Assembly: GCA_016182795.1 (NCBI GenBank) | Contig: JACPFW010000003.1 | Location: forward strand, 1-64,000 | Length of the DNA: 64,000 nucleotides | Reading direction: 5' to 3' | From: Gemmatimonadota bacterium | GTDB lineage: Bacteria > Gemmatimonadota > Gemmatimonadetes > Gemmatimonadales > Gemmatimonadaceae | Shown here: one piece after another, positions 1 through 64,000 of the stretch | Position numbering within the stretch: the first letter of the stretch is position 1 | Layout of the letters: every line of letters begins with the position of its first letter | Program-made: the position numbers and the translations under genes | Notes under the pieces: model-generated | Database searches by the model: none | What the model was told of the DNA's origin: nothing | The model's input: only the letters and a program-made list of their open reading frames with translations

Positions 1-1
1 C

Positions 2-3000
2 TTCCTCGTCTTCCCGTCGCTGCGCCCCTTCTCGCGCGCAGGCCTCGCCCAGCCGGCCGGCAATCCGACCAGCGAAGCGATCTACACGACGCCGGGCGAG
101 TACCTCTACTCCACCCAGCACCCGCAGTCCACGTACCGCATTCGCCTGCGGTACAACGCCGAGGGGGGCGGGGAAGCGGGCAGTTTGATGCTTGGCGCCA
201 CGCAGGTGCGCCCCAACTCCGAGCGCCTCACACTCGAGGGGCGCGTGCTGCAGCGCGATGTGGACTATCGCGTCGACTACGATCTCGGTCGGGTGACCTT
301 CCTCCGCCCCGATACGCTCTTTCCCAGCGCCCGGCAGGTCTCCGTGCGCTTCGAGGAGAATCCGCTTTTCGCCTCGGCGCCCAAGAGCATCCTCGGCTTC
401 GCGTCGCAGTTCCCGCTCGACGTCGGCGAAATCAACGTGATGGCGATCGCGCAGAACCAGCGCACCACGTTTACGCGGCCGCCGCTGGGATACGAGCCGC
501 AGTCATCGCTCATTGCCGGCGTCAGCGGCACGTTCGACTTCAACGCCGCGCCGCTCACGCGCGCGCTGCAGCGCCTGCCGTTTGCCAAATCCAATGCCCC
601 GTCGCGCGTGCACCTCGACGCCGAGGTGGCCACCAGCCGTCCGCAGGCGAACAGCGCCGGGCAGGCGTATCTCGAGAGCTTCGAGGGCGACGGGAGCACG
701 CTCGTCTCGCTGGCCGATCCGGCCTGGTTGAACAGCAGCCAGCCGGCTCTGGGCAAGGTGCTGTCCGCCAAGGTCGGCGGCGCGTCGTCGCTCGATCTCT
801 CGCGCGCCGCGACCATGGCCTGGCAGAACAACGGACTCAGCGTCACCGGGCAGACCATCACCTACACCCTGCCGCAGATCGACCCGCTGGTGAACATCAT
901 CGGGGCCGGGCTTCAGCAGCCCGAGCAGATGCTGTGGCTCACGCTCTATCCGCTCAGTGTCGGCGGCGCGTACAACGACGCCACCAAGCGCTACCAGTGG
1001 GAAATTGGCGGCACCCCGCAGGGGCGGCGCTGGCGCTCGGTGCGCACGGTGCTCAACGCGTCGGGCACCGACCTGTCGCGCGTGGAGAACATCCAGTTCT
1101 GGACGCTCATCGACACCACCGCGGCGCATCGCGCGCGCAATCCCACGCTGGTGTTTGACTTCGGCGACATCTCTGAGAACGCTGTCGCCATCGCCCCCAC
1201 GCGGCTCGTGGTGTCGCGCAGCGCGGCGGGCACCGACTCGTTGTACAGCGGCCGCGCCGTGGTCGGCCTCGACTCGCTCCGGTCGGAGCGCGACGCCTTT
1301 TCGCGCGCCTTCAACCAGGAGCGTAACGACACGGGCCTGCCCGGCGATGTCGTCCCCGCGCTGCCGTTCACGTCCCCTGACTCGTCGGGCGTGCTGCGCA
1401 ACTACCCGATGTGCCAGCGCGGCGACGTGAAGCTCAACCGCCTCGGCGACGCCAAGACCAATTGCACGGTGCGCAACGGACGGCTCGACGAACAGGACAT
1501 TGACCTCGACAACACGCTCAACTTCGTGTCGTCGCAGCGCGAGAGTGAACGCGTGCTGCGCTATGTCGTCGACATGTCCGACGCCAAGGCGTACACGCGC
1601 GTCGGCAAGTGCGAGGCCACGCAGACCGATACCTCCAGCGGCGCGACGGAAGTCAACACGCTCTGCTGGGTCTTCTTCCGGCTGCCGTTCAACGCGCCGG
1701 TCGACACCATCGCCGGTGGGCCGTCCATTCGCCGCATTCGCGCGCTGCGCGTCACGATGGTCAGCGGCGTCGGCGCGCGCGACAATGCGTTCACCCAACT
1801 CCCCATCGCGCAGTTCCGCCTCACCGGCGCTTCGTGGCTCAAGCGCGCCGACCGCTCCCTCACCGGCATCGCCGGCGAGCGCGCGGGGCTGGGCAACGTG
1901 CAGGCGTCGACCATCGGCACGATGGACCGCGACTCGACCAGCGGCCTCATCTACGACTCGCCGCCGGGCGTCAGCGACGAACCCGATCAGATTGTCACCG
2001 GGCTCGAGAATCAGCGCGTGCAGATCAATGAGCGGTCGATGCGCCTCACCGCCCAGCAGCTCGCCCCGTTCCAGCGCGCCGAGGCGTACCAGCGCTTCGC
2101 CGAGGGCAGCCGGAACTTCATGCAGTATCGGGAACTCCGAGTCTGGGCGCGCGGACGTGGCAACGGCTGGGGGCAGGACGGCGAGATGAACTTCTTTGTT
2201 CGCCTTGGCCGTGACGCCGACAACTTCTACCTCTACCGCACCCCGGTGGGCGCCGGGAGCGGGCAGGCCGCCTGGCTCCCCGAGGTGCGCGTCGACTTCG
2301 ACCGGTTCTTTGCGCTGCGCGCCCAGCTGCAGAACGCCTTCCTGCAGAACAGCCCCGATTCGCTCGCCTGCCACGGCGCCGACTCGGTGCTCATTGCCCG
2401 CAGCGGCCTGCCGAGCGGCGTCAACATTCGCCGCTACGCCGCCTGCAACGGCGGCTACATGGTGTACACCGTCGATCCGAACATCAGTCCACCGAACTTA
2501 GCGGCGGTGCAGGACCTCGCCGTCGGCATGGTGCGCGTTGACTCCGGCGGAATCGGCGCCTCGCGCGTGCTGCCGGGTGACACGCTCGAGCTGTGGGTCG
2601 ACGACATGCGGCTCACGAGCGTCGACAACACGCCGGGGTACGCGGCGCAGGTCGGGCTCAGCGTCACGGCCGGAGACGTCGCCACGTTCCGCGCCGGCTT
2701 TAGCCATCGCGACGCCAACTTCCGCCAGCTCAACGAGACACCGTCGTTCGTCTCTGACAACCAGTTCGACATCGGCACCTCGGTGCGGCTCGACAAGCTG
2801 CTGCCGGCTGGGCTGGGCTATGCCATCCCGGTCACCGTCAATCACTCGAGCGGCGTCAACAATCCGCTCTTCGTCTCGCGTTCCGATCTGCGCGGCGACG
2901 GCATCAGCGGCCTGCGCACACCGCGCAATGACGCCACCAATGTGGCGGTCTCGCTGCGGCGCACTACACCGCTCGCCGACGGTTGGCTGGGCACCATTGT

Positions 3001-4684
3001 CAACAACCTGGGCGCGACCGCCAACTTCGGCACCGCCAGCACGCGCAGCGAATATCAGGACGGCACCAGCAAGAACTACAACGCCGGCATCGACTACCTG
3101 CTCGCGTCAGAATCGCGTGCCTGTCCAATGCCACAGTGGGTGGACCACGCCATTGGCGCCCTGCCGGGCTGGCTGCAGAACGCCGAATGGGTGCGCGCGC
3201 TGCGCGCGGCGCAGGTGCGCCTCAACCCGTCGAGCGTGCGGTTCAGTAGTTCCATGGCCCGCGCCGAGGACCGCCGACTGGCCTTCCTCAAGCCGGCCGA
3301 CGCGCTCTCCGACACCGGCCGCCTCGTTACCGGACTCACGCATGTCTGGCGCAATGTCGCGGGGGTCGAGTTCCGTCCGTTCGACTCAATGAACGCCCGC
3401 TGGGATTTCACGTCGCTTCGCGACCTGCGGCAGTACGGCGATTCGACGCCGGAGGCCGTTATCGCCACGGGCGAGCGCAGCCGTCTCGCTGGCCTCGACA
3501 TCGGTCTCGAACGGGAGCGCCAGATGAACGCCGCGTTCGGCTTCCAACCGACCCTCGCGTTCTGGATGCGTCCGCGCCTCGACTTCACGAGCGCGTACAC
3601 GATGCAGCGCGACCCGAACACGCGCACGCTGGTACGCGACGCCGACAGCACCGGCGGCTACCATCTGCCGCGGCGCGTCAACAACACGCAGACGCTCGCG
3701 CTCGGCGCCACCGTCGACCTACCGGCGATGCTGCGCGCCTACCTCCACGACTCGGTCGTGACGCCGGTGCTGGTGCGAATCCTCCAGCCCGTGGATGTGC
3801 AGGCCAGCCGGTCGCTCGTGTCAGCCTTCGACGGCGCTCCGTTCACTCCGGGCCTCGGCTATCAGCTTGGATGGGGTGGCATCGACCACTTCCGCGCGCA
3901 GAACGGCCTCAACGCCACCAGCGCGGGAACCAATGCGCAGGTCACGCTCAGCACCGGCCTGCGCTTGCCGCTCGGCCTGGCGCTGACCTCGCGCATGCAG
4001 CGCGTCAACTCGCGCAACTGGACGCGCCGCTTCGACAACACGCAGACCGTCATCGACGGCGAACAGCTCACGCTCCCCGATCTCGCCCTGCGCCTCAACG
4101 CGCGGCCGCGCTTCGCCAGCCGCATCATCACCAACCTCGGCGCCAGCGTGCGCTGGCTGAACACGCGGCAATCGAGCGTCATCCCAAGTGAGATTGCCGG
4201 CGCGGCCGCCGATGTTCGCGTCAGCCGCGTGACAAGCTACCCGATCAATGGCAGCGTCACGTGGAACGTCGGCACCGGGCTGATGACGTCGTTTGGGCTC
4301 TCGCGCACCCACCGGCTCGATTCGCTCCCCGGCGCCGTCGCCGAGTCGGACGCGCGCGATCTCAATGCCGACATCTCGCGCTCGCTGAAGATGCCGGCGA
4401 GCTGGAAGCTCAAGAACGACCTGCGCACGCGCCTCAGCTATCAGCAGACCAGCGCACAGTCGTGGGTGCAGAACCTCGGGGCGACCGCCAAGCGCAGCCG
4501 CCTGGCCGATAACGGCCGCCAGGCATTCAACGTGAACGCCGACGCCGACGTCGCCGAGAATCTTACGTTTTCGCTTACCGGCGCGCGCATCGTTACGTTC
4601 GACAATAACTTGAACCGGCGATTCTCACAGTTGGTCTTTACGGCGGTGCTGCAGATCTCCTTCTTCGCGGGGGAGATTAAGTGA
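2..4684 (+). CDS. sprA: SprA-family giant outer-membrane protein, 5' end outside the window
   Basis: The frame is open from the second base of the window, so the N-terminus is missing; about 1,560 residues are visible. SprA forms the very large outer-membrane barrel of the type IX secretion system in Bacteroidota (usually around 2,400 residues), and homologs occur in Gemmatimonadota. The visible part shows family traits: a segment LRVWARGRG near visible residue 711, ELWVDDMRL near 861, long alternating beta-strand stretches rich in Arg, Asn and Thr, and an aromatic C-terminal strand ending QISFFAGEIK. Repeated glycine-poor barrel strands follow residue 880. Membership of SprA is confident. 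A role in protein export or gliding is inferred from the family, and no other type IX gene is visible here. Confidence 0.88.
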   Translation, partial: FLVFPSLRPFSRAGLAQPAGNPTSEAIYTTPGEYLYSTQHPQSTYRIRLRYNAEGGGEAGSLMLGATQVRPNSERLTLEGRVLQRDVDYRVDYDLGRVTFLRPDTLFPSARQVSVRFEENPLFASAPKSILGFASQFPLDVGEINVMAIAQNQRTTFTRPPLGYEPQSSLIAGVSGTFDFNAAPLTRALQRLPFAKSNAPSRVHLDAEVATSRPQANSAGQAYLESFEGDGSTLVSLADPAWLNSSQPALGKVLSAKVGGASSLDLSRAATMAWQNNGLSVTGQTITYTLPQIDPLVNIIGAGLQQPEQMLWLTLYPLSVGGAYNDATKRYQWEIGGTPQGRRWRSVRTVLNASGTDLSRVENIQFWTLIDTTAAHRARNPTLVFDFGDISENAVAIAPTRLVVSRSAAGTDSLYSGRAVVGLDSLRSERDAFSRAFNQERNDTGLPGDVVPALPFTSPDSSGVLRNYPMCQRGDVKLNRLGDAKTNCTVRNGRLDEQDIDLDNTLNFVSSQRESERVLRYVVDMSDAKAYTRVGKCEATQTDTSSGATEVNTLCWVFFRLPFNAPVDTIAGGPSIRRIRALRVTMVSGVGARDNAFTQLPIAQFRLTGASWLKRADRSLTGIAGERAGLGNVQASTIGTMDRDSTSGLIYDSPPGVSDEPDQIVTGLENQRVQINERSMRLTAQQLAPFQRAEAYQRFAEGSRNFMQYRELRVWARGRGNGWGQDGEMNFFVRLGRDADNFYLYRTPVGAGSGQAAWLPEVRVDFDRFFALRAQLQNAFLQNSPDSLACHGADSVLIARSGLPSGVNIRRYAACNGGYMVYTVDPNISPPNLAAVQDLAVGMVRVDSGGIGASRVLPGDTLELWVDDMRLTSVDNTPGYAAQVGLSVTAGDVATFRAGFSHRDANFRQLNETPSFVSDNQFDIGTSVRLDKLLPAGLGYAIPVTVNHSSGVNNPLFVSRSDLRGDGISGLRTPRNDATNVAVSLRRTTPLADGWLGTIVNNLGATANFGTASTRSEYQDGTSKNYNAGIDYLLASESRACPMPQWVDHAIGALPGWLQNAEWVRALRAAQVRLNPSSVRFSSSMARAEDRRLAFLKPADALSDTGRLVTGLTHVWRNVAGVEFRPFDSMNARWDFTSLRDLRQYGDSTPEAVIATGERSRLAGLDIGLERERQMNAAFGFQPTLAFWMRPRLDFTSAYTMQRDPNTRTLVRDADSTGGYHLPRRVNNTQTLALGATVDLPAMLRAYLHDSVVTPVLVRILQPVDVQASRSLVSAFDGAPFTPGLGYQLGWGGIDHFRAQNGLNATSAGTNAQVTLSTGLRLPLGLALTSRMQRVNSRNWTRRFDNTQTVIDGEQLTLPDLALRLNARPRFASRIITNLGASVRWLNTRQSSVIPSEIAGAAADVRVSRVTSYPINGSVTWNVGTGLMTSFGLSRTHRLDSLPGAVAESDARDLNADISRSLKMPASWKLKNDLRTRLSYQQTSAQSWVQNLGATAKRSRLADNGRQAFNVNADADVAENLTFSLTGARIVTFDNNLNRRFSQLVFTAVLQISFFAGEIK

Positions 4685-4685
4685 G

Positions 4686-4720
4686 AGATGGCGGATGGCT
4701 GATGACGGAGGATGGATGAT
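4686..4720. repeat. Degenerate heptanucleotide repeat, five units
   Basis: Directly after the sprA stop codon the sequence runs in seven-base steps: AGATGGC, GGATGGC, TGATGAC, GGAGGAT, GGATGAT. Its reverse complement resembles the CATCTAC-type heptads at 6322-6356 and 34173-34200. It lies just before the lipoprotein start at 4731. Confidence 0.6.
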
Positions 4721-4730
4721 TCACCGGTGG

Positions 4731-5595
4731 ATGACTTCCCATTTCAATGGCGCGCCGCGGGTGGCGGCGGCGCTCGCGCTCGGCGTGCTGCTCGCGGCCT
4801 GTTCGTCCAAGCCCGACGCGCCGCCGACACCGCCGGTGGTGACCACCGAGTTTGACGGTGAGGCGGCGCTCAAGTACGCGGCGGCGCAGGTGGCGTTTGG
4901 ACCGCGCGTGCCGGGCAGCGAAGGGCACCGCAAGGCCGGCGACTGGATTGCGGCGCAAATGAAGGCCCGCGGCGCGATCGTCATAGAACAGACCTGGACC
5001 CACACCGCGAAGGACGGCAAGAAGCTCCCCCTGCGCAACATCCTCGCGCGCTTCAATCCACAGGCAGCAGAACGCGTGCTGTATCTCACGCACTGGGATA
5101 CCCGCCCCGTCGCTGACAGCGATCCCGAGCCCGCCAATCAACTGCTGCCCATCGACGGCGCCAACGACGCGGCGTCGGGCGTCGGACTCTTCGTCGCCCT
5201 CGCCGACGCCCTGCAGAAGAAGCCGAGCGCGTTCGGCGTGGACCTCCTGTTCGTGGATGGCGAAGACTACGGCGACTTTGGTCCGCCGCTTGTCGATGTG
5301 TCTGCGCATCGCCATGGAAGACAACTCGGCGGAGCGCGCTCCAGACGTTGTCCAGCGTGTCTGGTCGAAGGCCGAATCGATGGGACGCGGGGATGCCTTT
5401 GTCCGTCGCTCGGCCAGCGCCATCACCGACGACCACATCCCGCTGCTCGACGTGGGGCTCAAGGTCATCGATGTCATTGACCTCGACTACGGTCCGGGCA
5501 ACTCGTATCACCACACCCTGCGGGACACGATGGACAAGATCTCGGCCAAGTCGCTCAAGATCGTGGGCGACGTGGCGCTCGCGCTGCTGCGGTAG
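4731..5595 (+). pseudogene. M28-family (glutaminyl-cyclase-like) lipoprotein peptidase, broken by an internal deletion and frameshift
   Basis: The ATG at 4731 gives a lipoprotein signal with lipobox LLAAC, and the M28 fold follows in frame: HWDTRPVADSD, the metal-ligand region GANDAASG, and VDGEDYGDFG near 5265-5285. Just after GDFG the family pattern stops. It resumes one frame over (bases from about 5310) as NSAERAPDVVQRVW, ITDDHIPLLDVGLKVIDVID and the terminal His region YHHTLRDTMDKIS. In intact relatives about 30 residues separate these parts, including the DMVGD segment that carries another zinc ligand, so roughly 90-100 bp not divisible by three appear to be missing. The outer parts are well preserved, which suggests a recent loss or an assembly error. 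An intact periplasmic enzyme cannot be made from this copy. Confidence 0.85.
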
Positions 5596-5703
5596 CGTCG
5601 CACCGGGCGCCCCGTTGGGGCGACCTCAACAAACCGCGCGATTCCGGCTTCGGCTGCGATGCCGCGATGACGCGCCGTCGCCGACTCGGAGCGATCGTGG
5701 GCC

Positions 5704-6261
5704 ATGCCCACTCCCGCTGAACGTCAGGCGCTGCTCTTCTTCGCGGCCGTCGCCGCGCTCGGCGTTGGCGTCAACGCGTGGCGTGCCGCGGGCCGAGGCG
5801 AGCGGCTGATCGCCGGCTCGCCCAGCGACCTCGCCGCGCAAATCGCCCGCGTCGACTCCGCCGTCGCCTCCTCGCCGAGCCGCGAGTCCGGTCGCGCCGC
5901 CCTCCGCAAACGCAACGCCGACCGGGCGGCGAAGAAGCGCGCGACGGAGCCTGCCGCGACGACCGCGGTCCCGTCCACCGTCTACCGTCCACCGTCTACC
6001 GTCAGTCGCGTTGACCTCGATCTCGCGTCGGCGGCGAGCATAGAATCCCTCCCCCGAATCGGCCCCGCCCTCGCCGCCCGGATCGTGGCCAACCGCGACT
6101 CGTTTGGCGCGTTCGGCTCGCTGGAGGGACTGCAGCGGGTGAGGGGAATCGGCCCCGCCTTCGCCAAGGCGCTCAAGGACCGCGTGGCCTTTTCGGGCGT
6201 GCCCCGACCCGACGCCCCGTCGGGCAAGGACAAGGGGCGCCGGCGTCGCGCCGCGCCTTGA
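5704..6261 (+). CDS. ComEA-like helix-hairpin-helix protein with N-terminal membrane anchor
   Basis: This 185-residue protein starts with a short hydrophobic segment (LLFFAAVAALGVGV), has a basic, Ala-rich linker, and ends with two helix-hairpin-helix motifs: IESLPRIGPALAARI and LQRVRGIGPAFAKAL. That arrangement fits ComEA, the DNA receptor of natural transformation, which works with type IV pili; the pilus motor genes begin 100 bp downstream. The linker contains a heptanucleotide repeat (5971-6005) that is translated as STVYRPPSTV, so the repeat is tolerated inside the coding frame. The tail GKDKGRRRRAAP is strongly basic. A general ComEA-like DNA-binding role is well supported; a role in competence is inference. 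Confidence 0.75.
   Translation: MPTPAERQALLFFAAVAALGVGVNAWRAAGRGERLIAGSPSDLAAQIARVDSAVASSPSRESGRAALRKRNADRAAKKRATEPAATTAVPSTVYRPPSTVSRVDLDLASAASIESLPRIGPALAARIVANRDSFGAFGSLEGLQRVRGIGPAFAKALKDRVAFSGVPRPDAPSGKDKGRRRRAAP
5971..6005. repeat. Heptanucleotide repeat inside the ComEA-like gene
   Basis: Five seven-base units alternate as CCGTCCA, CCGTCTA, CCGTCCA, CCGTCTA, CCGTCAG, so the underlying 14-bp unit is duplicated. It lies in frame in the linker between the membrane anchor and the helix-hairpin-helix domain. Confidence 0.75.
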
Positions 6262-6321
6262 CACCCCTTCGTCCGCGGACGACCTTCACTCATTAGAGGG
6301 AGACTAGGCCCAAGCCGGCCA

Positions 6322-6356
6322 CATCTGCCATCTACCGTCTACCAACTACCACCTGT
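6322..6356. repeat. Heptanucleotide repeat just upstream of pilB
   Basis: Units are CATCTGC, CATCTAC, CGTCTAC, CAACTAC, CACCTGT, ending 6 bases before the pilB start codon, where a ribosome binding site would normally sit. No clear Shine-Dalgarno sequence is visible for pilB. Confidence 0.7.
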
Positions 6357-6361
6357 CGTTC

Positions 6362-8191
6362 ATGGCCAACCCCGCCGCCACTGGATCTGAACGCCTTGGC
6401 GACCTCCTCCTCCGCGAGGGGCTCATCACCAAGGAGCAGTTGGAGAAGGCGCTCGCCGAGCAGAAGACGAGCGGCACGCGGGTCGGCTATAACCTCGTCA
6501 AGCTGGGCTTCGTCCCCGAGCTCGAAGTCACCAAGGTGTTGGCACGGCAGTACAAGATGCCCGCCGTCGACCTGTCGAAGTTCGAGGTCGACCCCAAGAT
6601 CGTGAAGCTCGTCCCCTCCGACCTGGCGGTGAAGCACCTCGTGCTCCCGCTCAAGCGCGACGGTCGCACGCTCACGGTGGCGATGGCCGACCCCACGAAC
6701 ATGGGGGTCGTGGACGACCTCAAGTTCATCACGCGCTACGACATCTTCCCGGTCATCGCCGGCGAGTTCACGCTCAAGAACGCGATCGAGAAGCACTACG
6801 AGTCGTCGGACATCCAGATGGGCGCGCTCCTCGACGAGATCGAGGGGCTCGACGCCGAAGCCGATGTCGAAGTGGTGGAGACGGCCGACGACGATGCGGC
6901 GGCCGGCCAGGCGCAGCTCGTCGACGACGCCCCGGTCGTCAAGCTCCTCAACGCCATCCTCACCGACGCGGTCAACCGCGGCGCCTCGGACATCCATTTC
7001 GAGTGCTTCGAGCATGAGCTGCGGGTGCGCTATCGCATCGACGGCGCGCTGATGGAAATCATGAAGCCGCCCAAGAAGATGCAGGCGGCGCTCATCTCCC
7101 GTTTCAAGATCATGTCGGCGCTCAACATCGCCGAGCGGCGCGTCCCGCAGGACGGGCGCATCAAGCTGAAGATGGGCAAGAAGGTCATCGACTACCGCGT
7201 GTCGACGCTGCCGACGATCTTCGGCGAAAAGGTCGTGCTCCGAATCCTCGACAAGGGCAACCTGACGCTCGACCTCGAGAAGTTCGGCATCGAGCCGCGC
7301 GCGGAACGCGAGCTGATGGAGGCCGTGAGCAATCCGTACGGCATGGTGCTCGTCACCGGCCCCACGGGATCGGGCAAGACGACCACGCTGTACTCGGCGC
7401 TGTCGAAGGTGAACAGCATCGACACGAATATCATGACGGCAGAAGATCCGGTGGAGTACAACATCTTCGGCATCAACCAGGTGCTCGTGCGCAACGAGAT
7501 CGGGATGACCTTCGCCGCGGCGCTCAAGGCGTTCCTGCGGCAGGACCCGAACATCATCATGGTGGGCGAGATCCGCGACCTCGAGACCGGCGGCATCGCC
7601 ATCAAGGCCGCGCTCACCGGCCACCTGGTGCTCTCCACCCTGCACACCAACTCGGCGCCGGAAACGGTCACCCGTCTGCTCGACATGGGACTCGAACCGT
7701 TCAATGTCAGCTCCGCGCTCAACCTCGTGCTCGCCCAGCGCCTTGTGCGCCGCATCTGCGGCAGCTGCAAGGAGAAGTACATGATTACGGACGAGGAGCT
7801 GCAGACGGCGAAAATCACGCGCGAGACGACGTATCGCGATCTCCGCTTCACCGAGGAGGCCCTGCGCGACGCGATCCGCAACGCCTCCAAGGAGGCGGCG
7901 CCGTACCTGACCAACGTCACGCTCGACACCAAGATCGCTGACGTGCCGCTGTGGAAGGGCAGGGGCTGCGACGCGTGCGGCGGCAACGGCCTCAAGGGTC
8001 GTCAGGGACTGTACGAGGTGATGTTCATGACGCCGCGCCTGCGGCGCCTGATTTTGCAGAACGTCGGTGCCGCCGAGATCAAGGAAGGCGGCATCGAGGA
8101 CGGCATGCTGACACTGCGCATGGACGGCTGGCTCAAGACGCTCAAGGGCGTCGTGCCGCTCGAACAGGTGCTTCGCGAGACCAGCGCCTGA
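6362..8191 (+). CDS. pilB: Type IV pilus assembly ATPase PilB (GspE family)
   Basis: This 609-residue protein has the PilB layout. An N-terminal MshEN domain (residues about 10-145, starting RLGDLLLREGLI) is followed by the secretion ATPase core with Walker A GPTGSGKTTT near residue 333, and Asp and His boxes follow (for example MVGEIRDLETGG and TGHLVLSTLHTN). Two Cys pairs, CGSC near 465 and CDAC near 535, make up the family's zinc-binding C4 motif. PilB powers pilin polymerisation at the inner membrane. The next genes are pilT and pilC in the same direction with short gaps, forming a motor operon. The start is the first ATG giving the full MshEN domain. Confidence 0.95.
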   Translation: MANPAATGSERLGDLLLREGLITKEQLEKALAEQKTSGTRVGYNLVKLGFVPELEVTKVLARQYKMPAVDLSKFEVDPKIVKLVPSDLAVKHLVLPLKRDGRTLTVAMADPTNMGVVDDLKFITRYDIFPVIAGEFTLKNAIEKHYESSDIQMGALLDEIEGLDAEADVEVVETADDDAAAGQAQLVDDAPVVKLLNAILTDAVNRGASDIHFECFEHELRVRYRIDGALMEIMKPPKKMQAALISRFKIMSALNIAERRVPQDGRIKLKMGKKVIDYRVSTLPTIFGEKVVLRILDKGNLTLDLEKFGIEPRAERELMEAVSNPYGMVLVTGPTGSGKTTTLYSALSKVNSIDTNIMTAEDPVEYNIFGINQVLVRNEIGMTFAAALKAFLRQDPNIIMVGEIRDLETGGIAIKAALTGHLVLSTLHTNSAPETVTRLLDMGLEPFNVSSALNLVLAQRLVRRICGSCKEKYMITDEELQTAKITRETTYRDLRFTEEALRDAIRNASKEAAPYLTNVTLDTKIADVPLWKGRGCDACGGNGLKGRQGLYEVMFMTPRLRRLILQNVGAAEIKEGGIEDGMLTLRMDGWLKTLKGVVPLEQVLRETSA

Positions 8192-8234
8192 CGCGCGGTG
8201 CGCGGCGCCGAACCTCAATGACCCGGATCTCCCC

Positions 8235-9419
8235 ATGACTGGTGCACCCCCCACCGCCGCTCCCGGCGCCGCCCCGCAGCAGCAGGGCGTCAACCTTCGC
8301 GTGCTGCTCGAGGAGATGATCGAGCGCGGCGCATCCGACCTGCACATCACCGCCGGCGAGCGGGCCAAGATGCGCATCGACGGCGAGATCACGAACTCGC
8401 GCAACGAGTACGTGCTCAACCCCAAGGACACGCTGCAACTGGCCTACTCGGTGCTCACCGAGAACCAGAAGAAGCGCTTCGAGATGGAGGACGAACTCGA
8501 CTTCTCGTTCGGCATCCAGAACCTCGCGCGCTTCCGCGGCAACGTCTTCAAGCAGCGCGGCTGCGTGTCGATCGTGATGCGCCAGATTCCGTTCTCCATC
8601 AAGACGTTCGACGACCTGCACCTCCCGCCGGTGATCGCCCGCATGGCCGAGAAGCCCCGCGGCCTCGTCCTGGTGACGGGCCCGACGGGCTCGGGCAAGT
8701 CCACGACCCTCGCGGCGATGATCGACAAGATTAACCGCGAGCGGCGCGGCCACATCATCACGGTCGAAGACCCCATCGAGTTCATCCACCGGCACCAGGG
8801 GTGCATCGTCAACCAGCGCGAGGTCGGCACCGACACCAAGTCGTTCCAGAACTCGCTCAAGTACGCCCTGCGCCAGGACCCCGACGTCATCCTCATCGGC
8901 GAAATGCGCGACCTGGAGACCATCCAGGCGGCGCTCACCATCGCCGAAACGGGCCACTTGGCCTTCGCCACGCTGCACACCAACTCGGCGGCCGAGGCGA
9001 TCAACCGCATCATCGACGTCTTCCCCAGTCACCAGCAGTCGCAGGTGCGCGCCCAGCTCGCCTTCGTGCTCGAGGGGATCATCACGCAAACCCTGCTGCC
9101 GAAGAAGAGCGGCAAGGGGCGGGCGATGGCGGCCGAGATCCTCGTGGTGACGGCGGCCATCCGCGCGCTGATCCGCGATGACAAGATCCACCAGATCTAC
9201 TCGTCGATGCAGTCCGGCAAGAAGTACGGCATGCAGACCATGAACGACGCGCTCTACCAGCTCTATATGGCGCGCGACGTGTCGGAGGAGGAGTGCCTGC
9301 GCGTCTCGAGCGACCCCAACGAGTTCCTGCGTCTCATTGGCAAGAGCGCGATGGAGGGCGAAACCGACCCGAAGTCCCCTCCCGGCAAGCCCGGACAGGC
9401 CGGTGGGTTGCGTCGGTGA
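8235..9419 (+). CDS. pilT: Type IV pilus retraction ATPase PilT
   Basis: This 394-residue hexameric ATPase shows an N-terminal PAS-like region beginning at LRVLLEEMIERGASDLHI, Walker A GPTGSGKSTT near residue 149, the Asp box VILIGEMRDLET, the His box TGHLAFATLHTN and the AIRALIRDDK element typical of PilT. It lacks the zinc cysteines of PilB, as expected. PilT depolymerises pili for twitching and DNA uptake. It lies 43 bp after pilB and 56 bp before pilC. The C-terminus is a Pro/Gly-rich tail of about 25 residues beyond the usual end. Confidence 0.94.
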   Translation: MTGAPPTAAPGAAPQQQGVNLRVLLEEMIERGASDLHITAGERAKMRIDGEITNSRNEYVLNPKDTLQLAYSVLTENQKKRFEMEDELDFSFGIQNLARFRGNVFKQRGCVSIVMRQIPFSIKTFDDLHLPPVIARMAEKPRGLVLVTGPTGSGKSTTLAAMIDKINRERRGHIITVEDPIEFIHRHQGCIVNQREVGTDTKSFQNSLKYALRQDPDVILIGEMRDLETIQAALTIAETGHLAFATLHTNSAAEAINRIIDVFPSHQQSQVRAQLAFVLEGIITQTLLPKKSGKGRAMAAEILVVTAAIRALIRDDKIHQIYSSMQSGKKYGMQTMNDALYQLYMARDVSEEECLRVSSDPNEFLRLIGKSAMEGETDPKSPPGKPGQAGGLRR

Positions 9420-9475
9420 CCCCTTGGCCGTCCTTCAGTAGGGCCAATTCACGCCGCACCTAGTCCCGAGCGCCG

Positions 9476-10672
9476 ATGCCGAGTTTCCAGTATACCGCAC
9501 GCGATGCCAAGGGTGACCTGAAGACAGGGACCCTCGAAGCCGCGACCAAAGACGATGTGATGACGCAATTGCGCCAAAGGCGCATGAACGTCGTAAAGGT
9601 CGAAGAGCAGGGCAAGGCGAAGCAGAAGACCGGCGGCGCGATCGGGATGCGCGACATCGTGATCTTCACGCGCCAGTTCTCGACGATGATCAACTCCGGC
9701 CTGCCGCTGGTGCAGGCCCTCGACATCCTCAGCAAGCAGAGCGAGAACAAGAATCTTGCCGCGGTCACGCGGCAGGTCGTGTTTGACGTCGAGTCCGGCC
9801 ACACCGTGGCCGACGCGCTCGCCAAGCACCCCAACGCGTTCAGCGACCTGTACGTCAACATGGTCGCCGCCGGCGAGGCCGGCGGTATTCTCGACACGAT
9901 TCTGATGCGACTGGCGACGTTCATGGAAAAGAACGACGCCCTCGTGCGCAAGGTGAAGGGCGCCATGATCTACCCTGGCGTCATCATGAGCGTCGCGGCC
10001 ATCGCCGTGGTGGTGTTGCTCATCTTCGTGATCCCCGTCTTCCAGAATATGTTCGCCAGCGTCGGCCTCGCGCTGCCGCTGCCGACGCGCATCGTGATCG
10101 GGCTGTCCAACCTTTTGCAGTCGTACTGGTGGGCGATGGGCGGCGCCAGCTACGGGCTGTACGTGGCCATTCAGCGGTACTACGCTACGCCCGGCGGCAA
10201 GCTGACGATCGACAAGATCATGCTCCAGATGCCGGTGCTCGGCGACGTGCTGCGCAAGTCGGCCGTGTCGCGCTTCACCCGCACGCTCGGCACGCTCATC
10301 AGCTCGGGCGTCAGCATCCTCGACGGGCTCGAGATCACGGCCAAGACGGCCGGCAACCGCGTGATTCAGGACGCCATCATGGCGTCGCGCGCGTCGATCG
10401 CCGGCGGCGACACCATCTCGGCGCCGCTCGCCAAGAGCAATGTCTTCCCGCCGATGGTGATCTCGATGATCGCCGTCGGCGAGCAGACCGGCGGTCTCGA
10501 CGAAATGCTCAGCAAGATCGCCGACTTCTATGATGAAGAAGTGGACGCGGCGGTCAGCGCGCTGCTCGCGGCGATGGAGCCGATCATGATCGTCTTCCTC
10601 GGCGTCGTCGTCGGCGGCATGGTCGTGGCCTGCTACCTGCCGATTTTCGACATGATCAACGCGGTGCAGTAA
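9476..10672 (+). CDS. pilC: Type IV pilus inner-membrane platform protein PilC (GspF family)
   Basis: This 398-residue protein has the start MPSFQYTARDAKG that is characteristic of PilC/GspF and two T2SSF domains (about residues 60-185 and 265-385). Each contains a Gly-rich cytoplasmic helix bundle, with GEAGGILDTIL and GEQTGGLDEML. Hydrophobic segments follow both domains (IAVVVLLIFVIPVF and IMIVFLGVVVGGMVV). It anchors the PilB and PilT motors. Five bases after its stop codon the first 224-bp island repeat begins, so whatever pilus genes once followed have been displaced or lie elsewhere. Confidence 0.95.
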   Translation: MPSFQYTARDAKGDLKTGTLEAATKDDVMTQLRQRRMNVVKVEEQGKAKQKTGGAIGMRDIVIFTRQFSTMINSGLPLVQALDILSKQSENKNLAAVTRQVVFDVESGHTVADALAKHPNAFSDLYVNMVAAGEAGGILDTILMRLATFMEKNDALVRKVKGAMIYPGVIMSVAAIAVVVLLIFVIPVFQNMFASVGLALPLPTRIVIGLSNLLQSYWWAMGGASYGLYVAIQRYYATPGGKLTIDKIMLQMPVLGDVLRKSAVSRFTRTLGTLISSGVSILDGLEITAKTAGNRVIQDAIMASRASIAGGDTISAPLAKSNVFPPMVISMIAVGEQTGGLDEMLSKIADFYDEEVDAAVSALLAAMEPIMIVFLGVVVGGMVVACYLPIFDMINAVQ

Positions 10673-10677
10673 AGAGA

Positions 10678-10901
10678 CAGTTGTTGGGCGCGGCTGATTT
10701 CGGACATAGCGCGCATTGCTAACGCAGTGGCCAGGGTAGCGCGACATCGATGGTCTCGCGACGGGCGGCAACGATCAGTTGCCGCCCCTCGTCGTCTGCA
10801 GGCACGGCGTACGCACGAAGGCACGCGACGGCGGACACGTGGCGTGGTGTAATGACGCGATCTTGCGCGCCACGGCGTGACGTGGCATGATACGCAACGG
10901 T
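10678..10901. repeat. 224-bp long direct repeat, copy 1
   Basis: This stretch is almost identical to 16563-16787: I count three substitutions and one single-base indel. It contains a strong hairpin, GGGCGGCAAC / GTTGCCGCCC with a 5-base loop (10763-10787), and a second one, GCCACG / CGTGGC. Weaker similarity continues to about 10965. The 323 bases between pilC and the next gene hold only this repeat and a short divergent tail. On the minus strand, copy 2 can be read as a coding-like C-terminal peptide, but here the indel breaks that frame. Confidence 0.9.
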
Positions 10902-10995
10902 TGTGCTCTTAACACCGGGCGCAAGCAGGCCGGTGCGTGGGCAGGCACTGCCGTCATTCCCTCTGTGCAGGCCGCCCTTGCGACTCTACTCACCC

Positions 10996-12946
10996 ATGTC
11001 ACGCGGCGGTCCCCGGATCGCCCGTCGCCTCGTGGCCTACCTCGTGGCCACCGCCGCGCTGGGCTCCTGTGCGCGCGAGCCCGTGGCGCCAGCGAGCGAT
11101 CCGATCCGTGCGCCGAGCCACACGGTGCGTTCTGCAGCGGCCCCGCCGGTGTCGGTCGCCACCCTGCTCGACTCCTTCGCCATCGGCGGCGTCTACACGG
11201 TCCTCCCGCGCGGCGGGTTCACGGGGCGGTACGCCCGGTCCCCGGAGAAAGAACACTACGCCGGCACCGTGTTCACGCATCCGACGGGGATTGAGCTCCC
11301 CGTGGGGCTGCCGGTGCGCATCCTCGCGGAGGGGAGTTACACGGCCCGCGCAACCGCGGCCTTCCTGAGCGAGTATTGTGCTTCCTACGGCGCCAAGGAT
11401 CCAAGATGCCCGTTCGGCGCATTTTCCTACTCAGTCCATGGTCTCGCGCCGGGCCCCGGCGTGCTCCATGAGTATGAATCGGGGACTGGGCTGCAGGTCG
11501 CCTGGTCCCAGACCGCGGGTTTCTCTGAGCGGTTCTGGGCCACGCATCCATCGGCCGAGTTCTTCCGCGGCGTCGTGCCCGCATCGGATACGGCGGCGTC
11601 GCGCGAACTGCACTTTCGGCGCGCGGGCTGCTGCTACTACATCCCGTTGGGCAGTGCGGCGTGGGAGACGTATGAAGGGAGCTGGCGATTCGGCGCCGTG
11701 CCGGACGATGGCGGTCGCGCCGAGCTGGGCGAGGCGGCCGTGTTGCGACTGCTGGGGCCGCGCACGGACTCGGCGATGGTGGCGCCCGCCATGTTCAGGG
11801 TCACCACGACCGGCGGCGATGCGCTCACGGCGACACGGTGGTGGTTTGTGCGGGCGGCCAACAACACCTTCGATGGCGAGCCGGTGCCGATGATCACACT
11901 CGTCATGCCGTGGGGGACGATCGAGGTCCCACGGTATCCCGACGGGCAGCAAACGGCGTTCGAGGAGCTGCCGGCGTGCGCGGGGCAGACCACGTGTCCG
12001 TATCAGGCCGACGACCGCCGGCGCCGTGGTGGTGCAGGCCACGCTCGCTGATGGGCGCGTGTTTGCGGCGCGGAACACCGGCACGTCGGCGATCACAATT
12101 GACCTAACGATGATCGGGGGAGACTCCATCGTCCCGTCGGGGACTCGCGTCTCGAACATCCGGCCAGTCACGAGGATGGTCGAAGTGCGCGCTCGCACGG
12201 CCTCCGGGGCGCCCGTATCCGACCGAGAGGTCACGCTCCGTGTAGTCACAGACTCGCTGCAATCTGGCGGGCATAGCCACAGACAACAGCTAGGCCTGCT
12301 GTCGCTGCGACCGACCGGGCGATTCGCGATCGGCACGGACACGACAGTGACCACGACCGTCGTCACCGGAGCGGACGGGCGCGCTCGCGCGACATACATC
12401 GCACCGGTCGTCGGCGGCACAGAGGTCCTCTGGGCGACCTCGACGGGGTCGGATTCTGTGCACCGCCGGCTGGTGCTTGCCGTACCAGGAATTGTTGCGG
12501 CGGCAGACACATCGGTCCACTACTTCATGGAGCCCACGCGCAATCACTCGCCCGGGCACAACTACGCACACGTGGGCGTGATGGAGAAGGTGGATTCGTT
12601 GCTGGGGCGATACAAAGCGCTCCACCAGGGAAATCCGGCACGCTTCCCCTTCGACGGAGCAAATGGTGCGCGATTCAGGGTTAGCGCAGTTGGTTTACCG
12701 CGTGGGGGCTTGTACGACGTGAACGGACAGTGGACGCCAGTACCGGACGGTCATCAGTGGCATCGGGAGGGACTCGAGGTGGATGTCAATGATCGAGGTA
12801 ATGGGCAGGGGGCAGAGTCAGCCAGAGGTCAAGACGCGATGTTCGCACTCTGCCGGACTGACGTCGCGGCGGCGCAATATCGTCCGCGGAAGTGCATCTA
12901 CCACTTGGGGCACTACCATATCACGTACCCGGGGGTGTTTCGATGA
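10996..12946 (+). pseudogene. Lipoprotein with C-terminal LAS/M15-like metallopeptidase domain, frameshifted near 12,000
   Basis: From ATG 10996 there is a lipoprotein signal (lipobox AALGSC), then an unrecognised domain with CCYYIPLG and a paired-Cys segment CAGQTTCPY. At about 12000-12015 the frame slips by one base: the first frame stops at 12051, while the second continues as TTAGAVVVQATLADGRVF to 12946. The second half has an Ig-like stretch (VEVRARTASGAPVSDREVTLRVV) and a C-terminal domain with GGLYDVNGQW, HREGLEVDVN (His-x6-Asp) and HYHI. These fit the zinc ligands of LAS-type murein peptidases. I infer one original protein of about 650 residues. The stop of the second half overlaps the next ATG (ATGA), which suggests the downstream half is still translated or was until recently. 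Confidence 0.65.
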
Positions 12947-13857
12947 CGAACCTGATGCTCCTTCTGCGGCTCAGCGTACTCAGCTTCGCCGTGGGCAACG
13001 TGGGTATGGCGGCGGCACAGGTGGGCTCCGTACGGCAGGACGCGGCGACGGGCGACTACCTTGTGCGAATTCGCACGACGGATGGCTCGCTGGGCGACGT
13101 ACGCGTGCCCGCGCGAAACCGTGTACGTGGGGAGGTCGTCGTTTCGACATCACTCAGCGCCGAAGGGCGAGCCCGGTACGGGTACTCGTTTCGCGTTCAG
13201 TCGGCAAGCCCGCAGGCGCTGCTCACTTTCGTCGTACCGTGTTCAAGCGCGGCGGACATCCGGAATCTCGCCGGAGTTGAGTACACGGCGGAATCGGGTC
13301 AGCGGCCGCTGTTGGTGGGCAAGGGCGAGGTTGAGTGCGAAGCGCTCACACGGCTGGCCGCCGAGGACTCCGCAGTGATGTCGTTCGCCAGCGCATGGTT
13401 GCCCAGTCTCACTCGCGCGCAGTTGATCGGATCAGCGGACATGCCCCAATGGCCCTGCGAATGCTGGGGCGATCCGGCGAACGAACCCGCGATGGCTGCC
13501 ATCGACACGCTCGACGGAACGCACGGCGGCGGGGCCACCGCCCTCATCCTCGCGCCGCTGCGTCCCCAGGTGCTCGTGGCAACCCCCTCGGCCACCGTGC
13601 TCCACCTCCAGTCGGATCTTTGGTTGTTGTGCACGCCGCTGGGCATCCTGACGGCGCCAGGAATCTGCAGGAGTCTGGAGGCCAAGCTCTCGGCTGTGGG
13701 CGATGCTGTCGCACATGGGAACGCGAGCGCCGCCCGCGGCGCGGTCGGCGCCTTGGCGCACGAGCTGGACGCGCAGCGGGGCAAGGAGGTGCCGGAGCTG
13801 GCCTTCTCGCTCCTCTCGTTCTACGTGCAACGGCTTGCGCAGCAACTGGGTCCCTAG
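12943..13857 (+). CDS. Secreted protein of unknown function with helical C-terminal domain
   Basis: This 304-residue protein has a clear signal peptide (NLMLLLRLSVLSFAVG, cleavage near AAAQ). The start ATG overlaps the upstream stop as ATGA, so the two genes are translationally coupled. The middle has a beta-rich part with the Cys pair CEC. The last 60 residues (from CRSLEAKLSAVGDAVAHG) form a predicted three-helix unit similar to the small proteins at 13927-14274 and 15233-15619. Similar short helical tails end many secreted proteins in this kind of genome. I do not recognise a catalytic domain. Its coupling to a peptidase-like lipoprotein hints at a shared envelope role. Confidence 0.6.
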   Translation: MTNLMLLLRLSVLSFAVGNVGMAAAQVGSVRQDAATGDYLVRIRTTDGSLGDVRVPARNRVRGEVVVSTSLSAEGRARYGYSFRVQSASPQALLTFVVPCSSAADIRNLAGVEYTAESGQRPLLVGKGEVECEALTRLAAEDSAVMSFASAWLPSLTRAQLIGSADMPQWPCECWGDPANEPAMAAIDTLDGTHGGGATALILAPLRPQVLVATPSATVLHLQSDLWLLCTPLGILTAPGICRSLEAKLSAVGDAVAHGNASAARGAVGALAHELDAQRGKEVPELAFSLLSFYVQRLAQQLGP

Positions 13858-13926
13858 CGTTCCCGTCATGCGGGGAGCTTACCGGTTGACTTTCATCGAC
13901 GCGCCTCGTCAGGCACCGTTCGCCGC

Positions 13927-14274
13927 TTGCTGGCCTCTCGTGAACAAGGTGGCTTCAATCGATCGCGCTTCGCGACGTTTCTCTCCCCGCTGTGGATGGC
14001 GCGGCCGAGATCCACGAGTCTGGATCTGAGGGTCGACATGCTCGGCGAGGCGTGTAGGACAGCTACCAATGTCGCCGAAGGACGCTGTGCGGCGGCGACT
14101 GCCCAGTGGGAGAGCGCGAAACGGCATCAGGCGTCGGGAAACCGCACGGCGTGGCTTGCTGCTCTCGCCTCGTATCGCCGAAGTGTTCGGACGATTCTCT
14201 CAGATGCCGGAATCTCCGAGGCGTCAGCGATACTGCTTCTCGCCTACGCGGATCGAGTGGAGCAGCTGTCATGA
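13927..14274 (+). CDS. Short helical protein, first copy of a repeated module
   Basis: This is an open frame of 115 codons from a TTG at 13927; an internal ATG at 13996 is an alternative start. The C-terminal 55 residues (from CAAATAQWESAKRHQASG) match in pattern the tail of the secreted protein just upstream and the frame at 15233-15619. No signal peptide is visible, so it may be the remaining C-terminal piece of a longer secreted protein. Its TGA overlaps an ATG at 14271, so it is positioned to be coupled to the following lipoprotein. Start and functionality are uncertain. Confidence 0.4.
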   Translation: MLASREQGGFNRSRFATFLSPLWMARPRSTSLDLRVDMLGEACRTATNVAEGRCAAATAQWESAKRHQASGNRTAWLAALASYRRSVRTILSDAGISEASAILLLAYADRVEQLS

Positions 14275-14333
14275 CATTCTGCCTGCCTCTCCCAGGTGCG
14301 CAAGTAGCAAGACGAGAAACCGGTGGGAGCCGG

Positions 14334-15008
14334 ATGCTCTGTGAAATCGGACCACGAACGCGGCTTGCACGTGCCGGGTGCGTTCGTGTACGCACAGTCG
14401 GTGCAATAGTCCTTGCTGGACTGCTCCTCGCAAGCTGTGAAGCTGCGACGAAGGAACCTGCGGAGGATACCAAGGCGGATACTACGCCTGCAGCCCCGAA
14501 TGTGCCGCCGGCTTCAGCGTCGCTGCCAAGCGCGGCGGACACCACACCGCTTCGTATTGAAGCCTTGCCGCTCGGGGCGGTGGAAGCGCTCCGACGATAT
14601 GCCCCGACTTTCGTTCCGTTCGCCGACACGCAGTACCCACGGGAAGTCCTTGACGAGGCGCGTCAGTTCGCGTTTCACGGTCTCATGGTTGTCCGCGGAG
14701 ACCTACGGGGGGTCGGTCGGGTTGACTATGCAATCGCTGGGATGGACGGTGACAAGGCGCGCGTTATTGCACTCTTGAACGACGTGGACGGCCGGTTTCA
14801 CGCAGTTCCTTTAACAGCCTTTGACTCTGAGGAGTTGGGTTCCAAGCCACCGCGCGTGCTGCAACTCCTACACGAGTTGTGTTATGGCTCATGCGGACCC
14901 CTCGAGGTCAGCATCATTCCGCTCGGCGGCGTGCGAACGCGCGGGAACGAAGTGTGGATCTGGAGTCCCGAGCAGCGGCGCTTCGTGATGCAGGAGTCTC
15001 GGGACTAG
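14334..15008 (+). CDS. Lipoprotein with FG-GAP-like loop, first copy
   Basis: I chose ATG 14334, preceded by GGGAG, because it gives a normal-length lipoprotein signal ending at LLLASC. An earlier ATG at 14271 overlaps the upstream stop, but would put 56 residues before the lipid Cys. The mature part starts with a Pro/Ala/Thr-rich linker and then carries VVRGDLRGVGRVDYAIAGMD, the Asp/Gly pattern of FG-GAP-like lipoproteins. It ends with a Cys pair (CYGSCG) and WSPEQRRF. The protein at 15646-16275 has the same order of elements and is a paralog. Location in the outer membrane or periplasm is likely; function is unknown. Confidence 0.6.
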   Translation: MLCEIGPRTRLARAGCVRVRTVGAIVLAGLLLASCEAATKEPAEDTKADTTPAAPNVPPASASLPSAADTTPLRIEALPLGAVEALRRYAPTFVPFADTQYPREVLDEARQFAFHGLMVVRGDLRGVGRVDYAIAGMDGDKARVIALLNDVDGRFHAVPLTAFDSEELGSKPPRVLQLLHELCYGSCGPLEVSIIPLGGVRTRGNEVWIWSPEQRRFVMQESRD

Positions 15009-15140
15009 TCGGCAAGGACGCCATCTCCGACCAGCGAGGTCAGCCGGAGTCACCCGGAGGCACATTGAGACGTCTGATGACCGCGGGGCCGGACGCCCCG
15101 CACGGAGGCTGCTTCCTGCGCGCGTCGTCCACCGGTCGGT

Positions 15141-15231
15141 GCATGTTTATGCGACCGGATTTCGCGGATCTGCGAGGGATGTTGCGAACTCAGTTTCGCG
15201 GCTAGCGCACGTGCCGTCGCGCCCTACAACA
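15141..15231. repeat. ~90-bp dispersed island repeat, copy A
   Basis: It starts with GCATGTTTATGC, includes TTTCGCGGC, and ends CGCGCCCTACAACA. It aligns along its length with 17802-17890, and at both ends with 16475-16565. It closes the first helical-protein/lipoprotein module. Confidence 0.7.
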
Positions 15232-15232
15232 G

Positions 15233-15619
15233 TTGCTTGCTGCAGGGTCGATCACCGCGTCCCGTGCAGGGGCGTTCGGTCGGTACGTCCTATCGACCGT
15301 CATTCAACCTGAACTCGCCACGCTGCGAGATCGACAGTCAAGGCAATCCGACTTCGAGCTCATCGGCGCCACTCAGCGGCTACACGCGGCTATGTGCGAC
15401 GGTGCCGCAGAGAGGCGCAGGGGGCTGTGCAGGTCGACTAGTAACGAATTGGACGTGGGTGCGCGGCACCTGCGAGAAGGGCGTCTGGGACCGGCTCGAG
15501 AGGTGCTTGAGAGTGTAGTGGACGCATGCCGACGGGCCCTAGCCCAAGGTGCCATTTCTGACGTGGAATATGCACTGCTGACCGGTAGCGTTAGCACGCT
15601 ATTGGCCCGATCGTGGTAA
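15233..15619 (+). CDS. Short helical protein, second copy of the module
   Basis: This frame of 128 codons begins with TTG immediately after the ~90-bp repeat, so the true start is doubtful. Its C-terminal part (from CRSTSNELDVGARHLREG) matches the helical tail of the protein at 12943-13857, including the shared CRS start, and the frame at 13927-14274. Its stop overlaps a GTG (15613) of the next frame. The order helical frame, lipoprotein, ~90-bp repeat is the same as in the preceding 1.3 kb. It may be a degenerate fragment of a formerly longer secreted protein. Confidence 0.38.
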   Translation: MLAAGSITASRAGAFGRYVLSTVIQPELATLRDRQSRQSDFELIGATQRLHAAMCDGAAERRRGLCRSTSNELDVGARHLREGRLGPAREVLESVVDACRRALAQGAISDVEYALLTGSVSTLLARSW

Positions 15620-15645
15620 GATTGAGAGTCCTTTGTCGAGTCACC

Positions 15646-16275
15646 ATGCGAACTCTCCTGTCGCACGTTCTGATTGTCAGCGCGTTGATATCCGTATGCG
15701 GTTGCGACCGTACCGAGCGAAATCAGCTTGATACGCGGTACAGGGGTTCCAACGTCGTTGCCAGCGCGCTCAGGGGAGACTCCTCCGGTGCGACACGGTG
15801 GCGCACCCTCGGAATTGACGACGTGCCGGAGGCTGCCCTCGTTGTCGCGCGGACTCATTGGCCGGGATTCGTTGCGTTCTCGCCCGCCAAGTACGCGACC
15901 GCGGACACCTCTGGCGCCAGCGTCTCTGCAGATGAGGGGCTGGTAGTCGTTCGGGGGAACTTCGAGGGGAAGGGCAACGAGGACTTCATCATCGCTGGTT
16001 CTGACGGCTCTCGAGGGCTGTTGATTGCGCTCTTTGTTCGTTCGAGTGGTGAGGTCGACGCGCACCTTGTGGCCTATCTCGCGAATCACGGGCCGGCGGG
16101 AGCGGGCACTCCAAGCGTCACGCTCGCGCGCACGATGTGCGAGTTTTCGTGCACCAATCGCGCTCAGTTCGCCGTGAGAGTCACAACGCTCGATGTCCAG
16201 GGGCATTCCGTGGGAAACCTCTACTGGGATGCAACGCGCCGGGAATTCCGCCCAGACGAACCGGGTGGCGACTAG
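15646..16275 (+). CDS. Lipoprotein with FG-GAP-like loop, second copy
   Basis: ATG 15646 gives a compact lipoprotein signal with Cys at ISVCGC; a GTG at 15613 in the same frame overlaps the previous stop. The 209-residue protein parallels the one at 14334-15008. PGFVAFSPAKY corresponds to PTFVPFADTQY, VVVRGNFEGKGNEDFIIAGS to the FG-GAP-like loop, CEFSC to the Cys pair, and WDATRREF to the C-terminal motif. The pair shows that a two-gene unit was duplicated and then diverged strongly. No enzyme motif is visible. Confidence 0.6.
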   Translation: MRTLLSHVLIVSALISVCGCDRTERNQLDTRYRGSNVVASALRGDSSGATRWRTLGIDDVPEAALVVARTHWPGFVAFSPAKYATADTSGASVSADEGLVVVRGNFEGKGNEDFIIAGSDGSRGLLIALFVRSSGEVDAHLVAYLANHGPAGAGTPSVTLARTMCEFSCTNRAQFAVRVTTLDVQGHSVGNLYWDATRREFRPDEPGGD

Positions 16276-16474
16276 ATCGAAGCGGGACGCCATGCGGCAT
16301 TGCGTTGAAGGTGCTTCGCGTGTCGCCGCCCAGTAAAGGTGGCGGCCCGCTTTGGATCGCGGTTGAGCCGTATCCCGCGAGTCGTGAAGCACTCCCGAGC
16401 TCTGCGGAGATGGATGGTCGGCATTCGTCTCGCGAGCAGCGCGATAGCACTGTAGCATGACCGCCGTACCGTAC
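16276..16474. other. Intergenic stretch without a recognisable gene
   Basis: Between the lipoprotein stop and the ~90-bp repeat I see no coding frame with a plausible start, no RNA gene and no clear terminator. Together with the two repeats that follow it makes a 600-base non-coding interval. Confidence 0.5.
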
Positions 16475-16565
16475 GCATGTTCATGCAAGCAATTGCGCAC
16501 AGTAGCGCCGTCTGTTGCGTATGCGGCTTCGTAGCCGCTGCGAGAGTGACCGCGCCCTACAACAG
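16475..16565. repeat. ~90-bp dispersed island repeat, copy B
   Basis: It begins GCATGTTCATGC (inverted pair GCATG/CATGC) and ends CGCGCCCTACAACAG, like copy A. The middle is more divergent. It abuts the second 224-bp repeat. Confidence 0.6.
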
Positions 16566-16578
16566 TTGTAGGGCGCGG
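16550..16578. repeat. 29-bp perfect palindrome at an island-unit junction
   Basis: The arms CCGCGCCCTACAAC and GTTGTAGGGCGCGG are perfectly complementary around a single A. The left arm is the end of ~90-bp repeat B and the right arm is the start of the second 224-bp repeat. There is no following T-run, so it is not an obvious terminator. Confidence 0.85.
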
Positions 16579-16787
16579 CTGATTTCGGACATAGCGCGCA
16601 TTGCATAACGCAGTGGCCAGGGTAGCGCGACATCGATGGTCTCGCGACGGGCGGCAACGATCAGTTGCCGCCCCTCGTCGTCGGCAGGCACGGCGTACGC
16701 ACGAAGGCACGCGACGGCGGACACGTGGCGTGGTGTAATGACGCGATCTTGCGCGCCACGGCGTGACGTGGCATGATAAGCAACGGT
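16563..16787. repeat. 224-bp long direct repeat, copy 2
   Basis: This is the partner of 10678-10901, with the same internal hairpins (main one at 16649-16673). On the minus strand this copy reads without stops to a TAG at 16557-16559, ending with a plausible peptide tail (YAMRAMSEISRALQLL). The other copy is frameshifted there. Confidence 0.9.
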
Positions 16788-16879
16788 GGTGCCCGTCCCG
16801 CCGCGCGCAAGGAGGCCGGCGCGTGGGCACGCACTGCCGCCACTCCCTATTGCGACGCCCAACTGTCGGAGGCAGTAGC

Positions 16880-17611
16880 ATGAGTGGGACATTGTTGGGC
16901 TTGCGCGTCCCGATGAGTGCCGTCGTGCGAAGGGACGCTTCTCGGGTCTTACTTGGGATGTGCCTCGTGACGTTGCCCACGCCGCGGGCCGCCATTCTGT
17001 TCGCACAGACATCTCGTGTCGAGGACGCTGCCAGATGCACGCAAGCGGCGACGCTCGTGCGTGCGTTCGACGAATCGGTCGTGCGGAGTGGGAGTCTCGC
17101 GAACCAAGGGACCGGGAAGCTGGAAGAGCGCGGCGAGGCGGTGGCGACGCTGCTGCGATGCGGCGCCACAGGTGGACGGGCTGCCGCAGCCACCATCCGC
17201 CTGACGAGGCATATGATGGACCGCGAGGTGATTCTCACGCTGACCTCTTCATATCGAACCTTCCGCGACACGGCGGTGATCGCCGCCGCAACAGAGGTCG
17301 CGTCGGATGCGGCCGCCAGTACTGTCGCACGCGTGGTCGCGCTCCGAACGATATGGCTGGTGCAGACCGGCAAGTTCTGGTTCGGCATCGAAGAGATGTA
17401 TCCTCCGAAAGTCGGCGCAGCGGATGAGATACGCATGGCGCGATGCGGCGAAGGAGTACAAGTCGCCGAGAAACGACCATCGTGGGAGGTCGGTGTCGAA
17501 CCGCCGCCCGGGTTTGCGACGACTCTGCAAGCGGTGGCGAATCGGTTGCGAGACGATGCCTCGCAACCCGTCGAGGTCCGCGTGGCAGCGCTCTGCGTGC
17601 TTGTTCCGTAG
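16880..17611 (+). CDS. Secreted protein of unknown function in the repeat island
   Basis: ATG 16880 is preceded by GGAGG at 16868-16872, which decides the start. The 243-residue product has a basic N-terminus and a hydrophobic stretch (VLLGMCLVTL), consistent with export. The rest is Ala/Arg-rich and helical, with segments such as ASTVARVVALRTIWLVQTGK and VEVRVAALCVL that resemble HEAT-type repeats. No catalytic motif is seen. It sits between the second 224-bp repeat and the third ~90-bp repeat, so it forms a one-gene unit of the island. Its codon use is less GC-biased than that of the flanking housekeeping genes. Confidence 0.55.
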   Translation: MSGTLLGLRVPMSAVVRRDASRVLLGMCLVTLPTPRAAILFAQTSRVEDAARCTQAATLVRAFDESVVRSGSLANQGTGKLEERGEAVATLLRCGATGGRAAAATIRLTRHMMDREVILTLTSSYRTFRDTAVIAAATEVASDAAASTVARVVALRTIWLVQTGKFWFGIEEMYPPKVGAADEIRMARCGEGVQVAEKRPSWEVGVEPPPGFATTLQAVANRLRDDASQPVEVRVAALCVLVP

Positions 17612-17801
17612 GCAACGACATAATGGCTCGCACATGCGCGAGGCGCTGCTCGCCGCGCATCGCCAATGGTAAGCTCCCGCGCCAGCAGGACCATCTGAAA
17701 GGGACTTCTTATATCACGTGATACCGGCCTCCGGATAAGCTTGAGATGCGGAATGGGGAGCGCCTAAACCGTGTTCCAGTAGGCAGAGTGCGCCTGTCGC
17801 C
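17612..17801. other. Intergenic stretch without a recognisable gene
   Basis: No plausible coding frame or RNA gene is seen here. The interval continues through the third ~90-bp repeat and ends at a strong hairpin terminator, making 372 bases without a gene. Confidence 0.5.
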
Positions 17802-17890
17802 GCATGTTCATGCAGCCGGAGTCCGCGGATGTGCAAGGAAGTGACGAAATCGGTTTCGCGGCCAGTGCAGATGCCGCTGCGCCCCACAGA
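17802..17890. repeat. ~90-bp dispersed island repeat, copy C
   Basis: It starts GCATGTTCATGCAGCCGG, contains CGGTTTCGCGGCCAG, and ends CTGCGCCCCACAGA. It aligns well with copy A throughout and appears to mark the right edge of the island. Confidence 0.7.
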
Positions 17891-17931
17891 TCGATGACTT
17901 GGACCTAGGATTGCGAGTGACGATGCACGAA

Positions 17932-17954
17932 GGCCGCCCGCTTGGGCGGCCTTT
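17932..17954. terminator. Rho-independent-type hairpin
   Basis: GGCCGCCC (17932-17939), loop GCTT, GGGCGGCC (17944-17951), then TTTGTGTT. It lies between the plus-strand island and the minus-strand gene ending at 17984. Confidence 0.75.
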
Positions 17955-17983
17955 GTGTTGCGCCGGACGGATTCGCGCTCCCG

Positions 17984-18970
17984 CTAACGCGTCCAGATCA
18001 CGATCGACCCACAGCCGGTGGTAGCGGAGCGATCGTACTGCGCCGGCGTTTCACCCGGCGAATCGTAGATCTCCACGCCCTTCACCAGATGCGAGGGCGC
18101 CATGGCGTTGAGTTCGCTGAACGCCATGCCGAGCGCCACAAATGCGGCGTCCCGCTGCCCGACCATTCGCGGGTAGTGCCGCGGATCGAACTCCATGTTG
18201 TCCACGAAAAACGTCGGCGCGCAGTAGGTGCCACTCGTCCCACGCACGTAGACGACTGGCCGCCCGCCCGTGCCGTACTCGACCTTCACGGCGGGCGAAC
18301 TGTGTAGCAACTCGACGAGCGATGAGAACGGGTTCTTCGCCAGGAACTCCGGCGTCAGGAACGTGCCGAGTCCCATGCGCCGACGATCCTCGTAGCCGTA
18401 GATCGCCATCGGCGACATGGAGCGCGCCTTCTCGCTCACGACGACGGTGCTCAGGGGTTGCGCTCGACTGCGGGCGCCGGTCGCCGGGTCGCTCGCCTCA
18501 CGCGTGTCGAACGCTCGGACCTCTGCACGCCGGAGCAATCCCGCGCAGGCCGCGCGGACCTTGAGATAGGCCACTACATCCGACTGGCTGGACGCCGACG
18601 CGAGCCGAAGCGCGCACCCCGCATCAAATGCGGTTTGCGCGCTCGGCGTTGCGAGCTCAACGGAAACGATGCTGTCCTGGCCCACCGTGACGGCAACTGC
18701 CGGCATCGCCAAGTCGAACGAATCGAGCACCGTATGCAGCAGGCTCAGCCTGTATCGGCCGGCTGCCACGGTGTCGAAGCGAAATCGACCGTGCACGTCG
18801 GTGGTTGCGTACCGCGACCGTTCGACCAGTACGACCGTCGCGCCGGCAAGCGGCCCGCCCGCGCCGAGCGAGTCGTAGACGGTGCCAACGATACGCGACT
18901 GGCCGGCCGCCGGCGCAGCGCAGGCCAGCAGAAGGCCGAGGTCGGTCAGAAACAGGGCACGTCGCAGCAT
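17984..18970 (-). CDS. Carboxypeptidase-regulatory-like plus TonB-plug domain protein without a barrel
   Basis: This 328-residue exported protein has a signal peptide ending near AAGQ. It then has a CarboxypepD_reg-like beta domain (IVGTVYDSLGAGGPLAGATV to residue about 110) and a plug-like domain with LSTVVVSEKARS, LLHSSPAVKVEYGTGGRPVVYVRG and a final ATTGCGSIVIWTR. That ending resembles the usual end of TonB receptor plug domains, but no barrel follows. Such short plug proteins are frequent in Bacteroidota/Gemmatimonadota-like genomes. Four Cys residues may form disulfides. Outer-membrane association is inferred, and a binding partner is not evident. Confidence 0.65.
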   Translation of the reverse strand: MLRRALFLTDLGLLLACAAPAAGQSRIVGTVYDSLGAGGPLAGATVVLVERSRYATTDVHGRFRFDTVAAGRYRLSLLHTVLDSFDLAMPAVAVTVGQDSIVSVELATPSAQTAFDAGCALRLASASSQSDVVAYLKVRAACAGLLRRAEVRAFDTREASDPATGARSRAQPLSTVVVSEKARSMSPMAIYGYEDRRRMGLGTFLTPEFLAKNPFSSLVELLHSSPAVKVEYGTGGRPVVYVRGTSGTYCAPTFFVDNMEFDPRHYPRMVGQRDAAFVALGMAFSELNAMAPSHLVKGVEIYDSPGETPAQYDRSATTGCGSIVIWTR

Positions 18971-19065
18971 ACCGCGTCAACGCTCACGAGCCCGAGGCGT
19001 CATGTCAAGCAGAGAAGGCCGCACCAGCGTGCGGCCTTCCCGGCACCACCGTGCTGCGCGCGCGC

Positions 19066-21819
19066 TTACCGCCCCAACCAGTAGTTCATCTTCACCAGGA
19101 ATACGTTCTCCGCCGGGTCGCGCCACATCGCGGCCTGGTCGCGCGAGAAGTCGATCGTGCCGTCGTCGGTGAACCCGGAGCGCTTCTGCGTCCACGCAAA
19201 GAAGATCGTCGAGCCGGGGCGGTACTCCCAGCGCAGCACCGCCGTGCCGCGCAGCGACCGCGCGGTGAAGTTGGGATTGCCAATCGTGAACGCCGCCGCC
19301 GGTCCCGCGCCGTCGGGGTCAATCGTGTACGCGCCGGTTGAGGCATTGCGCGCCAGCGTCCCGGCGTCGCGCCCGTAGTCGCGCATCGTTGGCGAGCGTG
19401 GCGCGGCAAACTCGCGCAGGCGCAGATAGTCGCCGCTGGCGATGAACGGCTGGGCGTAGAGCTGCAACGTGAGGTTCGGAGAGAAGGTCCAGTTCACTCG
19501 CTCCGCAACCGTCGTCACATACTGCGCGGCGCTCTCCGACAGGCTGTACGAAGGCGCGAGCTGCAGGTACACACTCGGCAGGGGCTTGATGGCCATGCCG
19601 GGCTGCCACTGCTGCATCCGCGTGCCGTCGGTCAACCCGCGCGCCGTGCGGCTCGCGAAATCGAGCACCACGCGCTGGCGGGGATCGGTGGAAACCTGCA
19701 GGTGCACGAAGTTGCCGCCGTCAACTTTCACCACCGGCCCGCCGCGCGTGAGCCGGTCGTCGTCCACCGGGGCGTTGTGAATCACGAACGACCGCAGGCG
19801 CCAGTAGTTGGGGAACTCGATGCCGAGATACGACGTGAGGTCCTGGAACGTGCGCAGCCCGTCCCAGTTGAACTCCTGGTTCATCCCCGCCGACATCCAC
19901 ACGTTGCGGTACCAGTTGGTGGGCTTCACCCACTGCCGCACGATGTTGCCATTCATCCACCGGAAGCCGGTGCGGCTGTTGAAGGACGCGTCGTTGACCT
20001 CGAACCCGGGCGACCGCCAGTTCTGCGCCAGCTCCCACAGCCAGTTGCCGTCTTCCTTGGCCACCCGCGTGTAGAACCCCCAGCCGCGCATCGCCGTCGC
20101 CGTGGTGTCGTACCGCGCGCCGAAGAACCCGCCGTCAATTACCTCGCGATCCGGACGCTGATAGTAGTGCACGCTCGAGCGCTGCGTCGCCGCGATCGCC
20201 GCCGGCGTGCCACCGACATCCGACGCGATGATCGTCCCCATCCACCGGTACTGCCGCTTGTGCCACGTGTGGCGGAAATCGACGCCAAGCGCCGAGGCGC
20301 GGTCGCGCAGCCGGCTGGCCGCGGCGGTGTCGTCGCCGATGCGGCGAAGCGTCGACGTGAAGATGCCGCCAATCGACGATGCGCCGCCGCGCAGATCCTT
20401 CTTGACCCGCCCGACAAAGTAGTTGGCCATCGGCTCCACCAGCTGGCGCCCCTCGGCGCCCGCCCCCGCATTACGAAAGCGCGCGGTCTCACGGTCCGTT
20501 AGCGCGTTGAGAATGCCAATGGAGTAGCCGTTGCGCGTGCGCCCGGTCACCTTGGCCGCGCCGAGAATCGTGGTGTTGTCCGGCACGTCAGAAAAGTCGC
20601 CGCGCCCGCTGGCGTACCCGCCGAGCTGCGGCGGCCGTCCGATGCGGCGCGAGTAGAACGCCGATAGGCCGGAACTGTTGTCGCAGAAGTAGCAGCTCAT
20701 GCCGCCAAAGGAGAACGCGCTGCTCCCCGCCACGAAGAACGGACGCTTCTCGTCGTAGTACGTCTCCGACGCCGAGAGGTTGAGCACCGACGGATCGACT
20801 TCCACCTGTCCGAAGTCGGGGTTGACCGTGGCGTCGAGCGTCAGCGTTGTCGTCAGCAGGTACTTGAGGTCGCCGCCGATGCTCGCGCGCCGATCCGACC
20901 CGGAATGGTACGGGTCACCGGGCACCGCCGGCATCGATGCGGCGCGCGCCACCACATACGGCATCACCTCCATATGCTTGGGCTGCGCGCCGGGGACGAT
21001 GCTGTCGAGGTGGCCGTAGAACATGGGACTGTTGTTCTCGTTCTGGCGACGGAACGACCACATGTCGCGCTCGTTCAGCCGGTCCGCGTACCGCCAGATT
21101 TGCATCCCCCAGCGCTGCACCGAATCGCGCGAAAACCGGAGTTGCGAGTACGGGATGCGCATCTCGGCGGTCCATCCGCTCTCGTCGACGTGCGTGGCCA
21201 CATCCCACACCGGATCCCACGACGCGTCGCCGTTGAACTGCTCGCCGCGCACTCCCGCCGGATTCACCTCGAACAGTGCGTCATCCGTGTGGTTGTGGTA
21301 CGGGTCGAGCTCAATCACGAGCTTGTCGGACGTCAGCGAGTTGAACGCGCCGTTGTCGCCGTTACCGTCGAGCAGTTGGTCGCGGCGCGCGCGCGGCGCG
21401 CGAAGCCCCGCGTGCCCCTGCGGATCGCTCAGCCGCGCACCGATGTACAGCGCGCGGTCGTCAAACAGTATTCGAATCTCCGTCGGCAACGTCGCCGGCG
21501 CCCCTTCGATCGGCTGGTATTGACGGAACGCCGTTATAGGTGTGGCGGCGTTCCACGCAGCGTCGTCGAGCCGGCCGTCAATCGTCACGGGCGACGCGCG
21601 ATGCGCGGCCACGGCGGCGGGGAGCGCAGCAGTCGCGGCGCTGCTCGCCGGTGCCTGGGCACCGAGCGATGGACTGGCGACAACAGTCGCCGCCGCGGTG
21701 ACGCACGCGGCACGAAACACTCGGCGAACGCCAAGCAGGAGGGCGGGGGTAATCACAGTTTCGGGGCGGCGGACAAGGTGAACGATCGGCGCCAACACGG
21801 GCTCTCCCTTCTTCGACAT
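19066..21819 (-). CDS. DUF5916 outer-membrane protein with N-terminal CBM9-like domain
   Basis: I chose ATG 21819 (MSKKGEPV), which gives 917 residues and places a hydrophobic export signal near residues 25-50. After it comes a CBM9-like beta-sandwich (VTIDGRLDDAAWNAATPI to WTAEMRIPYSQLRF). The long DUF5916 barrel-type region follows, with its typical start YVVARAAS, the conserved TVNPDFGQVEVDPSVLNLSA and FPEKRPFF-like YYDEKRPFFVAG. It ends with a strand closing in MNYWLGR. Members are predicted outer-membrane barrels next to carbohydrate- or peptide-use genes. Substrate is unknown. The neighbouring plug-only protein is transcribed in the same direction. Confidence 0.8.
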   Translation of the reverse strand: MSKKGEPVLAPIVHLVRRPETVITPALLLGVRRVFRAACVTAAATVVASPSLGAQAPASSAATAALPAAVAAHRASPVTIDGRLDDAAWNAATPITAFRQYQPIEGAPATLPTEIRILFDDRALYIGARLSDPQGHAGLRAPRARRDQLLDGNGDNGAFNSLTSDKLVIELDPYHNHTDDALFEVNPAGVRGEQFNGDASWDPVWDVATHVDESGWTAEMRIPYSQLRFSRDSVQRWGMQIWRYADRLNERDMWSFRRQNENNSPMFYGHLDSIVPGAQPKHMEVMPYVVARAASMPAVPGDPYHSGSDRRASIGGDLKYLLTTTLTLDATVNPDFGQVEVDPSVLNLSASETYYDEKRPFFVAGSSAFSFGGMSCYFCDNSSGLSAFYSRRIGRPPQLGGYASGRGDFSDVPDNTTILGAAKVTGRTRNGYSIGILNALTDRETARFRNAGAGAEGRQLVEPMANYFVGRVKKDLRGGASSIGGIFTSTLRRIGDDTAAASRLRDRASALGVDFRHTWHKRQYRWMGTIIASDVGGTPAAIAATQRSSVHYYQRPDREVIDGGFFGARYDTTATAMRGWGFYTRVAKEDGNWLWELAQNWRSPGFEVNDASFNSRTGFRWMNGNIVRQWVKPTNWYRNVWMSAGMNQEFNWDGLRTFQDLTSYLGIEFPNYWRLRSFVIHNAPVDDDRLTRGGPVVKVDGGNFVHLQVSTDPRQRVVLDFASRTARGLTDGTRMQQWQPGMAIKPLPSVYLQLAPSYSLSESAAQYVTTVAERVNWTFSPNLTLQLYAQPFIASGDYLRLREFAAPRSPTMRDYGRDAGTLARNASTGAYTIDPDGAGPAAAFTIGNPNFTARSLRGTAVLRWEYRPGSTIFFAWTQKRSGFTDDGTIDFSRDQAAMWRDPAENVFLVKMNYWLGR

Positions 21820-21912
21820 ACTCAGGCCTACGGAGGGTTTGCACGATTGGTTACGATCGCGCAGTCGCCGCGGTGCGCTTCCCTGCGCGAGTTCCTCGTG
21901 CAAGATTGCGAA

Positions 21913-22413
21913 ATGGCCGAGTCTCTTATCGATGTGCGCCATCTGCCAAAGCGCGAGGCGTATCGCGTGCTCAGCGAGCAGCTGGAAAGTGTCTGCGCCG
22001 ACGAGCGAGATCCGGTGGCGTTGATGGCGACCATCGCCTGCCTGCTGCATCACGGCTTTGGACATCTCTGGACGGGGTTCTACCGCGCCGACGGCGATCG
22101 TCGACTCGTCGTTGGCCCGTATCAGGGCTCACTTGGCTGCATGGACATTGCCATCGGGCGCGGCGTCTGCGGCACGGCCGCAGCCGAGCGGCGCACCATG
22201 GTGGTGCCCGATGTCAGGGAGTTCCCCGGCCACATCGCCTGCGACGCGCGCTCGCTCTCCGAGATCGTCGTCCCCGTGATCGCGCCCAATGGCCGGGTGA
22301 TTGCCGTGCTCGACATCGACTCCGAGGCGCTGGCGACGTTCGACGATGACGACGCGCGCGCGCTGGAGTCGATGATGTCCCGATATGCCCCGCGCCTGGC
22401 GGGAATGGGATAA
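21913..22413 (+). CDS. msrC: Free methionine-(R)-sulfoxide reductase, GAF type
   Basis: This 166-residue GAF-domain enzyme reduces free methionine-R-sulfoxide. The three characteristic Cys are present in family context: GSLGCMDIAIG, RGVCGTA and PGHIACDARS, and SEIVVPV follows. The start ATG 21913 (MAESLIDVRHL) is chosen because the domain begins there; the frame stays open far upstream only as an antisense shadow of the DUF5916 gene. It is divergent from that gene by about 90 bases and is followed 8 bases later by the DUF488 gene, so the two probably share a transcript. Length is typical of the family. Confidence 0.9.
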   Translation: MAESLIDVRHLPKREAYRVLSEQLESVCADERDPVALMATIACLLHHGFGHLWTGFYRADGDRRLVVGPYQGSLGCMDIAIGRGVCGTAAAERRTMVVPDVREFPGHIACDARSLSEIVVPVIAPNGRVIAVLDIDSEALATFDDDDARALESMMSRYAPRLAGMG

Positions 22414-22421
22414 CCGAAACG

Positions 22422-22814
22422 ATGTCAACATCTGCCCCCCGCTTTCGCATCAAGCGCGCCTACGAGCCGCCCGATCCCGGCGACGGTGTGCGCGTGCTGG
22501 TCGATCGTCTCTGGCCGCGCGGACTGTCCCGCGCCGGCGCGGACCTCGACCATTGGATGAAGGACGTGGCCCCCAGCCCCTCGCTGCGCATCTGGTTCGG
22601 CCACGACCCAGCTCGCTTTGCCGACTTCGCTGCCCGCTATCGCGACGAACTGGCGCACAGCCCCGACGCGCTGGCCCCGTTGCTCGCGCTCGCCCGGGAA
22701 GGGCCGGTAACCCTCGTGTATGCTGCCCGCGACGAGCGGCACAACCATGCCCTCGTTCTGCGCGACTTCCTGGCAAAGCAGCGCCGCCGCCCCCGCGCCG
22801 CCCGGACAAAATAG
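22422..22814 (+). CDS. DUF488 (YeaO-like) protein
   Basis: This 130-residue protein shows the DUF488 signature: RIKRAYEPPDPGDGVRVLVD, the RLWPRGLSR loop, the helix WMKDVAPSPSLRIWFGHDP, and a C-terminal VTLVYAARDERHNHALVL strand-helix. Members are small cytosolic proteins of unknown biochemical role. It starts 8 bases after the msrC stop, suggesting co-transcription with the oxidative-damage repair enzyme. The C-terminus has a basic tail (RRRPRAARTK). Confidence 0.85.
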   Translation: MSTSAPRFRIKRAYEPPDPGDGVRVLVDRLWPRGLSRAGADLDHWMKDVAPSPSLRIWFGHDPARFADFAARYRDELAHSPDALAPLLALAREGPVTLVYAARDERHNHALVLRDFLAKQRRRPRAARTK

Positions 22815-22816
22815 TT

Positions 22817-22836
22817 ATCAAGGAAAACACCTTGAT
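22817..22836. promoter_or_regulatory. Inverted-repeat operator candidate upstream of the SufR-like operon
   Basis: ATCAAGG (22817-22823), six bases, CCTTGAT (22830-22836), about 80 bases before the regulator gene in an otherwise AT-richer stretch. The right half continues TATTTGAA, similar to CTTGATATATTAGAA near 28643, beside the second regulator. Confidence 0.55.
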
Positions 22837-22915
22837 TATTTGAAGCCGTTGCCGCATACTGCTTGGTGCAGGGCCGGGACGTAGTCCCGGGCTCACACCA
22901 AACGCGGGGGCAACG

Positions 22916-23551
22916 GTGGCTCCACAAGGCATTCCGGTCATGAAGGAGCGGCTTCGGTCGCTCCTCGACGCGCTCAAGTACCGCGGGCGTGCCACGGTGC
23001 CCGAGCTGGCCAGCGACCTCGACCTCAACGTCGAGACCGTGCGCGACCACCTCCGCACGCTCGAAGGGCGCGAACTGGTGCGCCGGGACGGCACGCTCCA
23101 GCAGGGGCCGGGGCGCCCGGAGATTGTCTTCGTGCTCACCGCCGCCGCCGAGGCGCTCTTCCCGCGCCGCGAAGCGGAGATCCTGCGCGAGCTGGCGCAG
23201 TTCATGGTGGCCCACCGGCAGGCGCCGCTGCTGCGCGACTTCTTTCGCGAGTACGTATCCGAGCGGCGCGAGCAGGGACTGGCCCGCGTCGAGGGGCTCA
23301 CCGGCCGCAAGCGCGTGCGCGAAGTGGCGCGCATCATGGACGAAATGGGCTTCATGCCCGTGCTCGAGGATCACGGCGACACGCTGCGCCTCTGCCACTG
23401 CCCGATGCGCGGCCTGGTGGAAGCCACCGACTTGCCGTGCCGCGAGGAGATCGGCCTGCTGCGCGAACTGCTCGACGGATCGCTGACCCGCGTCTCGCAT
23501 ATGCCGCATGGCGATCTCGCCTGCGCCTACAAGGTGGACATCGAGTCGTGA
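22916..23551 (+). CDS. SufR-like winged-helix regulator with Cys cluster
   Basis: This 211-residue protein starts at GTG 22916, or possibly at ATG 22940. An N-terminal winged helix (RGRATVPELASDLDLNVETV, then HLRTLEGRELVRRDG) is followed by a helical linker and a C-terminal Cys region: CHCP near residue 162, Cys about 175 (C-x12-C) and Cys 203. This is the SufR/COG2345 layout, in which the Cys ligate an Fe-S cluster that senses O2, NO or iron status. The usual extra Cys between 175 and 203 is Ser, with His nearby, so the ligand set may differ. Its stop overlaps the GTG of the mrp gene, so it heads the operon and probably controls it. Confidence 0.75.
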   Translation: MAPQGIPVMKERLRSLLDALKYRGRATVPELASDLDLNVETVRDHLRTLEGRELVRRDGTLQQGPGRPEIVFVLTAAAEALFPRREAEILRELAQFMVAHRQAPLLRDFFREYVSERREQGLARVEGLTGRKRVREVARIMDEMGFMPVLEDHGDTLRLCHCPMRGLVEATDLPCREEIGLLRELLDGSLTRVSHMPHGDLACAYKVDIES

Positions 23552-24618
23552 TCGAAGAGGGCGACGTTCGCGCGGCGCTCGCCGAGGTCGCGTATCCGGG
23601 GCTCAAGCGCGATATCGTGTCGCTGGGGATGCTCCGGTCCGTCGCGGTGCGCGACGGGCGTGTCCACGTGTCGCTCACCGTGTCCACGGAGCGCGACGAC
23701 GTGCCGGATCTGCTGCGCGCGGCCGTGGTGGAGCGACTCGCCCGCGCGGGGGCGGTGCGCACCGAAGTGCAGCTCCTCACGCCCGAGCGCCACGCCGCCG
23801 ATCGCGACCCGTGGCGCAATCAGGGGCGCCTGTCCAATGCGCGTCGCGTGATTGCCGTCGGGGCGGGCAAGGGCGGCGTCGGCAAGAGCACCGTCGCCGT
23901 GAATCTGGCGCTCGCCCTGCGCGCGTCGGGGGCGCGCGTCGGCATTCTCGACGCCGATATCTACGGCCCCTCGGTGCCCGTCCTGCTCGGACTCGAAGAC
24001 GGCGCGGCCCGCACGCGCATGACGACCGACAAGCAGATCGTGCCGCTCGAGGCGCACGGACTTTCGGTCATCTCCTTTGGCTTCTTCCTCGGCGCCGATT
24101 CGCCGGCGGTCTGGCGCGGTCCGATGGTCAGCAAGGCCGTCACGCAGTTTGCGCGCGGCGTCGTCTGGCCCGACCTCGACTATCTCGTCATCGACCTCCC
24201 GCCTGGTACGGGTGACGTGCCGCTCGCCCTCGCGCAGGCCGTGGTGATCGACGGCGCCGTGGTCGTGACGACCCCCCAACGCCTCGCCACGCTCGAAGCG
24301 GCCAAAGCGGTGGACATGTTCCGCACGCTCGACGTGCGGGTGCTCGGCGTGGTGGAGAACATGAGCCGCGCCGTCTGCTCCTGCGGTCGCGAGTCGCACC
24401 CGTTTGGGCGCGGCGGCGGCGACCGCCTGGCCGCGGCGGCCGACCTGCCATTGCTCGGCGAACTGCCCTTTGCCGACGGCGTGGTTGACGGCGGAGATCG
24501 CGGAGCGCCGGCGCTCATTGAGGCGCCCGACGCGCCGTTCGCGCAGGCGATGCATCGTGTGGCGGCCTCAGTGCGCGCAGCGGTCGAGCCGATGCCGGCG
24601 TTGCAGGAGACGGCATGA
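23548..24618 (+). CDS. Mrp/ApbC-type Fe-S cluster carrier ATPase
   Basis: A GTG start overlaps the upstream stop (GTGA). The 356-residue protein has a DUF59-like N-terminal domain (residues 1-90) and a P-loop ATPase of the Mrp type, with the deviant Walker A GKGGVGKST near 108, DADIYGPSVPVLLG, and VIDLPPGTGD. The C-terminal Cys motif that holds the bridging cluster in Mrp is usually CxxC; here it reads VCSCG (CxC), a small departure. Mrp proteins load Fe-S clusters onto target proteins in the cytosol. Placement behind a SufR-like regulator fits cluster repair or delivery in this operon. Confidence 0.88.
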   Translation: MIEEGDVRAALAEVAYPGLKRDIVSLGMLRSVAVRDGRVHVSLTVSTERDDVPDLLRAAVVERLARAGAVRTEVQLLTPERHAADRDPWRNQGRLSNARRVIAVGAGKGGVGKSTVAVNLALALRASGARVGILDADIYGPSVPVLLGLEDGAARTRMTTDKQIVPLEAHGLSVISFGFFLGADSPAVWRGPMVSKAVTQFARGVVWPDLDYLVIDLPPGTGDVPLALAQAVVIDGAVVVTTPQRLATLEAAKAVDMFRTLDVRVLGVVENMSRAVCSCGRESHPFGRGGGDRLAAAADLPLLGELPFADGVVDGGDRGAPALIEAPDAPFAQAMHRVAASVRAAVEPMPALQETA

Positions 24619-25844
24619 GCGCTCCCCCGCTCCGACTTCCCGGCGAGCACTTCGCCGCGTCGCTCGGCTTTCTCCTCGCCGGGGCGCTGGGCCTGTGGCG
24701 CATTGCGCCCGAGCTGGCGATGGGCGCGTACCCCGCCGCGCCGGTCGTCGCCGTGACGCACCTGTTCACGCTCGGCTGGCTGACCACGTCGATCATGGGC
24801 GCGCTCTACCAGTTTCTTCCCGTCGCGCTCAACCAGGCCATTGCCTCTGAGCGAGTGGCGCACCTCACGTTCACCCTCCAGGTCGTCGGCGTGGCGCTGA
24901 TGGTGACGGGCATTGCGCTCCACCATGCAACTGTGCTCACCATCGGGCTCGCGGTGCTGAGCGCGGGCATCACGCTGTTTGTCGGCAATCTGACCGTCAC
25001 CCTGCGCCGCTCCAAACAGCGCGAACTCACGTGGTGGGCGCTGTGCGCGGCCGCGACCTTTCTTTCGATTGCCCTCATCCTCGGCGTGGCGCTCGCGATC
25101 AATCGCTTCACGGGGATGCTTGGAACAGCGCACGATCTCGCCCTGCGCGTGCACCTGCACACGGCGCTGTACGGGTGGGTGCTGCTCGTGATCGTGGGCG
25201 TCTCACACCGCCTGCTCCCCATGTTCCTGCTCAGCCACGGCGGCGTCGAGCGCTACGGCTGGTGGGCGGCTGGTCTTATCGCCACTGGTGCGGCGTTCCT
25301 CACGCTCTTTCACCACGTGCCGATTCTTGGACGTGAGCTGCCGCTGGCACTCTTGGCCGCCGGGCTCCTCGTCTGGGTCGTGCAGGCGCGCGTGTTCTAT
25401 CGCCACCGGCATCGGCCGCAACTCGATGCCGGCCTGCGTCTGAGCGCCGTCGCCATTGGCCTGTTCGCGCTGGCTCCCTTGGCGCTGGGGCGGCTTCTGC
25501 TGCCGGGCGTCACGGCGACGGCGCTCACGACCTACGCCGGCATTCTGGTGCTCGGCGCGGTGCTCTTTGTCGCGGCGCAGTACTACAAGATCGTGCCGTT
25601 CCTCATTTGGAACCGGTACTACGGGCCGCTTGCCGGCACGCGTCCACTGCCGCGCGTCGCGGACTTGTATGCACCCCGTGAAGCGATGATCGCTATCACG
25701 CTGCTGGCCAGCGGGGCCGCGGTGGTGCTCGCGGGGATCGTCGTTGCCTCAGTCGCATTTATCAAAGCCGGCGCGGTGCTGCTCACCGCCGGCGCGGTGG
25801 TGGAAGCCCGTCAACTGTGGGGCGTGTCGCGGAGCCGACCATGA
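24615..25844 (+). CDS. Polytopic membrane protein, heme-copper-oxidase-subunit-I-like or NnrS-like
   Basis: The start overlaps the mrp stop by four bases. The 409-residue protein has about 12 hydrophobic segments with conserved-looking His in or beside helices: VTHLFTLGWLTTSIMGALYQ, LRVHLHTALYGWVLLVIVG followed by SHRLLPMF, and AAQYYKIVPFLIWNRYYG. The spacing of these His and the aromatic motifs recalls the heme-binding helices of cytochrome oxidase or NO reductase subunit I relatives and NnrS-type heme proteins. No full set of catalytic ligands can be assigned by eye. It is the only integral membrane component of the operon, so it could be a respiratory or NO-related heme protein; this is inference. 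Confidence 0.6.
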   Translation: MSAPPLRLPGEHFAASLGFLLAGALGLWRIAPELAMGAYPAAPVVAVTHLFTLGWLTTSIMGALYQFLPVALNQAIASERVAHLTFTLQVVGVALMVTGIALHHATVLTIGLAVLSAGITLFVGNLTVTLRRSKQRELTWWALCAAATFLSIALILGVALAINRFTGMLGTAHDLALRVHLHTALYGWVLLVIVGVSHRLLPMFLLSHGGVERYGWWAAGLIATGAAFLTLFHHVPILGRELPLALLAAGLLVWVVQARVFYRHRHRPQLDAGLRLSAVAIGLFALAPLALGRLLLPGVTATALTTYAGILVLGAVLFVAAQYYKIVPFLIWNRYYGPLAGTRPLPRVADLYAPREAMIAITLLASGAAVVLAGIVVASVAFIKAGAVLLTAGAVVEARQLWGVSRSRP

Positions 25845-26137
25845 ACGAAACGCAATCGCAACCATCCGACGCCGTGCTGCGCGATGCCCTGCGCACGGTC
25901 ATCGACCCCGAAATCGGACTCGACATCGTGACTGTCGGCCTGATCTACGACGTCGAACTCAACGCCGACGTGGCGCGCGTGACGTTCACGCTCACCACGC
26001 GCGGCTGCCCAATGGAACAGCACATCTCGCAGGGCATTGTCCGCGCGCTGTCGAGCGTGCCCGGCATCGCATCCGTTGACCTCAACCTCGTCTGGGATCC
26101 CCATTGGCATCCCGGCATGATCCAGGAGCACCGATGA
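25841..26137 (+). CDS. DUF59/MIP18-family protein
   Basis: This 98-residue protein begins at an ATGA overlap with the membrane-protein stop. The motif VIDPEIGLDIVTVGLIYDV and the conserved Cys in RGCPMEQHI identify the DUF59 family, which includes PaaD and SufT and assists Fe-S cluster maturation of specific enzymes. The C-terminal VDLNLVWDPHWHP is also typical of the family. In this operon it probably acts with Mrp on a cluster-containing target. Its own stop overlaps the next start (ATGA). Confidence 0.88.
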   Translation: MNETQSQPSDAVLRDALRTVIDPEIGLDIVTVGLIYDVELNADVARVTFTLTTRGCPMEQHISQGIVRALSSVPGIASVDLNLVWDPHWHPGMIQEHR

Positions 26138-26673
26138 TCAACCCTCAGGTCGAGTCGTTTCCGCTGGCACTGCAGGTCGTCGATCCCGCGACCATCATCG
26201 AGGCCGACGTGCGTGAGGACCTGCGCAACGGCCGCGAGCCGTTTCAGCGCATCATGGCCGCCCGCGATGAAGTGCCCGAGTTCGGGGCGCTGGTCGTGCG
26301 CGCCATCTTCGAGCCGGCGCCGCTGTACAAGGTGCTCGGCAAGGCGGGGTGGGCGCATCACACCGAAGAGCTGGCCGCCGATGACTGGCGCATCTGGTTC
26401 TATCGCGAGATTCCGGTCCTCGATGTGCGCGCCATGGAGCCCCCCGAGCCGCTGGCGCACACCATGAATGCCGCGGCCGCGCTGCCGCCGGGCGGCGCGC
26501 TGGTCCAGCTCAACTCGCGCATCCCGCATTTCCTGCTCCCGAAGCTCACGGAGCAGGGCTTCACCTACCATGTGCACGAAGCCTCGGCAGAGCGCGTGCA
26601 CGTGCTCATCCGGCGCCCTCCTGCGGCGTCCGCGTCACCCAATCCCACTGAGGAGCATCACGCTAATGTCTGA
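26134..26673 (+). CDS. Protein with two tandem DUF2249 domains
   Basis: This 179-residue protein starts at ATG 26134, overlapping the DUF59 stop. The first DUF2249-like unit spans roughly residues 10-95 (DVREDLRNGREPFQRIM, and the strand-loop ending DDWRIWFYR). The second spans about 97-165 (VLDVRAMEPPEPLAHTMNA, GALVQLNSRIPHFLLPKL). DUF2249 is a small alpha/beta domain of unknown biochemistry that frequently lies beside nitrogen-oxide or molybdenum/Fe-S enzyme genes. The duplication inside one chain, plus two further single-domain genes nearby, is unusual. It ends beyond the start of the next gene (26666). Confidence 0.78.
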   Translation: MINPQVESFPLALQVVDPATIIEADVREDLRNGREPFQRIMAARDEVPEFGALVVRAIFEPAPLYKVLGKAGWAHHTEELAADDWRIWFYREIPVLDVRAMEPPEPLAHTMNAAAALPPGGALVQLNSRIPHFLLPKLTEQGFTYHVHEASAERVHVLIRRPPAASASPNPTEEHHANV

Positions 26674-26902
26674 ACCCCGCACCCTCGACGTGCGCGTCAT
26701 CCCGCCGCGCGAAAAGCACCCGACCATTTTCCAGACCTTCGGCGCGCTGGCGCCGGGCGAGTCGTTCGTCCTGCTCAATGACCACGATCCGCGCCCCCTG
26801 CGCTATCAGTTCGAAGCCGAGCACGCCGGGCAGTTCGGCTGGCAGTACCTCGAGCAGGGGCCGGCCGTCTGGCGCGTCGAGATTTCCAAGGCCTCGGCCT
26901 GA
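26666..26902 (+). CDS. Single-domain DUF2249 protein
   Basis: This is a 78-residue protein with LDVRVIPPREKHPTIFQTF, GESFVLLNDHDPRPLRYQF and the terminal QYLEQGPAVWRVEISK, the full DUF2249 pattern including the HDP motif. An AGGAG at 26651-26655 precedes the ATG at 26666, which itself overlaps the tail of the previous gene. The stop TGA shares its last base with the next ATG (26900-26904). Tight packing indicates a single translationally coupled mRNA. Confidence 0.85.
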   Translation: MSEPRTLDVRVIPPREKHPTIFQTFGALAPGESFVLLNDHDPRPLRYQFEAEHAGQFGWQYLEQGPAVWRVEISKASA

Positions 26903-27639
26903 TGCGCACCGCGCTGAGTTCGGCCGCGGCGCCGCGCGCGTCGCTCGACGACCTGCTGGCCGGACTCACGCGTCACGGGCTGGAGGCGGTGGAGCTTCGC
27001 GTCAGTGATGGGCACGCGATCAACGCGGCCGCGTCGTTGGATACGCTGCACGCAGCGGCCCACGCATTGCGTGAGGCGCGGGTGCGCGTGGCTTCTCTGT
27101 TGGACGACGACGGCGTTCCCACGGAGTTCGCGCTGCGTGCCGTACGTGCGCTCGATACACAGCTGGTCGTCGGCGCCGCCGTGTCGCTCTACGAACGGTT
27201 GCAGCGTGCAGACGCGGCCCGTGCGGCAACGATGCCAGTGGCCGTTCTCGTCGGCGGCCGTCAGGCCGACACCGACGCGCGCGCCGTGCGTGCGGCGGGA
27301 CATCGTGTCGTGTGGGAGGCCCATCCAGACGACGCGCCGTTGGCGGAGGTCTGCGACCGCGTGATCGCGGCGTCCGCCGATGCGCTGGTCGGTGTGCGTG
27401 TCTGCGGCGGAGGGCCCGAAGGTTCACTGCATGAAGGGCGGGGCATTGGCGCGCTGATGGCGCGCCTAGCCGTCGCCGGATTTGACGGCGCGCTGATTCT
27501 GGCGCCGAGTGATCGCAAGTACCACCTGCTCTGGGAGTCGTGGCTGCGGCGCCACGGCGGCTGGGGGTGCGGCGGTGGCGCTGCCGACCCGGCAGAGCGG
27601 GTGCGTCGAACTGTCCCGATGGTGGAGGAAATCGCGTGA
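26902..27639 (+). CDS. Sugar-phosphate-isomerase-like TIM-barrel protein
   Basis: This 245-residue cytosolic protein has the xylose-isomerase/AP-endonuclease-2-like barrel pattern: an opening helix-strand GLTRHGLEAVELRVSDGH, VRVASLLDDDGV, VVWEAHPDDAPLAEVCD, VGVRVCGGGPEGSLHEGRG and FDGALILAP. Metal-ligand Glu/His positions are only partly recognisable. A Cys-containing GGWGCGGG follows near the end. Its place between two DUF2249 genes, sharing start/stop overlaps with both, ties it to their process. No sugar metabolism gene is nearby, so the substrate cannot be inferred. Confidence 0.6.
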   Translation: MRTALSSAAAPRASLDDLLAGLTRHGLEAVELRVSDGHAINAAASLDTLHAAAHALREARVRVASLLDDDGVPTEFALRAVRALDTQLVVGAAVSLYERLQRADAARAATMPVAVLVGGRQADTDARAVRAAGHRVVWEAHPDDAPLAEVCDRVIAASADALVGVRVCGGGPEGSLHEGRGIGALMARLAVAGFDGALILAPSDRKYHLLWESWLRRHGGWGCGGGAADPAERVRRTVPMVEEIA

Positions 27640-27896
27640 CCGATATTGTGACCCTGGACGTACGACCCGTCGAGCCGAAGGATCGGTTCGAACGCATCAT
27701 GACGGCGTATGAGGGGCTGAGCGTGGACTCGACGCTGGAACTCACCGTCGACCACGACCCCAAGTGCATGTACTACACGCTGCGCGCCACGCGCGGCGAA
27801 GATGCCTTCCGCTTCACGTACCTGGAAGAAGGGCCGGAGGTGTGGCGTGTGCACGTCTGCCGCCTTTCCGACGCGCCAGCGAGCGAGATGGCGTAG
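27636..27896 (+). CDS. Single-domain DUF2249 protein
   Basis: A GTG start overlaps the TIM-barrel stop (GTGA). The 86-residue protein repeats the family pattern: TLDVRPVEPKDRFERIMTAY, LELTVDHDPKCMYYTL and FRFTYLEEGPEVWRVHVCRL. It carries the VDHDPKC variant, with a Cys after the HDP motif that the 26666 gene lacks. It is the last gene of the operon and ends 29 bases before the convergent second regulator. Confidence 0.85.
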   Translation: MTDIVTLDVRPVEPKDRFERIMTAYEGLSVDSTLELTVDHDPKCMYYTLRATRGEDAFRFTYLEEGPEVWRVHVCRLSDAPASEMA

Positions 27897-27925
27897 CGGT
27901 CGTCGCGGCCGTGAGGTCGCGACGG

Positions 27926-28570
27926 TCAGGTCGCGGGCGCGACCTCAAAGCGGCAGCGCGGGCGGCTCCCATGCTCGCACGCCGACTTGATACGCTCTCC
28001 TGACACATCGGCGAGCAGCGCTTCGACGGCGCGGCAGACACCGGGATGCTCCGCGACGGCGTCGCCCAACGGGCAGGCGCCGCACCCGGCGATGCTGTCC
28101 TGGCCGCGGTGGCGCTCATGCCGCACGTCGCCGCCGAGCGCGGTGAGCACGGCGACGGAGCGGGCGATCCCCTCCGCGCGGTTGGCGGGAGCGGGGAGAC
28201 CCAGCCGATGCGCCATGCGTCGCCCCACGCGGCGCAGCGCGTCGGCGGTCATGGCATCGGACTGCCGGTGGTCGAGTTCATCGAGCAGGGCGAGGAGCAG
28301 CGGCGCATAGGCCCGCGAAAACGCCGCCTCGGCTGCCGGATCGACAACGTAGAGATTGGCCGGCTTGCCCGCGCCGGCGCCGCGCCGAGTGCCCGACACC
28401 TGCACCAGACCGTCGCGCTCCAGCGTGGCGAGGTGCGAGCGGATGGCGTTGGGCGACAGTCCCAACGCGGTCGCCAGTTCGTCCACCGACTGCGGTCCGC
28501 GCCGGAGGGCGGCCACAATCCGCCCGCGGCTCGTGGACAGGAACTTCTCGCTCAGTGTCGACCCGGCCAT
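27926..28570 (-). CDS. Second SufR-like winged-helix regulator
   Basis: This 214-residue protein has a winged helix (SRGRIVAALRRGPQSVDELA, then GLSPNAIRSHLATLERDGLV) and a C-terminal Cys region CGACP, Cys after 12 residues, Cys after 18 and Cys after 7. It therefore retains four candidate Fe-S ligands (C-x12-C-x18-C-x7-C), more complete than the regulator at 22916. It faces the DUF2249 operon convergently and is divergent from the DUF4142 gene. Fe-S-dependent sensing of NO, O2 or iron is inferred from the family. The two regulators bracket the operon. Confidence 0.78.
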   Translation of the reverse strand: MAGSTLSEKFLSTSRGRIVAALRRGPQSVDELATALGLSPNAIRSHLATLERDGLVQVSGTRRGAGAGKPANLYVVDPAAEAAFSRAYAPLLLALLDELDHRQSDAMTADALRRVGRRMAHRLGLPAPANRAEGIARSVAVLTALGGDVRHERHRGQDSIAGCGACPLGDAVAEHPGVCRAVEALLADVSGERIKSACEHGSRPRCRFEVAPAT

Positions 28571-28624
28571 CGGCTCCTCCGAGAAGGGCGGTACACGGAT
28601 TCTAATGTCAGAACCTTGATTGCG

Positions 28625-28665
28625 CTATTTACACCAAATATACTTGATATATTAGAAATATCCAC
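28625..28665. promoter_or_regulatory. AT-rich divergent promoter/operator region
   Basis: In a GC-rich genome this stretch (TTTACACCAAATATACTTGA and TATATTAGAAATATCC) is strikingly AT-rich. It lies between the minus-strand regulator and the plus-strand DUF4142 gene. It contains CTTGATATATTAGAA, similar to CTTGATTATTTGAA beside the inverted repeat at 22830. Autoregulation by the SufR-like protein is a reasonable guess. Confidence 0.5.
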
Positions 28666-28717
28666 CTAACGTATGGAAGTGTCCCCCCGTTGTCCCCCCT
28701 ATTGCACGGAGCACACC

Positions 28718-29257
28718 ATGCGCACGGTCCCCCTCTTCGCCGCCATCGCGGCCCTCTCCCTGATCCCGTTTGCCGGTCCGGCGGCCGCGCAGGCGCCCGG
28801 CCGCCTCGACGATCCCACGATCGTGGCCATCTTCGACGCGGCCAACACGGACGACATCGAGACCGGCAAGCTGGCCGCCACCAAGGCGTCTTCCAAGGAA
28901 GTGCGCGACTTCGGCGCGATGCTTGCCCGCGACCACCAGATGGTGCGCCAGTTGGGGCGTGATCTCGCCGCCAAGCTTCACGTCACCCCCACGCCGCCGG
29001 CCGACGCGAGCTCCAAGAAGGCCCACGAGGCGACCATGAAGCAGCTGCGCAGCGCGTCCGGCGCCGAGTTTGATCTGGCCTTTGCGCGCTACGAGGTGAA
29101 GTTCCACGCCGACGTGATCGCCGCCATCAACTCGACGCTGCTGCCGGCCATCCAGAACGCCGAGCTGCGCGCGCTGGTCGTGAAGGTTGCACCGGCGTTC
29201 GAGGGGCATCGCCTGGCGGCCGAGCAGCTGGCGAAGAAGCTGGCCGCGGCGCAGTAA
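28718..29257 (+). CDS. DUF4142 exported protein
   Basis: ATG 28718 gives a signal peptide (VPLFAAIAALSLIPFAG, cleavage near AAAQ). The 179-residue product carries the DUF4142 four-helix pattern: IFDAANTDDIETGKLAATKA, VRDFGAMLARDHQMV, and FDLAFARYEVKFHADVI. Members are periplasmic, ferritin-like helical bundles of unknown role. An upstream ATG at 28673 would add 15 residues in front of the signal and is less likely. The promoter region is shared with the SufR-like regulator, suggesting stress-linked expression. Confidence 0.85.
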   Translation: MRTVPLFAAIAALSLIPFAGPAAAQAPGRLDDPTIVAIFDAANTDDIETGKLAATKASSKEVRDFGAMLARDHQMVRQLGRDLAAKLHVTPTPPADASSKKAHEATMKQLRSASGAEFDLAFARYEVKFHADVIAAINSTLLPAIQNAELRALVVKVAPAFEGHRLAAEQLAKKLAAAQ

Positions 29258-29285
29258 GTCGCTGTCGATTGGCGACGCTGCGGCG

Positions 29286-29675
29286 TCAGCCGCGCGAGGG
29301 CGGTGCGTCGATCCATTCGGCGAGCAGCGCCCGCAGCGTCGCCAACGGCACGGGCTTCGTCACATAGCCGTCCATCCCCGCGTCTCTCGCCCGCTCCGCC
29401 TCGCTCGAGAGTGCGTTGGCGGTTAGGGCGATGATCGGCAGACGCGTGCCGGGCGCCTCTTCGCTCCGTATGGCCGCGGCAAGTGCGTAGCCGTCCATCG
29501 TGGGCATGTTCAGGTCGCTGAGCAGCATGGCGTACGCTCCCGCGCGCCAGCGGTCCAATGCGTCCGCGCCGTCGGCAACCACGTGGATCGCGTACCCCAG
29601 CAGGTGAAGCTGCCGTACGATGACCTTCTGGTTCATGCTGTCATCCTCGGCGACCAAGATCAGGCACGCTCCCAT
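29286..29675 (-). CDS. Stand-alone receiver-domain protein
   Basis: This 129-residue CheY-like receiver has acidic residues AEDDSMNQ, phospho-acceptor Asp in LLSDLNMPTMDGYAL, the conserved Thr/Ala switch region IIALTANAL and Lys in GYVTKPV. There is no output domain. The sequence resembles receivers of hybrid kinases. It is divergent from the kinase cluster that follows, so it may be a phospho-partner or phosphate sink of that system. Confidence 0.88.
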   Translation of the reverse strand: MGACLILVAEDDSMNQKVIVRQLHLLGYAIHVVADGADALDRWRAGAYAMLLSDLNMPTMDGYALAAAIRSEEAPGTRLPIIALTANALSSEAERARDAGMDGYVTKPVPLATLRALLAEWIDAPPSRG

Positions 29676-29899
29676 CCGCGCCTCCTTGGCGCCGAGTTCC
29701 GTGGATTGCAGGCGGCAGGAATCTTGGAGGGGGGTCGAGTCCCGTCAAGGATGCCGCGCACTTGCGCGATTCATGCATGTCACAACAGGTTACGTCTGGA
29801 GTGGCGCCCTCGAGCGCTGCGCTGGCGGCATCCGGTCCGACGCGAGGTCCGGAGCCGGACATTGGCTTCACGATGTGGCGTCAATGGAGGTCCCCCACG

Positions 29900-30988
29900 G
29901 TGGATACGATCCTTGTGATCGACGACGTCGACGTCAATCGCGAACTGCTCCGGGCGCACCTGGGGGACCAGTATCGGATCGTGGAGGCGGCCAACGGTGA
30001 AGAGGCCCTGCGCCTGACGGCCCAGGAGCCGGTGGATCTCGTGCTGCTGGACGTGATGATGCCTGGACTCGACGGGTATGAGGTGACTCGTCGAATACGC
30101 CAGCTTCGCGGCAACGATCTGCTTCCCATTCTGCTCCTCACGTCCCTCTCGTCCAGCGAGGAGCGGCTGCGCGGCTTCGAAGCCGGAGCCGATGACTTCA
30201 TCACGAAGCCGGTCGAGATGCATGAGTTGCGCATGCGCGTGCGCGCGTTCCTGCGTACGCGGCGCCTGTATCGGGACCGCGAGGCACTGCTCGTAGAGGC
30301 CCAGCAGTTGCATCTGATGAAGGATGATTTCGTGGCCTTGCTCGTGCACGACCTGCGCAACCCGCTTGCCGCTCTCCAGTCGTGGCTCGAACTCGTCGAC
30401 TTTGCCGGCGTGAGCGGAGAAGCGCACGAAGCGCTCGAGGGCGCGACCGTCGCCGCGCAGCGTCTTCGCGAGCTGGTCGACGATCTGCTGCAGGCAAGGC
30501 TTCTCGAGGATGGCGCCGTGCAGGCCGCGCTCACGTCAGGGCCGATTGAGCCGGTTGCCCGGGCGGCGGCCGCCACCGTCCAGGGCCTGGCCGCCGGCCG
30601 CCAAGTGGCGGTGCGCCTCGATGTGCCCGCCGAACCGCTCCTCGTCCACCACGATCGCCCGCTGCTACAACGCGCGCTCGAGAACGTGCTGATCAACGCC
30701 ATCCGCCACACGCCGGCCAACGCCGCCGTGACGCTGCGGGTCTACCGCGACCGCGACAGCGTGCACCTCGAAGTCTCCGATGAAGGGCCCGGCATACCCG
30801 CCGAGGAGCGTCCACTCCTCTTCTCGAAGTACGGCTCGCTCTCCCTGCGCCGTACCGGCGACCGCCGGGGCCATGGACTGGGCCTTTTCCTGGTTGGACT
30901 CGTGATGCAGGCCCATCACGGTTTCGTTCACGCGGCGGTCGCACCGACCGGCGGCACCTGCATGGTGATGTCACTCCCCGTCCAATGA
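29900..30988 (+). CDS. Response-regulator/histidine-kinase fusion (receiver first)
   Basis: I place the start at GTG 29900 because GGAGG (29886-29890) lies nine bases upstream and the receiver fold begins at once (DTILVIDDVDVN). In-frame ATGs at 29762, 29777 and 29873 would add an unstructured leader. The 362-residue protein has a receiver (Asp in LLDVMMPGLDG, Lys in FITKPVEM), a HisKA helix with LLVHDLRNPLAALQSW and an HATPase domain with NVLINAIRHTP, DEGPGIP and HGLGLFLV. It has no membrane segment. The stop overlaps the next kinase start (ATGA). Confidence 0.85.
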   Translation: MDTILVIDDVDVNRELLRAHLGDQYRIVEAANGEEALRLTAQEPVDLVLLDVMMPGLDGYEVTRRIRQLRGNDLLPILLLTSLSSSEERLRGFEAGADDFITKPVEMHELRMRVRAFLRTRRLYRDREALLVEAQQLHLMKDDFVALLVHDLRNPLAALQSWLELVDFAGVSGEAHEALEGATVAAQRLRELVDDLLQARLLEDGAVQAALTSGPIEPVARAAAATVQGLAAGRQVAVRLDVPAEPLLVHHDRPLLQRALENVLINAIRHTPANAAVTLRVYRDRDSVHLEVSDEGPGIPAEERPLLFSKYGSLSLRRTGDRRGHGLGLFLVGLVMQAHHGFVHAAVAPTGGTCMVMSLPVQ

Positions 30989-32739
30989 CGAACCTTCCTC
31001 TCAACGGTCGCTTGCTCTTCGAGTCGGCACCCGACATGTACCTCGCGCTGACGCCTGACCTGATCATCGCCGAGGTCAGCAATCGGTACCTCGCGGCGAC
31101 CAAGACGACGCGCGACGGAATCGTTGGCCGGCACATCTTTGAGGTCTTCCCCGACAACCCGGATGATCCCAATGCGGACGCCACGCGCAATCTGCGCGCG
31201 TCATTGGAACGGGTTCGCGACCTGCGCATCCAGGACTCGATGGCGGTCCAGAAGTACGATATTCCTCGAGCCGCCGCCGAAGGTGGCGGCTTCGAAGCGC
31301 GGTTCTGGAGTCCCGTCAATACGCCGGTCCTCGCGGACGATGGTGCGTTGCTGGGCATCATTCATCGCGTGGAGGATGTTACCGAGTTCGTGCGCCTGAA
31401 GCAGGAACAGGACGCGGAGCGTGAGTCGACCGCCCAGCTGCGATCGCACACCGAGGCGGTGGAGGCGGAGGTTTATCGCCGCACGCTCGAAGTGGCGGCG
31501 GCCAGCCGGCAGATCAAGGATGGCGAGCGCAGCCTCCGCGAGGCCAAGGATGCGGCCGAGCGCGCCAATCGCGCCAAGTCCGACTTCCTCGCCAAGATGA
31601 GCCACGAACTCCGCACGCCGCTGAACTCGATCATCGGCTTCTCCGATGTGCTGCTCGAGGAGACCGCCGGCCCGCTGACCGCCAAGCAGCGGCGGTTCGT
31701 GGACAACGTGCTCACCAGCGGACGCCAGTTGCTGTCGCTCATCAACGACATCCTCGATCTCTCAAAGGTCGAGGCCGGGCGCATGGAGCTCTCCATGGTG
31801 CGCGTCAGCCCCGCCGGCGCGGTGGACGAGGTCCTGGCGAGCCTGCAGCCACTGGCCACGCGCAAGCGGCATGCGCTGCACAGCGAGTTGCCCGCCGACC
31901 TGCCGCTCGTGGACGCCGATCCGGTGCGGTTGAAGCAGATTCTGATGAACCTCGTCAGCAATGCCATCAAGTACACGCCCGACGGCGGGACGATCGCGGT
32001 GCGCGCCGCCGCCGTCACGGTGGACGGACGCACCATGGTGCGCACCGAGGTCAGCGACACGGGCATCGGTATCGCCGACGCCGATCTCGATCGCGTCTTT
32101 GATGAGTTCGAGCAGGTTGGCGGCGAGTACGGCCGGGCGCAGGAGGGCACGGGCCTGGGTCTGGCGCTGGCGCGCCGCCTCGTCATGCTCCACGGCGGCA
32201 CCATCGGCGTGCAGAGCGTGGCGGGCAAGGGAAGCACGTTCCATTTCACCCTGCCGTGCGCCGTCAGTGCCGCACCGTTTGCGAAGCCCGGCATCGCAAC
32301 ACCCGGCACGCAGGCCGCGGACGGATCGAAACATGATGGCGCCGCACCGCAACCTCCCGTCGCCCTGGTGGTGGACGACGACGCGAAAGCGAGCGCACTG
32401 CTCTCGGACTACCTCGAAGGCGCGGGCTTCCGCGTGGTTACGTCCACGTCCGGCGCCGACGCCCTGCAGCAGGTGCGCACGCTCCGTCCGACGCTGGTGA
32501 CGCTCGATATGATTTTGCCGGACCGTCCCGGCGGCGTGGACGTGCTGACCGTGATCAAGCGGCAGTCCGACACGCGGGATATCCCGGTGATTGTCGTGTC
32601 GATCACCGATGACCGCTCCGTGGCCCTCGCGCTCGGCGCCGCCGCGTGGCTGGTCAAGCCGGTTGGCCGCCACGAGTTTCTGCGGGCCGTCGAAACGGCG
32701 CTCCGTGGCGCGCCCAGCGCGCGGCCCGCGGCGCGATGA
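30985..32739 (+). CDS. PAS-histidine kinase-receiver hybrid
   Basis: This 584-residue cytosolic hybrid kinase has a PAS domain (about residues 8-130, with GRHIFEVFPDNPDDP), a coiled-coil of about 50 residues, HisKA with FLAKMSHELRTPLNSIIGFS, HATPase with NLVSNAIKYTPDG and GTGLGLALARRL, and a C-terminal receiver (VDDDAKAS, Asp in LDMILPDRPGG, Lys in AAWLVKPVG). It is coupled by ATGA overlaps to the kinase before it and the receiver after it. Together the three form a phosphorelay module; the input and the output gene are not visible. Confidence 0.9.
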   Translation: MTNLPLNGRLLFESAPDMYLALTPDLIIAEVSNRYLAATKTTRDGIVGRHIFEVFPDNPDDPNADATRNLRASLERVRDLRIQDSMAVQKYDIPRAAAEGGGFEARFWSPVNTPVLADDGALLGIIHRVEDVTEFVRLKQEQDAERESTAQLRSHTEAVEAEVYRRTLEVAAASRQIKDGERSLREAKDAAERANRAKSDFLAKMSHELRTPLNSIIGFSDVLLEETAGPLTAKQRRFVDNVLTSGRQLLSLINDILDLSKVEAGRMELSMVRVSPAGAVDEVLASLQPLATRKRHALHSELPADLPLVDADPVRLKQILMNLVSNAIKYTPDGGTIAVRAAAVTVDGRTMVRTEVSDTGIGIADADLDRVFDEFEQVGGEYGRAQEGTGLGLALARRLVMLHGGTIGVQSVAGKGSTFHFTLPCAVSAAPFAKPGIATPGTQAADGSKHDGAAPQPPVALVVDDDAKASALLSDYLEGAGFRVVTSTSGADALQQVRTLRPTLVTLDMILPDRPGGVDVLTVIKRQSDTRDIPVIVVSITDDRSVALALGAAAWLVKPVGRHEFLRAVETALRGAPSARPAAR

Positions 32740-33134
32740 GCCTTCGCGTGCTGGTGGTTGAAGACACCCCGCTGAGCCTCGAGCTCATCACGGAGGTGCT
32801 CGAGCACGCCGGGCACACCGTTCTCGCCGCGACCACGGCCGCCGACGGGCTGCTGCTGGCGAAGACGGCGCTGCCCGATGTCGTGTTGATGGACATCCGC
32901 CTGCCCGGCATGGACGGGCTCGAGGCGACGCGGCAGCTCCGGCAAGATCCAGCGCTGCAGCACATGCCGGTGATTGCCATCACCGCCCAGGCGATGCGCG
33001 GCGACGACACGGCGGCGATTGCCGCCGGCTGCGACGCCTACATCAGCAAGCCGATCAACGTGGCAACCATTGCCGCCGACGTCGTGCGCGTCGTCGAGCA
33101 GAAGCGGGCGAGCCGCGCTACGCGCTCTCCTTAA
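32736..33134 (+). CDS. Stand-alone receiver-domain protein closing the kinase operon
   Basis: This 132-residue CheY/DivK-like receiver has EDTPLSLEL, Asp in VVLMDIRLPGMDGLEA, the Thr/Ala region IAITAQAMRGDD and Lys in YISKPINV. The start overlaps the hybrid kinase stop. DivK-type receivers act as diffusible phospho-proteins. The 3' end overlaps the convergent pirin gene by 17 bases, so the two genes have no terminator between them. Confidence 0.9.
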   Translation: MSLRVLVVEDTPLSLELITEVLEHAGHTVLAATTAADGLLLAKTALPDVVLMDIRLPGMDGLEATRQLRQDPALQHMPVIAITAQAMRGDDTAAIAAGCDAYISKPINVATIAADVVRVVEQKRASRATRSP

Positions 33135-34020
33135 TGAAGGTGCCGTTCCGCAGGTCGGTGATCGCCTGCGTGAGTTCGGCCTTGGTGTTCATCACGATCG
33201 GGCCGTACCACGCCACCGGTTCCTGGAACGGCTGCCCCGAGACGAGCAGAAAGCGGATCCCCTCGTCGCCGGCCTGCACGACGATCTCGTCGCCGTTGCC
33301 GAACACGACGAGCGAGCGGTTGCCCACCGTCTCACGGACGATGGAATCGTCGACCTTCTCGGTGAGCACGCCAAACGGCGCCGACGCGTCCTTGAACGTT
33401 CCGCTTCCCGCGAAGATGTAGGCAAAGGCGTTGCGGCGCGTGTCGATCTTGATGCGCTTCTTCTGCCCAGGCATCACCGACACGTCCACATACGCCGGGT
33501 CGGCGGCGATGCCCTCGACTGGGCCGCGTCGTCCCCAGAACTCGCCGGTGATCACGCGCGCGATCGTGCCGTCGTCATCGGTGATCTCGGGGATATCCTT
33601 GCCCAGAATGTCCTGATACCGCGGCTTCGTCATCTTGAGATGCGAGGGTAGGTTCGCCCACAGCTGGAAGCCGTGCATCTTGCCGGTCGGATCGCCGGTC
33701 GGCATCTCGTGGTGCATGATCCCCGAGCCGGCCGTCATCCACTGCACGTCGCCGGCGCCAAGGAGACCCTTGTTGCCGAGGGAGTCGGCGTGTTCGACGG
33801 TGCCGGCCAGCACGTAGGTGATGGTCTCGATGCCGCGGTGCGGATGCCAGGGAAAGCCGGCCTCGTAGTCCGAGGGCCGGTCGCCGCGGAAATCATCGAA
33901 CAGGAGGAACGGGTCGAAGGTCTCGGTGTCGCCGAACCCAAAGGCACGGTGCAGCCGAACGCCGGCCCCTTCCATGGTGGGGCGGGCGGTGATGATGCGA
34001 TCAACGGGACGAAGTGACAT
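33118..34020 (-). CDS. Pirin-family bicupin protein
   Basis: This 300-residue protein has the pirin N-terminal cupin with metal-binding HPHRGIETITYVL and a later His/Glu set (GIMHHEMP), plus the typical start RPVDRIITARPTMEGAGVRL. Pirins are iron-containing cupins; some have quercetinase activity or affect transcription. The length matches the family. An 18-bp perfect palindrome lies 63 bases upstream of the start and is likely its operator. The stop is nested in the end of the convergent receiver gene. Confidence 0.9.
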   Translation of the reverse strand: MSLRPVDRIITARPTMEGAGVRLHRAFGFGDTETFDPFLLFDDFRGDRPSDYEAGFPWHPHRGIETITYVLAGTVEHADSLGNKGLLGAGDVQWMTAGSGIMHHEMPTGDPTGKMHGFQLWANLPSHLKMTKPRYQDILGKDIPEITDDDGTIARVITGEFWGRRGPVEGIAADPAYVDVSVMPGQKKRIKIDTRRNAFAYIFAGSGTFKDASAPFGVLTEKVDDSIVRETVGNRSLVVFGNGDEIVVQAGDEGIRFLLVSGQPFQEPVAWYGPIVMNTKAELTQAITDLRNGTFIKESA

Positions 34021-34082
34021 AGGGAGGCTCCTTGGTGCTGCGAGTGCCGCGTAGTGCCGTCGCGGGCAGGGACGCCGCGCGA

Positions 34083-34100
34083 TATCTTAGTACTAAGATA
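34083..34100. promoter_or_regulatory. 18-bp perfect palindrome upstream of pirin
   Basis: TATCTTAGTACTAAGATA is self-complementary over its full length and sits in a short AT-rich patch 63-80 bases before the pirin start. The size and symmetry fit a winged-helix dimer site (MarR or HxlR type). No such regulator is adjacent, so the protein that binds it is unknown. Confidence 0.7.
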
Positions 34101-34172
34101 ATAAACCCTGCCGACAATGCAAGGGTGCCCGCCGCCCGCCGCCGAGGGAATACGCCCCCGTGCGCCCCCTGT

Positions 34173-34200
34173 CTTCTGCTATCTACCTTCTACTATCGCC
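34173..34200. repeat. Heptanucleotide repeat overlapping the first BlaI-type operator
   Basis: Units are CTTCTGC, TATCTAC, CTTCTAC, TATCGCC, close to CATCTGC, CATCTAC, CGTCTAC at 6322. The last unit supplies half of the operator at 34192-34205. Confidence 0.6.
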
Positions 34201-34251
34201 ATAGTTGACAAGCCGGACCATCCTTCTTATCATCTACTATCCACATAGTAG
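34192..34251 (+). promoter_or_regulatory. Promoter of blaI-blaR1-like operon with two operators
   Basis: A consensus -35 TTGACA (34205-34210) is followed after 17 bases by TATCAT (34228-34233). Operator 1 is ACTAT-CGCC-ATAGT (34192-34205), abutting the -35 box. Operator 2 is CTACTAT-CCAC-ATAGTAG (34234-34251), just after the -10 box. The TACTA/TAGTA arms are the kind bound by BlaI/MecI dimers. The ribosome site AGAGGAG (34253-34259) follows directly. Confidence 0.82.
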
Positions 34252-34264
34252 AAGAGGAGTCGCG

Positions 34265-34645
34265 ATGGATGACCTCACACTTGGCGAACGCGAACTCGAT
34301 GTGATGGCCGTGCTCTGGGAAATTGGCGACGGCACAGTCGGCGACGTCCGCCAACGCCTGCCTGCCGCGCTGGCGTACACCACCGTGCTCACGATCCTGC
34401 GCAACCTCGAGGCCAAGGGGTATGTGAGCCACACCGTGAGCGGTCGCGCCCACCGCTACCGCGCGCGCGTCGCTCAGCGCGCCGCGCAGAAGGGGGCGCT
34501 CAACCGCGTCCTCTCCCGCTTCTTCTCGGGCTCGCCGGAAGTCCTGCTCGCCCGGCTCGTCGACGATGCGGGTGTCGACGCCGCCGACTTGCGCGAGATG
34601 GCCGAACGCATCGCCGGCCGCGCGACGAAAGGAGGGAAGCGATGA
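34265..34645 (+). CDS. BlaI/MecI/CopY-family repressor
   Basis: This 126-residue winged-helix repressor has LGERELDVMAVLWEIGDGTV, the recognition region LAYTTVLTILRNLEAKGYV and the C-terminal dimer helix ending in LREMAERIAG. ATG 34265 follows AGAGGAG; an upstream in-frame GTG-type start would run through the operators. BlaI is cleaved or released after signalling by the M56 sensor encoded next, whose ATG overlaps this stop (ATGA). The two operators in front imply autoregulation. Confidence 0.92.
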   Translation: MDDLTLGERELDVMAVLWEIGDGTVGDVRQRLPAALAYTTVLTILRNLEAKGYVSHTVSGRAHRYRARVAQRAAQKGALNRVLSRFFSGSPEVLLARLVDDAGVDAADLREMAERIAGRATKGGKR

Positions 34646-36258
34646 TCCTCGCATGGATGCTCGGCGCCACGGCGCTCACCGCGCTCCTCGGCGTTGCGGC
34701 GTGGACGCTCGAACTCGCCCTCCGCGCCGTGGGGCGGCAGGGACGCGGACCGTGGGGCGTCGCGGTCGTGGCGTCGCTGGCGTGGCCCGTGGTCGCATCG
34801 CTCGCCGCCGGTGCCCCAACACAGACCGTGGCCGTGCGGGCGCTCACCGCCACCGGGCACGCGCTCGGCGCGCCTCCCGACGCGCCCGTCGACCTGGTGT
34901 CGGAGCTGCTCGCGCGACTCGCGCTACTCGACCGCCCGTTGCTGACACTCTGGCTGGCGGCCTCGCTGTTGCTCGCCGGGCGCGTGCTGTGGGCGGTTGC
35001 GGCGCTGCGCCGCGCCGCCAAGCGCGCGCCGCGCACACGTCTCGACGGCTTTGACGTGCACATCACCCCGGCGCTGGGCCCCGCCGTCTTCGCGCTCTGG
35101 CGTGCGCACGTCCTGCTGCCGTCGTGGATGCTCGAGCTCGATGCGCCGCTGCGCGCGCTCGTGCTGACCCACGAACGCGAGCACGTGCGGGCCCGCGATG
35201 CGCAGTTCATCATCGCCAGCCACATCGCCACCGCGCTGATGCCATGGAATGTCCCACTCTGGTGGGTGGCTAAGCGGCTGCGTATTGCCGCCGAACTCGA
35301 CTGCGACGCGCGGGTGCTCCGCCGTGGCGTCGATGCCGGTGCCTATAGTCACCTCCTTCTTCTCATTGCCCAACGGCAGGGGCACGCGCGGTTCCTGCCC
35401 ATGATGGCGGGCGCTCCTTCCACGCTGCGCGCGAGGATCATTGCTATGTCTACCCCACGTCCCGCGCGTCCCGCCCTGCGTGCCGCGTTGTTCACGATCG
35501 CCGCGTCGGCGCTCGTGGCCATCAGCGCAAGCCCTGTGCTTGCGCGTCCGCTGGCGAGCGCAAGTCTCTCCGAGTCGGTGATGGCGCTGCTGCCAGAGCC
35601 GCAACAGCCGACGCCGGCGCCCCAGCAGCCGGCTGCGAAGCGCCCGGCGCCTCAGCAGCCGGCGGCGGCCAAGACCGCGCCGAAGGAGTTCAAGGAGTTC
35701 AAGCTGGATGAGCAGGCGAAGCTCCTCTCCAACTCAAAGGCACCGCGCTATCCGGAGATCCTGCTGCGTGCGGGCATCACGGGTAGTACGCTCGCGATGT
35801 TCGTGGTGGACACCGCAGGCTTCCCGGAGCTCTCGACGTTCAAGATCGTGCGCAGCGCGCATCCGCTCTTCGTCGAGGCGGTGAAGGCTTCGCTTCCCGA
35901 TACCCGATTTGCACCGGCACGCGTGCAGGGACGCACCGTGCGGCAGCTTGTGCAGATTCTCTATCACTTCAAAACGGCGAAGCATGCGGCCAGTGACACG
36001 GTGCAGACAATCAAGGATGTGTTGGCGTTCGAGGTGACGATCACCGACAATGACGAACGCCTGCTCGACGTTGGGACACTCAACTTTCCCTCCGAGCCCG
36101 TCTACTTCATCGACGGCAAGCGCGCCTCGGCTGACGAGGTAAAGAAGCTCGAGAAGGAACGCATCCAATCCGTCGACGTCCTCAAGGGCGAAGCCGCCCG
36201 CGCCAAGTACGGCGACGATGGCAAGAACGGGATCGTGCTCATCACGCTCAAGAAGTAG
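34642..36258 (+). CDS. BlaR1-like M56 metallopeptidase with TonB-C domain and plug-like tail
   Basis: In this 538-residue protein, four membrane segments surround an M56 peptidase with zinc motif HEREH at residues 177-181 and downstream ELDCDARVLR. A fifth hydrophobic segment leads to a periplasmic Pro/Gln-rich linker (about 315-350) and a TonB-C-like domain (about 360-450; APRYPEILLRAGITGSTLA). The tail contains YFIDGKRASADEVKKL and then VDVLKGEAARAKYG with GIVLITLKK. The tail pattern matches TonB-receptor plug ends. Unlike classical BlaR1 there is no beta-lactamase-like sensor. The signal is unknown and may be envelope or TonB status. Confidence 0.88.
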   Translation: MILAWMLGATALTALLGVAAWTLELALRAVGRQGRGPWGVAVVASLAWPVVASLAAGAPTQTVAVRALTATGHALGAPPDAPVDLVSELLARLALLDRPLLTLWLAASLLLAGRVLWAVAALRRAAKRAPRTRLDGFDVHITPALGPAVFALWRAHVLLPSWMLELDAPLRALVLTHEREHVRARDAQFIIASHIATALMPWNVPLWWVAKRLRIAAELDCDARVLRRGVDAGAYSHLLLLIAQRQGHARFLPMMAGAPSTLRARIIAMSTPRPARPALRAALFTIAASALVAISASPVLARPLASASLSESVMALLPEPQQPTPAPQQPAAKRPAPQQPAAAKTAPKEFKEFKLDEQAKLLSNSKAPRYPEILLRAGITGSTLAMFVVDTAGFPELSTFKIVRSAHPLFVEAVKASLPDTRFAPARVQGRTVRQLVQILYHFKTAKHAASDTVQTIKDVLAFEVTITDNDERLLDVGTLNFPSEPVYFIDGKRASADEVKKLEKERIQSVDVLKGEAARAKYGDDGKNGIVLITLKK

Positions 36259-36273
36259 TACTGTCGCACTTGG

Positions 36274-36309
36274 ACGGCCCCGACCCCGCCTTGGCGGAGT
36301 CGGGGCCGT
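36274..36309. terminator. Strong hairpin after the BlaR1-like gene
   Basis: ACGGCCCCGAC (36274-36284) pairs with GTCGGGGCCGT (36299-36309), and the inner CCGCC/GGCGG extends the stem. There is no T-run, so Rho-independent termination is likely weak. Confidence 0.6.
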
Positions 36310-36398
36310 CGGCGCACCGGGACCTCGGCGGCGGTTCGGGAACTTCCGGACCGCGTTTCGCTTACTATTGATACGCAGCCCCCACGCCCCGCCAGGCC

Positions 36399-37256
36399 AT
36401 GCCCACGCCCCCATCTCCGAACCTCCGCGACTTCGCCGCCGACCTCAAGGCGCGACGCGATTCCGCGACGTTCGGTCTCCAACTCAAGCAGAGTGCGCAG
36501 CAGTTCACCGACGATCTCATGGCGGTGCTGTTTCCGCATTTCTGCCAGGAACCGTACTTCACCGCCGGCGAGATCGAGGCCAAGCTCGCCCTGCTCGAGC
36601 GCGACCTGAAACAGATGATCGGGCCGCTGCTGAAGCCCGACTCCGCTTCGGTGTACGAGATCGGACGCGCGTTCACGGCGTCGCTCCCCAGCATCCACGC
36701 CGAGCTCCTGCTCGACGCCGAGGCGATCAACGCCGGCGATCCCGCGGCGGAAAGCCTTGATGAGGTGATTCTCGCCTATCCGGGCTTCATGGCCATTGCC
36801 ATTCATCGACTCGCGCACGCGCTGTATCGCCTGTACGTGCCGATCTTCCCGCGCCTCCTCAGCGAGTACGCGCACCAGCTCACGGGCATCGACATTCATC
36901 CGGGGGCGACGATCGGCTCGTCGTTCGCCATTGATCACGGCACGGGCATCGTGATCGGCGAGTCCTCCGTGATTGGCAACAACGTCAAGCTGTATCAGGG
37001 CGTCACGCTCGGCGCGCTCAGCGTCAAGAAGAGTCTCGCCCGCTCCAAGCGGCATCCGACCATCGAGGACAACGTCGTCATCTACGCCCAGGCGGTCATC
37101 CTCGGCGGCGACACGGTGGTTGGCCACCACAGCGTCATCGGCGGCAACGTCTGGCTCACGCACAGCGTGCCCGCGCACTCGGTGGTGCAGCACGAAGCCG
37201 AGTCGAGTGTGCGCCCCAAGGACGCCGACGGCGGCGACGATATCTACTTCATCTAG
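36399..37256 (+). CDS. cysE: Serine O-acetyltransferase
   Basis: This 285-residue enzyme makes O-acetylserine for cysteine synthesis. A long N-terminal helical part precedes the left-handed beta-helix. It contains [37 protein letters not shown], the catalytic-type His residues, [11 protein letters not shown] and [12 protein letters not shown]. The extended N-terminus resembles the longer EpsC/plant-type enzymes rather than E. coli CysE. It is 35 bases upstream of cysK, in the same direction, forming a two-gene cysteine operon. The C-terminal tail lacks the classic Ile end but ends DDIYFI, close to that used to dock CysK. Confidence 0.93.
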
Positions 37257-37291
37257 TTTCGCGTAGTGCCCCCCAGGCAGGAGAAATCACG

Positions 37292-38200
37292 ATGAAAGCG
37301 CAGTCCATTCTCGATACCATCGGCAACACGCCGCTCGTGCGGATCAATCGAATCTTCGGCAAGTCGGAAGTCTGGATGAAGCTCGAGCGCGCCAATCCCG
37401 GCGCGAGCATCAAGGACCGTATTGCGCTGGCGATGATCGAGGAGGCCGAGGCGCTTGGCGTCCTGAAGCCCGGCAGTGTGATCATTGAACCCACGTCGGG
37501 AAACACGGGCATCGGGCTCGCGTTGGTGGCGGCGGTCAAGGGATACCGGCTGATCCTCGTGATGCCCGACTCCATGAGCATCGAGCGCCGGCGCATTCTC
37601 GCCGCCTATGGCGCCGAACTCGATCTCACGCCGCGCGAGAAGGGGATGCGCGGCGCGGTCGACCGCGCCAATGCACTCGCCGCGACGATGGCCGGCGCCT
37701 GGGTGCCGCAGCAGTTCGAGAACGCGGCGAATGTCGAGGTGCACCGGCGCACGACGGCGGCCGAGATTGTGCGCGACCATCCCGAGGGCTTCGACGCGCT
37801 GATCACCGGTGTTGGCACCGGCGGACACATTACGGGCGTGGGCGAGGCGCTCAAGAAGCAGTGGCCTCAGCTCAAGGTCTTTGCCGTCGAGCCGGCGGCG
37901 TCGCCCATTCTCAGTGGCGGACAGCCGGGGCCGCATCCGCTGCAGGGGCTCGGCGCGAACTTCATCCCCGCGATCCTGAACCGCGACCTGCTCGACGGTG
38001 TCATCACCGTCACGAAGGAAGAGGCGTTTGCGTACGCGCAGCGCAGCGCGCGCGAAGAAGGGATCTTCGTCGGCATCTCATCGGGCGCGTCGCTGGCCGC
38101 CGTGGCGCGCAAGCTCCAGGAGCTGCCGCCCAAGTCGCGCGTGTTGACGTTCTGCTACGATACCGGCGAGCGCTATCTGTCGATCGAGGGGTTGTTCTAG
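37292..38200 (+). CDS. cysK: Cysteine synthase A (O-acetylserine sulfhydrylase)
   Basis: This 302-residue PLP enzyme has [16 protein letters not shown] lysine in [11 protein letters not shown], the substrate loop [10 protein letters not shown], the phosphate-binding GTGGHITG and a C-terminal GISSGAS. It converts O-acetylserine and sulfide to cysteine. AGGAGA lies about ten bases before the ATG. Its TAG overlaps the convergent thioredoxin-like gene by four bases, so transcription from the two sides meets here without a terminator. Confidence 0.95.
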
Positions 38201-38433
38201 GCCTGCAGCCAGCTTTCGACCTTGTCCTTGGCCGGCACGCCGCCGGCGTGCACCACGGTGCCGTCGATGACGACGCCCGGCGTGCGCATCACGCCAAAGC
38301 TGGCGATCTGCTGCATGTCCTCGACCTTCTCGAGCGTGATGGCGACGCCCAGCTCCGCCGCCGCTAGCTCAATGAGCGCGGCGGTTCGCTTGCAGTTGGC
38401 GCATCCCGACCCGAGTACCTGGACCTTCTTCAT
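38197..38433 (-). CDS. Small thioredoxin-fold protein (Thioredoxin_3)
   Basis: This 78-residue protein has redox motif CANC (residues 11-14) in [15 protein letters not shown] and the cis-Pro region [13 protein letters not shown]. Such small redox-active disulfide proteins are typically encoded beside COG0701 permeases. Here the permease gene lies 20 bases upstream on the same strand, so it is probably the last gene of the arsenic-type operon. ATG 38433 is the only start giving the fold. Confidence 0.88.
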
Positions 38434-38453
38434 ATAGACTCCCCCGTGCGCGG

Positions 38454-39506
38454 CTACAGCACGGCATTGAAAACATAACCGACCAGCAGAATGCCGGCCG
38501 ACACGACGCCCACGAATGCGGCGATGAGCCGCGGCGTGAGCACCTTGCGAAGAATCACGATTTCGGGCAGCGACAGCGCAATCACGCTCATCATGAACGC
38601 GAGCACGGTGCCCAGTGCGGCGCCCTTGGAAAGCAGCGCCTGCACCACGGGGATCACGCCGGCGGCGTTGGAGTACAGCGGCACGCCAATCAGCACCGCG
38701 ATCGGCACGCTCCACCACGCCTCCTTGCCCATCACACCCGCCAGATAGTCCTGCGGGACGAAGCCGTGGATTGTCGCGCCCACCGCGATGCCGACCACAA
38801 CATAGGGCCAGACCTTGCCGACGATCTCACGCACGGCGGCACCGCCCGCGATGACGCGGTCAGCAAAGGTGAGCGAGTCGCCGTCGAACGCCGCCGCGGT
38901 GCGCGGCATATTGCGCACCCACGACTCGAGATAGCGCTCGAGTCGCATGCGGCCGAGCACCCATCCCGCCGTGATCGCGACGAAGAGCCCAAGCGACAGA
39001 TAGAGCAGGGCGATACGCCAGCCGAAGAGCCCGAACAGTAGGGTGAGCGCCACTTCATTCACCATCGGTGCCGCGACGAGGAACGAGAACGTGACGCCCA
39101 GCGGCACTCCCGCCTGCACGAAGCCGAGAAACAACGGCACGGCCGAGCATGAGCAGAACGGCGTGACGACGCCGAGGCTGGCGGCTAGGACGTTGGCCAC
39201 GCCTTCGACCCGGCCGGCAAGCAGTGCGCGCGTGCGCTCGGGGGTGAAATACGAGTTGACGATGCCCATGGCGAACACGATGCCGCTGAGGAGCAGCAGC
39301 ACCTTGGGCGTGTCGTAGAGAAAGAACTGCATAGCGGTTCCGAGATGGCTCGCGCGATCCACGGGCAGCAGTCTGACGAGCGACTCGGAAACCGGGACGA
39401 GCAGGCGGTACACACCCAGCCATCCGAGTGCACCGACGGCGACGAGCAGCTGCGCATGCGCCCGCCAGCCGGTTTGCGATGCCGGGGGCAGCGACAATCC
39501 GGTCAT
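38454..39506 (-). CDS. COG0701-type permease (ArsP/DUF318 family)
   Basis: This 350-residue protein has about nine to ten membrane segments and the family's hallmark TPFCSCSAVPLFLGF, a Cys-rich motif associated with metalloid or metal efflux. The duplicated second half includes PLYSNAAGVIPVV. ATG 39506 is preceded on the coding strand by GGAGGA. The start overlaps the phosphoesterase stop (ATGA). In the context of arsM and acr3, export of methylated or organic arsenicals (as for ArsP) is the best guess; other members move Cu or Zn. Confidence 0.8.
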   Translation of the reverse strand: MTGLSLPPASQTGWRAHAQLLVAVGALGWLGVYRLLVPVSESLVRLLPVDRASHLGTAMQFFLYDTPKVLLLLSGIVFAMGIVNSYFTPERTRALLAGRVEGVANVLAASLGVVTPFCSCSAVPLFLGFVQAGVPLGVTFSFLVAAPMVNEVALTLLFGLFGWRIALLYLSLGLFVAITAGWVLGRMRLERYLESWVRNMPRTAAAFDGDSLTFADRVIAGGAAVREIVGKVWPYVVVGIAVGATIHGFVPQDYLAGVMGKEAWWSVPIAVLIGVPLYSNAAGVIPVVQALLSKGAALGTVLAFMMSVIALSLPEIVILRKVLTPRLIAAFVGVVSAGILLVGYVFNAVL

Positions 39507-40294
39507 ACGGTTCCTCCAGGGCTCCGCGGCGGCGTCGCAGGCGCGGCGATCCCGCCCGTGCGCAGCTGGCCGGCGAACTCGTCCGGCAGGGTGCTGGCGA
39601 GAATCGCGCGCGCCGCCGCCTCCACGTCGTACGACACGCGCACGATCTCCATCCGCACTGGTTGTCCGTCGGCGACGTCGAGCAGCACGTATCCGGCGCG
39701 CGGATCGCCGTCCTTGGGGCGGCCGACGCTGCCGGTGTTCACGAAGTGCACGCCGTCCACCTGCCGATGCCACGGCACATGCGTGTGCCCAAAGCAGACG
39801 ATGTCGCCACCGCGCGCGCCCACGCTCTCGCCCATCTTGCCGAGGAACTCATCGGGGCGCTGGGCGTGGACATACACGGTATTGAGCACTTGGTTGCCAT
39901 GAATCAGCGTCACCGTTGGGCCGCTGACGTGGCCGCCAAGTGGGCGCACGTCGATGCGGAAGGGCAGACCCGCGAGATATGCCTTGGTCTGGGGTGACGT
40001 GTGCGCCAGCGTCCACGCGTACGACTGATGCGACAACGCTTCCTGCTTCGGATCTTCGTAACGGCACCCGCAGTGCGGTGCCCTGGTCGCGACGGTCGAG
40101 TCATAGTTGCCAGCGACGCCGTGAATCCTCTCCGAGCGCAGGCGCGCGACGGTTTCGTCGGGCCACGGCGCATATCCGACGAGATCGCCAAGATGATATG
40201 TCGCATCCACCCCTGAGCGCGCCGCGATGTCGGCGAGCACCGCGTCGAGCGCCGGCAGGTTGGCGTGGATGTCGGAGATGAGAGCGAAGCGCAC
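39503..40294 (-). CDS. Calcineurin-like metallophosphoesterase
   Basis: This 263-residue protein starts at GTG 40294, which puts it 34 bases after the acr3 stop; an ATG at 40378 would start inside acr3. All metal motifs are present: SDIHANLPAL, HLGDLVGYAPWP, AGNYD, LIHGN and CFGHTHVPWH. The fold is of the YfcE/MPE type. Phosphoesterases of this kind are recurrent in arsenic islands but their substrate is not known. The gene is coupled to the permease downstream. Confidence 0.83.
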   Translation of the reverse strand: MRFALISDIHANLPALDAVLADIAARSGVDATYHLGDLVGYAPWPDETVARLRSERIHGVAGNYDSTVATRAPHCGCRYEDPKQEALSHQSYAWTLAHTSPQTKAYLAGLPFRIDVRPLGGHVSGPTVTLIHGNQVLNTVYVHAQRPDEFLGKMGESVGARGGDIVCFGHTHVPWHRQVDGVHFVNTGSVGRPKDGDPRAGYVLLDVADGQPVRMEIVRVSYDVEAAARAILASTLPDEFAGQLRTGGIAAPATPPRSPGGTV

Positions 40295-40328
40295 GGAGGT
40301 GGAATCCGGAATGTGAGATGCGGGACGG

Positions 40329-41411
40329 CTAGACTGACGCGTTGGCGTAGAACCGACTCCGGAAGCGGAGCGCGACATTCACCAGGCCAATGAGCACCGG
40401 CACCTCGACAAGCGGTCCGATGACCGTGGCAAACGCCTGATCAGAGCCGATGCCAAACACGGCGACGGCCACGGCGATGGCAAGTTCAAAGTCGTTGCTC
40501 GCCGCCGTCAGTGACACCGTCACGTTCTGTTCATACGATGCGTCCACGCCGCGCGCGCGCGCCGAGAAGAACGTGATGAGGAACATCGCAAGGAAATAGA
40601 GCGTGAGCGGGATGGCGATGCGCAGCACGTCGAACGGCAGCTGCACGATGAGCCCGCCCTTGAGCGAGAACATCACGATGATCGTGAATAGCAGCGCCAC
40701 CAGCGTCATCGGGCTGACCCGCGGGATGAAGACGCGGTCGTACCAGGCTTCTCCCTTCGCGCGGATCAGCACGAGTCGGCTGATGAGGCCGGCGACGAGC
40801 GGAATGCCGAGGTAGATGCCCACCGTCTTGGCGATCTCGCTCACGGCCACGTCGACCGTGACGCTCTTCATGCCGAAGAGCGGAGGCAGGAACGTCAGGA
40901 AGACCCACGCGTACACGCCGTAGAAAAGGACCTGGAAGATGGCGTTCAGCGCCACGAGACCGGCCACGAGGTCCTTGTCCCCCTTGGCGAGGTCGTTCCA
41001 GACGAGCACCATCGCGATGCAGCGGGCGAGGCCGACGAGGATGAGGCCCTGCGCATAGCCGGGGAGGTCGGCGAGGAGCAGCACCGCGAGGGCGAACATG
41101 ACCACCGGGCCGATGACCCAGTTCTGGAACAGCGAGAGCGCCAGCACGCGTCCGTTGCGGAAGGCGGCGCCGAGCTTCTCGTACCGCACCTTGGCCAGCG
41201 GCGGGTACATCATCAGCACGAGGCCGATGGCGATGGGAATGTTGGTCGTGCCCACCTGCACGCGCTCGATCCACTGTTCCACATTGGGCGCGGCGTAGCC
41301 GATGGCGACGCCGACCGCCATGGCGAGGAAGATCCAGAGCGTCAGGAAGCGGTCGAGCGTCGACAGCTTGTGGCTGATGGAATCGTGCGCGTGCGCGGCA
41401 GTTGATGGCAT
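40329..41411 (-). CDS. acr3: Arsenite efflux transporter Acr3
   Basis: This 360-residue protein has ten predicted membrane helices. The essential Cys is in [12 protein letters not shown] (fourth helix region), and [20 protein letters not shown] and [13 protein letters not shown] are diagnostic of ACR3. It exports As(III) from the cytosol. The N-terminal extension contains several His ([10 protein letters not shown]). It lies in the middle of the minus-strand ars operon, 18 bases after the GNAT gene. Confidence 0.94.
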
Positions 41412-41429
41412 GATGTGATTCCCGGGATT

Positions 41430-41921
41430 CTACGAGGCGCCGGGCCGGGCTCTGGAGAGCGCCCGGCGCATGATCGTCGCCGAGGCCGGGCACGCGCCCT
41501 GAAACTCGCTGGTGGACTGGACGTCGGCCGGAACCTCGTCGCGAGCGATCTTCTCAAACCCAAACGATGGAAAGTACGACTCGGCGGTGTTGGTCAGAAG
41601 GTACAGCGCGCGGATGCCCCGCGACTCGGCGCCGGCAATGACCCGCGTGATGAGCTCACGGCCGAGACCTCTTGAGCGCCACGCGGGGGCAACGGCGACC
41701 GAGCGGAGCAGGGCGTGCTCGCAGCAGACTTCGAGGCCGGCGACGCCGACCAGTTGTCCGGCGCTCTCCGCGAGCAGGAACGACGGCAACGCCTCGCGCA
41801 CCCCATCGAGCGGCAGTTCGCTGTCGGTCAGGAGCTGCGCCACGGCGTCGTAGTCGGCGGCGGTGGCGCCGCGAATCAGCGCGCGCGCCGCGGCGCCCGT
41901 GGATTGCGATGTAGTCAGCAT
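41430..41921 (-). CDS. GNAT acetyltransferase, ArsN-like
   Basis: This is a 163-residue GNAT protein with ALLRSVAVAPAWRSRGLGRELI as core motif A and ALYLLTNTAESYFPSFGFEKI as motif B. The TAESYFPSFGF element and the location in an ars operon match ArsN-type enzymes, which acetylate arsinothricin-like organoarsenicals. Identification of the substrate is inference from context. ATG 41921 gives the normal N-terminus. It ends with AGCPAS-like Cys-containing sequence (GACPASATIM) seen in this group. Confidence 0.8.
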   Translation of the reverse strand: MLTTSQSTGAAARALIRGATAADYDAVAQLLTDSELPLDGVREALPSFLLAESAGQLVGVAGLEVCCEHALLRSVAVAPAWRSRGLGRELITRVIAGAESRGIRALYLLTNTAESYFPSFGFEKIARDEVPADVQSTSEFQGACPASATIMRRALSRARPGAS

Positions 41922-41940
41922 TGAAACACGTCCTCCGCGA

Positions 41941-42933
41941 TCAGCAGCAATCGGTCGACCCGCACCCACAGCCGCTCGCCTTCACGGACTGGCCGAGGGT
42001 CATCAGGTCGCGCTTGGGTTTGGCGGCGCGGGCAGCGGCCGCTGCCACCGCGTCGGGCGTGCCGCCGGGCTTGGTCGCGCGCACGAACGCGCTCATCACC
42101 TTTCCTTCCACGTGATCGGCCAGCGACAGGTCGAGTCCGGTGCCCTGAATCAGGGCAAGCGCGTCGTCGCGCGTGTACAGGCGAGTGGGTTCGATGCTCG
42201 CGTCCTCGAATCCCGCCTCGTGCAGCAGCGCAATGAACTCTTGCTCCTCGAGCGCGCCGGCCACGCAGCCGGTCCACAGCGCCATGTTCTCCTTGACCGC
42301 CTCGGGCAGCCCCTCGCGGACCACGATATCGCTCACCGCAAATCGGCCGCCCGGCCTGAGCACGCGGAACGCGTCCTTGAGCACCGCTCGCTTGTCGCCC
42401 GACAGGTTGATGACGCAGTTGGAGATGATCACGTCCACCGTGTTGGCGGGCAGCGGAATGCTCTCGATGTGTCCCTTGAGAAACTCAACATTCGTGGCGC
42501 CGGCCTTCGCCTTGTTCTCGAGCGCGAGTGCCAGCATCTCATCGGTCATGTCGAGTCCGTACGCCTTGCCCGTGAGTCCAACGCGCTTGGCGGAGAGCAG
42601 CACGTCGATGCCGCCGCCGGCGCCGAGGTCGAGGACCACTTCGCCTTCGGCGAGCTCGGCGAGCGCCGTCGGGTTGCCGCAGCCCAGCGAGGCCAGCAGC
42701 GCCTCGGCGGGGAGTCCGGCCGTTTCGCCCGCTTCGTAGAGATCGGAGGTGATGGGGTCCCACGATTCGCTGGTGGAGCCACAGCAGCCCGATGATCCGT
42801 CGGCCGGTCCGCAGCAGCTCGCGCCGGCAGTGGCGCCGTCGGCGACCTTCTGCGCCGTAGCGCCGTAACGCGCCCGCACCGTGGCGCGAATCTCGTCAAG
42901 CGTGGTGGGTACTTTGGTGGCGTCAGCAGTCAT
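41941..42933 (-). CDS. arsM: Arsenite S-adenosylmethionine methyltransferase
   Basis: This 330-residue protein has the ArsM layout: an N-terminal Cys-rich part (ASCCGPADGSSGCCG), SAM motif VLDLGAGGGIDVLLSA, the conserved SNCVINLSGDK with an arsenic-binding Cys, and a second As-binding Cys in WTGCVAGAL. The C-terminus ends in a Cys-rich metal-binding tail (CGCGSTDCC). It methylates As(III) to volatile or exportable species. It lies between arsR and the GNAT gene, with short gaps. Confidence 0.95.
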   Translation of the reverse strand: MTADATKVPTTLDEIRATVRARYGATAQKVADGATAGASCCGPADGSSGCCGSTSESWDPITSDLYEAGETAGLPAEALLASLGCGNPTALAELAEGEVVLDLGAGGGIDVLLSAKRVGLTGKAYGLDMTDEMLALALENKAKAGATNVEFLKGHIESIPLPANTVDVIISNCVINLSGDKRAVLKDAFRVLRPGGRFAVSDIVVREGLPEAVKENMALWTGCVAGALEEQEFIALLHEAGFEDASIEPTRLYTRDDALALIQGTGLDLSLADHVEGKVMSAFVRATKPGGTPDAVAAAAARAAKPKRDLMTLGQSVKASGCGCGSTDCC

Positions 42934-42993
42934 CGGTGAGTCCTCTGGAGATGATGATCAACAAATATTGATGGATGAAATACTAGAAAGATT

Positions 42994-43335
42994 CTAGAGG
43001 CAGCACGCACCGGTTCTCCGGATGGGGAGCGCGCCGCGCCGCGGCTGCATGGCGACGGCGAGGTCGTGCACCTCGGCCAGCGCTCCGGGGACGATGCTGT
43101 AGTGAGCCCAGCGCCCCTCTCGGCGATCGGTCACGAGACCGGCTTCCTTGAGCACCCGCAAGTGGAAGGACAACCGCGACTGCGCGGCGTCGAGCTCGTC
43201 CTGCAGGTCGCACACGCACCGTTCGCCGTCGCGGAGCATCTCCAGGATGGAAAGCCGCGTCGCGTCCGACAGCGCGTGGAACAACGCTTCGGCGCGGGCG
43301 AGGTTGGGAACGGCGGGGCGTGCGGCGGTGGCCAT
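42994..43335 (-). CDS. arsR: ArsR-family arsenic-responsive repressor
   Basis: This 113-residue winged-helix protein has FHALSDATRLSILEMLRDGE, the metalloid-binding motif CVCDL in alpha-3, the recognition helix AQSRLSFHLRVLKEAGLV, and a C-terminal CC. It heads the minus-strand operon; arsM follows after 60 bases. A match to the ArsR site is found 12 bases before its start, indicating autoregulation. Confidence 0.94.
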   Translation of the reverse strand: MATAARPAVPNLARAEALFHALSDATRLSILEMLRDGERCVCDLQDELDAAQSRLSFHLRVLKEAGLVTDRREGRWAHYSIVPGALAEVHDLAVAMQPRRGALPIRRTGACCL

Positions 43336-43346
43336 GGGCGTATTAT

Positions 43347-43362
43347 ATCAAGAAATCTTGTT
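43347..43362. promoter_or_regulatory. ArsR operator
   Basis: ATCAA-GAAATC-TTGTT fits the ArsR consensus ATCAA-N6-TTGAT with one mismatch. It sits in an AT-rich patch 12-27 bases upstream of arsR, so it would overlap the -10/start region. A partial repeat TGTCAAG follows. Confidence 0.75.
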
Positions 43363-43391
43363 GTGTCAAGACTGCCCCCTAAGCACCTGGC

Positions 43392-44494
43392 TCAGAACTC
43401 CACCGTGATGCCGGCGCTCGGCAGCCAGCCGAGCAGCAATTCTGGAGTGCGGCGAACAATGACCTCGTTGTTGGCCGATGATGTCTTGTAGCGAATCGCC
43501 GACGGATTCTGCACATCGAAGACATTGAAGACGTCCACGAAGTACGAGAACTGCCAGCGGCGCGTGGTCACGTCGCGCGTGATGCGCGCATCGACGCGGT
43601 GATGCCATGGCAGTCGCGCGTTGCCGAGCGATTCTACAGGGCCGTACACCGTGAGCACAGTCGTGGACTTTGCGCCCCTGGAGGTCCTGACGGTGTCGAG
43701 CACGAAATGCACGGGCGATTCCGGCCAGCCGCTGTGCGCCTGCGCGGCCACGCTGAAGTGCCACTGACCGTCGCGGGGACGCCAGGTGACATCGCCGTAG
43801 AGCGCATGCGGTTGGTCCCACGTGCGGGCGGCCTCGACGCCATTCACCGATCCGTCACGCGCGAGTATGTGTAGCCGGCGGCCCAGTCAACGCCGCCGCG
43901 GCCGAGCCCGCGCACACTCAACTCGACGCCGTGCGCCCGGCCGCTCGTGGACGAGAGCAGCACGCGGTCCGGCTCGAGTTCCGGGAAGACGCGCAGGTCG
44001 CCGCGCAGGTTGATGTAGCGCGGTTCCTGCCTGATGATGCGCCGCTCGTACGCTTCCACCCGGACCATCGCGATGAGGCCGACGCGCTGCTCAATGCCGA
44101 CGACGCGATGTTCGGCGACGTCCTCACGGCCGAACGCGGTGACGCCGTCCTGTACCTGCAGCGCGAACACTTCCTGCGACTGGGCATACCGTCCAACCGC
44201 GAGCCGCAGCGTGGTGGCTGGCGTGAGGGTGAGCATCACGTTGGCGCGCGGGCTGAGGGAGGCATCGCCCGTCCACGACGTCCGGTCGTAACGCGCGCCG
44301 AGCTCGGCCACGAGCCATCGATACGGCCGCAGTCGCGGCGCGACATACAGCGCGGTTTGGCTGCCGCGCACCGATCGCGCTGCGCTCACCTGATCGAGCA
44401 GCCGTGCGATCGTGTCGGCCACCACCATCCGGGCGAGATATGTGGATGCCAGGGCGATCCTCGACGTCGAAGCTCGTACGCGAACTCGGAACAT
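43392..44494 (-). pseudogene. TonB-dependent receptor remnant (barrel C-terminus only), frameshifted
   Basis: Two minus-strand frames give the end of a receptor barrel. 44494-43844 contains TALYVAPRLRPYRWLVAELG, ARYDRTSW, SPRANVMLTL and LSVRGLGRGGVDWAAGYTYS. 43847-43392 continues it with EAARTWDQPHALYGDVTW, RWQFSYFVDVFNVFDVQNPS and the aromatic end GITVEF. They meet at about 43847 where one base is missing: the first frame stops at TGA while the next carries on without loss of sequence. The plug and most of the barrel are absent upstream. It therefore looks like a decaying receptor, abutting the arsenic operon. Confidence 0.8.
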
Positions 44495-44533
44495 AGGGGA
44501 TGGACACGCCAAATGATCCAGAAGCCCGGCTAA

Positions 44534-44710
44534 GGCGCGGTGAGCGCGGCGGCCGACGGGGCCGAAGCGCTGCGCATCGTGCGCGATGGCGCGGCGGATC
44601 TCGTCGCTATGGAGGTGCAGATGCTGGAACTGAACGGCCTCGAAGCCACCCAGCGCATTCGCTCGTCGACATCGCTCGGCCACTGGCGAGAGCGCACCAC
44701 CCCTGCCTAG
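44534..44710 (+). pseudogene. Receiver-domain remnant
   Basis: On the plus strand a 58-codon frame reads ADGAEALRIVRDGAADLVAM then EVQMLELNGLEATQRIR, the middle of a response-regulator receiver (compare DLVLMDVQMPELDG). The phospho-acceptor Asp is Glu here, and nothing of the domain's start or end is present: an in-frame TAA lies at 44531 and TAG at 44708. It overlaps no other real gene. The fragment and the receptor remnant beside it mark a scar of past rearrangement. Confidence 0.65.
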
Positions 44711-44809
44711 TCGGGCGGGGCCAGCGGCACGGCGCGCGTGTGCGTAATTAGAGATGGTCCCCGCGCGCCGCCGTTCGTTCCTGCCTTTTGAACCCGCAAC
44801 CCATTTCCC

Positions 44810-46426
44810 ATGCGTCGTTCTCTACTTCTGGTCGCGCTGTTAGCCGGCGCGTCCTCCCTGCGCGCCCAGGGCGCGCCCGCCACTGACGCCGCCATCCAGC
44901 GCATCTGGACGCTCGGCATGGACAGTTCGCAGACTCCGCGTCTTGCGCAGCAACTCCTCGACTCGCTCGGGCCGCGCCTGCTGGGGAGCCCCGACATGAA
45001 GCGCGCCCAGGACTGGGCCATCAAGACACTGGGCGGATGGGGCATCGACGCCAAGCACGAACAGTTCGGCACGTGGCGCGGCTGGCGCCGCGGCTATTCG
45101 CACATTGACCTCATTGCCCCGCGCGTTCGCACCCTTGAAGGGATGATGCTCGGTTTCTCGCCGGGCACGAACAAGAAGGACAAGGTCGCCGAGACGCTCG
45201 TCCTGCCGCATTTCGCCGACAGCACCGAGTTCGTGAAGTGGCTGCCGGCGGTGAAGGGCAAGCTGGTGCTCGTGTCGGCGCCGATGCAGTCGTGCCGGCC
45301 GACGGAGGACATCGTGAAGAACGGCACACCGGCGACGATCTCGCGCGACAGCGCCTGGCGCGCCGAGAACGCGCGGGAGTGGGGCGGCCGCAATGTTCGC
45401 GGCACCGGCCTGAGCCTCGCCCTCGGCGGCGGCGAACTCGCGGTGCGCCTCGAGGAAGCCGGCGCGGCCGGCGTCATCAGCTCGCGCCCGACCAACTCGC
45501 GCGGTGGACTCGCGCTGTTCGAGACGTACACGACCAAGGTGCCGACCGTGGCGCTGTCGTGTGAGGACTACGGACTCGTCTTCCGCCTGACGGACAACAA
45601 CCAGCATCCCAAGATTCGCCTGAACCTCGACGCCGAACTGCTGGGCGAACAGCCTATCTCAAACGTCGTTGGCCGCATTCCCGGCACGACGAAGCCCAAC
45701 GAGTACGTGCTGCTCTCCGCGCACTTCGATTCGTGGGACGGCGGCAGCGGCGCCACCGACAACGCCACGGGCTCAGTGATGATGCTCGAGGCGATGCGCA
45801 TCCTGAAGCAGGTGCTGCCCAACCCGCAGCGCACCATCCTGATTGGCCTCTGGGCCGGCGAAGAAGAAGGGTTGGTGGGCTCCGGCGCGTTCGCCGAGGA
45901 TCATCCCGAGGTGCTGAAGGGGCTTCAGGCGATGTTCAATCAGGACAACGGCACGGGGCGCGTGATGCGCGTCGGCGCCGGCGGCCTGCCGAACGGGGCG
46001 GTGCACCTGTCGTCGTGGCTCAAGCAGCTGCCGACGGCCTTCCAGACGGCGGTGCCGTTTGACGGCTCGCCGGGACGTCCGTCGTCAGGCGGCACCGACG
46101 ACGCGTCGTTTGCCTGCCACGGTGTGCCCGTGTTCGGCATGGGCGGCGCCTCGTGGGACTACGGTGTGGTCACCTGGCACACGACGCGCGACACGTTCGA
46201 CAAGGTCGTGTTCGACGACCTCAAGCATAATGCGACGCTCGTGGCGAGCCTCGCGTATCTCGCGTCGGAGGATCCGTCGTTTATCACGCGCGAACGTGTC
46301 GACCTGAGCACGCTTCCGGCTGGTGGTCGGCCGGGGGTGCCGGCGCGGGCCGGCGGTCCGCCGCCGATGCGCGCCTGGCCGACCTGCACGCCGGTTCCGC
46401 GCGTCACCAAGCCGCGACTGAAGTAG
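44810..46426 (+). CDS. Secreted M28-family metallopeptidase with PA-like insert
   Basis: This 538-residue exported protein has a signal peptide (SLLLVALLAGASSLRAQ). An N-terminal part and a PA-type insert (about 130-280, with GAAGVISSRPTNSRGG) precede the M28 zinc peptidase core. Ligands are visible in SAHFDSWDGGSG, GATDNATGSVM, the Glu pair in WAGEEEGLVG, FNQDNGTG, and the C-terminal His in WHTTRDT. It probably trims peptides in the periplasm or outside the cell. The tail is Pro/Gly/Arg-rich and may be surface-exposed. It is the first of two intact M28 genes here, in contrast to the broken one at 4731. Confidence 0.9.
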   Translation: MRRSLLLVALLAGASSLRAQGAPATDAAIQRIWTLGMDSSQTPRLAQQLLDSLGPRLLGSPDMKRAQDWAIKTLGGWGIDAKHEQFGTWRGWRRGYSHIDLIAPRVRTLEGMMLGFSPGTNKKDKVAETLVLPHFADSTEFVKWLPAVKGKLVLVSAPMQSCRPTEDIVKNGTPATISRDSAWRAENAREWGGRNVRGTGLSLALGGGELAVRLEEAGAAGVISSRPTNSRGGLALFETYTTKVPTVALSCEDYGLVFRLTDNNQHPKIRLNLDAELLGEQPISNVVGRIPGTTKPNEYVLLSAHFDSWDGGSGATDNATGSVMMLEAMRILKQVLPNPQRTILIGLWAGEEEGLVGSGAFAEDHPEVLKGLQAMFNQDNGTGRVMRVGAGGLPNGAVHLSSWLKQLPTAFQTAVPFDGSPGRPSSGGTDDASFACHGVPVFGMGGASWDYGVVTWHTTRDTFDKVVFDDLKHNATLVASLAYLASEDPSFITRERVDLSTLPAGGRPGVPARAGGPPPMRAWPTCTPVPRVTKPRLK

Positions 46427-46443
46427 CATCGGTTCTCACGGAA

Positions 46444-46491
46444 ACAACAAGCGCAGGGGCGTCGGTGATCGCGCCCCTGCGCTTCTTGTTG
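46444..46491. terminator. Bidirectional hairpin terminator
   Basis: GCGCAGGGGCG (46451-46461) pairs with CGCCCCTGCGC (46472-46482); the stem is extended by ACAACAA/TTGTTGT with a small bulge. It lies between the M28 gene and the convergent aldo/keto reductase gene and can serve both. Confidence 0.8.
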
Positions 46492-46501
46492 TCTTCGAGT
46501 G

Positions 46502-47509
46502 TTAGTCGTCCACCAGCGCGCGCATCCCCGTGGGGTAACGGTCACCAGCGGCGGCGGGGATCGCCGCGTCGAGTTGCGCCACGTCCGCGGCGCTGAGCCC
46601 CACAAAGCAGGCACCGAGGTTTTCGTCGATCCGCGTCGCCTTGGTGGTGCCCGGAATCGGCACGACGTCATCGCCGCGCGAGAGCACCCATGCCAGCGCG
46701 ATCTGCGCCGGTGTGCACCGCTTCTGCTCGGCGAGCGCGCGCACCGCGTCGACGATGCGCAGGTTGGCGGCCCGGTTCTCGCCGGTGAAGCGGGCGCTTG
46801 TGTGCCGATAGTCGCCCTCGGGGAACGTCGTGCCGGCGGTGATGGCGCCGGTGAGAAATCCGCGCCCCAGCGGGCTGTACGGCACCACCCCCACGCCGAG
46901 TGCGCGTGCGGTGGCGAACGTCGAGCGTTCCCAGTCGCGCGTCCACAGCGACCACTCGCTCTGCACCGCCGAGATCGGATGCGCGGCGTGCGCCCGCCGC
47001 AGCGTCTCGCTCGACACCTCGGAGAGGCCGATGAACCGGATCTTCCCCTCCTGCACGAGCTGGGCGAGGGCGCCAATGGTCTCTTCGATGGGAATGGTCT
47101 TGTCGCGTCGATGCTGGTAGTAGAGATCGATGGTGTCGACGCCGAGGCGGCGCAGCGAACCCTCGCACGAGGCGCGCACGTACTCAGGGCGTCCGTTGAC
47201 GCCGCGTCTGGATGGATCGGCGGCGTCGCGCACGATGCCGAACTTGGTCGCGATGACAACGGCGTCGCGGCGTCCCTTTACGGCGCGGCCGACCAGCTCC
47301 TCGTTGCGGTGCGGGCCGTACATGTCGGCCGTGTCGAGCAGCGTGATGCCGTGGTCGAGGGCGTGGTGAATGACGGCGACGCCGTCGACCGCCGCCCGCG
47401 AGGCGGCATCGCCGTAGAACTCGCTGAAGCCCATGCAGCCGAGGCCGATCGCCGAGACGCGAAGTCCTTGCGAGCCCAGCGCGCGAATGGGAATGGATGG
47501 AGAAGTCAT
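46502..47509 (-). CDS. Aldo/keto reductase (AKR13-like)
   Basis: This 335-residue NADPH-dependent oxidoreductase has [12 protein letters not shown], the catalytic Asp/Tyr in [20 protein letters not shown], Lys in VVIATKFG, His in YYQHRRD, and cofactor-binding [18 protein letters not shown]. These match the YajO/AKR13 group acting on a range of aldehydes. ATG 47509 starts the fold; the frame is open further upstream only across the repeat-rich copper leader. It is divergent from the copper operon. Confidence 0.93.
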
Positions 47510-47549
47510 GGGGGAAAAGTTACCGCGCGCCATCGACGCAGGTTGGATC

Positions 47550-47578
47550 TTGACATAGGGGAGGGGGGTATATACAAT
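47550..47578 (+). promoter_or_regulatory. Copper-operon promoter with G-tract operator candidate
   Basis: TTGACA (47550-47555), 17 bases, TACAAT (47573-47578): a near-consensus promoter. The spacer contains TAGGGGAGGGGGGTATA, a G-tract bounded by TA pairs that resembles CsoR sites (TACCC...GGGGTA type), and csoR is the third gene of the operon. Binding there would block RNA polymerase. Confidence 0.7.
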
Positions 47579-47583
47579 CCAGT

Positions 47584-47715
47584 GAAGAGGAAGAGGCAGA
47601 GTGTGGTCAGGGTGCGGGGGAGCACGCCGACACCCCAGCACTCCGCACCACCCCCGCCTCCTCCTCTGGACCACACCCTGCCTCTTCCTCTGCACCACAC
47701 TCTGCCTCTTCCCCT
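47584..47715 (+). promoter_or_regulatory. Repeat-rich leader with two alternative hairpin partners before copZ
   Basis: After the promoter the leader has a 25-base purine-rich arm (47584-47608). Its complement occurs twice downstream in tandem. Arm A (47669-47691) matches 22 of 23 positions, and arm B (47694-47712) matches 19 of 19 with GGAAGAGGCAGAGTGTGGT. Arms A and B are 24-base direct repeats, the second ending about 20 bases before the copZ start. The 5' arm can pair with only one at a time. Confidence 0.7.
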
Positions 47716-47734
47716 GCACCCAACAGAGTTCTCC

Positions 47735-47950
47735 ATGACCACACTCAATCTTGCTATCGACGGTATGTCCTGCGGCCACTGCGTCATGTCCGTGCAGAAG
47801 GCCCTCCGCGCGCTCGACGGCGTCGACGTGCAGCAAGTCCTGATCGGCTCCGCCGCCCTGCGGTACGATCCGGCCAAGCGCACCGTCGACGACATTCTCA
47901 ACGCCGTGCGCGACCAGGGCTTTGAGCCGCGCGCCGCGGCCAACGCGTAG
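47735..47950 (+). CDS. copZ: Copper chaperone CopZ (HMA domain)
   Basis: This 71-residue heavy-metal-associated domain has the metal motif GMSCGHC near residue 10 and the ferredoxin-like beta-alpha-beta pattern ([18 protein letters not shown], then [14 protein letters not shown]). It carries Cu(I) in the cytosol to the ATPase encoded 10 bases downstream. ATG 47735 follows the repeat leader; no strong Shine-Dalgarno is visible, in keeping with the possibility that leader structure affects its translation. Confidence 0.92.
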
Positions 47951-47959
47951 GCCTTCATT

Positions 47960-50389
47960 ATGACGACGGCCGCTCCTCCGGCGCCGGGCACTTCACGCGG
48001 TGCCGCCTCTCACATCACGATTCCGGTGGGCGGGATGACGTGCGCCGCCTGCCAGTCGCGCGTGCAGCGCGCGCTCGGCAAGGTGGACGGCGTGCAGGAC
48101 GCGACCGTCAACTTGATGCTCAACAACGCCACGGTCCTGTTTGATCCCACCGTGGTGTCGCCGCAGGCGCTCGTCGACAAAATTCGCGACACGGGATACG
48201 AAGCTGAGATCCCGAAGGGCGAGAAGACGTCGCTCGAGGCGCAGGACGAAAACGAGCGAAAGCAGGACGCCGAGTTCCGCGCGCTCCGCCTGCGCGCCAT
48301 CGTCGCCGGCCTCGCCGGCGCCGTGGCGATGTTCTTCTCGATGCCGCTGATGATGTACACGTCGCACATCGCCGGCGCGCCGGGCAACGACCCGCTGATG
48401 CTCTGGCAGGAGCGGGCGTTCACGGGATGGTTTGTAAAGTACGTGCCGTGGACGTACGCGATTCCGCCCTGGGTGCTGCTGTACGGCGGCCTCGTGCTCA
48501 CCGCCGCGGTGATGGCGTGGGCGGGACGGCACTTCTACACGCGGGCGTGGGCCGCGGCCCGCCATGGCGCCGCCGACATGAACACGCTCATCGCCGTCGG
48601 CACGGGCGTCGCCTTCATCTACTCTGTTGTTGCCACCGTGGCGCCGGGCTTCTTTGCCTCGCGCGGGGTCGCGCCCGACGTGTACTACGAAGCGGTCATT
48701 CTCATTACCGCCTTCATCCTGATGGGCAATGCCTTCGAGGCGCGCGCCAAGCGCAGCACGGCCTCGGCGCTCCGCGCGCTGGCCCGCCTGCGCCCGAAGA
48801 CGGCGCGCGTGGTGCGCGGCGGCGTGGAGACGGACCTCGACATCGATGACGTGCTCCCCGGCGACGATGTGGTTGTGCGCCCCGGCGAACGCATTCCGGT
48901 GGACGGCGTGATCGTGAGCGGTGCGAGCGATGTGGACGAGTCGATGCTTACGGGCGAGTCGATGCCCGTCGCCAAGCAGCTCAACGACGTGGTCGTTGGC
49001 GGCACCATCAACGGCCGCGGCGCGTTCCAGATGCGCGCGACCACCGTGGGTGCCGACAGCGTGCTGGCGCGCATCGTGCAGCTGATGCGCGACGCGCAGG
49101 GCTCGCGGGCGCCGATCCAGGCGATGGCCGACCGCGTCAGCGCGGTCTTCGTGCCCACCGTGATGGTGCTGGCCGTCGTCACGTTTGGCATTTGGTATCT
49201 GGCGCTCACCGCCAATGGCGCGTCGGCAAGCGTCGCGGCGGTGCGGGGGCTGGTCTCCGCGCTGGCCGTGCTGATCATCGCCTGCCCGTGCGCCATGGGG
49301 CTCGCCGTGCCGACGGCCGTCATGGTCGCCACCGGCCGCGGCGCCGAGTTTGGGGTGCTCATCAAGGGCGGTGAGGCGCTGCAACGGGCCGGCGATATCA
49401 CCACCGTGGTCCTCGACAAGACCGGTACGGTCACCGAAGGCAAGCCCGGCGTCACCGACGTCGTGCGCGCGGGCAGCACGGTGTCGGACGACGAACTGTT
49501 GCGACTCCTGGGCTCCCTCGAGCGCAGCTCCGAGCATCCGCTGGGCGATGCGATTGTCCGGCACGCCGAGTCGCGCAACCTCACGCTGTCGCGCGCCGAG
49601 TCGTTTGCGGCGGTGCCCGGTCGAGGAGCGACCGGCGTGGTGGAGGGCCACGGGATGGCCGCCGGCAACGCCGCGCTCCTCGCGGACTGGGGCGTCGATG
49701 TCGCGCCGCTCGCTGCCGACGCCGAGCGCGTGACGGCCGAAGCCAAGACACCGGTCTTCATTGCCATCGACGGCGAACTGGCAGGACTTGTGGCCATCGC
49801 CGATCCGATACGCCGCACGTCGCGTGATGCGGTGGAACGCCTCAAGGCCATGGGGCTCGACGTCGTGATGCTCACCGGCGATCACCGGCGCACGGCCGAG
49901 GCGATTGCCCGGCAGGCCGGCATTCCCCGCGTGGTCGCCGAGGTGCTGCCCGACGGCAAGGTGGCCGAGGTGCAGCGCCTGCAGGGCGAGGGTCGTGTGG
50001 TTGCGATGGTCGGCGACGGGATCAACGACGCGCCGGCGCTCGCGCAGTCCGATGTCGGCGTGGCCATTGGGACAGGCACGGACGTCGCGGTCGAGGCCGC
50101 CGACATCGCGCTGGTACGCGGTGACCTGCATGGGCTGGCCGACGCGATTGCCTTGTCGCGCCGCACGATGCGCGTAATGAAGCAGAATCTCTTTTGGGCG
50201 TTCATTTACAACGTCATCAGCATTCCGGTGGCGGCCGGCGCGCTCTATCCGTCGTTTGCGCTCCAGTTGAGCCCCATCCTCGCCAGCGCGGCGATGGCGT
50301 TCAGCTCCGTGTCGGTGGTCACCAACTCGCTGCGCCTGCGGACCTGGCGTCCGCGGCGCGCGGCGCATTTGAGAGAGGCGGGCATCTGA
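47960..50389 (+). CDS. copA: Cu(I)-exporting P1B-type ATPase CopA
   Basis: In this 809-residue pump, one N-terminal HMA domain ([12 protein letters not shown] near residue 26) is followed by eight membrane segments with the ion-binding [10 protein letters not shown] (near 440). The phosphorylation motif is [11 protein letters not shown] (Asp near 487). The nucleotide-binding [11 protein letters not shown] and the hinge [12 protein letters not shown] complete the set, and TGES lies in the actuator domain. A long second helix pair is preceded by [13 protein letters not shown]. It exports cytosolic Cu(I). The stop overlaps the csoR start (TGATG). Confidence 0.96.
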
Positions 50390-50739
50390 TGGCCAAGAAA
50401 CTCCCCGTTCAGCCGGCCGGCTGCGGCTGCGCCACACACGACGCGCCGGAGCGCCACGCGGTCGGCGTGGATGCCAGCATCAAGTCGCGCAACATCACCC
50501 GTCTGCGTCGCATCGAGGGGCAGGTGCGCGGCCTGCAGAAGATGGTCGAGGACGACCGCTACTGCGCCGACATCCTGATGCAGGTGTCGTCGGTGCAGGA
50601 GGCGCTGCGCGCTGTCTCGCGCGAGTTGATGCGCAATCACCTCAAGCACTGCGCGGCGTCGGCCATTCGCAAGGGCGACGCCGAGGCCGAGGCGATGTAT
50701 GACGAGCTGGTGGAGCTGATGCACAAGCACGCGCGATAA
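50389..50739 (+). CDS. csoR: CsoR-type copper-sensing repressor
   Basis: This 116-residue all-helical protein of the CsoR/RcnR family has RLRRIEGQVRGLQKMVEDDR followed by the metal Cys (YCADIL), then His and Cys in RNHLKHCAASAI. This C-H-C set binds Cu(I). An N-terminal extension CGCATHD adds two Cys. As the last gene of the copper operon it can close a feedback loop on the promoter at 47550. It starts at the ATG overlapping the copA stop. Confidence 0.93.
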   Translation: MAKKLPVQPAGCGCATHDAPERHAVGVDASIKSRNITRLRRIEGQVRGLQKMVEDDRYCADILMQVSSVQEALRAVSRELMRNHLKHCAASAIRKGDAEAEAMYDELVELMHKHAR

Positions 50740-50766
50740 CCGGCGCGCCTCGCGTTAGCATTCAGG

Positions 50767-51705
50767 ATGTCCCTTCGGCGATTCCTCCTCCCGCTGGCGC
50801 TCGCGTCCGGCGCGCCGCTCGGCGCCCAGCAGCCGTCCGGCGCGCCCGTCATCGACTCCGCCTCGATGTGGCAGTCGTTCACCGCGCTCGCCGCCGACTC
50901 CATGGAGGGGCGGCGGATGGGGACGGCCGGCAATGCGCGAGCGCGAGGCTTCCTCGTGCGGCGGCTCACCGCTGCCAACGTTGAGCCGCTCGTGCCCGGC
51001 TACGTCCAGCATTTCGACGTGGTGTGGCGCGACACATCGGCGCGCGACGGGGTGAACGTGCTGAGCGTTGCGCGCGGCGCCGACACGAGCCGCATCATCG
51101 TGGTCAGCGCGCATTTCGATCACGTCGGCGTGCGCCGCGGCGAGGTCTACAACGGCGCCGATGACAACGCCTCCGGCACCGCGGCCGTGCTTGCCCTCGC
51201 CCAATGGTATGCGGCGCATCCGCCGCGCCATACGATCATCTTCGCGCTCTTCGATGGTGAAGAGGCCGGTCTGCGCGGGTCCCGGGCGTTCCTCGAGTCG
51301 CCGCCGGTGCCGCTGCGGCGCATCGCCGCCAACGTGAACCTCGACATGGTCGCCCGGCTCGACAAGAATGAGCTGTTCGCGGCCGGCGCCACGCCGTATC
51401 CGTTCTTCCGGCCGCTGCTGCGCGAAACCGCCCGCGGCGCGCCAGTCACGCTCCGGCTCGGGCACGACTTCAAGCAGTCCGATGGCCTCGAGGACTGGAT
51501 CAGCCAGTCCGACCAGGCGTCGTTCCACGACAAGGGCATTCCGTTCGTCTACTTCGGCGTCGAGGATCATCCCGACTATCACCGAAGCACCGACGATGCG
51601 GAGCGGGTCGACGCCGGTCGCTATGTCGCCGCCGTGCGGACCATCGCCGATTTCATCCATCGGCTCGACGAGTCGCTCGACAAGGTCGTGCCGCGCCATC
51701 GGTGA
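50767..51705 (+). CDS. Secreted M28-family metallopeptidase, short form
   Basis: This 312-residue protein has a signal peptide (RRFLLPLALASGAPLGAQ) and the complete M28 zinc set: SAHFDHVGVRRG, NGADDNASGTAAVLALA, FDGEEAGLRGSRAFL, VNLDMVARL and the terminal His in EDHPDYHRSTDD. Such enzymes remove N-terminal residues from peptides in the periplasm. It begins 27 bases after csoR but has its own likely role in peptide scavenging. A hairpin terminator follows. Confidence 0.9.
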   Translation: MSLRRFLLPLALASGAPLGAQQPSGAPVIDSASMWQSFTALAADSMEGRRMGTAGNARARGFLVRRLTAANVEPLVPGYVQHFDVVWRDTSARDGVNVLSVARGADTSRIIVVSAHFDHVGVRRGEVYNGADDNASGTAAVLALAQWYAAHPPRHTIIFALFDGEEAGLRGSRAFLESPPVPLRRIAANVNLDMVARLDKNELFAAGATPYPFFRPLLRETARGAPVTLRLGHDFKQSDGLEDWISQSDQASFHDKGIPFVYFGVEDHPDYHRSTDDAERVDAGRYVAAVRTIADFIHRLDESLDKVVPRHR

Positions 51706-51714
51706 CAACGCCAG

Positions 51715-51751
51715 ACGGCCCGCACTCGGCGCGATGCCGAATGCGGGCCGT
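51715..51751. terminator. Hairpin between convergent genes
   Basis: ACGGCCCGCA (51715-51724) pairs with TGCGGGCCGT (51742-51751); inner TCGGC/GCCGA strengthens it. It lies between the M28 gene and the convergent receptor gene. Confidence 0.7.
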
Positions 51752-51831
51752 CGGTACTTCGGGCGTCGACGATTGCCAGGAGGCCGTCCGCCCGATGATT
51801 GCGCCGCAAGGGGTCGGCGCAGTCGACCCTA

Positions 51832-54048
51832 CTAGAAGCTCGAGCGCACGGCGACGACGACGTTGCGCCCCGGTTCCGGACGGAAGAAGCCGGCGTTGGC
51901 CGCTTCCGCGTACAGCTTGTTGGTCAGGTTGTTGACCTGCAGATCGAGGTCCTGCCGCACGCCGCCGATGGTGAACAGATGCGCCCCACCGCGCAGGTTG
52001 TGCACCACGAACGCCGGCAGCACGTCTCCAACCGGGCTCGAGCCGGCGATGATGTCCTTCTGCTCGCCGTTGCGGCGCACCGCGTACTCCACCCAGCCGC
52101 GTCCGCTCGCCGCGCGCCAGCCGACCGTCCCCACCAGCTTCGTGGCGTAGGTGTCGCCGATCGGAATGGTGCGGTCGAGCAGATTGACGCTCTTGACCTG
52201 CGAGTAGTTCGCCGACGCCGTGAGGCCGTGCGCGAAGAGCATCGTGCCGGTCGCTTCGTAGCCCGAGGCGCGGAGCTTGCCGACGTTCACGTTCCGGTAT
52301 TCCGGCAGGTTGCTGACCTTGGCGCCGGTCGCCGAAATGCGCACCGCGTTGCGAATGTCGTTGCGATATACGAAGGTCTCGAACGCCACGCGGTCATTGC
52401 GGAACTTGAGGCCGAGGTCGGTGTTGAGGCTCTGCTCCGGCTTCAGGTCCGGCGTCGCCGACTGATACGCCGATCCTTCTGGCGTCGGGCCGTTGAAATA
52501 GCGCTCCACCAGGTTCGGGGCGCGGAATCCGCGGCCCACCGACGCCACGAGGTTCAGCTGCGACGTCAGCTTGAACAGCGCGTTCGTCGCGAAGACGCCC
52601 GTCGCCTGCTGGTCGCCCGGCGGGATCGTCGCCAGCCCGGCCGTCGGCAGGGCCTCCGAACTCACGCGCTGCCAGCGGCCGCCGACGATGAGCGACAGCC
52701 GGTCGTGCAGGCGCAGGTCGTTCTGCAGGAAGATGCCCGTGCTGGACAGCGTCGCCGACGGCAGCGACGGGGTCGTCTTCGACTTCGGCTTCGGCGGACC
52801 GAAGCCATACATGGTCGTCTGGCTCGAATCGCGGCCGACCGCGTTGTCGTGGAAGTAATCCACGCCGTACACGATGATGTCGCGCGAGAAGATCTTGGTG
52901 GCTTCCGCGCGGAACCCGGTCGTCGTCAGGTCGGTGTGGTTGCGCGTCTGGATGTCGATGCCGGCGCTGGCGGGGTACGGGTCGCCGAACGGCGCAAAGA
53001 TGCCCTGCGCGAGGTCGCGGCCATTGACCGTCCGATAGGCGATGACATCCGCCTTGTCGAACACCTTCGCGCCGGTGAGCACGCCAGTGCTGAAGCCGGC
53101 GCTCCACTTCGTGAAGTGCTGATTGGGATACGTGATCTGGATCTTGGTCTGGTCGCCGCCAATGAGCGCCGGATCGATGTAGCCGAAGCCGGAGTTCCTG
53201 GCGTCATACGTCTCGGCCCGCACGAAGGCGCCGGTGCCCGACTTGTACCGCCACCCGAGATAGACCGAGGCGTTCTTGTCGTTCACACCCGCGTTCTGCA
53301 GGGTGACGTTGTCAGAGAAGGACACGTTGCCATAATGCCCCTTGGGCGCGTCGTAGTTGCCCGCGTCGCGCTTGGCTCCCGTCGCCAGCAGCACGAAGTT
53401 GCCGGCCCGGGCGCTGAACGACGCCTCTCCGCGCGTCAACTCACCGGCGCTGCCGTAGCGGTAGCCCAGCGAGCCGGCCGTATTGGGCGCGTTCTTCGAG
53501 AAGCTCGGCACCTTCGTGATGATGTTCATCACGCCGCCAATCGCGTCCGTGCCGTACAGCACTGACGCCGGGCCGCGGACGACCTCGACACGCTGAATCG
53601 TGGCCACGTCGACGATGCCGGGGATCTCGCCGAAATCCTGCTGGCGGCGCGCGTTGTTGAGACGCAGGCCGTCCTGCAGGAGCAGGATGCGCTGGCCGCG
53701 CTGGCCGCGAATCGACGGACGGGCCTGGTTCGTGCCCGTGCCAATGACGTCCACGCCGGGCAGTTCACGCAGCAAGTCGGCGGCGGTGTTCGGCTGCCGC
53801 TCACGCAGCACCGTGGAGTCGAGCACGCTCACCGGCGACGGCACAGCCTGCACGTCCGTGGCACGCCGCGTGGCGGTCACCGTCACGGCGCCCAGCGCGG
53901 TCGACTTGCGAGCGCGCGTCGAATCGGCGGCGTTGGTGGCGTTTTGGGGAGTATTCGCCTGCTGGGCGCCGGCGACGGCGGTCACCAAGACAAGAGCCGC
54001 GGCGGCAAGCGTCACGCGAGCGGCTGAATGAGAGATGTAAGGGAGCAT
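51832..54048 (-). CDS. TonB-dependent outer-membrane receptor, possibly for an NAD precursor
   Basis: This 738-residue protein has a signal peptide (ending AVAGAQQ), the plug with TVTATRRATD (TonB-box region), LLRELPGVDVIG, RPSIRGQRGQRILLLQDGL and VEVVRGPASVLYGTDAIGG, and a 22-strand-type barrel ending in VVVAVRSSF. TonB box and plug motifs are complete, so it should be functional. It is the last gene of a same-strand run containing PnuC, a NadR-type kinase and a two-component pair, from which it is separated by 56 bases. Nicotinamide riboside or a related compound is a context-based guess; it could also be a vitamin or siderophore receptor. Confidence 0.85.
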   Translation of the reverse strand: MLPYISHSAARVTLAAAALVLVTAVAGAQQANTPQNATNAADSTRARKSTALGAVTVTATRRATDVQAVPSPVSVLDSTVLRERQPNTAADLLRELPGVDVIGTGTNQARPSIRGQRGQRILLLQDGLRLNNARRQQDFGEIPGIVDVATIQRVEVVRGPASVLYGTDAIGGVMNIITKVPSFSKNAPNTAGSLGYRYGSAGELTRGEASFSARAGNFVLLATGAKRDAGNYDAPKGHYGNVSFSDNVTLQNAGVNDKNASVYLGWRYKSGTGAFVRAETYDARNSGFGYIDPALIGGDQTKIQITYPNQHFTKWSAGFSTGVLTGAKVFDKADVIAYRTVNGRDLAQGIFAPFGDPYPASAGIDIQTRNHTDLTTTGFRAEATKIFSRDIIVYGVDYFHDNAVGRDSSQTTMYGFGPPKPKSKTTPSLPSATLSSTGIFLQNDLRLHDRLSLIVGGRWQRVSSEALPTAGLATIPPGDQQATGVFATNALFKLTSQLNLVASVGRGFRAPNLVERYFNGPTPEGSAYQSATPDLKPEQSLNTDLGLKFRNDRVAFETFVYRNDIRNAVRISATGAKVSNLPEYRNVNVGKLRASGYEATGTMLFAHGLTASANYSQVKSVNLLDRTIPIGDTYATKLVGTVGWRAASGRGWVEYAVRRNGEQKDIIAGSSPVGDVLPAFVVHNLRGGAHLFTIGGVRQDLDLQVNNLTNKLYAEAANAGFFRPEPGRNVVVAVRSSF

Positions 54049-54104
54049 GCAAGGAGATTACGGACAGCCCTCCGCCCTCTCCATTGCCACTTGTACGTAA
54101 GTAA

Positions 54105-54773
54105 TTACCCTACATCAATTCCATGCTCGAGACAGTAGCGCGTGAGCCCGGCAACCGTGTGGATGCCCAGCTTCTTCATCAACGCCTGCCGATGCGCCTC
54201 AACCGTGCGCGTACTGATGCCGAGCTCCGCCCCGATCTCCTTGTTGGCGCGCCCCTGCGCGATAAAGCGCAGTACTTCACGTTCGCGAGGTGACAGCACC
54301 TCGGTGCCCGGCGGCGGCGTCGGTGCCACGTCCTTGGCCGACTTGCCCTCGCGCAGCGCCTGCGCCACCCGCTGGGCGACCAGCGCCGAGAAATACGTGT
54401 CGCCGTTGAAGACGGTCTTGATGGCCCGCCGCAGTTCATCGGGCGCCGAGTCCTTGCGGCAGTAGCCGTGCGCTCCGGTCCGGACGCTCTCCAGAATGTA
54501 TTCGGCGTCGTCGTGCACGCTGAGCATGAGCACGCGCGTCTGCGGCGCGCGCTCGAGAATCTCGGGCACGGCGTGCAGTCCTGACCCGCCCGGCATGGAG
54601 ATGTCGAGCACCAGCACGTCAGGCTTGAGGTCGGCCGCAAGCGCGATCGCCGCGGCGGCCGTGGCTCCCTCGCCGATAATGGTGAAGTCGGGCGCTTCCT
54701 CGAGCACATGGCGCAGGCCTTCGCGCACGATCACGTGGTCGTCCACGAGGACGAGGCGAATGGGCGTGGTCAT
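54105..54773 (-). CDS. NarL/FixJ-type response regulator
   Basis: In this 222-residue protein, a receiver (LVDDHVIVREGL, Asp in VLVLDISMPGGSG, Lys in GYCRKDS) is joined to a LuxR-type helix-turn-helix (LSPREREVLRFIAQGRANKE, then STRTVEAHRQALMKKLGI). Its start overlaps the stop of the sensor kinase gene. The pair would control transcription, plausibly of its own operon and of the receptor gene downstream. Confidence 0.93.
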   Translation of the reverse strand: MTTPIRLVLVDDHVIVREGLRHVLEEAPDFTIIGEGATAAAAIALAADLKPDVLVLDISMPGGSGLHAVPEILERAPQTRVLMLSVHDDAEYILESVRTGAHGYCRKDSAPDELRRAIKTVFNGDTYFSALVAQRVAQALREGKSAKDVAPTPPPGTEVLSPREREVLRFIAQGRANKEIGAELGISTRTVEAHRQALMKKLGIHTVAGLTRYCLEHGIDVG

Positions 54774-56071
54774 TGCTTGGAATCTTCCGCCAGCGGGACT
54801 TCGATGGCAATGGTCACGCCGTGCTGGGGCGCGCTGGTGACCCGCACGTCGCCGCCGACGCTCGCAATGCGTTCGCGCATTCCCGCGAGCCCAAGGTGGC
54901 CGGCGGTCTCGAGCCGCTCAAGGTGCTGCGCGTCGAACCCCGGTCCGTTGTCGCTCACGGTCAGCCGCACGACGTCGCGGTCGGTCGACGCCACCACGCG
55001 TACCGGGGCGTCGCTGGCGTGGCGACCGATGTTCGACAGGCTCTCCTGCAGCGCGCGGAACAGCGCCACCTCCGCCTCATCACTCACCACGGGCAGGCTC
55101 TCGGGCGCGTCGAACGTGGTGACCGCCTCGCGCCGCGACGCGAACTCGCCGACCAGCGAGCGTAGGGCGGGGAGCAGGCCGAGGTCATCGAGCAGCGATG
55201 GGCGCAGGTCGTGCGTCACGTCGCGAATCTGCGTGAGCCCGGTGTCCACCAGCGTCACCGCGCGCGCCACACGCTTGCGGAGTGCTTCGTCCACGCGTTC
55301 GCCAATCGCGCCGAGCTCGAGCTTGAGCGCGGCGAACACCTGCGCCGTCTCGTCGTGCAGCGCGAGCGACAACCGCCGCCGCTCCTCCTCGTGCTGCCGC
55401 ACCATGCGCCGCTGCAGGTATTCAAGTTCCTCGGTGCGCAGGCGAAGTCCGTCGGCCAGTTCGTGGTTGACCAACAGGAGAATGCCGGCGCACGCGCCGA
55501 GCAGGAACAGGATGTCCAGATAGTAGCCCCACGGCGTCCACACCCCGCGCGCGCGCAGGATGGGGTAGTCGAGGTGGTGCAGGCCCCACAGCAGGAACGT
55601 GACCGAGAGCATCGACGCGCCGCTCGACGGATTCGCCAGCCGGTAGCGCAGAAACATTGCGCCCGTGGCAAGCGTGGCGACGCTCAGGAAGAGCACCGCC
55701 GGCCCCGCGGCGAGCAGGAAGTTGTCCATCCGGTAGATGGCGAGGTACGCCCACAGCGGCGGGAAGGCAACGGCCAGCAAGTAGATGTTGCGCCATTGCG
55801 CCCCGCGGCTGAAGCCGATCGCGGTCCACAGCAGCGCCAGCGCGGTCTCGCCCGTGAACACCTGATGCCAGTACAACCAGTGCGGATCCTGCTGCACCAT
55901 GAAGGCCAGAATCGCGAAGAGCCGCGCCAGGTACATGGTCCACGCGATGCCAAACCAGGCGAAGTGCGGCCGGCCGTAGCGCGCATACAGCGCAAAGCAG
56001 AGCCCGCCGGCGAGCGCGGTGATCGCCGCCTGCAGGATGGCGGCATCGAGTTCAAGGACGGCGGACCTCAT
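54770..56071 (-). CDS. Membrane histidine kinase, HisKA_3 type
   Basis: This 433-residue protein has six to seven N-terminal membrane segments (for example ITALAGGLCFALYA and ILFLLGACAGILLLVNH), a short coiled linker, and a HisKA_3 domain with the phospho-His in LSLALHDETAQVFAALKL. The HATPase follows with LFRALQESLSNIGRHA, SDNGPGF and HLGLAGMRERI. This architecture pairs with NarL-type regulators such as the one downstream. The start overlaps the NadR-type kinase stop. The sensing region has no recognisable extracellular domain, so the signal may come from within the membrane or from a partner such as PnuC. Confidence 0.9.
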   Translation of the reverse strand: MRSAVLELDAAILQAAITALAGGLCFALYARYGRPHFAWFGIAWTMYLARLFAILAFMVQQDPHWLYWHQVFTGETALALLWTAIGFSRGAQWRNIYLLAVAFPPLWAYLAIYRMDNFLLAAGPAVLFLSVATLATGAMFLRYRLANPSSGASMLSVTFLLWGLHHLDYPILRARGVWTPWGYYLDILFLLGACAGILLLVNHELADGLRLRTEELEYLQRRMVRQHEEERRRLSLALHDETAQVFAALKLELGAIGERVDEALRKRVARAVTLVDTGLTQIRDVTHDLRPSLLDDLGLLPALRSLVGEFASRREAVTTFDAPESLPVVSDEAEVALFRALQESLSNIGRHASDAPVRVVASTDRDVVRLTVSDNGPGFDAQHLERLETAGHLGLAGMRERIASVGGDVRVTSAPQHGVTIAIEVPLAEDSKQ

Positions 56072-56604
56072 GGCACGCTCCCGTGCGGCGCGGCGGCGCG
56101 AATGGCCTGCAGCGCGTGAGTGGTACGTTCATCGCCGGCGCCCGCCACCACTTCCACGCGGGCCCCGAGGTCCCGCAGCGTGGTGGTGAACGCCTCATGC
56201 ATCGCGAGGCGGTCACCGTCGGCGGGGCGGTCGCGCACACCGTCCGGCTCCCACGGCAGGTCGGGCAGACACAACAGATATAAGTCGGCCAGCTGCGCGC
56301 GGCATTCGGCCTCGATCCACGCCGGGCAGGCGCCGTAATACGCCCGGGCGTACACCACCGTGCTCACCAGATCGGTGTCGGCAACGAGCACCGCCGGCGC
56401 CATCGCCGTGGCGGCGGCCAGCGCGTCACGCGTGGCGATGGCGATCGGCTCCACGTCGGCGGCGCTGAGCGCGCCGTGTCGCGACTCGGCGTAGCGGCGC
56501 GCCGCCTCCGCCACCCACGGCGCACGCATCTCCGCGGCCAGGCGCCGGGCCAGCGTCGTCTTCCCCGTGCATTCCGAGCCGGTCACGACCACGCGCCACG
56601 TCAC
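56068..56604 (-). CDS. NadR-type ribosylnicotinamide kinase (P-loop)
   Basis: This 178-residue cytosolic kinase starts at GTG 56604, overlapping the pnuC stop. A P-loop near the N-terminus (VVTGSECTGKTTLARRLA) corresponds to the NadR C-terminal domain GxxSxGKST, and is followed by WVAEAARRYAESR, VLVADTDLVSTVVYARAYYG and YLLCLPDLPWEPDGVRD, all typical of that domain. It phosphorylates nicotinamide riboside after uptake, trapping it as NMN. The N-terminal adenylyltransferase and repressor domains of full NadR are absent, as in other free-standing versions next to pnuC. Confidence 0.82.
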   Translation of the reverse strand: MTWRVVVTGSECTGKTTLARRLAAEMRAPWVAEAARRYAESRHGALSAADVEPIAIATRDALAAATAMAPAVLVADTDLVSTVVYARAYYGACPAWIEAECRAQLADLYLLCLPDLPWEPDGVRDRPADGDRLAMHEAFTTTLRDLGARVEVVAGAGDERTTHALQAIRAAAPHGSVP

Positions 56605-57227
56605 GCGCTCACCCCCGCCTGTCCCCGGAGCGACTGGCGCCAGCCGTGCCAGCCGAGCGCGGCCAGCAGCAGGAAGACGGCGTACTGCACCGCGGTCAAC
56701 GGCAGGCCGCGCTGGATGAAGAGCGGCACATACACGAGGTCGGCGGCGATCCAGATCAGCCAGTTCTCCAGCAGCTTGCGCGTCATCATCCACTGCGCCA
56801 CGAGACTGGCGCTCGTGAGCAACGCGTCAAAGTAGGGGACCGGCGAGTCGGTGTAGCGGTCGAGCAGTGCGCCCAGCAGGAGACCGCCGAACAGAAAGAG
56901 CGGCAGCACGATCAGCCACTGTCGGCGCGACGCGCGGGAGACCTGCAGGCGCGAATGCTGCGCCCCGCCGAACAGCCACTCGTACCAACCGTACACGGAG
57001 AGCGCGAGGTACACGAGCTGCAGGGCCGCGTCGGCGTAGAGCTTGGCGCGCCAGAAGAGCACGGCGAAGATCGCCACGTTCACAATCGCCGTCGGCCAGC
57101 TCACGATGTGCTCGCGCGCCGACAGATAGACGCTCACCAAGCCGAACACAACGGCGGTGAGTTCCAGCGGGTCGGCGGCGCGGAGCGCCTCTGCGAACGA
57201 CTGCACGAGTCCGGCGAGGGGCGCCAC
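56601..57227 (-). CDS. pnuC: PnuC-family nicotinamide riboside transporter
   Basis: This 208-residue protein has about seven membrane helices and PnuC motifs SVYLSAREHIVSWPTAIVNV, LALSVYGWYEWLFGG and LIWIAADLVYVPLFIQRG. PnuC moves nicotinamide riboside by facilitated diffusion, driven by the kinase encoded next (overlapping GTGA). A thiamine-transporting PnuT is an alternative, but the NadR-type kinase favours riboside. It lies three bases after the M20 hydrolase gene. Confidence 0.88.
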   Translation of the reverse strand: MAPLAGLVQSFAEALRAADPLELTAVVFGLVSVYLSAREHIVSWPTAIVNVAIFAVLFWRAKLYADAALQLVYLALSVYGWYEWLFGGAQHSRLQVSRASRRQWLIVLPLFLFGGLLLGALLDRYTDSPVPYFDALLTSASLVAQWMMTRKLLENWLIWIAADLVYVPLFIQRGLPLTAVQYAVFLLLAALGWHGWRQSLRGQAGVSA

Positions 57228-57230
57228 GCC

Positions 57231-58538
57231 TTACGGTCTGACGCGCGGCGCGTTCAGGTAATCGACCGCCAGACCGGTCATGACCTGCACGCCGTACGGG
57301 AGCGCCGTTTCGTCGGCAAAGAAGCGCGGGCTGTGGTTGGATGCCGCGTCTTCAATGCGCACGCTGTCGGGCGTGACGCCCATGAAGACGAACAGGATCG
57401 GCGCCTTCTGCCGATACAGCGCGAAATCCTCCGACGGCGTCCACGCGATGTCGGCGACCGCCTTTTTCGCGTATCGCTCGAGCGTCGGCACCATCCGCGT
57501 CGTGAGCGCCGGGTCGTTCACGAGCACGGGCGTTCCCGTGGTGATCGCGACGGTGGCCGTCGCGCCCCACGCGGCGGCCACGTCCTCCGCCGTGCGCTTG
57601 ATGCGCGCGTGGATGTCGCGCTGCATGTCCGGGTCGAACATCCGCAGCGTGCCGGTCATCACCACGCTGTCGGGGATGATGTTGTGTCGCACGCCGCCGT
57701 GGATCGTGGCGATGGTCAGCACCGCGGGAGCCTGGGCAAGGTTCATCTGCCGCGAGACGATGGGCTGCAGCGCGTTGATGACCTGCGCCGAGACGACAAT
57801 GGGATCAATGCCGCCCCACGGCACGGCGCCATGCGTCTGGCGTCCCTTGACGACGATGTGGAGCTGGTCGCTGCTCGCCATCGCCCCGCCGGCGTGGTAG
57901 CCGATCTCCCCCACCGGGCCGGGGCGCACGTGCATCCCGAAGACCGCCTCCACCTTCGGGTTGTCCAGCGCTCCCTCCTCCATCATGACCGCGGCGCCCC
58001 CGCGCTCGCCCGCGGGCGCCCCCTCTTCGGCCGGCTGAAAGAGGAACGTCACCGTGCCAGGCAGCTTGTCCTTCATCCCCGCAAGCACGGTGGCCGTGCC
58101 GAGCAGCATCGCCACGTGATTGTCGTGCCCGCAGGCGTGCATCACCCCCACCTGCTGCCCGTTGTACTCCGTGCGGACGCGCGACCGGAATGGCAGGTCG
58201 ACTTCCTCGGTCACGGGGAGGGCGTCCATGTCGGCGCGAAGGGCGATCGCCGGGCCCGGCCTGCCGCCGCGGAGCACCCCGACCACGCCAGTCGTGGCGA
58301 CGTTGGTGCGGACCTCGAGGCCCAGCTTGCGCAGATGCGCCGCCACGATGCCCGCCGTTCTCGTCTCGCGGTTCCCCAGCTCCGGATGTTCGTGAAGGTC
58401 CCGCCGCCAGGCCACGACCTGCGGCAGCACCTCCTGCGTCCGCCGGCGGATTTCGGATTCGAGCGCCGACGGCGCCTGGGCTGACAGCGACGGGGCCGCC
58501 GTGGCGGCGAGGAAGGCAAGGGCGAAGAGGCGGCGCAT
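57231..58538 (-). CDS. Secreted M20-family amidohydrolase
   Basis: This 435-residue exported protein has a signal peptide (LFALAFLAATAAPSLSAQ) and M20D motifs WRRDLHEHPELGNRE, ALRADMDALPV, MHACGHDNHVAMLLG, FQPAEEGAPAGERGG and a dimerisation domain insert with KGRQTHGAVPW. It is related to IAA-amino-acid/hippurate hydrolases that split amide bonds. As the first gene of the overlapping minus-strand run with pnuC, it might release an NAD precursor or another ligand outside the inner membrane; this is speculative. Confidence 0.9.
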   Translation of the reverse strand: MRRLFALAFLAATAAPSLSAQAPSALESEIRRRTQEVLPQVVAWRRDLHEHPELGNRETRTAGIVAAHLRKLGLEVRTNVATTGVVGVLRGGRPGPAIALRADMDALPVTEEVDLPFRSRVRTEYNGQQVGVMHACGHDNHVAMLLGTATVLAGMKDKLPGTVTFLFQPAEEGAPAGERGGAAVMMEEGALDNPKVEAVFGMHVRPGPVGEIGYHAGGAMASSDQLHIVVKGRQTHGAVPWGGIDPIVVSAQVINALQPIVSRQMNLAQAPAVLTIATIHGGVRHNIIPDSVVMTGTLRMFDPDMQRDIHARIKRTAEDVAAAWGATATVAITTGTPVLVNDPALTTRMVPTLERYAKKAVADIAWTPSEDFALYRQKAPILFVFMGVTPDSVRIEDAASNHSPRFFADETALPYGVQVMTGLAVDYLNAPRVRP

Positions 58539-58620
58539 TAGGAAGGGAAGGAGGAAAGTGGACGGTAACAGCGAATGTCGGAGAAGAACAGCGCTCGGCG
58601 ATACCCCAGCCGGTCGGTGC

Positions 58621-58700
58621 GATTCTGACCCAGTCTGTCCTATTCTGTGGTATTCTGTCGTATTCCGTGCTTCTCTGTCCTATTCCGCCTCAATCTATTA
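58621..58700. repeat. Decanucleotide repeat upstream of infA
   Basis: In strict ten-base register the sequence reads GATTCTGACC, CAGTCTGTCC, TATTCTGTGG, TATTCTGTCG, TATTCCGTGC, TTCTCTGTCC, TATTCCGCCT, CAATCTATTA. The consensus is TATTCTGTCC. It occupies the promoter region of infA, between the divergent M20 gene and infA; the remaining intergenic bases show no gene. Confidence 0.75.
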
Positions 58701-58764
58701 ACATTCATCGTTTCCCCCCGCGGCCGGGGCGTTCACCGAGGCCGCCTCACGACCATCCGGATAT

Positions 58765-58986
58765 ATGGCGAAGGAAGAAGCGATCGAACTCGAGGGCACC
58801 GTTTCCGAAGTGCTTCCCAGTGCCACGTTTCGCGTGCACCTCACCAACGGGCACGACGTGCTGGCCACGATGGCGGGGAAGATGCGTCGGCATCGTATTC
58901 GCGTGCTCGCGGGCGACCGGGTGTCCGTGGAAGTCTCGCCCTACGATTTGAGTCGCGGCCGGATCACCTTCCGGCACAAGACCTGA
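58765..58986 (+). CDS. infA: Translation initiation factor IF-1
   Basis: This 73-residue S1/OB-fold protein begins [18 protein letters not shown], with [40 protein letters not shown] and FRHKT at the end, all diagnostic of IF-1. It binds the ribosomal A site during initiation. It is not next to ribosomal protein genes here and stands alone, followed by a strong terminator. A decamer repeat occupies its upstream region. Confidence 0.96.
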
Positions 58987-59007
58987 CCGGCGATCGGTCC
59001 TGACGAC

Positions 59008-59043
59008 AATGCGGCGGAGGCCACGATGGCCTCCGCCGCATTT
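59008..59043. terminator. Terminator after infA
   Basis: ATGCGGCGGAGGCC (59009-59022), loop ACGAT, GGCCTCCGCCGCAT (59028-59041), then TT. It is a long perfect stem with A/T flanks and can work in both directions. Confidence 0.85.
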
Positions 59044-59059
59044 GGCATTCGCGCGCGCC

Positions 59060-59218
59060 CTAGTGTTCGGCGGCCGCGGCCGGCGCGGCGTCGGGCTGCA
59101 GGTACGTCGCCTTGTGGATCTGGTACGCCAGCGTGTTCGCCACGATGGCGAGAATCACGATGAAGGCGGCAGCGCCCCATCCCTGCGACGACGGCGACAC
59201 GTTCTGCGAATTCGGCAT
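59060..59218 (-). CDS. Small single-span membrane protein, 52 residues
   Basis: ATG 59218 to TAG 59060 encodes a short hydrophilic start (MPNSQNVSPSSQGWG), one membrane helix (AAAFIVILAIVANTLAYQIH) and an Ala-rich tail (DAAPAAAAEH). The length and layout resemble small accessory subunits of respiratory complexes, but no partner gene is adjacent. Third codon positions are GC-rich as in real genes of this window, and the frame is bounded by the infA terminator. Function unknown. Confidence 0.6.
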   Translation of the reverse strand: MPNSQNVSPSSQGWGAAAFIVILAIVANTLAYQIHKATYLQPDAAPAAAAEH

Positions 59219-59297
59219 GCGATAGGCTCCCGTTCAGTGCGCGAATTGTAGCGGCCCCGCAGGGGTCCGCGCAACGCGTCGCCGTGCGTTTCCGACC

Positions 59298-59714
<417 letters not shown>

Positions 59715-59724
59715 ATTCCAAGAT

Positions 59725-60240
59725 ATGCGGAAGCGCACCCTGGCGAACAGCGCCCTCGCAGTCAGCGGCGCACTCCTCCTGATGGCCTGCGGCGACGACC
59801 CGCGCGTCGTCCGCGCCGCGAAGGCGCGGCAGGAAGTCGAAGCCGTCGCTCGGCAGGTGAGCACCACGCCCGCGCCGCCGGCCACCGGACGTTGGAATGA
59901 AGCGCAGCTCACTCGGCGCCTCGTCAACGCCGGCCTCGCCCCGCGCGCCGACGACTCGCTCCCGTCGCATCCCAAGCTCCCCGTCGCCCCCGTCGGCCTG
60001 CGCGTCGGCAAGGCCCACCTGCTGGCGTGGATCTTCGCCGACAGTTCGGCGCGCAGCCGCGTCAGCAGCACCATCGACACCCTGACGGCCATTCCAAAAG
60101 GACAGGCCAACCCGTTCGCCGAACCGCCGATGTTCGTCGTGCAGAACAATCTCATCGCCGTTCTCGTGGGCGGCAGCGACCGCCAGCGCGAGCGCGTCCG
60201 CCTCGCCATCGAGGCGGGTCTCCCCGCACCGCCTCGGTAA
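59725..60240 (+). CDS. Lipoprotein of unknown function
   Basis: ATG 59725 gives a lipoprotein signal ending LLLMAC. The 171-residue product has a helical start (AAKARQEVEAVARQV) and a compact domain with LTRRLVNAGLAPR, VGKAHLLAWIFADSSAR and FVVQNNLIAVLVGG. It looks like a small alpha/beta domain that reports similar sequences across Gemmatimonadota-like genomes, but I cannot name a family. It is divergent from the S4 gene with a 10-base gap. Inner- or outer-membrane attachment is likely. Confidence 0.6.
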   Translation: MRKRTLANSALAVSGALLLMACGDDPRVVRAAKARQEVEAVARQVSTTPAPPATGRWNEAQLTRRLVNAGLAPRADDSLPSHPKLPVAPVGLRVGKAHLLAWIFADSSARSRVSSTIDTLTAIPKGQANPFAEPPMFVVQNNLIAVLVGGSDRQRERVRLAIEAGLPAPPR

Positions 60241-60287
60241 AGCCCCGATAGCGCGCCGACCGGGGAGTCCCCCAGATTTCATCGAGC

Positions 60288-60309
60288 GACCGGCCACCCA
60301 CGGCCGGTC
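60288..60309. terminator. Hairpin between the lipoprotein gene and the LolA-like gene
   Basis: GACCGGCC (60288-60295), loop ACCCAC, GGCCGGTC (60302-60309). It ends 21 bases before the next ATG, so it may also act as a 5' leader hairpin. No T-run follows. Confidence 0.5.
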
Positions 60310-60330
60310 CTGTCACTTCCGAGGTCTGAC

Positions 60331-61083
60331 ATGAACATCCGTCGCATGCTGGCCGCCGTGGCCGTCGCCAGCCTGGTTCCCGCCCTCGTCTCCGCTCAGG
60401 CGCTGCCCGATGGCAAGGAACTGCTCGCCAAGCACGTCGCCGCGATGGGCGGCCGCGAAGCCATGGAGAAGCACTCGTCGCTGCATATCACCGGCACCTT
60501 CTCGATGGCCGCGATGGGCATTGAAGGGCCCGTCCATACCTACCGCGCCAAGCCCGCGCTCTTCCTCCAGCAGATCACGCTCGGTTCGTTCGGCGAGATG
60601 ACGCAGGGCTTCGACGGCACCACCGCGTGGTCCATCAATCCGATGGCCGGCGCGTCGGTGCTGACCGGCGACCAGGCCGCGCAGATCAAGCAGGGCGCCG
60701 ACTTCCTCTCCGACTTTCCCGATCCCTCCAAGTACACGAGCATCGAGACGGTCAGCGCCGAAGACTTCGAAGGGCGCAAGTGCTACAAGGTGAAGCTCGT
60801 CCGCTCCGACGGCACGGGCGAGGCGATGCAGTACTTCGATGTTGAAACCGGGCTCGCCGCCGGCATGTGGCGCACGATGGACAATCCGCAGATGGGCAAG
60901 ATCGAGATCACCGTCGTGATGAGCGACTACAAGGATCAGGGCGGCGTGAAGATGCCGTCCAAGATCACGCAGCGCACGCCGCAGGGCGACGTCGTGCTCA
61001 CGTTCACGTCGTACGAGTGGGACAAGGTGGAGCCCAAGCTGTTTGAGCTCCCCGATGCCGTGAAGTCGATGGTGAAGCCGTAA
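60331..61083 (+). CDS. Periplasmic LolA/outer-membrane lipoprotein-sorting-like protein
   Basis: This 250-residue exported protein has a signal peptide (LAAVAVASLVPALVSAQ) and a half-barrel typical of LolA/LolB-like folds: LLAKHVAAMGGREAMEKHSS, TYRAKPALFLQQITLGSFGE, GFDGTTAWSINPMAG, KVKLVRSDGTGEAMQYFDVE, and MSDYKDQGGVKMPSKIT. Proteins of this kind carry lipids or lipoproteins, or serve as structural envelope proteins. The closest family description is outer-membrane lipoprotein-sorting protein. Specific cargo is unknown. Confidence 0.75.
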   Translation: MNIRRMLAAVAVASLVPALVSAQALPDGKELLAKHVAAMGGREAMEKHSSLHITGTFSMAAMGIEGPVHTYRAKPALFLQQITLGSFGEMTQGFDGTTAWSINPMAGASVLTGDQAAQIKQGADFLSDFPDPSKYTSIETVSAEDFEGRKCYKVKLVRSDGTGEAMQYFDVETGLAAGMWRTMDNPQMGKIEITVVMSDYKDQGGVKMPSKITQRTPQGDVVLTFTSYEWDKVEPKLFELPDAVKSMVKP

Positions 61084-61104
61084 GCGTCCGTCCGTTGCGA
61101 GTTG

Positions 61105-61139
61105 CAGGGGCCGCCGGTTCACTCTGGCGGCCCCTGTTC
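61105..61139. terminator. Hairpin terminator after the LolA-like gene
   Basis: CAGGGGCCGCC (61105-61115) pairs with GGCGGCCCCTG (61126-61136), followed by TTCA. The 11-bp GC-rich stem lies between two plus-strand genes. Confidence 0.75.
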
Positions 61140-61224
61140 ACGTCCGGCAATGCGTTCGCCAACGCTTGCGGCGCGCGGACACCGTGGCGAGGTTGAGCGC
61201 GACCTCTCACCACCGGGCCCTCTC

Positions 61225-63666
61225 ATGATAGCCTCCCGTTCCCTCGCCGCCGTCGCACTGGCCGCGGCGCTGACCGCGACGATCCTGCCGGCGCAGCAGA
61301 CGCCCTCCGCCAGCATCGCCGGGCGAACCGCCGGACTCGACAAGCGCGACGGGTTCATCCCCGTCTACCTCAACGACCGCACAGGCGCCGTCTGGCTGGA
61401 ACTCCCGGCCGACTCCACGCGCCTGCTCTTCATGACGACGCTCGCCACCGGGCTGGGCTCCAACGCGCTCGGCCTCGACCGCGGGTCGGGTGGCGGCGTG
61501 CGCGTGGCCCGCTTTGACAAGTCGGGTGAGCGTGTGCTCGTCACGTTCGAAAACACCCGCTACCGCTCGAGCGGCGGTGTGGACAACCAGCGCACGGTCG
61601 CCGAAGGCTTCGCCAGCAGCACCGTGGCCGCCCTCCCGCTGCTCGCCGAGGAAGGCGGGCGACTGCTGGTTGATGCCACCGACTTCGTGCTGCGTGACTG
61701 GAACGACATCGGCGGCACGCTCACCCGCAATCGCCAGGGCAGCTACGCCGTCGCCCGCGACCGGTCGCGACCGTACAAGCCGTACACCAAGAGCTTCGCC
61801 GACAACACCGAGATCGACATCGCGCTCACGCTCGCCGCCAACGGTGAGCCCGGCGGGGCGCTCGGGCGCCTCGTCCCTGACGCGCGCGCGCTGAATTTCC
61901 GTCAGCACATCACGCTGCTGCGCCTGCCCGACGCCGCGTTCCGTCCGCGCGAGGCCGATCCGCGCGTCGGCTACTTTGGCGTCTCATTTCACGACTACGC
62001 CACGCCGCTGCAGGGCCAGCTCGAGAAGACGTGGGCCTCGCGCCACCGCTTGGAGCGCGTGAATCCGAACGATCCGAAGAGTCCGATCAAGAACCCCATC
62101 GTGTACTACGTCGATCGGGGCATCCCCGAACCGCTGCGCACCGCCACCCTGCAGGGCGTCGCGTTCTGGACCGAGGCGTTTGACCGTGCCGGCCTCAAGG
62201 GCGGTTTCAAGGTTGAGCTGCTCCCCGAGGGCGCGGACCCGATGGACGCGCGCTACAACGTGGTGCAGTGGATCAACCGCAATGAACGTGGCTGGTCCGT
62301 GGGCGGCGCGCTCACCGATCCGCGCACCGGTGAGATGCTCAAGGGGATGGCGCGCATGGACTCGCACCGGAACCGCACCGACTACAACATCTACGCCGCG
62401 TTCATGGGTGCCGACGCCGCGGCGGCCGACACGGCCTTCGTGCTCGCCCGTATTCGGCAGGTCAGCGCCCACGAGGTGGGACACACGCTTGGCCTTGGCC
62501 ACAATTACATCGCCAGCACCTACGAACGCGGCTCGGTGATGGACTACCCGGCCCCGCGCATTCGCGTGAAGAACGGCGCCATTGATATCAGCGCCGCGTA
62601 CGATGACGGGCCGGGGCTGTACGATGTGTGGGCCATTCACTGGGGCTACGGCATCTTCCCCGCGGCCAGCGAGGCCGACTCGCTCAGGGCGATCGTCGCC
62701 GACGGCCTCAAGAAGGGCTACCTGTACCTCAGCGACGGCGACGCGCGCCCCGAGAGCGCCGCCGATCCGCGCACGAGCCTGTGGGACGACGCGGCGACCG
62801 CCGGGGAGTTCCTCACCCATCAGATGAACGCCCGCCGCATTGCGATGCAGCGCTTCGGCCTGCGCACGATTCGCACCGGCGAGCCGCTGGAGATCCTGCA
62901 GGACCGTTTCCCGCTCCTCTATTTCTTCCATCGGTTTGCCATCAATGGCGTCACGAAGACGCTCGGCGGGCTCGAGTACGCCAATCCGCTCAAGGGCGAC
63001 GGCCAGCAGGCGACGCGCATCATCAGCGCCGCGCGCCAGCGTGAGGCCATGCAGCAGCTGCTGGGCGCGCTCGATCCGCGTGAACTTGCCATCCCCGACA
63101 CCCTGCTGACGCTGTTCTCGCCGCGCCTTGATGCCGGCGGCAACGTGGAGCTCATCGGCCAGCGCACCGACCCCGCGTTCGACGAGCTTGGCGCCGCCCG
63201 ATCACTCGCGCAGATGATCGTCGATGGCATCCTGCAGCGCGAGCGCGCGGCGCGCATGGTGCAGTACGCCGCGCGCACGCCCAGCGGTTTCTCCCTGCAG
63301 GAGGCGATCGCCACGCTGGTGAAGGGCACCTGGGAGGCCGCGCCGCCGGCGGACGGCAAGCTCGCCGCCATCCAACGGGTGACCCAGCGCGCCGTCGCCG
63401 ATCGCCTGGTGCTGCTCGCCGCCGACAAGGAGGCCTCGCCTGAAGTGCGGGCCATCGTCGAGTTCGAGCTGGGCCGCCTGCGCGCCGCCGCCGCCGCGCA
63501 CGCAACTGCCGCCGTTGGCGATGATGCCAAGGCGCACTGGGCGGCGATCGCGCAGCTCATCACGCGCTACCAGGAGCATGGCACGGTACCGGAACTCACG
63601 CCGGCCCTGCGGCCGCCTCCGGGCGATCCGTTCGGCGACGACTGGCCCGGCCTGATGCTGCCCTGA
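61225..63666 (+). CDS. Large secreted zinc metalloprotease (DUF5117/DUF4953 type)
   Basis: This 813-residue exported protein has a signal peptide (SLAAVALAAALTATILPAQ), then the DUF5118/DUF5117 N-terminal region (GFIPVYLNDRTGAVWLELP). The metzincin-like zinc motif HEVGHTLGLGHN follows with the Met-turn-like SVMDYPAP, and a long helical C-terminal part comes last. The ATG at 61225 is chosen for the signal peptide; the frame is open further upstream through the terminator. Such proteases are common in Bacteroidota and Gemmatimonadota and are presumed to digest environmental protein. Its C-terminal part has LREILQDRFPLLYF-like helical repeats (EILQDRFPLLYFFH). Confidence 0.9.
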   Translation: MIASRSLAAVALAAALTATILPAQQTPSASIAGRTAGLDKRDGFIPVYLNDRTGAVWLELPADSTRLLFMTTLATGLGSNALGLDRGSGGGVRVARFDKSGERVLVTFENTRYRSSGGVDNQRTVAEGFASSTVAALPLLAEEGGRLLVDATDFVLRDWNDIGGTLTRNRQGSYAVARDRSRPYKPYTKSFADNTEIDIALTLAANGEPGGALGRLVPDARALNFRQHITLLRLPDAAFRPREADPRVGYFGVSFHDYATPLQGQLEKTWASRHRLERVNPNDPKSPIKNPIVYYVDRGIPEPLRTATLQGVAFWTEAFDRAGLKGGFKVELLPEGADPMDARYNVVQWINRNERGWSVGGALTDPRTGEMLKGMARMDSHRNRTDYNIYAAFMGADAAAADTAFVLARIRQVSAHEVGHTLGLGHNYIASTYERGSVMDYPAPRIRVKNGAIDISAAYDDGPGLYDVWAIHWGYGIFPAASEADSLRAIVADGLKKGYLYLSDGDARPESAADPRTSLWDDAATAGEFLTHQMNARRIAMQRFGLRTIRTGEPLEILQDRFPLLYFFHRFAINGVTKTLGGLEYANPLKGDGQQATRIISAARQREAMQQLLGALDPRELAIPDTLLTLFSPRLDAGGNVELIGQRTDPAFDELGAARSLAQMIVDGILQRERAARMVQYAARTPSGFSLQEAIATLVKGTWEAAPPADGKLAAIQRVTQRAVADRLVLLAADKEASPEVRAIVEFELGRLRAAAAAHATAAVGDDAKAHWAAIAQLITRYQEHGTVPELTPALRPPPGDPFGDDWPGLMLP

Positions 63667-63693
63667 AACCGCGAGGGCACGGAGCGTGTAGGG

Positions 63694-63726
63694 AAAGGCG
63701 GGGGCGCTAAGCGTCCCCGCCTTTCT
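63694..63726. terminator. Hairpin terminator after the metalloprotease gene
   Basis: AAAGGCGGGG (63694-63703) and CCCCGCCTTT (63715-63724) form the stem, followed by CTT. The A-tract before and T-tract after make it a good candidate in both directions. Confidence 0.8.
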
Positions 63727-63763
63727 TCCCTCCATGAGGCAGCCGTTGCGCTCGCACCACCCA

Positions 63764-64000
63764 ATGAAAACCGTCGCCGTCCTCTCGCTCTGCACGCTCG
63801 CCGCGGCGCCGCTCGCCGCGCAATACCGCAACGACCAATCAGAACCCCTTCCGCGCTCCGTGGCGCTGGGCGGCTCGGTGCACTACGGCGCCCCGCAGGG
63901 TGAGTTCGCCAGCAACGTCAACGCCGCCTGGGGCCTCAACGGATTTGTCGGCTGGCGTCTGGGCCAGTCGCCGCTCTATCTGCGCGCCGATCTGGGCTGG
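63764..64000 (+). CDS. Exported outer-membrane-type protein, 3' end outside the window
   Basis: From ATG 63764 a signal peptide (TVAVLSLCTLAAAPLAAQ) is followed by 60 residues with short beta strands (SVALGGSVHYGAP, AWGLNGFVGWRLG, LYLRADLGW). This fits the start of an OmpA/opacity-type eight-stranded barrel. The frame is still open at the last base. A second in-frame ATG at 63734 would add ten residues before the signal and is less likely. Confidence 0.6.
   Translation, partial: MKTVAVLSLCTLAAAPLAAQYRNDQSEPLPRSVALGGSVHYGAPQGEFASNVNAAWGLNGFVGWRLGQSPLYLRADLGW

Follow-up and report, generated by a model that had tools for sequence, protein, structure and literature searches.

The locus at 22,817–28,570 of the window, a 64,000-nucleotide stretch of contig JACPFW010000003.1 from a Gemmatimonadota bacterium, raises the question of what a run of overlapping genes for DUF2249 proteins, Fe-S assembly factors, and a membrane protein does for the cell. 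According to the original prediction, it might be a stand-alone unit for NO/O2 stress or for maturation. The proposed architecture is correct: four DUF2249 domains, Mrp, DUF59, the membrane protein, the TIM barrel, and SufR-like genes at both ends are all present where they had been placed. The operon consists of eight overlapping genes on the + strand (22916-27896), with overlaps at 7 of 7 junctions (4, 4, 4, 4, 8, 1, and 4 bases, in gene order). No RNA element is found in 22400-28900 at Rfam gathering thresholds.

The gene set also turns out to be a conserved block across genomes. Its order is kept in 12 other distinct loci, belonging to other Gemmatimonadota and one Thermoleophilia MAG, so the grouping is not due to chance. 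A reduced core, composed of the membrane protein (hereafter mem) and DUF2249, with DUF59 in half of the cases, is present in rhizobia, Paracoccus, and one haloarchaeon, where it adjoins nirK, nor, or nosZ. DUF2249 is missing from 8 of 37 mem-positive genomes, in which the mem copies are mostly divergent. Set A2 leaves out L012 (frameshift), and set A3 leaves out L012, L025 (stop), near-duplicates, and mem copies without a returned locus.

Both neighbourhood and co-occurrence give strong support to the predicted nitrogen-oxide link. In the phylum sample of 249 genomes, a NirK-like protein (at least 150 bits) and/or clade II NosZ is encoded by 37 of 37 mem-positive genomes vs 93 of 212 mem-negative ones. 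Here mem-positive stands for at least 80 bits. Of 59 genomes with a match at E 0.001, 37 reach this level and 22 match mem over part of its length only; among the mem-positive ones are G217, where the gene is frameshifted, and G194, where the match ends at residue 353. We chose the 150-bit limit for NirK ourselves; with the curated NirK cut-off the counts are 12/37 vs 22/212 (p 0.001, Fisher test, uncorrected for kinship). The NosZ count comprises 89 above the cut-off and two split-fragment genomes (G120, which is mem-positive, and G175). According to a list compiled by eye, 16 of the 37 mem genes lie within ~30 kb of NirK, NosZ, or eNOR, vs 1.3 expected, and in relatives the module is often beside eNOR, cNOR, NirK, or NosZ. 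An eNOR-type match, defined by a single query and an E no higher than 1e-100, is missing from 19/37 mem-positive genomes (cNOR and qNOR were searched in this genome only). Among the eNOR matches, the one in G204 is 45% identical, and those in G120 and G125 contain an in-frame TGA.

As for plasmids, 14 of 139 mem records were examined, mostly one per genus among 40 listed, and 2 of them are unannotated. In all 12 annotated plasmid places DUF2249 is found no more than 3 kb from mem, and in 8 of them nirK, nor, or nosZ is no more than ~10 kb away; the four places with none of these genes in view belong to Thermus, Natrinema, one of two Haloprofundus, and Halobaculum. In the genome under study the operon is beside no nitrogen-oxide gene. 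Other contigs nevertheless carry genes for clade II NosZ and for a NirK-like protein that keeps the residues shared by all of five NirK sequences, and no NO reductase is detected in this genome. The idea of a stand-alone unit with no catalytic enzyme thus holds locally but not for the genome, nor for relatives with adjacent nitrogen-oxide enzymes; given this co-occurrence and linkage, and NosZ and the NirK-like gene elsewhere in the genome, the operon is better described as an accessory module.

The DUF2249 proteins point in the same direction. The four domains above the Pfam cut-off are the only four in the genome and are distributed over a tandem protein (26134..26673, + strand, two DUF2249 stretches), a single-domain protein (26666..26902, + strand, PF10006 110 bits), and a third protein carrying the fourth domain (27636..27896, + strand, 73.8 bits). 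No sequence relative of known structure is found for DUF2249 at E <0.1. The first single-domain protein (78 aa) shares 71% identity over 69 residues with a Thermus DrpA-type protein and, like DrpA, is a single DUF2249 of about 72 aa. The tandem protein is 35% identical to a Thermus DrpB-type protein over 162 residues (E 1e-24); DrpB is defined by DUF1858 and two DUF2249 domains, and the window copy is DrpB-like without the N-terminal DUF1858, while the L007 copy has all three. On two Thermus plasmids, a drpA/drpB-type pair is followed in one run by a hypothetical protein, protoglobin, mem, and DUF59; in L079 this hypothetical protein is a 4-helix COX1-like protein. The pair is typed as drpAB by its overlap, its domains, and its lengths of 72 and 273 aa, with masses that differ slightly.

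In the available passages of the published account, Thermus thermophilus DrpA/DrpB, encoded by overlapping genes as in the window operon, is presented as a nitrate sensor, and deletion of drpAB leads to nitrate-independent NarG expression (PMC6282519). The idea that the core chemistry had not been described therefore needs amending for these two DUF2249 genes, which are DrpA/DrpB-like and whose Thermus counterparts have been studied by deletion, as far as those passages go. The same passages describe drpAB as bicistronic and behind the nar operon, with no mem, DUF59, or Mrp in the text concerned (PMC6282519). Here there is no position behind a nar operon, and no narG above the cut-off in the genome. 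In Haloferax mediterranei, according to excerpts of another paper, four DUF2249 genes are induced in denitrification; one of these belongs to the nar operon and encodes a DUF2249-containing Mrp-type NTPase (PMC11218638).

Metal-cluster handling is suggested by two further genes. The Mrp/ApbC-type P-loop NTPase (23548..24618, + strand) has an N-terminal DUF59 domain (PF10609 2.8e-89, PF01883 2.5e-11) and scores 309 of 348 bits with the ApbC equivalog model, below the cut-off. Canonical Mrp has a C-terminal CxxC; a C-x-C is found in the window protein and near relatives, and there is no Cys in farther orthologues or at this place in the genome's other Mrp. The separate DUF59 gene, for a metal-sulfur cluster assembly factor (25841..26137, + strand, PF01883 1.8e-16), shares 41% identity with the mem-adjacent DUF59 of Thermus over 81 residues. 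As for the xylose-isomerase-like TIM barrel (26902..27639, + strand), it has no Pfam match; the structure prediction is a (beta-alpha)8 barrel (pLDDT 81.8, pTM 0.80) matching sugar-epimerase TIM barrels in Foldseek, and its C-terminal GGWGCG is invariant in 8 of 8 aligned sequences.

DUF59 and Mrp both belong to families of Fe-S trafficking proteins, and the whole operon may accordingly be read as a maturation unit, in which mem, DUF59, Mrp, and DUF2249 insert or repair metal centres of nitrogen-oxide respiratory enzymes and mem serves as a carrier of heme or electrons, not as a sensor. This reading would fit the Thermus deletion, where, according to the available passages, nitrate reductase activity falls to ~1/10 though the protein is made (PMC6282519). 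It would also fit the TusA matches of tandem DUF2249 proteins (above the cut-off in L007, below it in L079 and L080), as well as nearby genes named by eye: CtaA-like and UbiA/CtaB-like ones in L007, and CtaA-like ones in L045 and L047. There is, however, no single client, with neighbours ranging over eNOR, cNOR, NirK, NosZ, and ccoNO, and we regard such a unit as rather unlikely, if still a serious competitor.

The central component, mem (24615..25844, + strand), has 409 aa and 12 helices with the predicted fold of heme-copper oxidase subunit I, arranged as three 4-helix repeats (hhalign, with a membrane-protein control). According to AlphaFold2 (pLDDT 80.7, pTM 0.85) and Foldseek, the best structural matches are the cbb3 oxidase chains 6xkw_n and 3mk7_A (TM 0.77 by query length), and each of the 22 matches at E <=0.001 is to a respiratory complex or to a chain of an oxidase or NO reductase. 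Subunit I proteins (CcoN, NorB, COX1) share the 12-helix fold and are the closest non-family membrane proteins to mem in a single-sequence comparison (control set n=42). Helices 9-12 of CcoN are homologous to the first third of mem (E 2.5e-8) and, weakly, to the other two thirds (E 7e-4). In contrast to subunit I, mem stays under the Pfam COX1 cut-off (22 bits vs 34.8), above which a haloarchaeal relative scores 50.9 bits, and it is shorter than the solved oxidase-type chains matched at E <0.001 (at least 445 aa).

The main difference, however, concerns histidines. In oxidases a helix-10 HxH pair holds heme, and this pair occurs in 0 of 46 mem family members; according to a profile alignment that is weak there, the window mem has Tyr and Gly at these positions. 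The genome's own CcoN has six conserved His (H61, H208, H258, H259, H346, and H348), a set that mem does not share. Invariance across 46/46 members is limited to H49 and H180. The window mem also retains H182 and an HH pair closing helix 7 (233-234), which is present in 14/46 members and missing from 32/46. The suggested likeness to respiratory heme proteins is thus right for the fold and wrong for the helix-10 pair, whose absence rules out a canonical oxidase or NO reductase.

Could mem nevertheless be a catalytic NO reductase or an NO-consuming enzyme of the oxidase superfamily, replacing the missing NOR? The fold and the genomic setting are compatible with this: the genome has NosZ II and the NirK-like gene, and its COX1 matches are otherwise one aa3-like (by eye), one cbb3, and two 4-helix proteins. 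Because H49, H180, H182, and the HH pair are kept, a non-heme metal site in mem is possible. The family-wide absence of the heme-holding pair and the scarcity of the helix-7 pair speak against catalysis, as does the coexistence of annotated norB in S. meliloti and Shinella and of eNOR in L047 and L007/L062, which makes such an enzyme quite improbable.

Two further identities were rejected. NnrS, like mem a membrane protein of denitrification clusters, ranks next after subunit I in the control set (annotated NnrS, E 0.004 to 0.13). However, mem has no match to NnrS (PF05940) at E 0.5, and S. meliloti, Shinella, Rhizobium, and Mesorhizobium carry NnrS as a separate gene close to mem, so mem is not NnrS; a 4-helix mem relative matches NnrS weakly (E 1.4e-4, under the cut-off). 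Nor are the 4-helix proteins NosB, since a separate 199-aa membrane protein follows nosZ here (L072), which we take to be NosB from its position. The literature on the mem/DUF59/NnrS neighbourhood yielded no recognised description of mem, in a search with subscription journals largely outside its coverage.

Regarding control, reg1 (22916..23551, + strand, likely start 22916 or 22940) has HTH_20 and an ArsR-type HTH above the Pfam cut-off, and reg2 (27926..28570, − strand) is oriented towards the end of the operon and transcribed divergently from a DUF4142 gene (28673-29257). In L055, too, a reg2-like gene is paired with DUF4142, 5.4 kb away from mem. Both regulators are SufR-like and score far under the SufR cut-off of NCBIfam TIGR02702 (36 and 32 bits vs 178.8; E 5.7e-9 for reg1). 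With SufR, reg1 has in common the winged helix and conserved C-terminal cysteines: Cys 152, 154, 167, and 195 (numbering from 22940) are invariant in 11/11 aligned sequences. The cyanobacterial SufR site is an inverted repeat with a 6-base spacer at its own promoter, and reg1 has such a repeat, the operator-like palindrome ATCAAGG-N6-CCTTGAT (22817..22836, no strand assigned), whose first base is 22817, ~100 bp upstream. Unlike SufR, reg1 scores far below the model and is linked to nitrogen-oxide genes. No sigma-70-like site was found by scan upstream of reg1.

TCAAGR-N6-YCTTGA occurs once in the 3.13-Mb genome, but so does the reversed control pattern, and the case for the palindrome therefore rests on conservation. 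A zero-mismatch TCAAG-N8-CTTGA is found upstream of the operon in L005, L007, L008, L044, and L077, and in L077 also upstream of a ScdA_N (Fe-S repair) gene. Such sites are present at only 6/11 operon starts, and one-mismatch sites occur elsewhere too. In L044 the palindrome opens a ccoNO-like run, so that an oxidase is part of the same run there; this would suit an ordinary oxygen or iron stress operon, with the denitrification linkage due to hitch-hiking. Since co-occurrence and linkage span distant phyla and archaea, we consider that explanation very unlikely.

Tentatively, and with a chance slightly short of even, we favour an accessory module of nitrogen-oxide respiration under SufR-like control via the palindrome, with mem as a heme b NO/redox sensor-transducer. 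The SufR-like regulator, through its four conserved cysteines, would read Fe-S or NO status and control the operon, its own gene included, from the site at 22817. The products would be a Drp-type DUF2249 set, an Fe-S/metal loading pair (DUF59 and Mrp), and the oxidase-fold mem. One heme b may sit in mem between helices 2 and 6, on H49 and H180, a proposal that leaves the HH pair 233-234 unaccounted for; mem would then act as a membrane NO or redox sensor-transducer feeding the DUF2249 proteins, and DUF59 and Mrp might rebuild Fe-S centres of respiratory enzymes. A bolder proposal, which we hold to be doubtful, is that mem is a third kind of oxidase-fold heme protein, built from a tripled 4-helix unit with heme at a site that is empty in oxidases, between helices 2 and 6; it would sense or convert NO on behalf of denitrifying bacteria and archaea. 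Single 4-helix proteins of the same clusters would then be living relatives of the unit tripled into oxidases and NO reductases.

The operon is a conserved helper gene set kept beside nitrogen-oxide respiration genes in bacteria and archaea, and mem is a candidate NO or redox sensor. An unnamed membrane protein family is thereby connected with denitrification genes across several phyla and haloarchaea, including the laboratory species Sinorhizobium meliloti and Thermus thermophilus. The palindrome offers a direct handle on the operon's stimulus, and the mem repeats and single-repeat relatives inform the origin of oxidases and NO reductases. If mem senses or handles NO, it would be a missing piece in the control of N2O-forming respiration.

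All eight genes of the overlapping operon proposed in the original prediction are present at 22916-27896 (+), co-directional and overlapping at 7 of 7 junctions. Pfam confirms the two winged-helix regulators as well as Mrp, DUF59 and DUF2249, and the second regulator (27926-28570, −) does face the operon end in convergent orientation. As for the TIM barrel, a (beta-alpha)8 barrel is predicted (pLDDT 81.8, pTM 0.80), closest to sugar epimerases, and a Pfam search with it returns no matches. The DUF2249 domains found in this genome are the four of the operon and no others. Mem, the 409-aa membrane protein at 24615-25844 (+), gives a COX1 match below threshold in Pfam and no match in NCBIfam. Both Mrp copies of the genome (window 23548-24618 and contig C42) lack CxxC; the operon copy has C-x-C instead, and some orthologues have no cysteine there. 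The pairing of a SufR-like regulator with a divergent DUF4142 gene (window 27926-29257) is seen again near mem in another family (L055:3939-5269).

The expected conservation as a block is borne out by tblastn, with mem, DUF59, the tandem DUF2249 protein, a DUF2249 protein and the TIM barrel lying on one strand in the same order in 12 distinct loci besides the window. The last DUF2249 gene comes next in all 12 (truncated by the contig end in L010), and an upstream regulator and Mrp are each found in 7 of the 12, of which L006, L010 and L046 are short contigs. Of the named relatives found, a Gemmatimonadaceae MAG (L005) is the closest, its mem being 73% identical; its contig is that of genome G102, placed in the window's own family by the genome search. 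Across 34 distinct loci, a tandem DUF2249 match follows mem in 28, with no match in L042, L049 (where the stretch stops 1.6 kb past the mem start), L059, L073, L074 and L075.

The link to nitrogen-oxide genes was evaluated on 249 phylum genomes, own included. The mem profile matches 59 of them at E 0.001, and in 37 the copy is long and scores 80 bits or more (mem-positive). DUF2249 is present in 29 of these 37, always within 4 kb of mem. Clade II NosZ is found in 29 and a NirK-like gene (at least 150 bits) in 27 of the 37; the predicted co-occurrence thus holds, with one or both in 37/37 mem-positive vs 93/212 mem-negative genomes (p 2e-12, kinship ignored). The curated NirK cut-off is passed in 12/37 vs 22/212 genomes, and an eNOR-type oxidase-family gene is matched in 18/37 vs 42/212, the type being judged on loci L047 and L062 by Gln replacing the active-site Tyr and a cupredoxin subunit upstream, the marks described in an excerpt of PMC8756737. 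In 16 of the 37 genomes (1.3 expected), no more than about 30 kb separates mem from a NosZ, NirK-like or eNOR gene; in L047, mem stands behind eNOR subunits II and I on the same strand, with a single gene in between. Many eNOR-type matches in several f5/g62 genomes and in G120 and G125 contain one in-frame TGA, and others of the same genus contain none. In G019, G068, G181 and G218 (L073-L075) clade II nosZ adjoins divergent mem copies, and three of these four genomes are without DUF2249.

Beyond the phylum, mem relatives occur in 139 plasmid records, of which 14 were inspected and 12 are annotated. Among the 12 annotated places, DUF2249 lies within 3 kb of mem in all, DUF59 adjoins the set in 6, and 8 have nirK, nor or nosZ no more than about 10 kb away (S. 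meliloti, Shinella, Paracoccus, Rhizobium, two Mesorhizobium, Aminobacter, and one Haloprofundus plasmid). None of these three is found within that distance in Thermus, Natrinema, the second Haloprofundus plasmid and Halobaculum, two of which have genes of iron-sulfur-repair type (ric, or hemerythrin with DUF542) and DUF488 nearby.

In the window's own genome, clade II NosZ and its cluster are located on contig C9 (L072). The NirK-like gene on contig C35 (L069:9736-10758) scores 170 bits, below the curated cut-off, and keeps those residues that do not vary among five NirK sequences, including H130, D133, H135, H169, C170, H178, M183, H273 and H322. The full-size COX1 matches are one aa3-like oxidase (by eye) and one cbb3 oxidase; no further full-size match, NOR-type gene or narG over cut-off is found, which is not proof of absence because the assembly is 93% complete. 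A cluster on contig C45 (L068:9420-10646) encodes a ScdA_N protein and two 4-helix proteins matching COX1 (helices 1-4 in one protein, the region around helix 10 in the second), possibly a separate small oxidase-like pair.

The AlphaFold2 model of mem has 12 helices (pLDDT 80.7, pTM 0.85), and each of the 22 structures that Foldseek matches at E ≤0.001 is an oxidase or NO reductase chain or a complex containing one; a profile search of PDB sequences reports cbb3 subunit I at E 7e-4. The 4-helix thirds of mem match one another (hhalign E 4e-13, 9e-13 and 4e-10) and single 4-helix proteins from the same clusters (1e-13, 2e-12 and 4e-8), and CcoN helices 9-12 are matched by the first third at 2.5e-8 and weakly by the other two (7e-4). 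As a control, the thirds were compared with a set of 42 hydrophobic proteins drawn from 15 loci; among the best 30 of the 42, nine mem family members rank on top (E 2e-19 or better), followed by subunit I proteins (4e-4 to 2e-3) and annotated NnrS proteins (0.004 to 0.13, with one eNOR interspersed at 0.04), the best of the remaining proteins reaching 0.07.

Histidines were compared between four subunit I sequences, which share six invariant ones, and 46 mem members from Gemmatimonadota, Thermoleophilia, Thermus, alphaproteobacteria and haloarchaea. The helix-10 pair of subunit I is absent in 46/46 members, the window protein having Tyr 307 and Gly 309 at these positions in a weak profile alignment (E 8e-4). 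A possible counterpart of the helix-7 pair, HH at 233-234 where helix 7 ends, occurs in 14/46 members including the window. It is confined to the closer clade (window and 13 relatives), and may mark a metal site missing from distant members. The only histidines invariant across the 46 are H49 (helix 2) and H180 (helix 6). Oxidase hemes are held by helices 2 and 10, so any heme in mem should sit between helices 2 and 6.

Regarding regulation, four cysteines are common to the first regulator and nine relatives, and are also present in the second. The palindrome ATCAAGG-N6-CCTTGAT is located at 22817-22836. TCAAGR-N6-YCTTGA has this single site in the 3.13-Mb genome; the reversed control pattern equally has one match, so rarity alone proves little. 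Among 11 operon starts compared, a zero-mismatch TCAAG-N8-CTTGA lies within 300 bp before the first regulator in four (window, L005, L007 and L077), and in L008 and L044 it precedes a longer run's first gene (DUF488 and ccoN-like, respectively) or lies at its start; the best site has a single mismatch in L045 and two in L024, and the remaining three starts show nothing convincing. In the 34 scanned loci, all six zero-mismatch sites fall at such starts or, in L077, before a ScdA_N gene; one-mismatch sites are found elsewhere as well. ScdA_N belongs to an Fe-S repair family responding to NO damage, and the candidate regulon therefore fits a NO/redox-sensing module in which the first regulator would act via the palindrome. 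In L044 (3970-8867) a ccoNO-like run with the palindrome at its start precedes the module, and the oxidase may thus share its control.

The Thermus plasmids carry, in order, a 72-aa DUF2249 protein, a 273-aa protein (28-base overlap), a hypothetical protein, a protoglobin, mem and DUF59; in L079, the 273-aa protein consists of DUF1858 and two DUF2249 domains, and COX1 is weakly matched by the hypothetical protein. According to an excerpt of PMC6282519, DrpA (72 aa) and DrpB (273 aa) of T. thermophilus are made of the same domains and their genes overlap by 25 bp; their double deletion makes nitrate reductase expression nitrate-independent and lowers activity to about one tenth. The window's single DUF2249 protein at 26666 shares 71% identity with the 72-aa protein, and its tandem DUF2249 protein 35% with the 273-aa one.

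The sensor mechanism, with a heme between mem helices 2 and 6, is advanced as a tentative proposal, and the link of the module to nitrogen-oxide respiration is very probable. The operon is real and conserved, an accessory module of nitrogen-oxide respiration that is largely uncharacterised.
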